40,317 bases of DNA, from assembly GCA_947474495.1 (NCBI GenBank), contig CANJIM010000022.1, positions 1-40,317 of the forward strand. Direction: 5' to 3'. The translations under genes were made by a program, and so were the position numbers. The DNA is from Rhodospirillaceae bacterium. Lineage in GTDB: Bacteria; Pseudomonadota; Alphaproteobacteria; SMXQ01. Below, in pieces: positions 1-40,317 of the stretch (position 1 is the stretch's first letter; every line of letters begins with the position of its first letter). A model generated the notes under the pieces. The model was not told the DNA's origin. It made no database searches and was given only the letters and a program-made list of their open reading frames with translations.

Positions 1-27
1 GAGGCCGGCAAAGAGGAAGACTAGGCG

Positions 28-843
28 CTACTCCGTCACGTCGAGCAGCAGGCCGTCGGGATCGGCCATGTGGTGGCAGCCGAGCGGGCAGGTCTTGCGG
101 AACATGACGAGACGCCCCGCACCTTCCTTGCCGCGCCCGACGATGCTCGGGCTCGGCTGGAAGCGGTAGTTGCGCTCGGTCGCGCGCTCGATGTCGGCCT
201 TCAGGGCGTCGACGCTCTCGACCTTGAAGCCGATGTGATCCATGCCGCGCGCCGAGATGCCGGTGCCTTCGAAGTCTTCCAGGCGCCACGGAATGATCAC
301 CAGCGTGATATGCCCGTCGGAGAGATAGGCGTTCTTGCCCGGCGACGGGCCGTCGATGCGCTTCAGATCGAAAACTTGCTCGTAGAAGGCCGCAACCTTT
401 TGCGGATGCAACACGCGCAAGGCGATGTGATCGATGACGCGATCCTGCGTCCGGCCATCCACCGGATAGATCTCCTCGGCGCCGAGCCCGCCCTGCGGGG
501 TCGCTCCGCTTTGCCAGAGCCCGAAGACATTGCCGTCCGGGTCGTTGGCGGAGATCATCCCGCTGCCGGGACGTTCGAGCCACTCCAGCGCCGGATCGTA
601 TTGGCGCAGGCGCGTCAGCGCCGTCGCGAGATCGTCGACCTCGATGCCGAAATGGTCGAGCTGCGCCGGCTGGCCGGAGAGTCGTGGCTTGATGTTCATG
701 CCGACATGGCCGTCGCCGAGGCTGACGTCGTCCAACGGGCCTTTCGTGCCGGTCGGCTTCAGGTGGAAGAAGCCTTCGTAGAAGCGGCCGAGGGCGCAAT
801 TGTCTTCGCTGACGATGGTAATGTGGTTGATTCTCGCACGCAT
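28..843 (-). CDS. Two-domain VOC family protein (glyoxalase / extradiol dioxygenase fold), copy 1
   Basis: The 271-residue product contains two vicinal-oxygen-chelate modules, at about residues 5-112 and 135-268. Each begins with a conserved His (INHITIVS; DHIALRV) and ends in a DPDG-type strand (NDPDGNVFGLW; ADPDGLLLDV). VOC proteins bind a divalent metal through His/Glu and catalyse dioxygenation, isomerisation or lyase chemistry; the substrate cannot be named here. The gene lies 4 bp downstream of a paralogous VOC gene on the same strand, so the two are almost certainly cotranscribed. The ATG at 843 has only a weak upstream GGCGTGA as ribosome site, suggesting translational coupling to the upstream gene. 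It is probably a cytoplasmic enzyme of aromatic or ring-cleavage catabolism, but that is inference from the family. Confidence 0.85.
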   Translation of the reverse strand: MRARINHITIVSEDNCALGRFYEGFFHLKPTGTKGPLDDVSLGDGHVGMNIKPRLSGQPAQLDHFGIEVDDLATALTRLRQYDPALEWLERPGSGMISANDPDGNVFGLWQSGATPQGGLGAEEIYPVDGRTQDRVIDHIALRVLHPQKVAAFYEQVFDLKRIDGPSPGKNAYLSDGHITLVIIPWRLEDFEGTGISARGMDHIGFKVESVDALKADIERATERNYRFQPSPSIVGRGKEGAGRLVMFRKTCPLGCHHMADPDGLLLDVTE

Positions 844-847
844 CTGA

Positions 848-1645
848 TCACGCCACGATGTCGAGCAGCACGCCGTCGGGATCGGCGAGATGCCAGGAGC
901 CGAGGCTGCCGCGCGCGAGCATCTCGAGGCGCGCCTGGCCTTCCGGGCCGCGGCCGAACGGCGCCGGGTTGAGCAGCGGATTGCTGTCGACGGCCTTGCG
1001 CACGTCCTCCTTGAGCTTGTCGATGTCCTCGACCTTGAAGCCGATATATTCCATGCCCGGTCCGACGACCGGCATGCCGGCGTAGTCCTTGATGCGCCAC
1101 GGCAGCAGCACCAGCGTCACGCGGCCGTCGGTGACGCCGAAGGCATTCTCGATCGGCAGGTTGGCCGGCTTGAGATCGAACATGTCGATGTAGAACTCGG
1201 CGCAGGCCTCGGCATGCAAGGTGCGGATGCCGATATGGCTGATGCTGCGCGCCGACTGCCAGTCGTTGTGCGTGTAGATGTCCTTGAGATTGTCGCCCTG
1301 CGTCTGGCTCAGATCGAAGACATTGCCGTCGGGATCATGGTTGGTGATCGCCGCGAAAGGCCGCTCGATCGGCCGCTTGAGAATTTCGATCTCGGGATAT
1401 TTTTCGCGCATGCGCGCCAAGGTCGCTTCGAGGTCGTCGACCTGGATGCCGTAATGGTCGAGGCGGCCCGGCCGCCCGGCGCGACGCGCGTTGATGTTCA
1501 TGCCGACATAGCCGTCGCCGATCGACACGGCGCGCGCCGGCCGCGCCTTCGGCGAGCTTTTCATGCCGAACACGGCTTCATAGAAGCGCGATTCGAGCGC
1601 GTAGTTTCCGCTCATGATCGCAACGTGATTGATCTTCGACGCCAT
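848..1645 (-). CDS. Two-domain VOC family protein, copy 2
   Basis: The 265-residue product is a clear paralogue of the next gene downstream. It shares the VGMNI strand, the VDDL helix start and the NHDPDGNVFDL motif in the same order, and also consists of two VOC modules (about 5-112 and 133-263). A strong Shine-Dalgarno (AGGGAGGG) sits 4-5 nt before the ATG at 1645, so this is the promoter-proximal gene of the pair. The two genes look like a tandem duplication of an already duplicated fold. A candidate promoter lies about 100 bp upstream. The reaction is unknown; ring-cleavage dioxygenase or lactoylglutathione-lyase-like activities are possible. Confidence 0.86.
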   Translation of the reverse strand: MASKINHVAIMSGNYALESRFYEAVFGMKSSPKARPARAVSIGDGYVGMNINARRAGRPGRLDHYGIQVDDLEATLARMREKYPEIEILKRPIERPFAAITNHDPDGNVFDLSQTQGDNLKDIYTHNDWQSARSISHIGIRTLHAEACAEFYIDMFDLKPANLPIENAFGVTDGRVTLVLLPWRIKDYAGMPVVGPGMEYIGFKVEDIDKLKEDVRKAVDSNPLLNPAPFGRGPEGQARLEMLARGSLGSWHLADPDGVLLDIVA

Positions 1646-2063
1646 GACGCCCTCCCTGCACCGCCGCTCTTGCGGACGCCGCCGCGTCCGTGAGCCGCCT
1701 GCTGTTTTTCCCCGCCATACGTAAATGCAAAGGTTATAGGCTAATGCTGATATTTGAATGCAAAAACTGAGTCAATAGCGGCGAAATTCAGCGGGCCAAG
1801 TCCTTCGCATCGCCGCGCACAGCGCCGTCGCAATCTGCTGAAAGACAAATTTTCCAAGGAAAAGCAGATATTCCGGCGGCACCTTCACCAGCTTCCGGCC
1901 CGTGGCTTTTCATTTAAATCGCCGTTGTGCCGTCAAAATATTGAATGCAATACTGCGGGCCGCTTGAGGACAGCAAAAAGCCGGTAAGGCGTCCGCGGCG
2001 CACGGAGACAGCGAATAATCACCGAGTCCGCCGACGAGAACGCGGGCCGGCGGGGGAGAGGGA
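1646..2063. other. Intergenic regulatory region between divergent VOC and permease genes
   Basis: This 418-bp gap has no credible gene; one short Arg-rich open frame starts at a TTG and looks random. It is less GC-rich than its surroundings around 1715-1775 and 1920-1950. It holds a candidate minus-strand promoter for the VOC pair and two exact copies of TTGAATGCAA, at 1754-1763 and 1941-1950, plus a related AAATGCAAA at 1723-1731. Confidence 0.5.
1747..1775 (-). promoter_or_regulatory. Candidate sigma-70 promoter for the VOC pair
   Basis: Read on the minus strand, TTGACT (1775-1770) is followed by a 17-nt spacer and TATCAG (1752-1747). The decamer TTGAATGCAA (plus-strand 1754-1763), repeated at 1941-1950, lies inside the spacer, a position typical for repressor operators. 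The assignment rests on pattern only. Confidence 0.4.
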
Positions 2064-3827
2064 ATGTCGGTACTGACCATGTCGGATGCTGTCTACAGCC
2101 GCGCACGTTTCGCGGTGTCGCGCATCAATTTCTGGCACTGGGGCATTTTCATCGCCGTGCTGCTGGCCGTCGGCACGCCGCTCGCCTTTCTGATTCTCGG
2201 TAGCTTCTCGACCTCTGAACTGCCGACCGAGTTCATCCTGTCCGAACTGAGCTTCGCCAACTATCGCGCCGTATGGGGCGATCCGCGCACCTACACGCTG
2301 CTCTACAACACGTTCGTCTATGTCGCCGGCGCGACGGCGCTCGGCATCACGCTCGCCGCCGTGCTCGCCTGGCTGGTCGAGCGCACCGACGTGCCCGGCA
2401 AGATGTGGATCTATGCCGGCGTGCCGATGACGCTGGCGATGCCCGGCATGCTGCAGGCGATGGCCTACGTGCTGCTGCTGTCGCCGCGCATCGGCTATCT
2501 CAACGAATTCATCGCCATCTTCGGCTTCAAGCCGATCAACATCTATTCACTCGGCGGTATGATCTTCATCGAGGGGCTGCGGTTGGTGCCGACCGCCTTC
2601 CTCATGATGGTGCCGCTGCTGCGCTCGATGGATCCATCGTTGGAAGAGGCCGCCGCCATGTCGGGCGCCAGCCCGAGCCGCACCCTGCGCCGCGTCACGC
2701 TCAAGGTCATGCTGCCCGGCCTCTTGGCGGTCGCCATCTATCAATGCATGACTGCATTGGAAGTGTTCGAAGTACCCGGCATTCTCGGTCTGCCGGCGTC
2801 GATCTACGTGTTCTCGACCAAGGTCTATTCGATCATGAATTCGAGCGCCATCGCCCCGGCCTACGGCCAGGCCGACGCGCTCGCCATGATCTATGTGCTG
2901 CTCGCGATCGGCGCGACCTGGGGCTATGCCCGCGTGATCTCGAAGTCGGAACGCTTCACCATCGTCACCGGCAAGGGCTACCGCCCGCGCGTCACCCGCC
3001 TCGGCCGGCTGCGCTGGCCGGCGCTCGCCCTGGTGCTGCTCTTCCTCACCTTCTCGATCATTCTGCCGTTCCTGGTGCTGGCTTACGTGTCGCTGCTGCC
3101 GTTCCTGCAGTCGCCGTCGCTCGCCGCTTTCCGCACGATGACCTTCGAGCATTACATCGATTTGTGGGAGACGCCGCTGATCGGCCAAGTGCTGATGAAC
3201 ACGCTTTACCTGGTCGTCATCACCTCGACGCTCACCGTGGCGCTGTCCTTCGCCATTTCGCTGGTGATCGTCCGCTCCAAATTCTGGGGCCGACGGATTC
3301 TCGACCAGTTCTCCTTCATCCCGCACGCCATCCCCGGCATCGTCATGGGTCTGGCCTTCCTGCTGCTGTTCCTCAAGGGCGCCAAATACGGCATCGATCT
3401 GCATGGCGGCATCTGGGCCATCGCCATCACGTTGGCGGTCGGCTTCATGGCCTATGGCACGCGGGCGATGAACGCGGCGATCCTGCAGATCCACAAGGAC
3501 CTCGAAGAAGCCGCCTATGTCTGCGGCGCGCCGGGCTGGCGCACCATGTGGCGCATCTTCTATCCGCTGATGCTGCCGACCTTCGTCGGCGTCTGGATTT
3601 GGACCATGCTGCACGCGGTGCGCGTCGCCGGCGCGCCGCTGCTGCTCTACGAGGGCGCGGAAAACCAGGTCGTCTCGATCCTGATCTGGAACATGTGGGA
3701 CGAAGGCAATGTCGAAGGCGTCGGCGCCATCGGCACCGTGATGATCGCCTTCCTGCTGGTCGTCACGCTGTTGCTGCGCGTCGCCGGCTTCGGCCGCGGC
3801 GCGGCGGTGCAGCAGTCCGGCCACTGA
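2064..3827 (+). CDS. ABC transporter permease with two fused membrane domains (iron(III)/phosphonate-type)
   Basis: The 587-residue integral membrane protein has two binding-protein-dependent transport permease domains joined in one chain, about residues 75-310 and 370-570, with roughly twelve hydrophobic segments. Each half carries the cytoplasmic EAA loop that docks onto the ATPase: LEEAAAMSGASPSRTLRRV and LEEAAYVCGAPGWRTMWRI. This fused layout is known from Fe(III) (FbpB/SfuB), thiamine and 2-aminoethylphosphonate importers. The ATG at 2064 is preceded by a GGGGGAGAGGG purine tract. No ATP-binding subunit or periplasmic receptor gene adjoins it: upstream is non-coding and downstream is the convergent ETF-QO gene. 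It must work with partners encoded elsewhere, or be a remnant. The substrate cannot be assigned. Confidence 0.88.
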   Translation: MSVLTMSDAVYSRARFAVSRINFWHWGIFIAVLLAVGTPLAFLILGSFSTSELPTEFILSELSFANYRAVWGDPRTYTLLYNTFVYVAGATALGITLAAVLAWLVERTDVPGKMWIYAGVPMTLAMPGMLQAMAYVLLLSPRIGYLNEFIAIFGFKPINIYSLGGMIFIEGLRLVPTAFLMMVPLLRSMDPSLEEAAAMSGASPSRTLRRVTLKVMLPGLLAVAIYQCMTALEVFEVPGILGLPASIYVFSTKVYSIMNSSAIAPAYGQADALAMIYVLLAIGATWGYARVISKSERFTIVTGKGYRPRVTRLGRLRWPALALVLLFLTFSIILPFLVLAYVSLLPFLQSPSLAAFRTMTFEHYIDLWETPLIGQVLMNTLYLVVITSTLTVALSFAISLVIVRSKFWGRRILDQFSFIPHAIPGIVMGLAFLLLFLKGAKYGIDLHGGIWAIAITLAVGFMAYGTRAMNAAILQIHKDLEEAAYVCGAPGWRTMWRIFYPLMLPTFVGVWIWTMLHAVRVAGAPLLLYEGAENQVVSILIWNMWDEGNVEGVGAIGTVMIAFLLVVTLLLRVAGFGRGAAVQQSGH

Positions 3828-3842
3828 GGCCGGACCTGCGCC

Positions 3843-5480
3843 TTACATGTTCGGGTAGTTCGGCCCGCCGCCGCCCTCGGGCACCGTCCAGTTGATGTTC
3901 TGGGTGGGGTCCTTGATGTCGCAAGTTTTGCAGTGGACGCAGTTCTGCGCGTTGATCTGCAGCCGGGGGCCCGCCGTATCGCGCACGATCTCGTAGACGC
4001 CCGCCGGGCAATAGCGCTGCTCGGGCGAGTCGTATTCGGCGAGGTTCACCGTGATGGCAACGGACGAATCGGCCAGCTTGAGATGGGCCGGCTGATTCTC
4101 TTCATGGTTCGTGTTCGAGATGAACACCGACGACAGACGGTCGAAGCTGATCTTGCCGTCCGGCTTGGGATAGGCGATCGGCTTGCAGTCCTTCGCCTGT
4201 TTCAAGCTCTTGTGGTCGGCGTGATGCCGCAGCGTCCACGGCGCGCGCCCGCGCAGAATAAAGGTGTCGATCGCCGCATGGACGATGCCGGCGAACAGGC
4301 CCCAACGGAACGCCGGACGGATGTTGCGCACCTTCGTCAATTCGTCCCACAGCCAGGTCTGTTTCAAGCGCGCCGGATAGTCGGCGAGCGTCACCGATGC
4401 CGGCGCCGCATCGACCAGCAAAACCGCTGCGGCGGATTCCGCCGCCGTCATGCCGGACTTCATCGATGTGTGGATGCCCTTGATCTTCGGCACGTTCAAA
4501 AAGCCCGCCGAACAGCCGATCAGCGCGCCGCCGGGAAACACCAGTTCGGGAATCGCCTGCAGGCCGCCTTCGTTCAAGGCGCGCGCGCCATAGGCGATGC
4601 GCCGGCCGCCTTCGAAGATCGGCCGGATCGCCGGATGCTGCTTAAAGCGCTGCAATTCCTCGAACGGGCTCAAGTACGGATTCTGGTAATCGAGGCCGAC
4701 AACAAAGCCGACCGCCACCTGGTTGTTCTCCAGGTGATAGAGGAACGAGCCGCCATAGGTCTGCGCGTCCATCGGCCAGCCGACGGTGTGGGTCACGCTG
4801 CCTTGCTTGTGCTTGGCCGGGTCGATCTCCCACAGCTCTTTGACGCCGAGGCCATAGGTCTGCGGATGATCGTCGTCGCGTAAGCCAAAACGGGTCATCA
4901 GGGTTTTCGTCAACGAACCGCGGCAGCCTTCGGAGAACAGCGTCAGCTTGGCGCGCAGCTCGACGCCGCGCGTGAAGTTCGCCGTCGGCTGGCCATCCTT
5001 GCCGATGCCCATGTCGCCGGTGGCGACGCCGACCACTTCGCCCGCGTCGCCATAGAGCACTTCGGCGGCGGCGAAGCCGGGATAGATCTCGACGCCGAGC
5101 TCTTCGGCTTGCGTCGCCAGCCAGCGACAGAAATTGCCGAGGCTGATGATGTAATTGCCGTGATTGTTCATTTGCGGCGGCGTCGGCAGACGGAAGCTGC
5201 CTGTTTCGGTCAGAAATAGAAAGCGGTCCTCGCCGGCCGGCACATTCAGCGGCGCACCCTTGGCTTTCCAGTCGGGGATCAGCTCATTGAGCGCGCGCGG
5301 CTCCAAGACCGCGCCCGACATGATATGCGCGCCGACCTCGGAGCCTTTTTCGATGACGCAGACGCCGAGCTCGCGCCCCGCTGCAGCCGCCAGCTGCTTG
5401 AGCCGGATCGCGGCAGACAGGCCCGAAGGCCCCGCGCCGACGATGACGACGTCGAACTCCATAGATTCGCGATCGGACAT
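3843..5480 (-). CDS. Electron transfer flavoprotein-ubiquinone oxidoreductase
   Basis: This 545-residue, peripheral inner-membrane enzyme passes electrons from reduced ETF (acyl-CoA and related dehydrogenases) to ubiquinone. The N-terminal FAD-binding Rossmann motif is [14 protein letters not shown] (about 11-24), followed by the family hallmark [12 protein letters not shown]. The C-terminal 4Fe-4S segment has CPAGVYE and then [17 protein letters not shown], which supplies four Cys in total, as expected. The chosen start (5480) has GAGGAA six nt upstream. An in-frame ATG at 5546 would add 22 atypical residues and is rejected. Length and ending (PNYPNM) match complete family members. It lies 100 bp downstream of the LysR gene on the same strand but is likely an independent housekeeping gene of fatty-acid and amino-acid oxidation. 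Confidence 0.96.
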
Positions 5481-5580
5481 ACGCTGTTCCTCAACCGTTG
5501 GGAGCGGCGAGTGTAGCGATTGGCGTCCGTCCCGCAACCTGTACAAATCCCAAAATCGGTTTCGAGGGCCGCACCCGCAG

Positions 5581-6498
5581 TCAGGTCTTGGCCTTCGCCA
5601 GCTGCCGCATTTCGCCCAGCAAGAACTCGATGAACAGCTTCATGCGCAGCGGCGGCTGGCGGTCCTTTTGGTAGAGCAGGTAGAATTTCTTGGGTTTGAT
5701 CGTATAGCTGGGCAAAACCGGCACCAAACGGCCGTCGGCCAGGGCGTCGGCGACCAGGTCCTCGCGCAGCAAGGCAATGCCCAGCCCGTCGAGCGCGGCG
5801 CGGCACACCAGAATGGTGCTGTTGGTGCGGGGCGTGCCGGACACCCGCACGGTCTGCTTGCCGCCGGGCCCTTGCAGATCCCAGTTGAAGGCGGCCGAGG
5901 CGCTCGCCGGATCGAGGCAGTTATGATCGCCCAGGGCCATGGGCGAGCGCGGCGCGCCGTGCGTGGCCAGATAGGCTGGCGATGCCACGAGGCGCTGCGC
6001 CAAGGCGATCAGCGGCCGCGCCACCAGCGACGATTCGCGGATGCGCAACGTGCGCACGGCAAGGTCGTAGCCACCGGACACAAGATCGCTGGCATGCGGC
6101 GCCATGGCACGGTCCATTTGCACCAGCTGCACCGACACCTCAGGATAACGCGTGCAGAAGGCGGTGATGATCGGCGCGAGTAGTGTGTCCGAAAACGTCC
6201 GCGTCGTGAGGATGCGCAAATCGCCCTGCGGCGCGCGGCGGCGCAGCTGCATGCGCTCTTCCAGCGCCTTCATCTCGCCAATGAGACCAAGACAGGTTTC
6301 ATGATAGTCGGCGCCATGGTCGGTCAGGCTCAAACCATGGGTATTGCGGTTGAGCAACCGCACGCCGAGATCGCTTTCGAGATCCTGCACCCGCTTGCTC
6401 ACCATCGCCACGGTCACGCCGAGCGCCGTGGCGGCGCGCGTGTAGCTGCCCGCCTGCACCACGGCGGCGAAGGTTTCCATCAGGCGAAAACGGTCCAT
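5581..6498 (-). CDS. LysR-family transcriptional regulator
   Basis: The 305-residue product has an N-terminal winged helix-turn-helix (about 4-62: [19 protein letters not shown] through [12 protein letters not shown]) and a C-terminal periplasmic-binding-protein-like effector domain (about 90-295). The ATG at 6498 is preferred, with GGGGGTG just upstream; an in-frame GTG at 6504 is an alternative. It is transcribed divergently from the TenA/PqqC-like gene at 6631 across a 132-bp gap that contains an ATC-N9-GAT site, the classic arrangement of a LysR regulator controlling its neighbour and itself. The sequence has features of the CrgA/YhaJ-like group (MDRF start, SxTRAA), but the effector is unknown. 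Confidence 0.93.
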
Positions 6499-6528
6499 CG
6501 ACACCCCCGGCTGGTCAGTCCTCTGTTT

Positions 6529-6543
6529 ATCATATTCATTGAT
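6529..6543. promoter_or_regulatory. Candidate LysR-type operator (ATC-N9-GAT)
   Basis: In the divergent gap, ATC (6529-6531) and GAT (6541-6543) flank nine bases, matching the T-N11-A / ATC-N9-GAT consensus of LysR-type binding sites. A 7-bp inverted repeat, CCTCTGT at 6520-6526 and ACAGAGG at 6572-6578, brackets the same area. The local sequence is AT-rich compared with its flanks. Confidence 0.5.
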
Positions 6544-6630
6544 ATGGTTTTAAGCAAAACGCAGATGCCGGACAGAGGCCATCCGCCTATCGTCACGCCA
6601 ACGACACATAAAATCACAGGGATTTCATCG

Positions 6631-7428
6631 ATGGCGCGCACTCCGGAACAATTCAAACAGGCCCTTCTCGACGTCTGCCAGACCCGCTGGGTGCCCGGCA
6701 CGTATCTTGAGGAATTCAACCGCAACAACCTCAAGCGCGAAGGCGCGCGGGTCTACGCGCTTGAGCATTGCGTTTTCGCCGCCAACTTTCCGCGCTGGCT
6801 CGCCAACATCGCCGGCAATTGCCCCCATCTCGACGTGCGGCAATATCTGATCGAGAACATGTTCGTCGAAGAAGTGCGCGATCCCACGGTGATCACCGGC
6901 CATTACGAAAGCCTGGTCGATTTTGCGGTCGCCCTCGGCCTCGATCGCCAGTTCGTCTACAACTATCGCGGCTCCGATATCACACGCTGGCGCATGGGCT
7001 ATTGCGAATGGGCGAGCAAGCGCCACTGGCTCGAAGGCTTCGCCGCCATCACGGCCAGCGAAGTCTCGCGCGGCAAGGACATGATCGCGCGCATGGGCGA
7101 GCGTGCCAAATCGTCGCGCAAGCTCTGGGCCTCACTGAACCTCTCCGACAAGGAGCTCGCGCACTGGGACTCCGCCGAAGAGGCGGACTCACACGAGGGC
7201 GGTCACGGCGATATGCCGATCGTCATCCTTCAGAAATACGCCAAGACCCAGGAGGAGCAGGACGCCTGCCTCTTCGCCGCGCAGGAACTCCTCGACGTCT
7301 ATTGCATGTGGGCAGACCAGATCGGCGTCTGGGCGTTCCAGGCTGCCGGGCTCAAGGCGCCGTCGCTTGACGGGCGCCGCAAAGGACCTGTCATGAAGCT
7401 CGCCGCCGGCGAGCGCCAAATCGCCTAA
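6631..7428 (+). CDS. TenA/PqqC-like helical protein (heme-oxygenase-like diiron oxidase fold)
   Basis: The 265-residue, mostly helical product resembles the TenA/PqqC/CADD superfamily of heme-oxygenase-fold enzymes. It carries possible metal ligands: a Glu pair at about 80-81 (ENMFVEEVRDP), His91 (TGHYE), Glu144 (TASE) and a His/Asp cluster at about 186-194 (DSHEGGHGD). Many relatives are nonheme diiron oxygenases that modify small molecules; others (PqqC) need no metal. The start at 6631 has AGGGA eight nt upstream and begins where similarity would be expected; longer in-frame starts run into the divergent LysR gene. It is probably LysR-controlled and is followed 134 bp later by a Bug receptor on the same strand. 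The substrate is unknown, and a role in vitamin B1 or PQQ metabolism is not supported by neighbours. Confidence 0.75.
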   Translation: MARTPEQFKQALLDVCQTRWVPGTYLEEFNRNNLKREGARVYALEHCVFAANFPRWLANIAGNCPHLDVRQYLIENMFVEEVRDPTVITGHYESLVDFAVALGLDRQFVYNYRGSDITRWRMGYCEWASKRHWLEGFAAITASEVSRGKDMIARMGERAKSSRKLWASLNLSDKELAHWDSAEEADSHEGGHGDMPIVILQKYAKTQEEQDACLFAAQELLDVYCMWADQIGVWAFQAAGLKAPSLDGRRKGPVMKLAAGERQIA

Positions 7429-7444
7429 GACGGCTTCCAACGAG

Positions 7445-7500
7445 CCCCGTTCCTCTCGCCCTATCGCGCGGAAGAACGGGGATGCCGGCATTTGGCCGGC
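7445..7500 (+). repeat. Two adjacent hairpins between the oxidase and the Bug receptor genes
   Basis: CCCCGTTC (7445-7452) pairs with GAACGGGG (7474-7481) across a 21-nt loop, and GCCGGC at 7484-7489 pairs with GCCGGC at 7495-7500. There is no T-run, so these are more likely mRNA structures or a weak attenuator than a terminator. Confidence 0.35.
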
Positions 7501-7562
7501 CGAGACGACGACAAGAACAATAAGCGGCGAACGTCCGCAGCGTGACGAACAGGGAGATGACC

Positions 7563-8576
7563 ATGAAGCTGATTCACTGCGTCCTAGCGGGACTGCTGGC
7601 CTTCGGTGTTGCGACAACGGCCAGCGCCGCGCCATTCCAAAGCCGCGACCGCATCAACCTCGTGATCGGTTATGAGGTCGGCGGCGGCTACGATATCTAC
7701 GGCCGTTTTGTCGCCCGCCACCTGAGCAAACACCTGGCCAATGGCCCGACCGTCGTACCGCAGAATATGCCCGGCGCCGGCAGCCTGCGCGCCGCCAATT
7801 TCATCTACAACGTCGCGCCGAAGGACGGCACCACCATCGGCACGGTGAGCCAGAGCATCGCGTTAATGCAACTTTTGGAAACCCAGGGCCTGCTGTTCGA
7901 AGTCGATAAGTTTTCCTGGATCGGCCGCATGTCGGACGTCGATACCGTGCTCGGCGTCTGGCATACGGCGCCGGTGCGCAGCATCCAGGACACCAAGACG
8001 CAGGAGATCGCCGTCGCCGTCGGCGGCGCCTTGTCGGGCTCCGATCTCTACGTGCGCTTTCTCAACGCGCTGGTCGGCACCAAGATCAAACCGATTGCCG
8101 GCTATTCGGCCAAGCAGGCGCTGCTCGCGCTCGAACGCGAGGAAGTGCATGGCTCGTTCAGCATCCTCTACAACCAGATGAAGGCACAACAGCCGGCCTG
8201 GTTTAGCGAAAACAAACTGCGCATCCTCGTGCAGATCGGCAGCGAGCGCCGCGCCGCACTGCCAGACGTTCCGACCTTGACCGAACTGGCGAGCAGCGAG
8301 GACGACCGCCGCATGATGTCGGTGATCTCGGCCGGCGACATCGTCGGCCGCACATTGATCGGACCGCCCGACATGCAGCCCGACCGGCTGGCGGAACTAC
8401 GCCGCGCGTTCGACGCCACCATGGCCGATCCGGAAGTGTTGGCCGAAGCGGCCAAAATGCAGCTCGATATCAACCCATTGACCGGCGATAAGCTGCAGGC
8501 CCTGACGGAGGAACAGAAGCGTCTGGCGCCCGCCACCGTCGCCCGCATCAAGGCCATCGCCGCGGAGAGCAAATAG
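7563..8576 (+). CDS. Bug/TctC-family periplasmic solute receptor, copy 1
   Basis: The 337-residue secreted protein has a signal peptide (KLIHCVLAGLLAFGV..., cleavage after about residue 21, SAA|PF). It then has the tripartite-tricarboxylate-transporter receptor fold, recognisable from INLVIGYEVGGGYDIYGR, the VVPQNMPGAGS loop and the LPDVPTLTEL motif. Such receptors bind carboxylates or aromatic acids for TctAB permeases. The start at 7563 is chosen because AGGGAG (7551-7556) lies six nt upstream; the in-frame ATG at 7557 directly abuts that site. No TctA or TctB gene is near. It lacks the two cysteines shared by the other two Bug receptors in this window and belongs to a different subgroup. 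It may be cotranscribed with the TenA/PqqC-like gene. Confidence 0.88.
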   Translation: MKLIHCVLAGLLAFGVATTASAAPFQSRDRINLVIGYEVGGGYDIYGRFVARHLSKHLANGPTVVPQNMPGAGSLRAANFIYNVAPKDGTTIGTVSQSIALMQLLETQGLLFEVDKFSWIGRMSDVDTVLGVWHTAPVRSIQDTKTQEIAVAVGGALSGSDLYVRFLNALVGTKIKPIAGYSAKQALLALEREEVHGSFSILYNQMKAQQPAWFSENKLRILVQIGSERRAALPDVPTLTELASSEDDRRMMSVISAGDIVGRTLIGPPDMQPDRLAELRRAFDATMADPEVLAEAAKMQLDINPLTGDKLQALTEEQKRLAPATVARIKAIAAESK

Positions 8577-8640
8577 GCGGATCGGCTAACTCAACTCTCG
8601 GCCGTTTCGCCGCCGGTCGACCCATGTTAGGACTCGGGGC

Positions 8641-9582
8641 ATGCCCAGCCATGCCCTCTCAGAGCTTGATCCGCTCGCCGCCCTGCGATGGCAGGTCGAA
8701 GCCGGCGCCGACGAAGCGATCGCCGACGAACCGGTCGACCGTTTCGCCACCTCGAAGGCCGCCAAGCCGGAGCCGGTCGCCGCTGTCGCGCCCGCCGCGC
8801 CACAAGTTGCGCCCAGTCGCCCCGTTCCCGTTCAAGCCGACGCCCCCCGCGCCGTCGCGCCGCAAGGCGCGCAAATCAAAGCGTCTAGCACCATTCTGCA
8901 GGCGCCGACCTATTCGGCGACGCCGGGCGCGCAAAGCGGTGAAGCCCTGCAATCGGCCAGCGCGCTCGCCGCCGGCGCGAACAGCCTCGACGAATTGCGC
9001 GCCGCGCTCGCCAGCTTCGACGGCTGCGCCCTCAAGAAGACGGCGACCAATCTGGTGTTCGCCGACGGCAATCCGGCGGCGCGCGTCATGTTCATCGGCG
9101 AAGCGCCGGGCGCCGACGAAGACCGCCAGGGCCTGCCCTTCGTCGGCGTCTCCGGCCAGCTGTTGGACCGCATGATCGGCCATATCGGCCTGACCCGGGC
9201 TGAGTCCGCCTATATCACCAACGTGCTGTTCTGGCGCCCGCCCGGCAACCGCACGCCGACGCCCGGCGAGATCGGCGCCTGCCTGCCCTTCGTCGAGCGC
9301 CATATCGAGCTGATCGACCCGGCGGTCATCGTGCTGGTCGGCGGCATTTCGGCCAAAACCATGCTCGCCCGCTCAGAGGGAATCACGCGGCTGCGTGGCC
9401 AATGGCACAGCTACGAGACGCCGCGCATGAGCCGTCCGGTGCCGATCATCGCCACCTTCCATCCGGCCTATCTGCTGCGCAGCCCCGGCCAGAAGCGCGA
9501 AGCCTGGAGGGATCTCCTCGCCATCCAGGCGAAGATGGAAGAGCTCGGCATCGCGCCGGTCAAAGCGCCGACTGCATCATAG
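8641..9582 (+). CDS. Uracil-DNA glycosylase, family 4/5-like
   Basis: The 313-residue product has an Ala/Pro-rich N-terminal tail (about 1-115) and a C-terminal UDG domain. Diagnostic motifs are [17 protein letters not shown] (active-site loop), [26 protein letters not shown] and the HPAYLLR motif. Family members excise uracil from DNA in base-excision repair. Classical family 4 enzymes hold a 4Fe-4S cluster with four Cys. Here only the Cys in FDGCALKK and in GACLPFV remain, while the Cys expected before RPP is Trp and the first N-terminal Cys is absent. The cluster is therefore probably missing or altered. It stands alone ahead of the lytic transglycosylase gene. Confidence 0.9.
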
Positions 9583-9775
9583 TATATTTTTGTAACTATG
9601 ATAATTTGGCGGAGTCAACGCCACCCTCCGCTATCGGTGCCGCCTTAGGCCTAAATTCCCGTCATTGAAATCATTTAGAAATCTCGATTCCTCCACAGGT
9701 TTTATAGGTTTTTAACAGGCTTCGGGCATTCACCATACTTGCCCCGAGCTTCCCCCTTCCGCTAAGAACCATGCC

Positions 9776-11533
9776 ATGACTGAGGCGGCCAACCACCCCA
9801 GCCAGCGTGTTACGTGCCCCCAGCGCACCATCAGAGGGGTTCACAGCGCCAACCGACCCCTGAAGGCCTTTGTCGCCGTCGGGGCTCTTGCGCTCCTTTC
9901 CGCCTCCTTGCTGTTGTCGACCACCAGCCTGGCCAGCGAGCCCGGCCGGCAAGCCGCGTCGACGACGCCGACTTACGCCTTCACCGACCAGCTGGCGCCG
10001 ACCGAACTGCCCGAGATCCTGTCGACGGCCGACGCGACCCGCTATGCGCGCATCTTCGATCTGCAGGACGCGGGACGCTACGCCGAGGCCGACAAGGTGA
10101 TCGCCGTGTTGCGCGACAAGTCGCTGCTCGGCCATGTCCAGGCCCAGCGCTATCTCGCGTCCAATTACAAGGCGACCTACGGCGAACTGGCCGCCTGGCT
10201 CGATGCCTACGGCGATCTGGCCGACGCCAAGCGCGTCTATGCCATCGCCATGAAGAAAAAGCCGGCCAAGACGGCTGGTCCCAAGGCGCCGAGCGGCAAC
10301 AGCGCCGTCCTGTCCTATGCCGTGTTCGGCGGCGTCATCGAGCCGCCCGCCAAGCCGTGGAACGCCGCGCTCGACGCCTTCCGCAAGGGACAGTATCTCG
10401 CGGCGGCCAAGCAGTTCGAAGGCGTTGCCCGCACCCCCAAGGCGTCGCCCTGGGTGCTGTCGGCCGGCGCCTATTGGACGGCGCGCTCCTACATGCTGGC
10501 CCACCAGCCGCAGAAGGTCACCGCCTGGCTTGAAGAGGCCGCGCGCCATTCGCGCACCTTCTATGGCCTGATCGCCCGCGAAAGCCTCGGCCTCGAACCC
10601 GATCTCGATCTGCGCACGCCGGCGCTCGACGCGCGCGATCTCGCCGCTCTCATCGAAATGCCCGCCGGCCGCCGCGCCGCCGCGCTGCTGCAGATCGGCG
10701 ATGCCGAACGCGCCGAACAGGAACTCGCCGCGCTCGGCAACAGCGCCTCGTCCGCCGCCAACCGCGCCGCCCTGGCCCTGGCCGGCCGCGCCAACATGCC
10801 GAACCTGGCGCTGCGCCTCGGCAATGCCTTCTCGTCGAGCAACGGCGACGGCACCTTCCGCGACGCCGCGATCTATCCGGTGCCGGGCTGGCGTCCGCCC
10901 GAGGGCTACGACATCGACCGCGCGCTGATCTTCGCCGTGATGCGCCAGGAATCGGCGTTCAACATCCGCGCCCGCAGCCCGATGGGCGCCACCGGCCTGA
11001 TGCAGCTGATGCCCGCCACCGCCAGCTTCATGGCCGAAGGCGAGCGCTTCCGCGGCAGCAACCGCGACCGCCTGCTCGAACCCGAGACCAACATCTCGCT
11101 CGGCCAACGCTACATCCGCCATCTGCTCGCCGATCCGTCGGTCGCCAACAACCTGATCATGCTGTCGGTCGCCTACAACGGCGGCCCCGGCAATCTCGCC
11201 AAGTGGCAGCGGAAGTCGGGCAACGAAGACGATCCCTTGCTCTTCATCGAGAGCCTGCCGTCGCGCGAGACGCGCATCTTCGTCGAGCGCGTCATGGCGA
11301 ACCTGTGGATCTACCGCATGCGGCTCGGTCAATCGAACGACTCGCTGGCCTCGCTCGCCGGCGGCGCCTGGCCGATGTATGCCGCGCTCGACGGCCTCGG
11401 CAATGAGGACGTGCGCGTCGCCGAAGCGCCCCGTGAATTGAGCGAGTCGGATGCGCTCAACCGCGCCGCCCTCGATCAGATGGGCCCGCCGTCCGGCAGC
11501 ATGGGCGTCCTCGGCACGCTCGAGGCCGAGTAA
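9776..11533 (+). CDS. Soluble lytic murein transglycosylase
   Basis: The 585-residue periplasmic enzyme cleaves the MurNAc-GlcNAc bond of peptidoglycan with formation of 1,6-anhydroMurNAc. An extended basic N-terminus is followed by a hydrophobic signal segment (about 32-49). Next comes a long helical-repeat (Slt70 U/L-like) region rich in Ala. The C-terminal goose-lysozyme-like domain has the catalytic Glu392 in AVMRQESAFN, then GATGLMQLMPATA and SVAYNGGPGNLAKW. The start at 9776 gives a signal peptide with an unusually long n-region (about 30 residues). Internal starts are possible. moaB follows 47 bp downstream on the same strand. The preceding gap (9583-9775) is AT-rich and contains two GANTC sites. 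Confidence 0.93.
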   Translation: MTEAANHPSQRVTCPQRTIRGVHSANRPLKAFVAVGALALLSASLLLSTTSLASEPGRQAASTTPTYAFTDQLAPTELPEILSTADATRYARIFDLQDAGRYAEADKVIAVLRDKSLLGHVQAQRYLASNYKATYGELAAWLDAYGDLADAKRVYAIAMKKKPAKTAGPKAPSGNSAVLSYAVFGGVIEPPAKPWNAALDAFRKGQYLAAAKQFEGVARTPKASPWVLSAGAYWTARSYMLAHQPQKVTAWLEEAARHSRTFYGLIARESLGLEPDLDLRTPALDARDLAALIEMPAGRRAAALLQIGDAERAEQELAALGNSASSAANRAALALAGRANMPNLALRLGNAFSSSNGDGTFRDAAIYPVPGWRPPEGYDIDRALIFAVMRQESAFNIRARSPMGATGLMQLMPATASFMAEGERFRGSNRDRLLEPETNISLGQRYIRHLLADPSVANNLIMLSVAYNGGPGNLAKWQRKSGNEDDPLLFIESLPSRETRIFVERVMANLWIYRMRLGQSNDSLASLAGGAWPMYAALDGLGNEDVRVAEAPRELSESDALNRAALDQMGPPSGSMGVLGTLEAE

Positions 11534-11580
11534 GCCGCGCTTTTGACGGCGCGACCGTGCGGGCGTAACATCGCCCAATC

Positions 11581-12123
11581 ATGGCCATCGACGAAACCCG
11601 CAGCTTCATTCCCGTCAACATCGCCGTTCTCACGGTGTCCGACACGCGCCGTCCGAAGGACGACGAGTCGGGCGACGTGCTGGAAAGCCGCCTGACCGAC
11701 GCCGGCCACAAGCTGGCGGCCCGCGACATCGTGCGTGACGACGTCGGCGAGATCACCGCCAAACTCAAGCAATGGATCGCCGACCCCAACGTCGACGTGG
11801 TGATTTCCACCGGCGGCACCGGCCTGACGGGCCGCGACGTCACGCCGGAGGCCTTTGAGGCGATCTACGAGAAAAAGATCGACGGCTTCGGCGAGCTGTT
11901 CCGCATGTTGAGCTACCAGAAGATCGGCACCTCGACGATCCAGTCGCGTGCCACGGCGGGCCTCGCCGGCGGCACTTACCTGTTCGCCCTGCCCGGCTCG
12001 CCCGGCGCCTGCAAGGACGGCTGGGACATCATCCACACCCAGCTCGACTCGCGCTTCCGTCCCTGCAACCTGGTGCAGCTCATGCCGCGCCTGCAGGAAC
12101 ATGTGAAGAAGGCGACGGCGTAA
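11581..12123 (+). CDS. moaB: Molybdenum cofactor biosynthesis protein B
   Basis: The 180-residue protein is of the MoaB/MogA fold, which adenylylates molybdopterin in molybdenum cofactor synthesis. It contains the core motifs NIAVLTVSDTR, VVISTGGTGLTGRDVTPEA and ALPGSPGACKDGW, and matches the family length. It starts 47 bp after the lytic transglycosylase stop and may be read from the same transcript. It converges with the ion-channel gene, whose stop is 23 bp away. There is no other Moco gene nearby. Confidence 0.95.
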   Translation: MAIDETRSFIPVNIAVLTVSDTRRPKDDESGDVLESRLTDAGHKLAARDIVRDDVGEITAKLKQWIADPNVDVVISTGGTGLTGRDVTPEAFEAIYEKKIDGFGELFRMLSYQKIGTSTIQSRATAGLAGGTYLFALPGSPGACKDGWDIIHTQLDSRFRPCNLVQLMPRLQEHVKKATA

Positions 12124-12146
12124 GACGTCGTCATCGCGCCGTCGTC

Positions 12147-13046
12147 TCAGGCCGGCCGCCGCTCCAGCAGCGCCTTCAATTCCGCGATATCCCGCCGCAC
12201 GGCGGCGATCTCGGCGCTGATGGTCGCCGTCTCGGCGTCGGAGGCCTGCTGGATCGCCGCGATCTCGGCTTTCTGCTCGGCTTCATGCTCGCTCTGCATG
12301 GCGTTGACGATGATGGCGATGAACAGGTTCAGCATGGTGAAGGTCGCCACCAGGATGAACGGAATGAAGAACAGCCAAGCGAACGGCTGCGGCTCCATGA
12401 TGTCGCGCACGATATCGGCCCAGCCTTCCAGCGTCATGATCTGAAACAGCGTGAACATCGAGCCGCCGATGCTGCCGAACAGCTCGGGCGCATCGTCGCC
12501 GTAGAGCTTGGTCGCCAGCACCGCCGAGACATAGAAGAACAGCAGCAGCACGCCGGAGATCGCGCCGAGGCCGGGAATCGCGCCGACCAGCGAGGCGACG
12601 ACGCGGCGCAGCGACGGCACCACCGAGACGAGCCGCAGCACGCGCAGGATGCGCAGCGCGCGCAGCACCGACAGCGCGCCAGTCGATGGCACGAGAGCAA
12701 TGCCGACCACCGCGAGGTCGAACAGATTCCAGCCGTTGCGGAAGAAGCCGAGGCCGCGGCCGATCATCTTGGCGGCGAGCTCGGCGACGAACACCATCAG
12801 GATGGCGTGGTCGAGTCCTTCGAGCCAGGGGCCGTAGCGGTCCATGACGCTCGGCGCGGTCTCGAGGCCGAGCGTGACGGCATTGACGACGATCAGCGCG
12901 ATGATGGCGCGCTGCGCCGGGAGGCTTTCGGCGATGTCGGCGAGGCGGCTGCGCCAATGATGCGGCGCGTTGTCCCCATTAGACGGAAGGGGGCCGGGCG
13001 GCAGTTGGGACGCGCCAGAAGGCGGAAGAGGAGAGAGATCGGTCAT
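12147..13046 (-). CDS. Voltage-gated cation channel of the bacterial Nav/Cav type
   Basis: The 299-residue, six-helix channel subunit (one domain, assembling as a tetramer) has S1 at about 47-63, S2 at 77-95, S3 at 105-121 and an S4 voltage sensor with Arg at every third position (129, 132, 135, 138). S5 spans about 158-180 and S6 about 222-250. The pore loop reads TLEGWAD at 205-211. Bacterial sodium channels typically have TLESW; a Gly after the Glu together with an Asp two places after the Trp resembles the calcium-type filter described for CavMr. The C-terminus (about 251-297) is a charged heptad-rich helix, the usual tetramer coiled coil. The N-terminal 30 residues are Pro-rich. The ion selectivity is inferred. 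Confidence 0.9.
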   Translation of the reverse strand: MTDLSPLPPSGASQLPPGPLPSNGDNAPHHWRSRLADIAESLPAQRAIIALIVVNAVTLGLETAPSVMDRYGPWLEGLDHAILMVFVAELAAKMIGRGLGFFRNGWNLFDLAVVGIALVPSTGALSVLRALRILRVLRLVSVVPSLRRVVASLVGAIPGLGAISGVLLLFFYVSAVLATKLYGDDAPELFGSIGGSMFTLFQIMTLEGWADIVRDIMEPQPFAWLFFIPFILVATFTMLNLFIAIIVNAMQSEHEAEQKAEIAAIQQASDAETATISAEIAAVRRDIAELKALLERRPA

Positions 13047-13215
13047 CGGGGCTCCGGGTCATGCGGGGCGGCGAAAGGCCAGGGCGAAAGCGCGCGCACT
13101 ATGGCGAAGCCGGACCGTCCTGTCATGACTTGAAAAGACCGAGCATGATCAAAGAGAAAGCCGAACCCCGATTCATGTTCTTGATTTGTTCTCTCTGGCG
13201 GATTAGCGTCTCGCC

Positions 13216-14391
13216 ATGACCCAAAACACAGCCGACCTCTCCGACATCAGCACGGAGTTCGAGCCGTCGCCTTACGAGGCTCTCGATTCCGACCAGCCCC
13301 TGCCCGATCAGGCCATCAAGGGCCGCGGCGCGGTGAGCAACGCGACCGGCCGCTTCGAGCCCGAGACGCGCATCCGCACCGATGACGGTTGGGACATCGC
13401 CCAGCGCCTCGACGAAGACGAGGAGATGGCGCCATCGCTGCGCACCACGGTGCAGGCCGACACGACGCGCAGCGTCATCGCGCGCAACGATTCGCCCGAC
13501 ATCCCCTTCACCCAGTCGATCAATCCCTATCGCGGCTGCGAGCATGGCTGCATCTATTGCTTCGCGCGGCCGACCCACGCCTATCTCGGCTATTCGCCCG
13601 GCCTCGATTTTGAGACCAAGCTGGTCGCCAAGTTCGACGGGGCCAAGCTGCTCGAAGAGGAGCTGCGCAAGCCCGGCTACAAATGCCAGGTGATCGCCAT
13701 GGGGACCAACACCGATCCCTACCAGCCGATCGAGCGCAAGCACGAGATCACCCGCAACATCCTCAAAGTGCTGCAGGCCTATAACCACCCAATCGGCTTC
13801 GTCACCAAGTCGGCGCTGATCCTGCGCGACATCGACATCCTGGCGCCGATGGCCGAGAAAGGCCTGGCGCATGTGTTTGTCTCGCTGACCACGCTCGATC
13901 CCGAGCTGGCGCGCACCATGGAGCCGCGCGCCTCCTCGCCGCAGCTGCGCCTCAAAGCGATCCGCGAACTGAACGCGGCGGGCATCCCCTGCGGCGTGAT
14001 GACGGCGCCGATGATCCCCGGTCTCAACGATGCCGAGATGGAAAAGCTGCTGGAGGCCGCGTGGGACGCCGGCGCCCGCCGCGCCGGCTATGTTCTGCTG
14101 CGCCTGCCGCACGAGATCAAGGACCTGTTCGCCGAATGGCTGTGGGCGCATTACCCGATGAAAGCCGAGCATGTGCTGTCGCTCATCAAGGGCACGCGCG
14201 GCGGCAAGCTCAATGATCCCAACTTCGGCAGCCGCATGCGCGGCGAAGGCCGCTATGCCGAACTGATCAAGCAGCGCTTCGAGCTGGCCACCAAACGCCT
14301 CGGCTTCAACAGCGAGCCGCGCAGCGCGGGCTTGCGCACGGACTTGTTCGAGCGGCCGGTGAGGCCAGGCGATCAGTTGCGGTTGCTCTAG
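13216..14391 (+). CDS. PA0069-family radical SAM protein
   Basis: The 391-residue protein has a CxxxCxxC radical-SAM cluster motif at Cys108, Cys112 and Cys115 (RGCEHGCIYCFARPTHAYLG), which binds a 4Fe-4S cluster and S-adenosylmethionine. The FARPTHAYLGYSPGLDFETK stretch is the signature of the PA0069/SplB-like group, whose reaction is not established. A TIM-barrel core follows, with MGTNTDPYQPIE and APMIPGLND. The gene starts at ATG 13216 without a strong ribosome site. Its stop codon directly abuts the stop codon of the convergent amidohydrolase gene. Confidence 0.92.
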   Translation: MTQNTADLSDISTEFEPSPYEALDSDQPLPDQAIKGRGAVSNATGRFEPETRIRTDDGWDIAQRLDEDEEMAPSLRTTVQADTTRSVIARNDSPDIPFTQSINPYRGCEHGCIYCFARPTHAYLGYSPGLDFETKLVAKFDGAKLLEEELRKPGYKCQVIAMGTNTDPYQPIERKHEITRNILKVLQAYNHPIGFVTKSALILRDIDILAPMAEKGLAHVFVSLTTLDPELARTMEPRASSPQLRLKAIRELNAAGIPCGVMTAPMIPGLNDAEMEKLLEAAWDAGARRAGYVLLRLPHEIKDLFAEWLWAHYPMKAEHVLSLIKGTRGGKLNDPNFGSRMRGEGRYAELIKQRFELATKRLGFNSEPRSAGLRTDLFERPVRPGDQLRLL

Positions 14392-15561
14392 CTAGTCGAT
14401 CTTCACCTTGTAGATTTTCTCGACGTTGCTGATCGCCACCTTGCGCGCCAGGTCGGGCGGCAATTGGTTGAGCAGGATGCGCGCGCCGACGGTGAGCGAC
14501 GGCGTCCGTTCGGCGAATACAGCGCCCGCCGCCGTGCCGCCCGCCGCGTTCTCCCCGGCATAGAAACGGTCGGTACCCATGACGAAGCGGTCGGGAAAAT
14601 CGACCATGAGTTGCTTCCACTCCGGCGCAATCTGGCCGTCGCGCCCGAGCGCCTGGTTGCGCAGCGGCGAACGCGGTTGCACTTTCAAGCTCATATAAAG
14701 ATTGGCATGCGCCGCCAACAGCCGGCGCGCCAGGTCTGCCGTCCAATGTTCGGTTTGATCCCAGCCCGCATGGGCCCAGACGATGCGGGCGGCACGGTTG
14801 TGCGCCAGCAGGACTTCGAACTGCGCCAGGTTGGGCACCAGGGTCGCCGGATTGCGCGAGCTTTTCATATGGGCCGGGGCCGGACCCGGTTCGATCACCG
14901 GATCCATATGCAGGTCGATCGGCACGTCGCGTTGCGCCGCGATGTCGGCGAGCAGCAGGAACAAGGGATGATCGGGCCGCGCGCGGTGATAGGAATGCTG
15001 CTCGAGATGCGACAGATGCGTCACCGTCATCTCGCCGAAGCCGATGGCGCCCGCATCGAGAATCGCTTTCGCCATTGTGACGAAACGTTCGCGCCTCGCG
15101 TCGTCGACTTCGCCGGCGTCAGGTTGCGCCAGGATCATCGGGCCGATGCTGCCGCCGCCGCCCATGGCGAAGAGCCGGCCGCGATAGGGCTTGATGGCGC
15201 TCAAGAAGGCATCTTGATCGTAATTGCCGGCGCCACCCGCCGGCTGCGGCGTCGGCATGACGAAGGAGGCGCGCACGTTCGCCTCATCCATCGCCTTGAT
15301 GATAGCTGCAGCAGCCGCGTCGTAATCCTGCGCGCCGAGCCGTTGACCACCGCCGACGAGATGCGTGTGCACGTCGACCCAGGGGATGGCCGCGCGTGCG
15401 GCCGCTGGCGGCGCATCAGGGCTCGCCGCTTCGGGTCGCGCGCCGCGCTGCGGACCACCGGGTCCGCCGGGCCGCGCGCCCGGAGCTTGCGCGGCGGCCT
15501 CCGCCGTCAGAAACAGCAGCGCGGCCAAAGCCAACGCGATGCGATGGAGAACGCTTGTCAT
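14392..15561 (-). CDS. Exported amidohydrolase-superfamily metal-dependent hydrolase
   Basis: The 389-residue product begins with a Sec signal peptide (hydrophobic core about 8-20, cleavage near AEAAAQ|A). A Gly/Pro/Ala-rich linker leads to an amidohydrolase-2-like TIM barrel. Metal-ligand motifs are VDVHTH (His65, His67), IDLHMD, VWAHAGWD and a final GTDRF Asp. Members hydrolyse or decarboxylate small cyclic or carboxylic substrates; the true substrate is unknown. The start at 15561 is chosen because it makes the signal peptide N-terminal and has GGGGG upstream; the longer open frame to 15834 adds 91 implausible residues. Its stop is immediately adjacent to that of the convergent radical SAM gene. 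Confidence 0.85.
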   Translation of the reverse strand: MTSVLHRIALALAALLFLTAEAAAQAPGARPGGPGGPQRGARPEAASPDAPPAAARAAIPWVDVHTHLVGGGQRLGAQDYDAAAAAIIKAMDEANVRASFVMPTPQPAGGAGNYDQDAFLSAIKPYRGRLFAMGGGGSIGPMILAQPDAGEVDDARRERFVTMAKAILDAGAIGFGEMTVTHLSHLEQHSYHRARPDHPLFLLLADIAAQRDVPIDLHMDPVIEPGPAPAHMKSSRNPATLVPNLAQFEVLLAHNRAARIVWAHAGWDQTEHWTADLARRLLAAHANLYMSLKVQPRSPLRNQALGRDGQIAPEWKQLMVDFPDRFVMGTDRFYAGENAAGGTAAGAVFAERTPSLTVGARILLNQLPPDLARKVAISNVEKIYKVKID

Positions 15562-15739
15562 GAACAACCCCCGGCACGGCAATGAACGGACGCTCTCCCC
15601 GCTGCGGCAAGGCGCGACGAACGTAAGAGGCGCTAGAATATCGACCGGCGCAAGCGCGGAAAAGCGCTGCGACCGCAGATAAATCAGGGCGAATGAAAGG
15701 CGTTCTCTTCGCTCGCGCCAGCCTGTAAGTTTGCCCCGC

Positions 15740-17044
15740 ATGTTCCATGAAGCCGGTCTCATCGCCATCGCCGTCGTCGGTCTCGCCGCACTCCTGTGCG
15801 GCATGGCCATGACCTGGCTGCGCCAGCCGGCCATCGTCGGCTACATCCTCGCCGGCGTGCTGCTCGGCCCCTCCGTGCTCGGCATCGTCAGCGAACGCGA
15901 GAACATCCAGATTCTCGCCGACATCGGCGTGCTGCTGCTGCTGTTCCTCATCGGCATGGAACTCTCGCTCAAGTCCTTCATGCGCGTGTGGAAGGTCGCC
16001 ATCGGCTGCATGATCCTGCAGGTCGCCGGCGCGCTCGGCTTCAACTTCCTCCTCGCTTACATCCTCGGCTGGAATCCGGCGGCCGCCATGGTCGGCGGCT
16101 TCGTCATGGCGCTGTCCTCCACCGCCGTCGCCATCAAGATTCTCGAGGACATCGGCGAGCTGGACAGCGACACCGGCCGTCTCACCATCGCCGTGCTGAT
16201 CGCCCAGGACCTCGCGGTCGTGCCGATGATGCTGATCGTGCGCAACATGGCGGAGCGCGAAGGTGGCATCGGCTGGGTCGGCGCGGCGCAGATCGCCTTC
16301 GCCGTGATCTTTCTGGTCGGCTTCCTCATCGTGCTCGCCAGGAAGGGCACCGTGCATCTGCCCTTTATCGGACGCATCGCCAGACATGCCGACTTGCGCG
16401 CCCTCGCCGCCCTCGCTCTGTGCTGCGGCGCCGCCATGCTGTCAGGGCTGTTGGGCCTGTCGCCGGCCTACGGCGCCTTCCTCGCCGGCGTGCTGATCGG
16501 CAACAGCCATGTCAGCGCCGCCATGGAACAGGCGACACAGCCGATCCAGAGCATCCTGATGATGGTGTTCTTCCTCTCGATCGGCCTGTTGATCGACCTG
16601 CGCTTCATCTGGGAGAACGTCGGCGCCGTGGCGCTGTGGCTCGTCGTCGTCACCCTGTTCAAGACGGTGCTGAACATCGGCATCCTGCGCGCCCTCGGCA
16701 CGCCGTGGAATCAGGCCTTCGTCGCCGGCACGGTGATGGGACAGATCGGCGAGTTCTCCTTCGTCATCGCCGGCACCGCCTTCACCGCCGGGCTGGTGAC
16801 CGCCGAGGGCCAGCGGATGGCGGTCGCCATCATCGCGCTCTCGCTCGTCGTCAGCCCCTTGTGGCAGGTGATGGCGCGCCGCCTTGATGACGCCGCCGCC
16901 ATCGGCGTCACCTCGTTCCGCGAAATTCTGCGCGCGCTGTTCACCCACGGCGAGACGCCGAGCATTGCCAAGGTGGCCGCCGCCGCCGGCGAAGGCCTGC
17001 AGCGCCGCCGTGAAGAGCGCGACGGCACCAACGGGGATTCGTGA
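15740..17044 (+). CDS. CPA2-family monovalent cation:proton antiporter
   Basis: The 434-residue membrane protein has about twelve hydrophobic segments and the CPA2/KefB-type signatures GYILAGVLLGPSVLG, LSSTAVAIKIL and AVLIAQDLAVVP, the last with the QD pair of the ion-binding site. The TrkA-N nucleotide-binding domain of KefB/KefC is absent, leaving only a short charged C-terminal tail. The ATG at 15740 is chosen; an in-frame TTG at 15731 would add three residues, and neither has a clear ribosome site. Its stop lies one base before the rnhB start, so the two genes are translationally coupled. It probably exchanges K+ or Na+ for protons. Confidence 0.93.
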   Translation: MFHEAGLIAIAVVGLAALLCGMAMTWLRQPAIVGYILAGVLLGPSVLGIVSERENIQILADIGVLLLLFLIGMELSLKSFMRVWKVAIGCMILQVAGALGFNFLLAYILGWNPAAAMVGGFVMALSSTAVAIKILEDIGELDSDTGRLTIAVLIAQDLAVVPMMLIVRNMAEREGGIGWVGAAQIAFAVIFLVGFLIVLARKGTVHLPFIGRIARHADLRALAALALCCGAAMLSGLLGLSPAYGAFLAGVLIGNSHVSAAMEQATQPIQSILMMVFFLSIGLLIDLRFIWENVGAVALWLVVVTLFKTVLNIGILRALGTPWNQAFVAGTVMGQIGEFSFVIAGTAFTAGLVTAEGQRMAVAIIALSLVVSPLWQVMARRLDDAAAIGVTSFREILRALFTHGETPSIAKVAAAAGEGLQRRREERDGTNGDS

Positions 17045-17045
17045 G

Positions 17046-17684
17046 ATGCCGACCTATCGGCAAGAAACCGAACTGATGCAGGCGCACGACGCCGCCCGCG
17101 TCTGCGGCATCGACGAAGTGGGCCGCGGCCCGTGGGCGGGTCCGGTGGTCGCCGTCGCCGTGGTGCTCGACATCGCCAAGGTGCCGCGCCGCCTGCAGCG
17201 CCGGCTCGACGATTCCAAGGCCCTGAAACGCGAGGCGCGCGAAGACATCGACGCGCGGCTGCGCGATCTGTTCGGCCATGCGGTGTGGGCCGGCTTCGGC
17301 GCCGCCAGCGTATCCGAGATCGACGAGATCAACATTTTGCAAGCGAGCCTGCTCGCCATGCGCCGCGCCCATGACGCGCTGCCGGTCGCGCCGCAAGCCG
17401 CCCTGGTCGACGGCAACAAGCTGCCCGACCTGCCCTGCCCGGCGCGCGCCGTGATCGGCGGCGATGCGCTGTGCCTCTCGATCGCCGCCGCCTCGATCAT
17501 CGCCAAGGTGGCGCGCGACCGCATGATGGTCGAGCTGTGCGACGCCCACCCCGGCTACGGCTGGCGCACCAACGCCGGCTACGGCACTGCCGAGCACCAG
17601 GCCGGCCTCGCCAAGCTCGGCGTCACCGTCCACCACCGCCGCAGCTTCGCGCCTATTGCACGACTGTTGGGCGCCGCCTCCTAA
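17046..17684 (+). CDS. rnhB: Ribonuclease HII
   Basis: The 212-residue enzyme removes RNA from RNA/DNA hybrids and single misincorporated ribonucleotides. The active-site motif CGIDEVGRGPWAGPVVA (Asp23, Glu24) opens the domain, followed by ALVDGNK and ASIIAKVARDRMM, which carry further acidic and basic catalytic residues. The ATG at 17046 starts one base after the antiporter stop. A longer frame starting at 16884 overlaps the antiporter and is a shadow. rnhB beside ccrM is, from memory, a common alphaproteobacterial neighbourhood, here with the two genes convergent. Confidence 0.96.
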   Translation: MPTYRQETELMQAHDAARVCGIDEVGRGPWAGPVVAVAVVLDIAKVPRRLQRRLDDSKALKREAREDIDARLRDLFGHAVWAGFGAASVSEIDEINILQASLLAMRRAHDALPVAPQAALVDGNKLPDLPCPARAVIGGDALCLSIAAASIIAKVARDRMMVELCDAHPGYGWRTNAGYGTAEHQAGLAKLGVTVHHRRSFAPIARLLGAAS

Positions 17685-17722
17685 TCATTCCGGCCCGGGC
17701 CCCGGCCTCGCCCTTCCCCACT

Positions 17723-17807
17723 CGTCACCCTCGGGCTTGACCCGAGGGTCCATGTTTCCATCTGACAAACGGATGGATGGATTGCCCGGTCAAGCCGGGC
17801 AATGACG
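17723..17807. repeat. REP-like mosaic palindromic element
   Basis: An 85-bp intergenic element is bounded by CGTCA (17723-17727) and TGACG (17803-17807). It contains two perfect 9-bp hairpins: ACCCTCGGG/CCCGAGGGT (17727-17735 and 17741-17749, loop CTTGA) and ATTGCCCGG/CCGGGCAAT (17781-17789 and 17795-17803, loop TCAAG). The two loops are complementary to each other. This build is like dispersed palindromes I recall in many alphaproteobacterial genomes. Only one copy is in this window. Confidence 0.7.
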
Positions 17808-17822
17808 ACTAGAGATAAAAAA

Positions 17823-17850
17823 CGCCCGCCGTCAATGTGAACGGCGGGCG
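17823..17850. terminator. Bidirectional terminator between rnhB and ccrM
   Basis: A perfect 10-bp stem CGCCCGCCGT (17823-17832) and ACGGCGGGCG (17841-17850) encloses an 8-nt loop. On the minus strand it is followed by six T, a good terminator for ccrM. On the plus strand a weaker AAAGTTTGTTTTT follows, which could end the antiporter-rnhB transcript. Confidence 0.8.
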
Positions 17851-17962
17851 AAAGTTTGTTTTTGCGAAGAAGAAAATATGCCGTGCGGGAAAGTCCGAAC
17901 GGCAGAACGAAAAGGCACGGCGTCGGCGACGAACCCGGCAGTAGAAGTGCCGGGGCCTCGAA

Positions 17963-19250
<1,288 letters not shown>

Positions 19251-19557
19251 AGGATTTAGTCCTGGTCGAAAGAGGTAGCGGCCCCCGTCCCGCCGTTTTG
19301 AAACGCACCTCGACGGCGATTGAGACGGTTCCATTCAACATTAAACGATCATGCGCCGGCAGCGACGGCAGGAGATAAACGCGAAGTCCGCAGCGCGACA
19401 CTGCCCATCGCCTGCTCACGCATCTTCATGGCACGGCAATTGCTTGATCCTCCGCGACAATCCTGACGCCAAAACCCCTGTTTTCAGCGAGCGCAACGCC
19501 GCTTCACCATTCTATACTTGATTCACAATTCAATCGTCACCTGAAGGACATTTGAGC

Positions 19558-20607
19558 ATGCAGAAGATGATCGCCGCCGCCGCCGCATATTGCCTGCTGA
19601 CGGCGATATCGGCCACGGCTGTCGCGCAAACTGCCGACGAGAAGAAGATCGCCGATTTCTACAAGGGCAACACTGTCTACGTGCTCATCAGCTCCGCTCC
19701 CGGCGGCAGCTTCGATCTCTACGGCCGCATCGTCGGCAAGTACATGGCGAAGTACATTCCCGGCAATCCGAACATCGTGCCGCAGAACCTGCCCGGCGCC
19801 GGCGGCTACACCGCGGGCGCCCGCATCTCGGTGACTGCGGCGCAGGACGGCACATCGATTGGCATCCTTAACCCAGCCGTCATCATGGACCCGCTGCTGG
19901 GCGATCCCGCGCAAGGCAACAAACGCCTGAACCTGGCTTATCTCGGCAACGCCGCGCCCAATCTCGAAGGCTGCTTCATGCGCACTGACGCGCCGGCCAA
20001 GTCCTTTGAGGGCGCCTTGAAGACCGAGGTGGTGATGGGCGCCACCGCCACCACGGCCGGCTCGGCCTACGGCTATCTTATGCTGCTGCGCCATGTGCTC
20101 GACGTGAAAATGAAGATCGTTTCCGGCTACGTCAGCACCACCGAGATCATGCTGGCCATGGATCGCAACGAAGTGCAGGCGATCTGCGGCGTCGGTTATG
20201 AGAGCGTGCTGATCTCGAAACCCGAATGGTTCGCCAACGACACGGTGCGCGCCTTCACCTACCAGGGCTCGAAGGTGCTGACCGAGAAAGAAATGGCGAC
20301 CGCCAAGCCCGCCGTCGCCTACGCCAAGACCAACGAGCAGCGCCAGATGATGGAGCTATACAACCGCCAGGGCGAGTTCGGCCGGCCCTTCGTCACCGGC
20401 GCGACCGTGCCGCCCGAGCGCATCACGGCGCTGCGCGCCGCTTTCATGAGCGCCATGAAGGACCCGGAGTTGGTCAAGGAGCTGAAGACGCGCGGCCTAG
20501 ACGTCGACCCGATGGACGGCGAGACAGTGCAGAAGCTCGTCGCCGAGGTCTATGCCATGCCGCCGGAGATTGTCGAGAAGACACGCGCGGTCATGAATTC
20601 GAAATAA
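19558..20607 (+). CDS. Bug/TctC-family periplasmic solute receptor, copy 2
   Basis: The 349-residue secreted receptor has an N-terminal signal peptide (about 1-23, ending in TAVAQ|T). The TctC-like fold follows, with YVLISSAPGGSFDLYGR, the NIVPQNLPGAGGYT loop and AQDGTSIGI. The ATG at 19558 is preferred over the TTG at 19552; AAGGA lies about 10 nt upstream. It is a close paralogue of the receptor at 25173: both have GCFxRTDAPAKSF, a second Cys in a xCG motif, and VQKLVAEVYAMPPE near the end. Two conserved cysteines in a periplasmic protein suggest a disulfide. No TctA/TctB permease is present. The ligand is unknown. Confidence 0.87.
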   Translation: MQKMIAAAAAYCLLTAISATAVAQTADEKKIADFYKGNTVYVLISSAPGGSFDLYGRIVGKYMAKYIPGNPNIVPQNLPGAGGYTAGARISVTAAQDGTSIGILNPAVIMDPLLGDPAQGNKRLNLAYLGNAAPNLEGCFMRTDAPAKSFEGALKTEVVMGATATTAGSAYGYLMLLRHVLDVKMKIVSGYVSTTEIMLAMDRNEVQAICGVGYESVLISKPEWFANDTVRAFTYQGSKVLTEKEMATAKPAVAYAKTNEQRQMMELYNRQGEFGRPFVTGATVPPERITALRAAFMSAMKDPELVKELKTRGLDVDPMDGETVQKLVAEVYAMPPEIVEKTRAVMNSK

Positions 20608-20620
20608 GCCGACTGGATGG

Positions 20621-20637
20621 CCGCTCAATCTGAGCGG
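20621..20637. repeat. Short hairpin after Bug receptor copy 2
   Basis: CCGCTCA (20621-20627) and TGAGCGG (20631-20637) form a 7-bp stem with a 3-nt loop just after the receptor stop codon. It has no T-run, so it may protect the mRNA end; the main terminator is the larger hairpin at 20723. Confidence 0.4.
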
Positions 20638-20722
20638 TCCGACAGGCATAGACTGAAGCCGAATTCTAAAGATGCGCGAAGCGCTAGGCTCCATGTGAGC
20701 GGCGCGCGATAGCGTGAAACGA

Positions 20723-20752
20723 AAAGGGCGTCGCTGCGAGGCGACGCCCTTT
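20723..20752. terminator. Bidirectional terminator between converging genes
   Basis: A perfect 12-bp stem AAAGGGCGTCGC (20723-20734) and GCGACGCCCTTT (20741-20752) surrounds a 6-nt loop. On the minus strand the stem is followed by TCGTTT after a CTTTT edge, suited to end the gene at 20775. It can also stop transcription from the Bug receptor gene. Confidence 0.75.
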
Positions 20753-20774
20753 ATGCGAGTCGTCTCCATGGCGC

Positions 20775-22982
20775 TTACTTCGCCAATGGATCCGGCCGCA
20801 GCTGGAAGTGCGTCGCCAGCGGCTTGGTGCCCTTGCCGCCTTCGATCAGCCAAGGTGTGCGATCGCCGTTCGTCGTCCACAGGCCACGACCTTTCCAACC
20901 GGCATTGGGATCGTCAATGCGGCCGTCGAAGCCCTTGGCGTAGAAGCCGAGCGGATAGGGCACGCGCAGGTTGACCATCTTGCCGTCCTTCAGCGCGACG
21001 AGGCCGTCGTTGAGGTTGGCGGTGGACATCGGCACATCCTCGCCGAGGCCGAAGGTGTTGTGCTGATCGACCCAACTGTAATAGCTCGACTCGGCGCTGT
21101 TATCGCCGATGCCGTCGAAACCGGGGCCGGGATATTTGTAGAACGTCCAACCCTCGGGGCAGTGGTTGCCCGTCGCCGCCGGGCCATTGAGCGGGCCCTT
21201 GCACTTGGCGCGGTCGAAGGCGCCCATGTGGCCCGAGGCGAGCGAGACCCACACCACGCCCTTCTTGTCGATGTCAGCGCCGCGCGGGCCGAAGCCGGGG
21301 GCCGGCACGTTGTAGATCTCGGCGAGCGCGGTATGCGTCGGGTCCGAACCCGGCGCGATGCGCACCACAGCGCCGGGGTTGGAGCGGATCGAGCCCCACA
21401 CCGAGCCGTCGGTCGGATGCGGCATCACGGCATAGAAGCTCGCCGAGATGCGCTTATCCTTGCCAGGATCGACCGCGACGTTGGGCTCGACATAGTCGTC
21501 GCGCTTGCCGTTGCCGTTGGTGTCCAACACCATCGGCGTCCAGCCCTGCGATTTGACGATGTCGCCGGTCTCGTCGAGCATCTTGGTGTTGATCCAACCG
21601 ATCACCTGGCCGCCGCCGCTCGTCCACAATGTGTCGTTGGCGTCATAGCCGAACTGCAGATGGTGCGTCTGGAAACAGGTCTGCAGCGGCGTGTATTTGC
21701 CGGTCTTCGGATCGTACATCGTGACGCGGCGCTGCGAACGGTCGAGCGGGAAGACCTTGGCCGACGGATGGTCCGAACCCTTCTTGCAGAAATCCGGGTT
21801 GTCCGGCCCGTGGCCGGTCGCCGACAGCCACAGCCGGCCGTCGCGGCCGAACATGGAGTTGTGGTTGTTGGCCTTGGTGTCCCAAATTTTCTCGTCGCCC
21901 CAATAGGCCGAGGGCTGCAGGCTTTCGGCCGAAGCGGCATGGCCGGGGCCGAGCGCTTCGGGCGTGCCGGCTGCCACCGTCATGCGAAAGGACGACGTCG
22001 TGTTCTTCACCGGATCGAGGATCGGCACCAGGTCCGAGCTATATTCCGGCGAGCCGTAGAGCGGGCCGTAGGCGTTCACCGTCGGGAAGCGCCGATCGGA
22101 GGCGATCAGGTCGTGAACGTATTTCTTCGCCTCCATCCACTCCCACATGGTGACGACGATGTTGCGTTCGGCGCCTTGCGGCCGCTCGGGTTTGGTCTTC
22201 GGCAGCTCGCCCTTGGCGACGCGCGCGGTCCAATCGCCGAACTGCTGATAGGGCACGCCGCCGAGCTGGCCGGCGAGAATATTGACCATGCTTTCGCCGG
22301 CCTGGCCCGCTTGCGTGCGGCGCATCCAGGCGTCGGCATGGTCGGGGAATTCTTTCAGAAACTCCGGCGGAATGGTGCGCGTCGATTGCTGGCCGAGCTG
22401 ATGGCAGCCGACGCAGCCGTTGTTCTTCATCAGGTTCAGCCAGTCGGACTGCTTGATCGCCGCCGGGATGTCGCTCTTGCCACCGAATTGGTCGGCCGCG
22501 GGAATCTTCAGCATCGAATACCAATAGATCGCCGGATAAATCTTCGCCGCCGTCGCCGCGTCGGGCGCGGCGCTCGCCCGGTGGTTCACCAGCTTGCCAG
22601 GCTCGGACTTCACCTTGGGGGAATCGACGAGACCGTAGCCGCGCACCCACAGGTCGTACGTGGCCTTCGGCAGATCGGGGACGACATAGCGGCCCTGGTC
22701 ATCGGTGACGACGACGCGGATGAAACGCGTCGGCAAGTCGCGCGTCTCGGCAATGACCCAGACGCCGGCCTCGGGACCGTTCGGGCCGCTGACGACGCCG
22801 CCGATATCGTCGGCGTCGATGGCGACCGTCTGCTGCGCGACGGCGCCGCCGATCCACAGCGGCGAGACTGCCACGGCGGCGACGAACAGCAACAGGCAGA
22901 GCCCGCCCAGCAGATGGCGCGGCTGCAGCAGCGAGCGATGATGCGCGAAACGCGGACGCACGGATGGCGTGGGCTTGGTCAT
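20775..22982 (-). CDS. Exported protein with carboxypeptidase-regulatory-like segment, c-heme motif and beta-propeller-like repeats
   Basis: The 735-residue product starts at 22982 with a basic N-terminus and a hydrophobic signal/anchor (about 24-46, GGAVAQ|Q). Residues 57-118 (GGVVSGPNGPEAGVWVIAET... DDQGRYVVPDLP) look like a carboxypeptidase regulatory-like beta domain. A single CxxCH heme-binding motif follows at 190-194 (NNGCVGCHQLG). The remainder repeats a motif of the type G.LW.S (DGRLWLSATG, NDTLWTSGGG, DGSVWGSIRS, KGVVWVSLAS, GRGLWTTNGD), like streptogramin-lyase/Vgb-type propellers. GGGGGAGA about seven nt before the ATG supports the start; the ATG at 23069 would add 29 residues. 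It is likely a periplasmic monoheme protein. Substrate and electron partner are unknown. Confidence 0.8.
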   Translation of the reverse strand: MTKPTPSVRPRFAHHRSLLQPRHLLGGLCLLLFVAAVAVSPLWIGGAVAQQTVAIDADDIGGVVSGPNGPEAGVWVIAETRDLPTRFIRVVVTDDQGRYVVPDLPKATYDLWVRGYGLVDSPKVKSEPGKLVNHRASAAPDAATAAKIYPAIYWYSMLKIPAADQFGGKSDIPAAIKQSDWLNLMKNNGCVGCHQLGQQSTRTIPPEFLKEFPDHADAWMRRTQAGQAGESMVNILAGQLGGVPYQQFGDWTARVAKGELPKTKPERPQGAERNIVVTMWEWMEAKKYVHDLIASDRRFPTVNAYGPLYGSPEYSSDLVPILDPVKNTTSSFRMTVAAGTPEALGPGHAASAESLQPSAYWGDEKIWDTKANNHNSMFGRDGRLWLSATGHGPDNPDFCKKGSDHPSAKVFPLDRSQRRVTMYDPKTGKYTPLQTCFQTHHLQFGYDANDTLWTSGGGQVIGWINTKMLDETGDIVKSQGWTPMVLDTNGNGKRDDYVEPNVAVDPGKDKRISASFYAVMPHPTDGSVWGSIRSNPGAVVRIAPGSDPTHTALAEIYNVPAPGFGPRGADIDKKGVVWVSLASGHMGAFDRAKCKGPLNGPAATGNHCPEGWTFYKYPGPGFDGIGDNSAESSYYSWVDQHNTFGLGEDVPMSTANLNDGLVALKDGKMVNLRVPYPLGFYAKGFDGRIDDPNAGWKGRGLWTTNGDRTPWLIEGGKGTKPLATHFQLRPDPLAK

Positions 22983-23248
22983 GGATGTCTCCCCCTCTGA
23001 ACGGCGCTCCTGCGATGAAGGAGTGTCCGTCGATCCCTGTGGCGCGCAATGCAAGGGCGCGCTTGTCATTCCATCCGCCTTTTCGGCGGTTTCTGGCCGC
23101 TATTAGGCGGGCCGCAGCGGTAGAGAGTCAAGCCGGCCAAAAGCGGGATTCCGCCACAAATACGGGACGCTGTTGCACGAGAATCGCCGCAATAGCCGGC
23201 TTGCCCGCGCTGTGATGCCGGGACCCGTTACCGTCTAAGCCGCGCCGA

Positions 23249-24682
23249 CTAGACCGCCGGCTGCTCCAGCCCGTAGGCCGCCGCCATCACGCGGATGTCG
23301 GCGAGCTTGGCGTGGAAGGCGGACCAGTCGTCGCGTTCGGCGATCGGCGACCAGGTCGCCTCCATCTCCTCGATCACCATGCTGCAAGCTTTGCCCTGCT
23401 GGAAATAGCCCTGATCGAGCGCCGACGGATTGCGCGGCGCGTAGTCGGCCCAGGCACGGCGCACGGTACGGAAGTCCTCGCGCGCATATAGGGCGGCGCT
23501 CGGGCCGGCGTTCGCGCGCGCGGCGCTCGCCTCGCCGCCGAACCAATCGAAGAAGACCTGCTCGTAGGGCGCGGCGCTGGCGGCGAGGAAACCGTAAAGC
23601 GCCGCGACCAAGGGATCATCCTTCGCCGGGCCTTGCGGGATCAATCCAAGGCGCGCGATGAGCGCATGGGCGAAGGCGCGCTGCAGCGTCGGCGCGAAGA
23701 TCTCCTGCGCCTTGGCGATATCCTCGGCCGGTGCGAAACCGGCGAAACATTCGCCGAGCCGCGCCAGATTCCACGCCAGCGCCGTCGGCTGCTGGCCGAA
23801 GGCATAGATCTTGGTGCGGTCGAAATAGGCGGCGGTGAAATCCATATCGAAGGTCGGCACGAAGCGCCACGGCCCGTAATCGAAGCTCTCGCCGGTGACG
23901 TTGATATTGTCCGTGTTCAGCACGCCATGGGCGAAACCGGCGGCGAGCCATTGCGCGCCGGTGACGGCGACGGATTTGCACACCGCTTCGAGGAAAGCGA
24001 TCACGCGTGCCGCTCCCGTCTCGCCGGCCAACTCCGGATAATAATAGCGGATGCAATGATCGATCAGCGTTTCGAGGGCGGCGCGATCCTCGAAATGGGC
24101 GTAGCGCTGGAAGGTGCCGATGCGCATGTGCGAATGGCCGAGCCGCACCAGCACGGCGGAGCGCGTCGGCGACGGCTCATCGTTGCGCATGAGCTGCTCG
24201 CCGGTCTCGATCAGGCTGAAGGCTTTTGACGTGTTGACGCCGAGCGCCTGCAGCATTTCCGCAGCGAGCACCTCGCGCACGCCGCCCTTGAGCGTCAGGC
24301 GACCGTCGCCCTGTCGCGACCAGGGCGTCTGGCCGCTGCCCTTGGTGGCAAGATCGAGCAGGCGGCCGCTGCCCTGTTCGCGGACTTGCGCGAACAAAAA
24401 GCCGCGACCGTCGCCGAGGTTCGGGTTGTAGCTACGAAACTGATGGCCGTGATAGCGCAGCGCCAGGGGCGTCGGCAGATTGCCGGGCAGCGGCCGAAAG
24501 CGGCCGAAGTGATCGATCCATTCGGCGTCGGTCAGACCAGCGAGTCCGACCGTCGCGGCCACGCGATCGTTACGGTGGCGCAGGATCGTCTGCGGAAAAT
24601 CGGCGGCGGCGACGACGTCATAGAAATGGCCGCCCAAATCCTGATGGGCGACGGACGGCTGATAATGCGGACTCACAGGCAT
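23249..24682 (-). CDS. selO: Protein adenylyltransferase SelO (YdiU/UPF0061 family)
   Basis: The 477-residue pseudokinase transfers AMP from ATP to Ser, Thr or Tyr of target proteins, a role tied to oxidative stress in E. coli. Family motifs are complete: PLALRYHGHQFRSYNPNLGDGRG (here residues 72-94), DLATKGSGQTPWSRQGDGR with Lys114, LGVNTSKA, AHGVLNTDN (251-259) and FDYGPW (Asp268). The C-terminus ends EQPAV and lacks the terminal Cys or selenocysteine of some homologues, though it keeps the Cys in QGKACSM. It has no operon partner; the gap before it contains no obvious promoter. Confidence 0.94.
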   Translation of the reverse strand: MPVSPHYQPSVAHQDLGGHFYDVVAAADFPQTILRHRNDRVAATVGLAGLTDAEWIDHFGRFRPLPGNLPTPLALRYHGHQFRSYNPNLGDGRGFLFAQVREQGSGRLLDLATKGSGQTPWSRQGDGRLTLKGGVREVLAAEMLQALGVNTSKAFSLIETGEQLMRNDEPSPTRSAVLVRLGHSHMRIGTFQRYAHFEDRAALETLIDHCIRYYYPELAGETGAARVIAFLEAVCKSVAVTGAQWLAAGFAHGVLNTDNINVTGESFDYGPWRFVPTFDMDFTAAYFDRTKIYAFGQQPTALAWNLARLGECFAGFAPAEDIAKAQEIFAPTLQRAFAHALIARLGLIPQGPAKDDPLVAALYGFLAASAAPYEQVFFDWFGGEASAARANAGPSAALYAREDFRTVRRAWADYAPRNPSALDQGYFQQGKACSMVIEEMEATWSPIAERDDWSAFHAKLADIRVMAAAYGLEQPAV

Positions 24683-25172
24683 GGTCAGGTTCGCTCTACA
24701 GACAGGCGCATTTCGTTCGGTCCTCGCTCAATAGAATTAGTGACTGTTACTTAAAAATTTCGCGAGGCGAACCCTAAACAGCCTGTTGCTGCGCTCCTCT
24801 TACGCATGCGGCGCGAAAATGAACAGCTGTTGCCGCGATAGGAGGCGACTTACATCTACTTCGTTCGCACACGAATGATTACGGCGCCCGTTTTCGCGCC
24901 ATGGCCGTCGTACAAAAATTGACACGATTCCTATGTTTGAGACATTATCGCTGACGGCGCCCAACGTGCGCGCCGCGTTTACAGTTCAATGGCACACGCT
25001 TTGCTACAGGGTTATGCGGTCATCAAACACGGCCGCGCCTGACGTGTGCCAACCAGTCCGACACTCTCGTCGATACGCTTTCCCACTGTTTTCTGACACG
25101 TCCTTTCTGTCGCTATCGATTTTTCGCGCCCCCCACAGCTCGATATTTAATTGCCCTGAGATGGAGTAGAGC
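24683..25172. other. Long AT-enriched intergenic region upstream of Bug receptor copy 3
   Basis: This 490-bp region between the divergent selO and receptor genes is visibly richer in A/T than its flanks. It contains a plausible sigma-70 promoter at 24919-24948, implying a 5' leader of roughly 215 nt. A 78-codon frame in the leader (24933-25169) has no protein-like pattern. No riboswitch could be recognised. Confidence 0.5.
24919..24948 (+). promoter_or_regulatory. Candidate sigma-70 promoter for Bug receptor copy 3
   Basis: A perfect -35 TTGACA (24919-24924) is followed by 18 nt and CATTAT (24943-24948), two mismatches from TATAAT. It lies 225 bp before the receptor start codon. Confidence 0.5.
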
Positions 25173-26246
25173 ATGCATAAGATAATCCTGCGTTCGTTGA
25201 GCTATTGCCTTCTGATAACGGCCGCCACGATCTCGCAGATGATTGCCCCATCAACCGCCAAGGCCGATGAGGCGTCCGATCGCAAGGTCGCAGAGTTCTA
25301 CAAGGGCAACACCGTCTATGTCGTGATCGGCTCGGCCGTCGGCGGTGGCTTCGACTTCTACGGCCGCGCCGTCGGTCGCTTCATGTCGAAATATTTGCCC
25401 GGCAATCCCACCGTCGTGCCGCAGAACATGCCGGGCGCCGGCAGCTTCACGGCGGCGGCCAAGGTCGCCGTTAACTCGCCGCAGGACGGCACCTATATCG
25501 GCGCGATCCAGCCGACCGCGATCCTCGATCCCGTCCTCGGCGATCCCAGCAAGGGCGCCAAGCGCCTGGACCTCGCTTTCCTCGGTAACGCCGCCGAGAA
25601 CGTCGAGGGCTGCTTCCTGCGCACCGACGCGCCAGCCAAGTCCTTCGCCGACATCTTCAACACCGAGGTCGTCCTCGGCGCCTCCAACGGCGCCTCGTCG
25701 ACGCGCGAATATCCCTCGATCCTGAAGAACGTGCTCGGCATGAAGTTCAAGATCGTCACCGGCTATCCCGGCAATGCCGACATCTTCCTCGCGATCGACC
25801 GCAACGAGGTGCATGGCATGTGCGGCTCCAGCATCCTCAACGTCATCGCCTCGCGGCCGCTCTGGTTCTCCGACAATATCGTTCGGATGGTCTCGCACCA
25901 GGGCATCAAGCCGTTGCCGGTGATGAAGGAGACTGAGGGCGTTCAGCCCAGCCTCAACTATGCCAAGACTGAGGAGCAGAAGCAGATCCTCAATCTCTAT
26001 GATCTGGGTGGCCGCTTCGGCCGGCCCTGGGTGACCGGAGCGACCGTGCCGGCAGAGCGGATCGCCGCGCTGCGCACCGCCTTCATGAAGTCGCTCAACG
26101 ATCCCGAACTCCAGAAGGAAGTCATCGCTCGCGGCCTCGAGGTCTCGCCGATGAGCGGCGAGGAAGTCCAAAAGCTCGTCGCCGAGGTCTATGCCATGCC
26201 GCCCGAGCTGCTGAAGAAGACCCGCGTCGCTCTCGGATACGAATAA
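25173..26246 (+). CDS. Bug/TctC-family periplasmic solute receptor, copy 3
   Basis: The 357-residue secreted receptor has a signal peptide of about 31 residues (ending in TAKADE) and the TctC fold: YVVIGSAVGGGFDFYGR, VVPQNMPGAGSFT, SPQDGTYIG. It is the close paralogue of copy 2 at 19558, sharing NAAxNxEGCFxRTDAPAKSF, a second Cys (HGMCGSS) and the near-identical C-terminal helix VQKLVAEVYAMPPE. One 32-nt stretch is identical in DNA. GGAG lies six nt before ATG 25173. A strong terminator follows. No membrane components of a TTT transporter are present, so it is an orphan receptor or uses a distant TctAB. Confidence 0.88.
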   Translation: MHKIILRSLSYCLLITAATISQMIAPSTAKADEASDRKVAEFYKGNTVYVVIGSAVGGGFDFYGRAVGRFMSKYLPGNPTVVPQNMPGAGSFTAAAKVAVNSPQDGTYIGAIQPTAILDPVLGDPSKGAKRLDLAFLGNAAENVEGCFLRTDAPAKSFADIFNTEVVLGASNGASSTREYPSILKNVLGMKFKIVTGYPGNADIFLAIDRNEVHGMCGSSILNVIASRPLWFSDNIVRMVSHQGIKPLPVMKETEGVQPSLNYAKTEEQKQILNLYDLGGRFGRPWVTGATVPAERIAALRTAFMKSLNDPELQKEVIARGLEVSPMSGEEVQKLVAEVYAMPPELLKKTRVALGYE

Positions 26247-26272
26247 GCCATCGTTTCCGCTCGACCGAACAA

Positions 26273-26309
26273 GCCGCCGGCGATGCCCAAGCTCGCCGGC
26301 GGCGACTTT
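26273..26309 (+). terminator. Rho-independent terminator after Bug receptor copy 3
   Basis: An 11-bp stem GCCGCCGGCGA (26273-26283) and TCGCCGGCGGC (26293-26303) is followed by GAC and six T. Its left arm and loop start are nearly identical to the terminator at 28539. Confidence 0.85.
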
Positions 26310-26462
26310 TTTACCCACTCCCGTCGCATGCGGCACGGCGGCCTTCGCCAGACCGCCGCTCTCTCCCAACTTGATGATTTCGTCTGACGAACACGCTTTT
26401 TCGTTCGCTGGCGCAGCGGCTTGTTCAGCCAAGCCTGGAGGCCACGCAAGATCACAGTGAGC

Positions 26463-26491
26463 TTGACCTTGCGCCCCTGCCAGACGAGAAT
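26463..26491 (+). promoter_or_regulatory. Candidate promoter of the AAA+/bicupin unit
   Basis: TTGACC (26463-26468), 17 nt, then GAGAAT (26486-26491) make a plausible sigma-70 promoter 65 bp before the ATPase start. A GANTC site (26488-26492) overlaps the -10. Other AT-rich hexamers downstream at 26505-26535 are alternatives. Confidence 0.4.
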
Positions 26492-26556
26492 CTCCAACAG
26501 ATCATTAGATCTATTTACAATTATTTTTTCATGATTTTGAACGCGAGGCAGTCAAC

Positions 26557-27411
26557 ATGCGTGCGAATGAAGGACATCATCATCTTTCGGGCGGCAACGT
26601 CGTCAGCTTTGAAAAGCTTGCCGTGCTGTTTGGCGGCAGCGCCGACGCCGTCACCCAGACAACCGACTTGGTCGGCGCTTTCTATACGGACCTGCTCTCC
26701 GAACTGACAGCAATCACCGAACATCAGTGGCGCTCGGACTCGCCGCGCGGGCTCATCAAGGGCTTCATGCTGAGCGGCCCGCCGGGCACCGGCAAGACCA
26801 CGATGGCCAAGCGCCTGACTTATGAGCTCGGCCGCAAGTTCCAGGCCGAGGACGAAGACGCGCCGCCGGTCGTGATGGCCTTTATCGACGGCGGCGAAAT
26901 CTCCCGTTCGCGCTACGGCGAAAGCGAAGAGCGCATCCGCGACATCTTCATGCATGCCAAGTCCGGCTTCACGGCGGCCGGTCAACGCTCGGTGTTGCTG
27001 TTCGACGATGTCGAATCGATTTTCATGTCGCGCGGCAGCCAGCACGCCAAGGAATGGCACTTCTCGCAAGACAGCGTGTTCTTTCACTCCATCGACGAAC
27101 TCGACACCTCGAAGTCCATCATCGTGCTCACGAGCAACCGGCCGGACCTTATCGACGAAGCGATCCGCGATCGTTTCCTGAGCTACACGGTCGACTATCC
27201 GGATCTCGACACGCTCATCCAGATGATCGCGCAGATTCCCGTGCTGCAGGAGCTCTCCGGCAAAGAGCATGCGGCGATGAAGGACGAGTTGGTCAAAGCC
27301 GTCAAAAAAGGCGAGGTGCGCAGCATGCGCGACGCTCAGCGTTTCGCGCTGCGCCGCTATGTCGCCAAATTGCTGAACCGCAAATCCATGGCACTGGAGC
27401 ACACGGACTAA
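26557..27411 (+). CDS. AAA+ ATPase of unknown role, paired with a bicupin
   Basis: The 284-residue single-domain AAA+ protein has Walker A GPPGTGKT (74-81), Walker B VLLFDD (146-151), sensor-1 LTSNRP (191-196) and arginine-finger candidates in IRDRF (203-207). A short N-terminal part (about 1-66) and a small helical C-terminal lid complete it. There is no DNA-binding, protease or transmembrane domain. Small AAA+ proteins of this size often act as remodelling chaperones or activases for one partner enzyme (CbbX and NorQ are known examples). GAGG about 10 nt before the ATG supports the start at 26557. The bicupin gene follows 80 bp later on the same strand before a common terminator, so the cupin is the likely client; this is inference. 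Confidence 0.88.
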   Translation: MRANEGHHHLSGGNVVSFEKLAVLFGGSADAVTQTTDLVGAFYTDLLSELTAITEHQWRSDSPRGLIKGFMLSGPPGTGKTTMAKRLTYELGRKFQAEDEDAPPVVMAFIDGGEISRSRYGESEERIRDIFMHAKSGFTAAGQRSVLLFDDVESIFMSRGSQHAKEWHFSQDSVFFHSIDELDTSKSIIVLTSNRPDLIDEAIRDRFLSYTVDYPDLDTLIQMIAQIPVLQELSGKEHAAMKDELVKAVKKGEVRSMRDAQRFALRRYVAKLLNRKSMALEHTD

Positions 27412-27469
27412 ACGATAATCACTGAACGACCGAGTTACTGAGCTACCGCGAATTGAACGAAAATCACTG
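27411..27469 (+). repeat. Direct repeats between the ATPase and bicupin genes
   Basis: AACGATAATCACTG (27411-27424) and AACGAAAATCACTG (27456-27469) differ at one base, and a shortened AACGAGAATG overlaps the bicupin start codon region. They may bind a regulator or reflect a small duplication. Confidence 0.5.
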
Positions 27470-27491
27470 GGCTAAAAAGGAATAAACGAGA

Positions 27492-28508
27492 ATGGCTAAG
27501 AATTTCTACGACGACTGGTTGCAAGCGCCGAACCAGATTCAGGACCAACTCGAAGCGACGCTGCTCGTCGCGCGCGACCAGGACATCCCCTGGGTCTCGA
27601 CGCCCCAGGACGTCAAGACAAAGCTGATGGTCGCCAACCACCTCGGCTTTTCGACCATGGGCAGCAATGTGCTCAAATCGGAGATCCCCGTCGGCTGGCA
27701 TAGCGGCAAGCACCGCCACGGCGAAGAATGCATGCACATCCTCGAAGGCGAAGGCTTCAGCATCATCGAGGGCCAACGCTTCGACTGGCACAAGAGCAGC
27801 ACCATCCACATTCCCTTCTGGAAGACGCACCAGCATTTCAACACCGGCGATGTCCCGGTGCGGATCGTTCACGGCATGGTCTTCGATCTCGAGCGCTACC
27901 TGCGCATCGCGCGCATCGAGCAGATCGAGACCTGCGGTCCCAACGATCCGTCGATGATCGCCGCGATGCCCAAGGAAACGTCGCAATATTATCCGAATGG
28001 CGCGCGCGCGGTCATTCACCTGGAGCAGGCTCCGACCAACAAGGAGAAGCTCCCGGAAGGCGAAAGCTACAATCCGCAAGGCGCCATCGCCGCGACCAAG
28101 AACCAGCACGACTTCTCGAACTACCTGATCGTGCCGAAGAACGGCTTTCGCGCCACCAGCGTCGCCATGACCAACCGCTGGATCGAGCCGGCTGGCCACG
28201 CGAGCGGCAAGCATAAGCACCTCGAAGCGGTGGTCTATGCGGTCGAGGGCCACGGCCATACCGAGCTGAACGGCAAGCGCGTGCCGTGGGATGCCGGCGA
28301 CGTGCTCTATGTCCCGCCCGCCATGTGGGAACATCAGCACATCAATGAAAGCACCGAGTCGATCACGCAACTCCGCATCGGCTTCAACATCCGCATGTGG
28401 GTGACGTCGATCTGGCCGGAAGGCTTCACCAGCACGCGCATCTACGACGAGGACGGCAACCCGATCGAAGCCGGCCGCATCGTGCGCAAGCGCGAGCGCG
28501 AGCGCTAA
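27492..28508 (+). CDS. Bicupin protein (gentisate-dioxygenase-like, two metal sites)
   Basis: The 338-residue protein has two cupin barrels. The first (about 55-135) has ligands His74 and His76 with Glu78/79 in KHRHGEEC and a distal His in THQHF (113-115). The second (about 215-300) has His241 and His243 with Glu245 in SGKHKHLEAV and a distal His in EHQHIN (281-283). Both sites look intact, so both may bind Fe(II), Mn or another metal. Gentisate and 1-hydroxy-2-naphthoate dioxygenases share the layout but usually keep only one active site; the substrate here is unknown. There is no signal peptide, so it is cytoplasmic. The first codon lies at 27492 with AAAAGGAA about 10 nt upstream. It is cotranscribed with the AAA+ gene and ends at a shared terminator. 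Confidence 0.85.
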   Translation: MAKNFYDDWLQAPNQIQDQLEATLLVARDQDIPWVSTPQDVKTKLMVANHLGFSTMGSNVLKSEIPVGWHSGKHRHGEECMHILEGEGFSIIEGQRFDWHKSSTIHIPFWKTHQHFNTGDVPVRIVHGMVFDLERYLRIARIEQIETCGPNDPSMIAAMPKETSQYYPNGARAVIHLEQAPTNKEKLPEGESYNPQGAIAATKNQHDFSNYLIVPKNGFRATSVAMTNRWIEPAGHASGKHKHLEAVVYAVEGHGHTELNGKRVPWDAGDVLYVPPAMWEHQHINESTESITQLRIGFNIRMWVTSIWPEGFTSTRIYDEDGNPIEAGRIVRKRERER

Positions 28509-28534
28509 GCCGAACAAGCCGTTTACGCGATTAA

Positions 28535-28572
28535 AAAAGCCGCCGGCGATGCCTAGCTCTCCGGCGGCTTTT
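28535..28572. terminator. Bidirectional terminator between bicupin and mutY
   Basis: AAAAGCCGCCGG (28535-28546) pairs with CCGGCGGCTTTT (28561-28572) around a 14-nt loop. A-run on the left and T-run on the right allow use by both convergent genes. Part of the sequence repeats the terminator at 26273. Confidence 0.85.
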
Positions 28573-28581
28573 CTTTGCGCG

Positions 28582-29691
28582 TTAACCCGGCGCGTGTTTC
28601 GCGATCTTGGCGAACACCGTCGGCAATCCAGCCTCGTCGATCTTCGCGCGCGGCCACCAGATGCAGTCTTTCGGCGGCTTGGCGTCTTTCGGCGCGTGGC
28701 CGGCGAGCACGGTGAACTCCAGCTCGAAATGCGTGAAGCCGTGGCGCACCACGCCAGGCAGCGCGAACCATTTGAGATCGAGCGGTGCTTCGGCCTTGGC
28801 CGCTGGCTTGTCGATCTCTCCTTCCACCCATGAACTCGACGGCACTTCGAGCATGCCGCCGAGCAGGCCCTTGGGTGCGCGGCGGCGCAGCAGCACCTCA
28901 TCACCCTTGACGATCCAGAAGGCGGCGGCGCGTTTGAACGGCCGCGCCTTCTTGGCGACCTTCTTGGGCAGCTCGCCCTGGATGCCCTGGGCGCGGGCGG
29001 CGCAATCGACGCTCACCGGGCAGATGGCGCAAGCGGGGTTGCGCGGCGTGCAGATCGTCGCGCCGAGATCCATCATCGCCTGGGCGAAATCACCGGCGCG
29101 TTTTTCCGGCACCATGGCTTCGGCGAGGCGCTTGATCTCCGGCTTGCTGGCCGGCAGCGGCGTCGTGATGGCATAGAGCCGCGACACCACGCGCTCGACG
29201 TTGCCGTCGACCGCCGCCGCTTGCACGTCGAAGGCGATCGAAGCGATCGCCGCCGCCGTGTAGGGGCCGACGCCCGGCAAGGCGAGCAGGCCTTCGAGCG
29301 TATCCGGAAAGACGCCGCCGAGTTCGCTCTGCACATGGCGGGCGCAAGCGTGAAGGTTGCGGGCGCGGGCGTAGTAGCCGAGGCCGGCCCAGGCGGCGAG
29401 CAGGTCATCGAGCGGCGTCGCCGCCAGATCGGCAACGGTCGGCCAGCGCTCGGTGAAGGCGCGGAAATAGGGCCCGACGGCAGCCACCGTGGTCTGCTGC
29501 AGCATGATCTCCGACAGCCAGACCTTATAAGGGTCGGCCGCCTGACCCGGCAGGGCGCGCCACGGCAGCACGCGGCGGTGGCGGTCGTACCAGCGCAGAA
29601 TCCGATCTGATAAGGGCGCAGCCACAGGAACCGTCACGTTCTTGCGAGACGGCTTGGCGGGCTTCGGGACGCGCTTGGTCAAGGGGGGCAT
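28582..29691 (-). CDS. mutY: A/G-specific adenine DNA glycosylase
   Basis: The 369-residue repair enzyme removes adenine mispaired with 8-oxoguanine. It has the catalytic Glu61 in SEIMLQQTTV, the helix-hairpin-helix LPGVGPYTA, the catalytic Asp in AAVDGNVERV and the 4Fe-4S motif C-x6-C-x2-C-x5-C (CTPRNPACAICPVSVDC). The C-terminal NUDIX-like domain (about 235-365) recognises oxoG. A 25-residue basic, Pro-rich N-terminal extension precedes the core. The gene is divergent from the dciA-like gene with only 20 bp between starts, so their promoters must overlap the coding starts. Confidence 0.95.
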   Translation of the reverse strand: MPPLTKRVPKPAKPSRKNVTVPVAAPLSDRILRWYDRHRRVLPWRALPGQAADPYKVWLSEIMLQQTTVAAVGPYFRAFTERWPTVADLAATPLDDLLAAWAGLGYYARARNLHACARHVQSELGGVFPDTLEGLLALPGVGPYTAAAIASIAFDVQAAAVDGNVERVVSRLYAITTPLPASKPEIKRLAEAMVPEKRAGDFAQAMMDLGATICTPRNPACAICPVSVDCAARAQGIQGELPKKVAKKARPFKRAAAFWIVKGDEVLLRRRAPKGLLGGMLEVPSSSWVEGEIDKPAAKAEAPLDLKWFALPGVVRHGFTHFELEFTVLAGHAPKDAKPPKDCIWWPRAKIDEAGLPTVFAKIAKHAPG

Positions 29692-29711
29692 GGCCAGCTA
29701 CGATAGCGGAC

Positions 29712-30257
29712 ATGACCACCCCCAAACCATCCCCCGATAGGCCATCCCCCGCGAAAAGCGGCAAGACGGCCAAGCCCGCGACCCCTGGCCCGAGCATCCA
29801 ACGCCGCGGCCTGCGCAGCCTGGCCGCAACCCTGCCGCCGATCACCTCGCCGATCTTCAAAACGCGCGGTTTCGCCGAGGCCGGCATCCTGACCGACTGG
29901 CCGGCCATCGTCGGCGAGATGCTGGGGCGGCGCACCGCTCCCGAGCGCATTGCCTTTCCGCGCGGCGACCGGCGCGGCGGCACCCTGCATGTCACCTGCG
30001 AGAGCGCTTTCGCGCCCGAGCTGCAGCATCTGGCGCCCCAGGTGATCGAGCGCATCAACGGCTACTTCGGCTATCCGGCCGTCGCCCAGCTGAAAATCCT
30101 TCATGGCCGGGTCGCCCAGCGGACCAAAGCGGCCCAGAAACACCCGCTGCCGGTCAAAGGCACCGCCGAGGCCCCTGCCCCCTATGAAGAGGACGGCGAT
30201 CCGCTGGATGCCGCCCTCGCCCGCCTCGGCAAGGCGATCAAGGCCAAAGGGCGCTAG
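29712..30257 (+). CDS. DciA-like DUF721 protein
   Basis: The 181-residue protein has a basic, Pro-rich N-terminal tail (1-35), a central DUF721 domain (about 40-135: GILTDWPAIVGEMLGRRTAPE, TLHVTCESAFAPELQHLAP, YPAVAQLKILHG) and a basic/acidic C-terminal tail. DUF721 proteins include DciA, which loads the replicative helicase DnaB in bacteria without DnaC. The Trp in the DWPxIVG motif is a family hallmark. Divergent to mutY and followed by dsbA and smc, an order I recall in several alphaproteobacteria. It is probably a replication factor, and the next gap carries DnaA boxes. Confidence 0.85.
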   Translation: MTTPKPSPDRPSPAKSGKTAKPATPGPSIQRRGLRSLAATLPPITSPIFKTRGFAEAGILTDWPAIVGEMLGRRTAPERIAFPRGDRRGGTLHVTCESAFAPELQHLAPQVIERINGYFGYPAVAQLKILHGRVAQRTKAAQKHPLPVKGTAEAPAPYEEDGDPLDAALARLGKAIKAKGR

Positions 30258-30288
30258 GAGCGCCGCTAAGTTATCGCCCGCATTGGGG

Positions 30289-30297
30289 TTTTCCACA
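30289..30297 (+). promoter_or_regulatory. DnaA-box-like nonamer TTTTCCACA
   Basis: One mismatch from the consensus TTATCCACA, in the same direction as the perfect box 30 bp further right. Confidence 0.5.
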
Positions 30298-30318
30298 GCC
30301 TGGGGGCGGCCCAAATGC

Positions 30319-30327
30319 TTATCCACA
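30319..30327 (+). promoter_or_regulatory. Perfect DnaA box TTATCCACA
   Basis: The exact consensus nonamer lies in the 157-bp gap between the dciA-like gene and dsbA. GANTC sites at 30329-30333, 30357-30361 and 30408-30412 follow closely, the last one just before the dsbA start codon. Confidence 0.6.
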
Positions 30328-30414
30328 AGAGTCTGCCGGACCCCCGCCGCCGGACCGACTCGTTTGCTGGACGACCCGGGCGGACCCGCTATATCTTGTG
30401 GCTCGGAGATTCAA

Positions 30415-31125
30415 ATGCGTAACATGTTGGTGATTTTGGGCGTCGTCGCGGCCGTGGCCGTCGTCGGATACGCCGTTTATGAGAAGTTTGGCCAGCCGGC
30501 CGCGGTCACCGCGTCGGCGCCGGCTGCCTCGAACACGCCCGCCGCCAGCCGGCCCCAGGCCACCCCGATCCCCGCCGCCGCCGGCGACCGCCTGAGCTTC
30601 GTGATCAAGCCGGACGACATGGTCCTCGGCAGCGCCGACGCCAAGGTCACGATGGTCGAATATGCCTCGCTGACCTGCCCCCATTGCGCCAATTTCCACG
30701 TCAGCACCCTGCCCGCCCTGAAGACCGAATATATCGACAAGGGCCTGGTGAAACTGGTCTACCGCGACTTCCCGCTCGACGGCCTGGCGCTGCGCGCTGC
30801 GATGATGGCGCAGTGCGCCGGCCCGGACCGCTATTTCGGCTATCTGGAGCTGCTGTTCGGCCGTCAGGTGCAATGGGCGACCGCCAAGGACCCGCTCGAG
30901 GGCCTCGCCGCGATCGGCAAAATCGGCGGCATGACCGACGACCAGTTCAAGATCTGCCTGACCGACAAGACAGTCGAGCAGAAGGTGCTGGCTTCGGCGC
31001 TCGAAGGCGAAAAGACCTATGCGGTGCGCGCCACGCCGACCATCTTCATCGACGGATTGCGCTACAGCGGCATGAGCATCGAGCAGCTGCGCAGCATTCT
31101 GGATCCCATCATCGCTTCGAAGTAA
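30415..31125 (+). CDS. DsbA-family thiol:disulfide oxidoreductase
   Basis: The 236-residue protein has an N-terminal membrane anchor or signal (about 3-20), an Ala/Pro-rich linker (28-56) and a thioredoxin-fold domain with the active site CPHC (Cys88, Cys91; SLTCPHCANF) and the cis-Pro loop RATPTIFIDG. It would oxidise or isomerise disulfides in the periplasm; members of this DsbA/ScsC group are common in alphaproteobacteria. The start at 30415 gives a clean anchor; the open frame reaching back to 30103 overlaps the dciA-like gene and is rejected. smc begins 66 bp downstream, so the two are likely cotranscribed. A GANTC site touches the start. Confidence 0.93.
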   Translation: MRNMLVILGVVAAVAVVGYAVYEKFGQPAAVTASAPAASNTPAASRPQATPIPAAAGDRLSFVIKPDDMVLGSADAKVTMVEYASLTCPHCANFHVSTLPALKTEYIDKGLVKLVYRDFPLDGLALRAAMMAQCAGPDRYFGYLELLFGRQVQWATAKDPLEGLAAIGKIGGMTDDQFKICLTDKTVEQKVLASALEGEKTYAVRATPTIFIDGLRYSGMSIEQLRSILDPIIASK

Positions 31126-31191
31126 GCGCGCTTAGTCATTGCGCAAAGTCAGCGCGTTGGTTTCACCCGTAACGACGTAAAAGGGGGCATA

Positions 31192-34100
31192 TTGGTCCAG
31201 TTCACCAAGCTCCGGCTCACCGGCTTCAAGTCCTTCGTGGACCCGACCGAACTCCTGATCGAGCCCGGCCTCACCGGCGTCGTCGGCCCCAACGGCTGCG
31301 GCAAGTCGAACATCGTCGACGCCCTGCGCTGGGCGATGGGCGAGCATTCGGCGCGCCAGCTGCGCGGCGGTGAAATGGACGACGTGATCTTCGGCGGCAC
31401 CTCCAACCGCCCGCCGCGCAACAATTGCGAAGTGACGATCACTCTCGACAATTCCGATCGCACCGCGCCCGCCGCCTTCAACGAGAACCCCGAACTGGAA
31501 GTGACGCGCCGCATCGATCGCGGCGAGGGCTCGGGCTACAAGATCAACGGCGCCGACGTGCGCGCCCGCGACGTGCAACTGCTGTTCGCCGACGCCGCCT
31601 CGGGCTCGCGCTCGACCGCCATCGTCAGCCAAGGCCAGGTCGGCGCCGTCATCGCCGCCAAGCCGACCGAGCGCCGCGCCATTCTCGAAGAGGCCGCCGG
31701 CATCACCGGCCTCTATTCGCGCCGCCATGAGGCCGAGCTGCGCCTGCGCGCCGCCGAAGCCAATCTCGCCCGCCTCGACGACGTCATCGCCGCGCTCGAC
31801 GCGCAGCATCAGAGCTTGAAGAAGCAAGCCCGCCAGGCGACGCGCTATCGCAATCTGTCGGACCATATCCGCAAGGCCGAAGCGCAGATGCTCCATCTGC
31901 GCTGGACCGTGGCGACCAAGGCGCTGGAAGAAGCCAACGCCCGTTACGCCGCTGCCGAAACGCTGGTCGAAGAGCTGACGCGCGAGGCCGGTTTGGCCGC
32001 CACCGCCCAAGCCGAAGCTGCCGCCGCCCTGCCTCCCTTGCGCGAACTGGAAGCCGAAGCCGCTGCGAAACTGCAGCGTTTGCTGGTCGCCCGTGAGCAG
32101 TTGCAGGCGGAAGAAGCCCGCATCAACGCCGCCCGCCAGGCCTGCGAGCATCGTCTGGCGCAGATCGGCGCCGACATCTCGCGCGAACAGGCGCGCGCCC
32201 AGGACGCCGACGAAGCCATCGCCCGTCTGGTCGCAGAATCGACGGCGCTCGCCGAAGCGCAGGCCCAGGAAGCCATCGAGATCGAGGAGGCCGTCGCCGC
32301 GCTCGAGGAAGCCAAGGCCAAGACCACCGAGGCTGAAGCGACGCTGACGCGCACCACCGAAGAGGTCGCCGCCATCGAAGCGCAGCGCCGCGAAATCGCC
32401 CGCCGCCTCGCCGAGACCGAAGGCCGCCACGCCCGCCTGACCGAGCGCATCGCGCAAGCCACGCGCGAACGCGAGATCGCCGCCGCCGACGCCATCGACA
32501 AGGACGCCCTCGCCGCCGCCGGCGAGGCCGCCGAAGAAGCGCAAGCCGCGCTGGAGAACGTCCGTGCCGAAGCGGCCGGGGCCGAAGGCGCCCGCCTCGA
32601 TGCCGAACGCGCCGCCGCCGCCAAGCGCGACGAGCTGCAGACCGCCGAATCCGCCGCCGCGCGCCTGCGCGCCGAGGAAAAGGCCCTCGGCGACGTACTC
32701 GCCATCTCCGACAACGATCTGTGGCCGCCACTGATCGACGCGCTCACCGTGCAGCCCGGCTTCGAGACCGCGCTCGGTGTCGCCCTCGGCGACGACCTCA
32801 CCGCGCCGGCGGACGAAGCCGCGCCGATCCATTGGCGCACCCTGCCGCCGCTGCATGACTCGCGGCCGCTGCCGGGCGGCCTGCGTCCGCTCGCCGATTA
32901 TGTCGAAGCGCCCGCCGCGCTCGCCCGCCGCCTCGGCCAGATCGGCCTGGTGGAAGACGACAGCCAGGGCAAGGCGCTGTCCGCCGACCTCCTGCTCGGC
33001 CAGCGCCTGGTCAGCCGCTCCGGCGCCCTGTGGCGCTGGGACGGTTACACCGTCGCCGCCGGCACCACGACCGCCGCCGCCGCGCGCCTGACGCAACGCA
33101 ACCGCCTCAAGGCGCTGCGCGGCGAGGTCGACGCCATCGAACAGGCGCTCGACACCGCCCGCGAAGCCTACAAGGAAGCGCGCGAGGCCGCCGACGCCGC
33201 CGGCGAGCTGGAGCGCTCCTTGCGCGACGCCAGCCGCACCGCCGAGCGCACGCTCGACGAGAAGCGCATCCAGCACACGCGGCTGAGCCAAGCCGACGCC
33301 GCCGCCTCGTCCAAGCTCGCCGCCGCCGAAGACGCGCTGGCGCGCTTGAACGCCGACTTCGCCGAGACCAGCACCGCTCTCGATGCCGACCGCGCCGCCC
33401 AGGCGGGTCTGCCCGACGAACAAGGCGGCCGCGAAAAGGTCGCCGAATTGCGGGCGCAGTTGGCAGAATTGCGCGGCCAACAGGGCGAGCGCCAGCGCGC
33501 CTACGACCTGCTCGCGCGCGAGGCCGAGAACCGCCGCCAACGTCTGCAGACCATCGCCCACGAGCGCGCCTCGTGGCAGGGCCGCGCCGACAACGCCATG
33601 CAGCAGCTCGCCGAATTCGCGGCCCGCAAGGAGACCAACGAAATCGAGCTGGCCGAACTGGCCGCCCGCCCCGAGCAGATCGCCGAAGAGCGCCACGCCC
33701 TCGAAGATCAGATCGGCGAAGCGGAAGCTTTGCGCAAGCAGGCCGCCGACGCGCTGGCCGCCGCCGAAACGGCGCAGACCACCTCCGACCGCGCGCTCAA
33801 GAGCACCGAAGGCAAGCTCGCCACGGCGCGCGAAGAGCGCGTGCGCAGCGAAGGCGTCGTCGGCACCTCGCAGCAGGTGCTGTCGGACCTCGCCGAACGC
33901 ATCACCGAGAAGCTGCAATGCGCGCCGGAAGGCCTGCTCGCCATCGCCGAAGTGACGGAAGACGAGCTGCAGGACCAGGCCGCCGCCGAGCAGCGCTTCG
34001 AGCGCCTGGTGCGCGAGCGCGACAACATGGGCCCGGTCAACCTGCGCGCCGAAGTCGAAGCGACCGAGCTCGAAGAGAAGGTCACCGGCATGCAGAGCGA

Positions 34101-34653
34101 GCGCGAGGACCTGATCCAGGCCATCGCCCGTCTGCGCCAGGGCATCAACGAGCTAAACCGCGAAGGCCGCGAGCGCTTCCTCGCCGCCTTCGAGGCGGTC
34201 AACAAGCACTTCACCGAGCTGTTCACCCGCCTGTTCGGCGGCGGCACCGCCCATCTGCAGCTGACCGAAGCGGAAGATCCGCTCGAAGCCGGCCTCGAGA
34301 TCATGGCCTCGCCGCCGGGCAAGAAGCTTCAGGTGCTGTCGCTGCTGTCGGGCGGCGAGAAGGCCCTAACGACGACCGCCCTGCTGTTCGCCGTATTCAT
34401 GACCAATCCGGCGCCGATCTGCGTGCTGGACGAAGTGGACGCGCCGCTCGACGATTCGAACATCACCCGGTTCTGCAACCTGGTGGAAGAGATCGGCCGG
34501 CGTGCCAACACCCGCTTCCTGGTCATCACCCACCACCGCCACACCATGGCCCGCATGGACCGCCTGTTCGGCGTCACCATGCCCGAGCGTGGCGTCTCCC
34601 AGCTGGTCTCGGTCGACCTCAAGGGCGTCAGCCATTTGCGGGCGATTGCGTGA
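31192..34653 (+). CDS. smc: Chromosome segregation protein SMC
   Basis: The 1153-residue condensin ATPase organises and segregates the chromosome. The N-terminal head has Walker A GPNGCGKS (32-39). Two long Ala/Glu/Arg-rich coiled coils (about 170-495 and 645-985) flank a hinge domain (about 500-640). The C-terminal head has the ABC signature LSLLSGGEKAL and Walker B CVLDEVDAP (Asp about 1080). The start is a TTG (MVQFTKLRLTGF) with AGGGGG five nt upstream; no ATG or GTG is available at the right place. The length is usual for bacterial SMC. It follows dsbA and ends at a UUCG-loop terminator. The heavily biased codons create large meaningless frames on the other strand. Confidence 0.97.
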   Translation: MVQFTKLRLTGFKSFVDPTELLIEPGLTGVVGPNGCGKSNIVDALRWAMGEHSARQLRGGEMDDVIFGGTSNRPPRNNCEVTITLDNSDRTAPAAFNENPELEVTRRIDRGEGSGYKINGADVRARDVQLLFADAASGSRSTAIVSQGQVGAVIAAKPTERRAILEEAAGITGLYSRRHEAELRLRAAEANLARLDDVIAALDAQHQSLKKQARQATRYRNLSDHIRKAEAQMLHLRWTVATKALEEANARYAAAETLVEELTREAGLAATAQAEAAAALPPLRELEAEAAAKLQRLLVAREQLQAEEARINAARQACEHRLAQIGADISREQARAQDADEAIARLVAESTALAEAQAQEAIEIEEAVAALEEAKAKTTEAEATLTRTTEEVAAIEAQRREIARRLAETEGRHARLTERIAQATREREIAAADAIDKDALAAAGEAAEEAQAALENVRAEAAGAEGARLDAERAAAAKRDELQTAESAAARLRAEEKALGDVLAISDNDLWPPLIDALTVQPGFETALGVALGDDLTAPADEAAPIHWRTLPPLHDSRPLPGGLRPLADYVEAPAALARRLGQIGLVEDDSQGKALSADLLLGQRLVSRSGALWRWDGYTVAAGTTTAAAARLTQRNRLKALRGEVDAIEQALDTAREAYKEAREAADAAGELERSLRDASRTAERTLDEKRIQHTRLSQADAAASSKLAAAEDALARLNADFAETSTALDADRAAQAGLPDEQGGREKVAELRAQLAELRGQQGERQRAYDLLAREAENRRQRLQTIAHERASWQGRADNAMQQLAEFAARKETNEIELAELAARPEQIAEERHALEDQIGEAEALRKQAADALAAAETAQTTSDRALKSTEGKLATAREERVRSEGVVGTSQQVLSDLAERITEKLQCAPEGLLAIAEVTEDELQDQAAAEQRFERLVRERDNMGPVNLRAEVEATELEEKVTGMQSEREDLIQAIARLRQGINELNREGRERFLAAFEAVNKHFTELFTRLFGGGTAHLQLTEAEDPLEAGLEIMASPPGKKLQVLSLLSGGEKALTTTALLFAVFMTNPAPICVLDEVDAPLDDSNITRFCNLVEEIGRRANTRFLVITHHRHTMARMDRLFGVTMPERGVSQLVSVDLKGVSHLRAIA

Positions 34654-34680
34654 GGCTTTTCCCCGCTTTTTCCGGCAATT

Positions 34681-34704
34681 GGCCCCGCTTCGGCGGGGTC
34701 TTTT
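34681..34704 (+). terminator. Rho-independent terminator of smc
   Basis: CCCCGC (34683-34688), TTCG loop, GCGGGG (34693-34698), extended by a G-T and a G-C pair and followed by TTTT. It lies 28 bp after the smc stop. Confidence 0.85.
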
Positions 34705-34815
34705 GTTTGGCGATCCAGGCAGGGGCCCAAAACAGCGCCAAAAGGGCCGCTCCGGCACGGCTTTTATTCAACAAATTCAATCGGCTGGAGGGGGAACGAC
34801 TGGGTCATTTCCGCG

Positions 34816-34844
34816 TTGACAGCCGAGCCCCGCAAACCTTATGG
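34816..34844 (+). promoter_or_regulatory. Candidate promoter of the F0 ATP synthase operon
   Basis: A perfect TTGACA (34816-34821), 17-nt spacer and a weak TTATGG (34839-34844) sit between the smc terminator and atpI, which starts at 34895. Confidence 0.45.
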
Positions 34845-34894
34845 TGCGCGCGCTTTGCTGCGGTAGTGGCAGTGAAGACGTTTGCGCGTTTGGC

Positions 34895-35275
34895 ATGACC
34901 GACAGTCATCCTCCGCCTCCTCCCGAAGATCCCGATCGGCGAGGTCCGACACTCGAAGACCTGGGCGCGCGCATCAGACGCGCGCGACGCACCAGGGATC
35001 CGGGCTCGGGCTCCGGTCAGGGCGGGGCCGATCTTTCCGGCATGGGGCTTATGCTGCGGATCGGCATCGAGATGGTTTCGGCCGTCGCGGTGGGAACCGG
35101 CATCGGGTGGTTGTTGGATACATGGCTTGGCACCAAGCCGTGGTTCTTGATCCCCTTCTTCTTCCTGGGATCGGCGGCCGGCCTGCTCAACGTCTATCGC
35201 GCCACCGGGCGGCTTGCGGGCGGGAGCTTGAACCCGAACCCCAAGCCCAAGAAACCCGACAGCGAAAAAGAATGA
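34895..35275 (+). CDS. atpI: ATP synthase accessory protein AtpI
   Basis: The 126-residue small membrane protein has a polar N-terminus rich in Pro and Arg (about 1-45), two hydrophobic helices (about 53-75 and 81-102) and a Lys/Pro-rich tail. AtpI helps assembly of the c-ring and is the first gene of many atp operons. The ATG at 34895 is chosen because it starts just after the likely promoter and begins the typical MTDS sequence; an upstream frame from 34841 adds 18 atypical residues. It is followed by atpB. Confidence 0.88.
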   Translation: MTDSHPPPPPEDPDRRGPTLEDLGARIRRARRTRDPGSGSGQGGADLSGMGLMLRIGIEMVSAVAVGTGIGWLLDTWLGTKPWFLIPFFFLGSAAGLLNVYRATGRLAGGSLNPNPKPKKPDSEKE

Positions 35276-35424
35276 CCGGCGCGGTTCTGCCCGCGCCAAA
35301 GCAATAACGGCGCGCTGCTCTGCGCCGATAAGGGCGCAGGCGAGTATCTGTTCCCACGCGAGATGACCCGGCGCTCACCAGCGCCAAGCAACCAAGGCGC
35401 GGCAGCAAGCCGTGCCCAATAAGG

Positions 35425-36159
35425 ATGAGTGGGACCGTGGCCGGACCTCTTGAACAGTTCGAGATCAAAAAGATCGTCCCGCTCGAAATCGGCGGCGTCG
35501 ACGCCTCCTTCACCAATTCCTCGCTGTTCATGGTCATCGTGATCTCGGTGGTCACGTTGTTCCTGATGCTCGGCATGCGCCGCGGCGCCCTGGTGCCGGG
35601 CCGCTGGCAGTCGATGGCGGAGCTCAGTTACGAATTCGTCGCCGGACTTGTGCGCGAGAACGTTGGCCGCGAAGGCCGCGCCTACTTCCCCTTCATCTTC
35701 TCGCTGTTCATGTTCATTCTGTTCGCCAACATGATCGGCCTGGTGCCCTACGCCTTCACGGTGACCAGCCACATCATCGTCACCTTCGCGCTCGCCGCCC
35801 TGGTGTTCCTCGGCGTCACCATCGTCGCCATCGCCAAGCACGGCCTGAAGTTCTTCACCTACTTCATGCCGAACGGCGCGCCGCTCTACATGGCGCCGCT
35901 GCTCATCCCCATCGAATTGATCTCTTACCTGACGCGCCCGGTCACCCTGTCGCTGCGTCTGTTCGCCAACATGATGGCGGGCCACACCATGCTGAAGGTG
36001 TTCGCCGGCTTCGTCGTGCTGCTGGGCGCCTTCGGCGTCGCGCCGATGGCGATCATCATCCCGCTCTACATTCTCGAAACGCTCGTCGCCTTCCTGCAGG
36101 CCTACGTCTTCACGGTGTTGACCTGCCTGTATCTGCACGACGCGATCCATCTGCACTAA
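35425..36159 (+). CDS. atpB: F0F1 ATP synthase subunit a
   Basis: The 244-residue proton-channel subunit in the inner membrane has about five hydrophobic helices and the essential Arg in the helix [20 protein letters not shown] ([10 protein letters not shown]), which faces the c-ring Glu. The start is ambiguous: ATG 35425 overlaps the AAGGA ribosome site, while a GTG at 35437 ([10 protein letters not shown]) has AAGGA at a better distance and resembles typical alphaproteobacterial starts. The 149-bp gap before it is rich in GGCGC repeats. Belongs to atpI-B-E-F'-F. Confidence 0.96.
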
Positions 36160-36226
36160 CTGCTTTTACGAACCGCCTTTTAAGAACCCTACCGCCCCAC
36201 CCCTAACCTGAGAAAAGTTGAAAATC

Positions 36227-36451
36227 ATGGACGTTCAGGCTGCAAAATACATCGGTGCCGGTCTTGCCGTTATCTGCCTCTTCGGCGTCGGCATCGGCAT
36301 CGGCAACATCTTCTCCGCGTTCATCACGTCGGTTGCTCGCAACCCGGCCGCCCGCCCGATCGTGTTCCCCTTCACGATGCTGGGCTTCGCGCTGGTGGAA
36401 GCCATCGCGCTGTTCGCGCTGCTGATCGCGTTCCTGATCCTGTTCGGCTAA
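36227..36451 (+). CDS. atpE: F0F1 ATP synthase subunit c
   Basis: The 74-residue hairpin of two transmembrane helices forms the rotor ring. The first helix has the glycine ladder GVGIGIGN (20-27), the polar loop is ARNPAA (37-42) and the second helix bears the proton-binding Glu58 in ALVEAIALF. The ATG at 36227 matches subunit c length; the TTG at 36218 is rejected. A 10-bp GC hairpin follows at once and may protect the abundant atpE message. Confidence 0.97.
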
Positions 36452-36459
36452 GACGACCG

Positions 36460-36484
36460 GCGGGCCCGGACCACCCGGGCCCGC
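36460..36484 (+). repeat. GC-rich stem-loop after atpE
   Basis: GCGGGCCCGG (36460-36469) and CCGGGCCCGC (36475-36484) form a perfect 10-bp stem with a 5-nt loop, nine bases after the atpE stop. There is no T-run. Its place between subunit c and b' suggests control of relative expression. Confidence 0.65.
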
Positions 36485-36518
36485 TTGCGTTTCAGCCTCG
36501 TTAAGGAGCCGCACGCCC

Positions 36519-37010
36519 GTGCCGCAACTCGATCCGTCCTCCTTCGCCCCCCAGCTGGTCTGGCTGGCGATCACGTTCATCCTCCTCTACGTGCTGATGG
36601 CGAAGCTCGCTTTGCCGCGCATCGGCGAAGTGCTGGAAGAGCGCAAGAAGCGCATCGACGGCAACCTCGACAAGGCCGCGGCCTTGCGCGCGGAAGCCGA
36701 GACGGCCAAGGCCGCTTATGAGAAGGCTCTGGCCGAAAGCCGCGCCAAGGCGCATGCCTTGACCGCCGCCGCCGCCGATCGCGCCCACAAGGAAGCCGCC
36801 GCCCGCCAGCAAGCGGTGGCCGCCACCCTCGCCGCCCAGAGCAAGGCCGCCGAGGAAACGATTGCCACGGCGCGCGCCGGCGCCCTGTCGCACACCCAGA
36901 GCATCGCCGCCGAGATCGCCCGCGAGGCGGTCCGCAAGCTGCTCGGCCAAGACATCGATGCCGCCACGGCCGACGCCGCGGTGAAGTCCGCCGCCGCCAA
37001 AGCGAATTAA
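36519..37010 (+). CDS. F0F1 ATP synthase subunit b'
   Basis: The 163-residue peripheral-stalk subunit has one N-terminal membrane helix (about 10-30, LVWLAITFILLYVLMAKL) and a long Ala/Lys/Glu-rich coiled coil that ties F0 to F1. The start codon is GTG at 36519 with AAGGAG ten nt upstream. The b' form pairs with the b subunit encoded next, as in alphaproteobacteria and photosynthetic bacteria, in place of a b homodimer. Confidence 0.94.
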   Translation: MPQLDPSSFAPQLVWLAITFILLYVLMAKLALPRIGEVLEERKKRIDGNLDKAAALRAEAETAKAAYEKALAESRAKAHALTAAAADRAHKEAAARQQAVAATLAAQSKAAEETIATARAGALSHTQSIAAEIAREAVRKLLGQDIDAATADAAVKSAAAKAN

Positions 37011-37023
37011 GGGGCAGCACAGC

Positions 37024-37563
37024 ATGTTCATCTCCACCGCCCTCGCCGCCAGCGAACACGCCGCCGAACATGGCGGCTCGATCTTCGCCGAACCGGAATT
37101 CTGGCTCGCCATCGCCTTCGCGCTGTTCGTCGGCCTGCTCGCCCGTCCGGTCGGCCGCAAGATCACCGACGCGCTCGACGGCCGCTCGAAGAAGATCGAG
37201 ACCGAGATCGAGGAAGCCGCCCGCCTACGCGACGAAGCCCAGGCGCTGCTCGCCTCCTACCAGCGCAAGAGCCGCGAAGCGCTGAAGGAAGCCGAGGACA
37301 TCCTTGCCAACGCCGAAGCCGAGGCCAAGCGCTTGGCCGAAGAGGCCGCCACCGAACTCGCGGCCTCGCTCAAGCGCCGCGAACAGATGGCCCTCGATAA
37401 GATCGCCCAGGCGGAAGCCCGCGCCGTCGAAGACGTGCGCAACGCCGCCGTCGACGTGGCGCTCGCCGCCACCCGCGAGCTGATCCAGAAGAACCTGGAT
37501 GCAGGCAAGGCCAGCGCCCTGGTCGACGCCGCCATCGGCGAGCTGCCGAAAAAGCTGCACTAA
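37024..37563 (+). CDS. atpF: F0F1 ATP synthase subunit b
   Basis: The 179-residue peripheral-stalk subunit has an N-terminal membrane helix (about 25-45, FWLAIAFALFVGLLARPVG), then an extended coiled coil (EIEEAARLRDEAQALL onward) ending in the delta-binding helices. The ATG at 37024 has GGGGCAG upstream, 13 bp after the b' stop. It closes the F0 operon, with a strong terminator behind it; the F1 genes are not in this window. Confidence 0.95.
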   Translation: MFISTALAASEHAAEHGGSIFAEPEFWLAIAFALFVGLLARPVGRKITDALDGRSKKIETEIEEAARLRDEAQALLASYQRKSREALKEAEDILANAEAEAKRLAEEAATELAASLKRREQMALDKIAQAEARAVEDVRNAAVDVALAATRELIQKNLDAGKASALVDAAIGELPKKLH

Positions 37564-37584
37564 GCGCAGCCTCATAGCGAATGC

Positions 37585-37615
37585 AAAAAGCCCCGCCGGA
37601 TCGGCGGGGCTTTTT
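37585..37615. terminator. Bidirectional terminator after the F0 operon
   Basis: A perfect 9-bp stem GCCCCGCCG (37590-37598) and CGGCGGGGC (37602-37610) has AAAAA on its left and TTTTT on its right. It can end the F0 operon and the convergent DUF4168 gene. Confidence 0.9.
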
Positions 37616-37641
37616 CGTTGGGCTCACACCCTCTCAAATCG

Positions 37642-38052
37642 TCACTTCACCGGCGCGGCGTAGATATATTCGTAGGCCTTCTTGGCCAGCACCGGGTCGT
37701 CCTGGATCTGCTTAGAAATGGCGTTATAGAGCGGCACGGTGAGGCCGGCGCCTTCGACGGCGGCCAGGTTCTCCTTGTCCTCGTCCTTGCTCAGAGCAGC
37801 GCGCTCGGCGTCGGACTTGCCGTCCTTCTTCTTGGTGTATTCGCGGTCGATGATGCGGATCTTGGCCGTCGCGGCGGCGAAGCGGCGGAGGTCCTGATCG
37901 TCGATCGCTTGCGGATGGGTCATGCCCGGCGAGGTCGATTCGCCCGGCGGCTGGGCTTCGGCCGGGGCCGGCGGGGCCGATTGCGCGGCAGCGCCGCCCG
38001 CCCATAAGGCGGCGGCGATGAGGGAAGAGGCGAACAGCTTGGCAGCCGACAT
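37642..38052 (-). CDS. DUF4168-like secreted protein, copy A
   Basis: The 136-residue product begins with a signal peptide (about 1-23, GGAAAQ|S), then a Pro/Ala-rich linker (24-46) and a helical domain of DUF4168 type (DDQDLRRFAAATAKIRIID ... YNAISKQIQDDPVLAKKAYEYI). The function of the family is unknown. ATG 38052 is preferred because it makes the signal peptide N-terminal. The open frame to 38211 is longer but lacks this. It lies downstream of the paralogue at 38220 on the same strand, separated by a 12-bp inverted repeat. Confidence 0.78.
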   Translation of the reverse strand: MSAAKLFASSLIAAALWAGGAAAQSAPPAPAEAQPPGESTSPGMTHPQAIDDQDLRRFAAATAKIRIIDREYTKKKDGKSDAERAALSKDEDKENLAAVEGAGLTVPLYNAISKQIQDDPVLAKKAYEYIYAAPVK

Positions 38053-38166
38053 GACGAGTCCTTTGTTTCTGGCTTCATTCGAAAATGTCGCGTGGCAGGT
38101 CGTCCCGCTCAGGGGCTTCCCAAGCCGAGTATAGCCAAGCTGGCGGTTTGAATCCGCCCAACGATT

Positions 38167-38213
38167 GCGTGAAAAGCGCGCGCCCAATGCGCCCGGCGGC
38201 ACGCTTTTCACGC
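38167..38213. repeat. Inverted repeat between the two DUF4168 genes
   Basis: GCGTGAAAAGCG (38167-38178) and CGCTTTTCACGC (38202-38213) are a perfect 12-bp inverted repeat with a 23-nt interior, seven bases after the upstream gene's stop. No T-run follows on the minus strand. Confidence 0.75.
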
Positions 38214-38219
38214 CGCGTC

Positions 38220-38666
38220 TTACTTCGCCGCGCGGGCGTAGCCGTCGATCTGCTGGGCGACGTCAGGGTTGGCCTGGGCGACGCGAACGATCTGATTGTA
38301 TTTGTCGACGCTCAAGCCCTTCTGTTCGACGGCGGCGGCCATCTTGTCGGTCGCCTCCTTCTGCACCTGCTCCTTAGCCGCCGGGGTGTCGGCCGAGCGG
38401 TAGCGGGGACGATAGCTGTCGTTGATCTTCTTCACCTCGAGCGCGGCGACGGCGAAGCTCTTGAGCTCTTGATCCGAGATCGCCGCCACGGCGGCGACCG
38501 GCGGCATGGTGATTCGCGCATCGGGCGGCGCACCCGCTGATCGGTCGCTGGGGCGCGCGCCGTTCGACGATTGCGCCGCAACCAAGGTCGCGCCGGCGAT
38601 CGTCATGCCGGCCGCCAAGGCGCCGGCGAGAATCCCCGTGCCCACAGTCGATTTGAAATGTCGCAT
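38220..38666 (-). CDS. DUF4168-like secreted protein, copy B
   Basis: The 148-residue product has a signal peptide (about 1-31, ATLVAAQ|S), a polar linker and a DUF4168-like helical domain (ISDQELKSFAVAALEVKKIN ... KYNQIVRVAQANPDVAQQIDGY). It is paralogous to copy A: both have a DQxL start, a KI core and a final (Y)N.I...Q..P helix. An excellent ribosome site AGGAGGA lies about 8 nt before ATG 38666. Function unknown; the two may form one transcript with copy A. Confidence 0.82.
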   Translation of the reverse strand: MRHFKSTVGTGILAGALAAGMTIAGATLVAAQSSNGARPSDRSAGAPPDARITMPPVAAVAAISDQELKSFAVAALEVKKINDSYRPRYRSADTPAAKEQVQKEATDKMAAAVEQKGLSVDKYNQIVRVAQANPDVAQQIDGYARAAK

Positions 38667-38767
38667 GAAAATATTCCTCCTACGCGGTAATACCCACCCA
38701 GTAGAGGAACGAGGTCACGTCAGCGACGTTCCCGGCGACAAGATTCCCAACGGAACCTTGCGCGGTC

Positions 38768-39370
38768 TCAGGCCTGCGCTTTGAGGATCGGCGTGTGATC
38801 GTCGTCGCCCGGCAATTCGACGACCGTCTTGAATCCGGCCTGACCGATCAGCTCGACGTGAAAGGCATTGCCGCCCACCTCGTCGAGATGATCGCAATCG
38901 AGAAACCAGCCGCCCGGCACCAGGAGGCCGTGGATCGCGCCATAGCAGGCCGCAATGGCCGCCAAGTCGCGCAGGTTGTGGATGGCGATGGCCGAGACGA
39001 TGAGATCGAACGGCCCCAAATCCTTGCTCCAGGCCGGATCGCGCAGGTCGCTGTGGGCGAAGCGCATCTGGCCGGCATGGGGCGCGAGATAGGCCCGCGC
39101 CTGATCGATCATCGGCTGCGAAAAGTCCTGCAGCGTCACCGTCGCCTGCGGGAAGGCCTTGAGCACGGCCTCGCTGACGAAGCCATAGCCGCCGCCGACA
39201 TCGAGCACGCGGAGCGGCGCCTCGGCCGCGAAGGGCGCCTCGGCCAGCATGCGCGCCATCAAGGGGCCGCGCCGCTCGCGGCGCTTCTGGTTCTTGACCA
39301 TCCAGGCGTCGGCGTAGCCCGCCTCCTGCCAGTCGTGCTTATCGTGCGAATGGACCGGGTGCGCATCCAT
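38768..39370 (-). CDS. Class I SAM-dependent methyltransferase
   Basis: The 200-residue protein has the Rossmann SAM-binding motif VLDVGGGYGFVSE (about 54-66), an acidic motif (TLQDFSQPMID), and motif IV-like FDLIVSAIAIHNL. The DxGGGxG pattern is the SAM-binding loop. Substrate unknown. The start at 39370 has GGGG about 10 nt upstream. It is separated from gcvPB by a terminator and is probably transcribed alone. Confidence 0.88.
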   Translation of the reverse strand: MDAHPVHSHDKHDWQEAGYADAWMVKNQKRRERRGPLMARMLAEAPFAAEAPLRVLDVGGGYGFVSEAVLKAFPQATVTLQDFSQPMIDQARAYLAPHAGQMRFAHSDLRDPAWSKDLGPFDLIVSAIAIHNLRDLAAIAACYGAIHGLLVPGGWFLDCDHLDEVGGNAFHVELIGQAGFKTVVELPGDDDHTPILKAQA

Positions 39371-39438
39371 GACTTTTGCCCCTTATTGTTTGTGGCGATG
39401 GTCGCGCCGCCCGCACGAACTGTCAATTGAACGAAAAA

Positions 39439-39464
39439 CCCCGCCGGCGAAGGCGGGGTTTTTT
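39439..39464. terminator. Bidirectional terminator after gcvPB
   Basis: CCCCGCC (39439-39445) and GGCGGGG (39452-39458) around a 6-nt loop, with five A on the left and six T on the right. On the minus strand it ends gcvPB. Confidence 0.85.
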
Positions 39465-39470
39465 GAGCGA

Positions 39471-40316
39471 TTATTCCGCCGCTTGCGCCGGCGCAGGCGG
39501 ACGCCAGCGCAGGATCGGCTTGCGGGCCGCCGCCGTTTCGTCCAACCGGCGGCGCGGGGTCAGGCGCGGCGCGGCATGGAAGAAGGCTTCATCGCCGGCC
39601 TTGGCCTTCGCGGCTAGCGAGCGCAGCGCCATGATGAACTGATCGAGGCTCTCCTTGCTCTCGGTCTCGGTCGGCTCCATCAACATGGCGCCATGCACCA
39701 CCAGCGGGAAATAGATCGTCGTCGGGTGGAAGCCCTCGTCGATCAGCGCCTTGGCGAAATCGAGCGTCGAGACGCCGGTGCCGTCGAGGAATTTGTCGTC
39801 GAACAGCGCCTCATGCATGCAGGGGCCGTCGCCGAAGGCCGGGCTCATGACGTCGCGCAAACGCGCCAGCAGATAGTTGGCGTTGAGCACGGCGTCTTCC
39901 GCCACTTGCTTGAGGCCGTCGCCCCCGTGGCTCAGCATGTAGGCCATGGCGCGCACGAACATGCCCATCTGGCCGTGGAAGGCCTTGAGGCGGCCGACGC
40001 TGGCCTTGGCCGCGCCGTCCGGCGTTTCGAGCAGATCGAAGCCGTTCGGGCCATGCACGACCCAGGGCGTCGGCGCAAAAGGCGCCAGCGCGGCAGTGAG
40101 CACGACGGGGCCGGCGCCTGGACCGCCGCCGCCGTGCGGCGTCGAAAAGGTCTTGTGCAGGTTGATATGCATGACGTCGACACCGAGGTCGGCCGGACGC
40201 ACCTTGCCGACGATGGCGTTGAAGTTGGCGCCGTCGCAATAGAAGTAGGCGCCGTGATCATGCGCCGCCTTGGCGATGGCGATCACTTCATCTTCGAACA
40301 GGCCGCAGGTGTTCGG
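39471..40316 (-). CDS. gcvPB: Glycine dehydrogenase (decarboxylating) subunit 2, 5'-truncated by the window
   Basis: The last 281 residues of the P-protein beta subunit of the glycine cleavage system are visible; the frame runs off the window edge (residues begin PNTCGLFEDEVIAIAKAAHD). The PLP-binding Lys is in HINLHKTFSTPHGGGG. P-protein decarboxylates glycine and passes the aminomethyl group to the H-protein. A separate subunit 2 implies a gcvPA gene upstream, outside the window. The C-terminus is complete and ends at a terminator. Confidence 0.95.
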   Translation of the reverse strand, partial: PNTCGLFEDEVIAIAKAAHDHGAYFYCDGANFNAIVGKVRPADLGVDVMHINLHKTFSTPHGGGGPGAGPVVLTAALAPFAPTPWVVHGPNGFDLLETPDGAAKASVGRLKAFHGQMGMFVRAMAYMLSHGGDGLKQVAEDAVLNANYLLARLRDVMSPAFGDGPCMHEALFDDKFLDGTGVSTLDFAKALIDEGFHPTTIYFPLVVHGAMLMEPTETESKESLDQFIMALRSLAAKAKAGDEAFFHAAPRLTPRRRLDETAAARKPILRWRPPAPAQAAE

Positions 40317-40317
40317 A

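Follow-up and report, generated by a model that had tools for sequence, protein, structure and literature searches.

Does the small AAA+ ATPase gene that immediately precedes a bicupin gene in a Rhodospirillaceae genome encode a dedicated helper of the enzyme beside it? The pair lies in a 40,317-nucleotide stretch of DNA (GCA_947474495.1, contig CANJIM010000022.1, positions 1 to 40,317, forward strand), hereafter the window. Rubisco, B12 enzymes and nitric oxide reductase each have known helpers that are dedicated to them and driven by ATP. We are aware of none that serves cupin dioxygenases, which carry out aromatic ring opening across much of the carbon cycle and when pollutants are degraded.

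Organization of the gene pair

The ATPase and bicupin genes are encoded on one strand with a gap of 80 bp (Table 1). Terminator-like hairpins flank the pair, and folding analysis of the region between the genes found no structure and no terminator hairpin, so the sequence can fairly be read as encoding a transcript private to these two genes. The hairpin 3' of the bicupin gene is absent from the list of a simple terminator scan, probably owing to its longer loop. A weak promoter-like site is present at 26463-26491. An earlier note on this DNA had placed an AAA+ gene at 26557 and a bicupin gene ending at 28508; both open reading frames were confirmed there. Its claim that transcript and terminator are common to the pair alone fits the flanking hairpins, and the two intact metal sites it described in the bicupin are borne out by six histidines invariant in 10 of 10 sequences.

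Table 1. Features of the ATPase-bicupin locus, with coordinates in the window.
Feature	Coordinates	Strand	Remarks
TctC (Bug)-type substrate-binding protein gene	25173..26246	+	Recurrent neighbour with its own terminator; PF03401 E=2e-5, just under cut-off
Terminator-like hairpin and T-run, between TctC gene and pair	26273..26312	+	Hairpin at 26273-26303; perfect arms of 11 bp, -28.2 kcal/mol, z -5.2
AAA+ ATPase gene, single ring, classic clade	26557..27411	+	284 aa; PF00004 E=9.8e-22
His7-His8-His9, ATPase N-terminus	26575..26583	+	Invariant in 7/7 relatives
Walker A GPPGTGKTT, residues 74-82	26776..26802	+	Invariant in 7/7
Pore-loop-1 region RSRYGESE, residues 117-124	26905..26928	+	Invariant; SRYGESE aligns with classic KYVGESE (Afg2)
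Walker B LLFDDVE, residues 147-153	26995..27015	+	D150 and D151 invariant
RGSQHAKEWHFSQDSVFFH, residues 159-177, around pore loop 2	27031..27087	+	Longest fully invariant run in the ATPase
Sensor 1 LTSNRPD, residues 191-197	27127..27147	+	Invariant
Arginine-finger candidates R204, R206	27166..27174	+	Invariant
Bicupin gene, gentisate-dioxygenase-like	27492..28508	+	338 aa; PF07883 (Cupin_2) E=4e-17, two stretches
N-terminal cupin metal site HRH (H74, H76)	27711..27719	+	Invariant 10/10; with H113/H115 at 27828-27836
C-terminal cupin metal site HKH (H241, H243)	28212..28220	+	Invariant 10/10; with H281/H283 at 28332-28340
Charged C-terminal tail of bicupin, residues 318-338, core PIEAG	28443..28505	+	Conserved
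Terminator-like hairpin 3' of bicupin, common to pair	28535..28573	+	-25.4 kcal/mol, 1/200 shuffles as good

Classification of the ATPase

Profile and motif comparisons assign the ATPase to the classic, CDC48-like AAA clade. Its nearest NCBIfam profiles are ARC, CDC48 and CdvC, and its nearest solved relatives are Afg2, CDC48 and NSF. The features of classic AAA proteins are present, namely Walker A and B, sensor 1 and the paired arginine fingers of PF00004, with DD rather than DE in Walker B. Asp151 stands where Afg2 and other classic AAA proteins carry Glu; despite this, ATP hydrolysis is likely. A domain search detected no second ring, protease, DNA-binding domain or known N-domain. Approximately 65 residues precede the AAA core, and the three consecutive histidines within them are a possible metal-binding motif. 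Residues 159-177 are a candidate client contact. These features fit a ring remodeller, which by analogy with the family would form a hexamer and thread its client. The structure model is of moderate quality (pLDDT 62.4), and its fold matches are to generic AAA proteins (spastin, FtsH, VCP and PCH-2).

Other assignments were considered and rejected. No CbbX profile is found among the 25 best NCBIfam matches, and the neighbouring gene encodes a bicupin, not Rubisco, in all relatives, which argues against a red-type Rubisco activase. MoxR/NorQ membership was rejected on the best Pfam match, to PF00004 (78 bits); AAA_5 scores just 23.6 bits, over the P-loop, and no profile of the MoxR/NorQ kind is among the best 25. 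Inspection by eye recognised no VWA-like ORF beside the pairs, and the window pair is bounded by terminators. A phage origin was likewise rejected, the ATPase matching generic AAA profiles only.

The bicupin and its likely activity

Most likely, the bicupin acts as a ring-cleavage dioxygenase of the gentisate/salicylate type that depends on Fe(II) and takes a carboxylated substrate. The sequence-level mark of gentisate-dioxygenase-like bicupins, two cupin barrels and one or more 3-His metal sites, is present, and both sites (H74/H76/H113 and H241/H243/H281) are invariant among the 10 sequences aligned. Gentisate and salicylate dioxygenases have a three-His ligand set of this kind in their catalytic site (PMC4019311). 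The nearest solved structure is the gentisate dioxygenase 3bu7 (E=1e-12). The 5-aminosalicylate 1,2-dioxygenase profile matches at E=3e-13 with 50 bits against a cut-off of 650, and the gentisate 1,2-dioxygenase profile TIGR02272 at E=2e-8 with 33.4 bits against a cut-off of 442. The window protein is similar to gentisate, 5-aminosalicylate and salicylate dioxygenases in its bicupin architecture, its HxH...H sites, its nearest structure and the hydrolase genes beside some family members (below), whereas it scores far below their cut-offs, has both metal sites intact and is accompanied by an ATPase. The structure model (pLDDT 41.5) is too poor for use. The C-terminal tail with its PIEAG core, conserved also in bicupin copies without a nearby ATPase gene, is a candidate handle for threading.

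In the gentisate pathway, a fumarylacetoacetate-type (FAA) hydrolase acts after ring cleavage. FAA hydrolase genes adjoin two bicupin copies that have no neighbouring ATPase gene (L045 and L046), a setting that a gentisate-like ring-cleavage enzyme would be expected to have. An HpcH/HpaI aldolase gene is located near the L019 and L046 bicupins, and MmgE/PrpD genes are found near those of L019, L046 and L045.

Conservation and linkage of the pair

With the ATPase as query, a scan across 84,980 species genomes identified seven loci in six genomes, all related; two of the loci (L013 and L018) belong to a sister MAG from the same genus as the window. The pair is carried by uncultured bacteria related to rhizobia. 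A bicupin gene directly adjoins the ATPase gene in all seven ATPase-bearing genomes (the window's and the six others), and because of this recurrence the adjacency is beyond chance; the bicupin gene is the sole gene to adjoin the ATPase gene in all relatives. At L014-L017, the bicupin gene follows the ATPase gene on the same strand after a gap of 26-36 bp, while at L019 the genes converge and their stop codons overlap. The outer neighbours vary from locus to locus. Even the two copies in the sister MAG, 92.9% identical across their overlap, have different surroundings and differently placed TctC genes. A TctC homologue is found near the pair at L013, L014, L016, L018 and L019, the last a remote one (23% identity). 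Both genes are under purifying selection, with dN of 0.10 and dS of 0.83-1.01 between the window and L014.

In a tree of the cupins, that of L019 groups with those of L045 and L046, both from loci without a nearby ATPase gene, and the cupins of the same-strand pairs form a separate clade (support 100/99 in each case). Because L019 combines a convergent arrangement with a cupin from a different clade, the pairing appears to have either outlived rearrangement or arisen twice, and inheritance of a single intact operon would be insufficient to account for it.

Co-occurrence was assessed in two samples, 385 genomes from across the class and 397 genomes from the order of L019's genome, and wherever one gene was found in either sample, the other was found too. 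The positives consist of one genus in the one sample and one genome in the other, so this lends the pairing weak support. The earlier note had proposed co-occurrence as the check on its idea and had likened the ATPase to CbbX and NorQ. With the genes adjacent in 7/7 genomes and neither alone in the two samples, functional pairing is well supported; as family membership the likeness fails, since the profiles do not match and the class is CDC48-like.

Adjacency of the ATPase gene is not obligatory for the bicupin, because four bicupin copies (L020, L044, L045 and L046) lie on contigs without an ATPase gene in their vicinity. One of these is a second bicupin in the window's own genome (L020:4623-5639), 75% identical and flanked by amidase and TctC genes on a 6.2-kb contig that lacks the ATPase gene; two extra copies are found in genome G391 and one in G393. 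Every genome with extra copies also holds one ATPase-cupin pair, a pattern with an ascertainment bias, as these genomes were found via the ATPase. One ATPase could act in trans and serve several bicupins.

EutA-like ATPases beside other bicupins

The window's genome also encodes bicupins of approximately 380 aa, of a different subfamily, that adjoin EutA-like ATPases (PF06277, E=6e-114 and 5e-121). The textbook client of EutA, the reactivase of ethanolamine ammonia-lyase, is EutB. EutA-like genes are present in 10/10 genomes searched, with four in the window's genome, and EutB was found in 1/10 of them. A bicupin match is located within 1.5 kb of 14 of the 27 EutA-like loci, many of which are cut by contig ends. 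All four plasmids with a bicupin of the ~380-aa type (three from Sinorhizobium, one from Phyllobacterium) carry an EutA-like gene adjoining it. In Phyllobacterium zundukense, the gene run comprises a Tct transporter, a ThDP enzyme, an oxidoreductase, the bicupin, EutA and LysR.

Nearly all bicupin-adjoining EutA-like proteins have an N-terminal histidine motif, MHDxDxDHxH or a longer His/Asp-rich run (e.g., L056, L071, L077, L085 and L086); several, not all, of those without a bicupin neighbour lack it (e.g., L063 and L065). Bicupins in this lineage are thus repeatedly accompanied by ATPases of the reactivase type that belong to two unrelated folds, and the independent EutA-bicupin pairing strengthens the activase idea for the AAA+ protein, of which this recurrence is the strongest indirect support. 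We tentatively extend the argument to bicupin dioxygenases as a class, which may need ATP-driven reactivation and may have recruited both an AAA+ ring and an actin-fold EutA-like reactivase, with the His-bearing N-termini perhaps delivering iron. This broader proposal remains doubtful.

EutA-like genes beside a bicupin are located at L023:4708-6228, L024:6466-8028 and L050:3802-5664 in the window's own genome and at L085:9013-10518 on the Phyllobacterium plasmid. Two different EutA-like genes occur head to head at L057/L066 (G393 contig 159) and L062/L068 (G392 contig 192), one encoding a His-rich N-terminus and the other lacking it.

Proposed function and alternatives

A functional association between the ATPase and the bicupin is highly probable, and it is probable, with less assurance, that the ATPase acts directly on the bicupin. 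We lean slightly toward a two-component unit of a ring-cleavage bicupin and a dedicated AAA+ activase or remodeller. In such a unit, the AAA+ protein would assemble as a hexameric ring, engage a conserved segment exposed on the bicupin and spend ATP on opening or remodelling the enzyme. This would clear a dead-end ligand, or a metal site that is oxidised or wrongly occupied, and iron would be loaded or reloaded. The genes, their motifs, the conserved linkage, the co-occurrence and the pathway context are observed; we infer direct binding and metal reloading and, from the family, the hexamer and threading. Repair and first metal loading would carry the same signature and look alike in sequence. 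An activase role is plausible by analogy, and activase-like working is reasonable because green-type Rubisco activase arose from the same p97/CDC48-like clade (PMC5437159).

The ATPase might instead serve the same pathway rather than the bicupin itself, for instance as a remodeller of a transporter or a regulator, or in protein quality control under substrate stress, and the frequent third neighbour encoding a TctC-type binding protein, the four bicupin copies without a nearby ATPase gene and the varied clients of classic AAA proteins are compatible with this. Yet only the bicupin adjoins the ATPase throughout, the window's TctC gene lies beyond a strong terminator and that of L019 is remote; we regard this as unlikely. 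A metal-insertion chaperone acting once at maturation, rather than a repeated repair activase, would account for the invariant HHH at the N-terminus of the ATPase and for the His-containing N-termini of EutA-like ATPases that adjoin bicupins. Three histidines are, however, a slight motif, and to our knowledge bicupin dioxygenases such as gentisate dioxygenase function without a named insertion ATPase. NorQD, an AAA+ machine that drives insertion of non-haem iron, offers a precedent and works with a VWA partner (PMC13036017), whereas inspection by eye revealed no MoxR-type VWA partner here. We regard the insertion-only reading as rather improbable.

Neutral co-inheritance, in which unrelated genes were kept together by chance or by hitchhiking on an island, draws on the small size and rarity of the family and on the integrase-like ORF at L019. 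It is largely refuted by linkage across rearrangement: the outer neighbours vary, the L019 pair was retained through a change of orientation, and dN/dS is low for both genes. We consider it very improbable. An anti-phage system of the TRIP13/HORMA or IetAS type is scarcely credible. PADLOC profiles for TRIP13 (E=1e-14) and IetA (E=9e-14) do match the ATPase, but they score no better than CDC48/ARC and cover the AAA core only; the bicupin has no PADLOC match, none of the nearby genes was recognised as HORMA, CD-NTase or subtilase, and the ATPase is partnered with a metabolic bicupin whose neighbourhoods are catabolic. A defence assignment was therefore rejected, as the matches are confined to the core domain and the required partner gene was not recognised.

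Comparison with known systems

The proposed activase unit recalls the Rubisco activases, where a CbbX or CbbQ gene sits with one metabolic enzyme and Rca acts on one, as here an AAA+ gene adjoins a bicupin gene; green-type Rca and the window ATPase both fall in the classic p97/CDC48-like clade (PMC5437159). It differs in that the client is a bicupin and not Rubisco, with neither a CbbX nor an Rca profile among the best matches, and in that CbbQO has a VWA partner, none being seen by eye for the window ATPase. ATP-driven maturation of a non-haem iron enzyme, as by NorQ/NorD, is one of the two roles considered for the window ATPase, which unlike NorQ is not of the MoxR class and has no VWA gene seen alongside. 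EutA likewise is an ATPase whose reactivating role is dedicated to a single enzyme, and EutA-like proteins adjoin bicupins in the same genomes; EutA, in contrast, has the actin/Hsp70 ATPase fold rather than AAA+, and the bicupins beside it are of another subfamily.

A literature search, mostly of non-subscription journals, found no description of an AAA-cupin or EutA-cupin system. The pairing is confirmed and would plausibly constitute an undescribed activase system, an enzyme-specific ATPase helper with a new class of client. A bicupin activase, if real, would explain a hidden energy cost of ring-cleavage pathways and offer biotechnology a means of sustaining the activity of such enzymes. It would also give a testable function to a gene for which the usual annotation is 'AAA family ATPase'. 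The EutA parallel suggests that, among proteins carrying the annotation ethanolamine ammonia-lyase reactivating factor, many have another client.

Genomic setting

Plasmid searches found no members of either the ATPase or the bicupin family; the matches were generic AAA proteins approximately 30% identical with unrelated neighbours, and remote cupins. Near the convergent pair, an integrase-like ORF (L019:171-1385) lies approximately 0.5 kb from the ATPase gene and suggests an island. At L017, a Rhizobiales-like pair is found on a contig titled Syntrophobacter and labelled Thermodesulfobacteriota, which also carries a UvrB-like gene; this placement reflects either mis-binning or transfer. Within the window, positions 20775-23069 on the minus strand encode a 764-aa protein that has no NCBIfam matches and whose only match is a weak one to CarboxypepD_reg.
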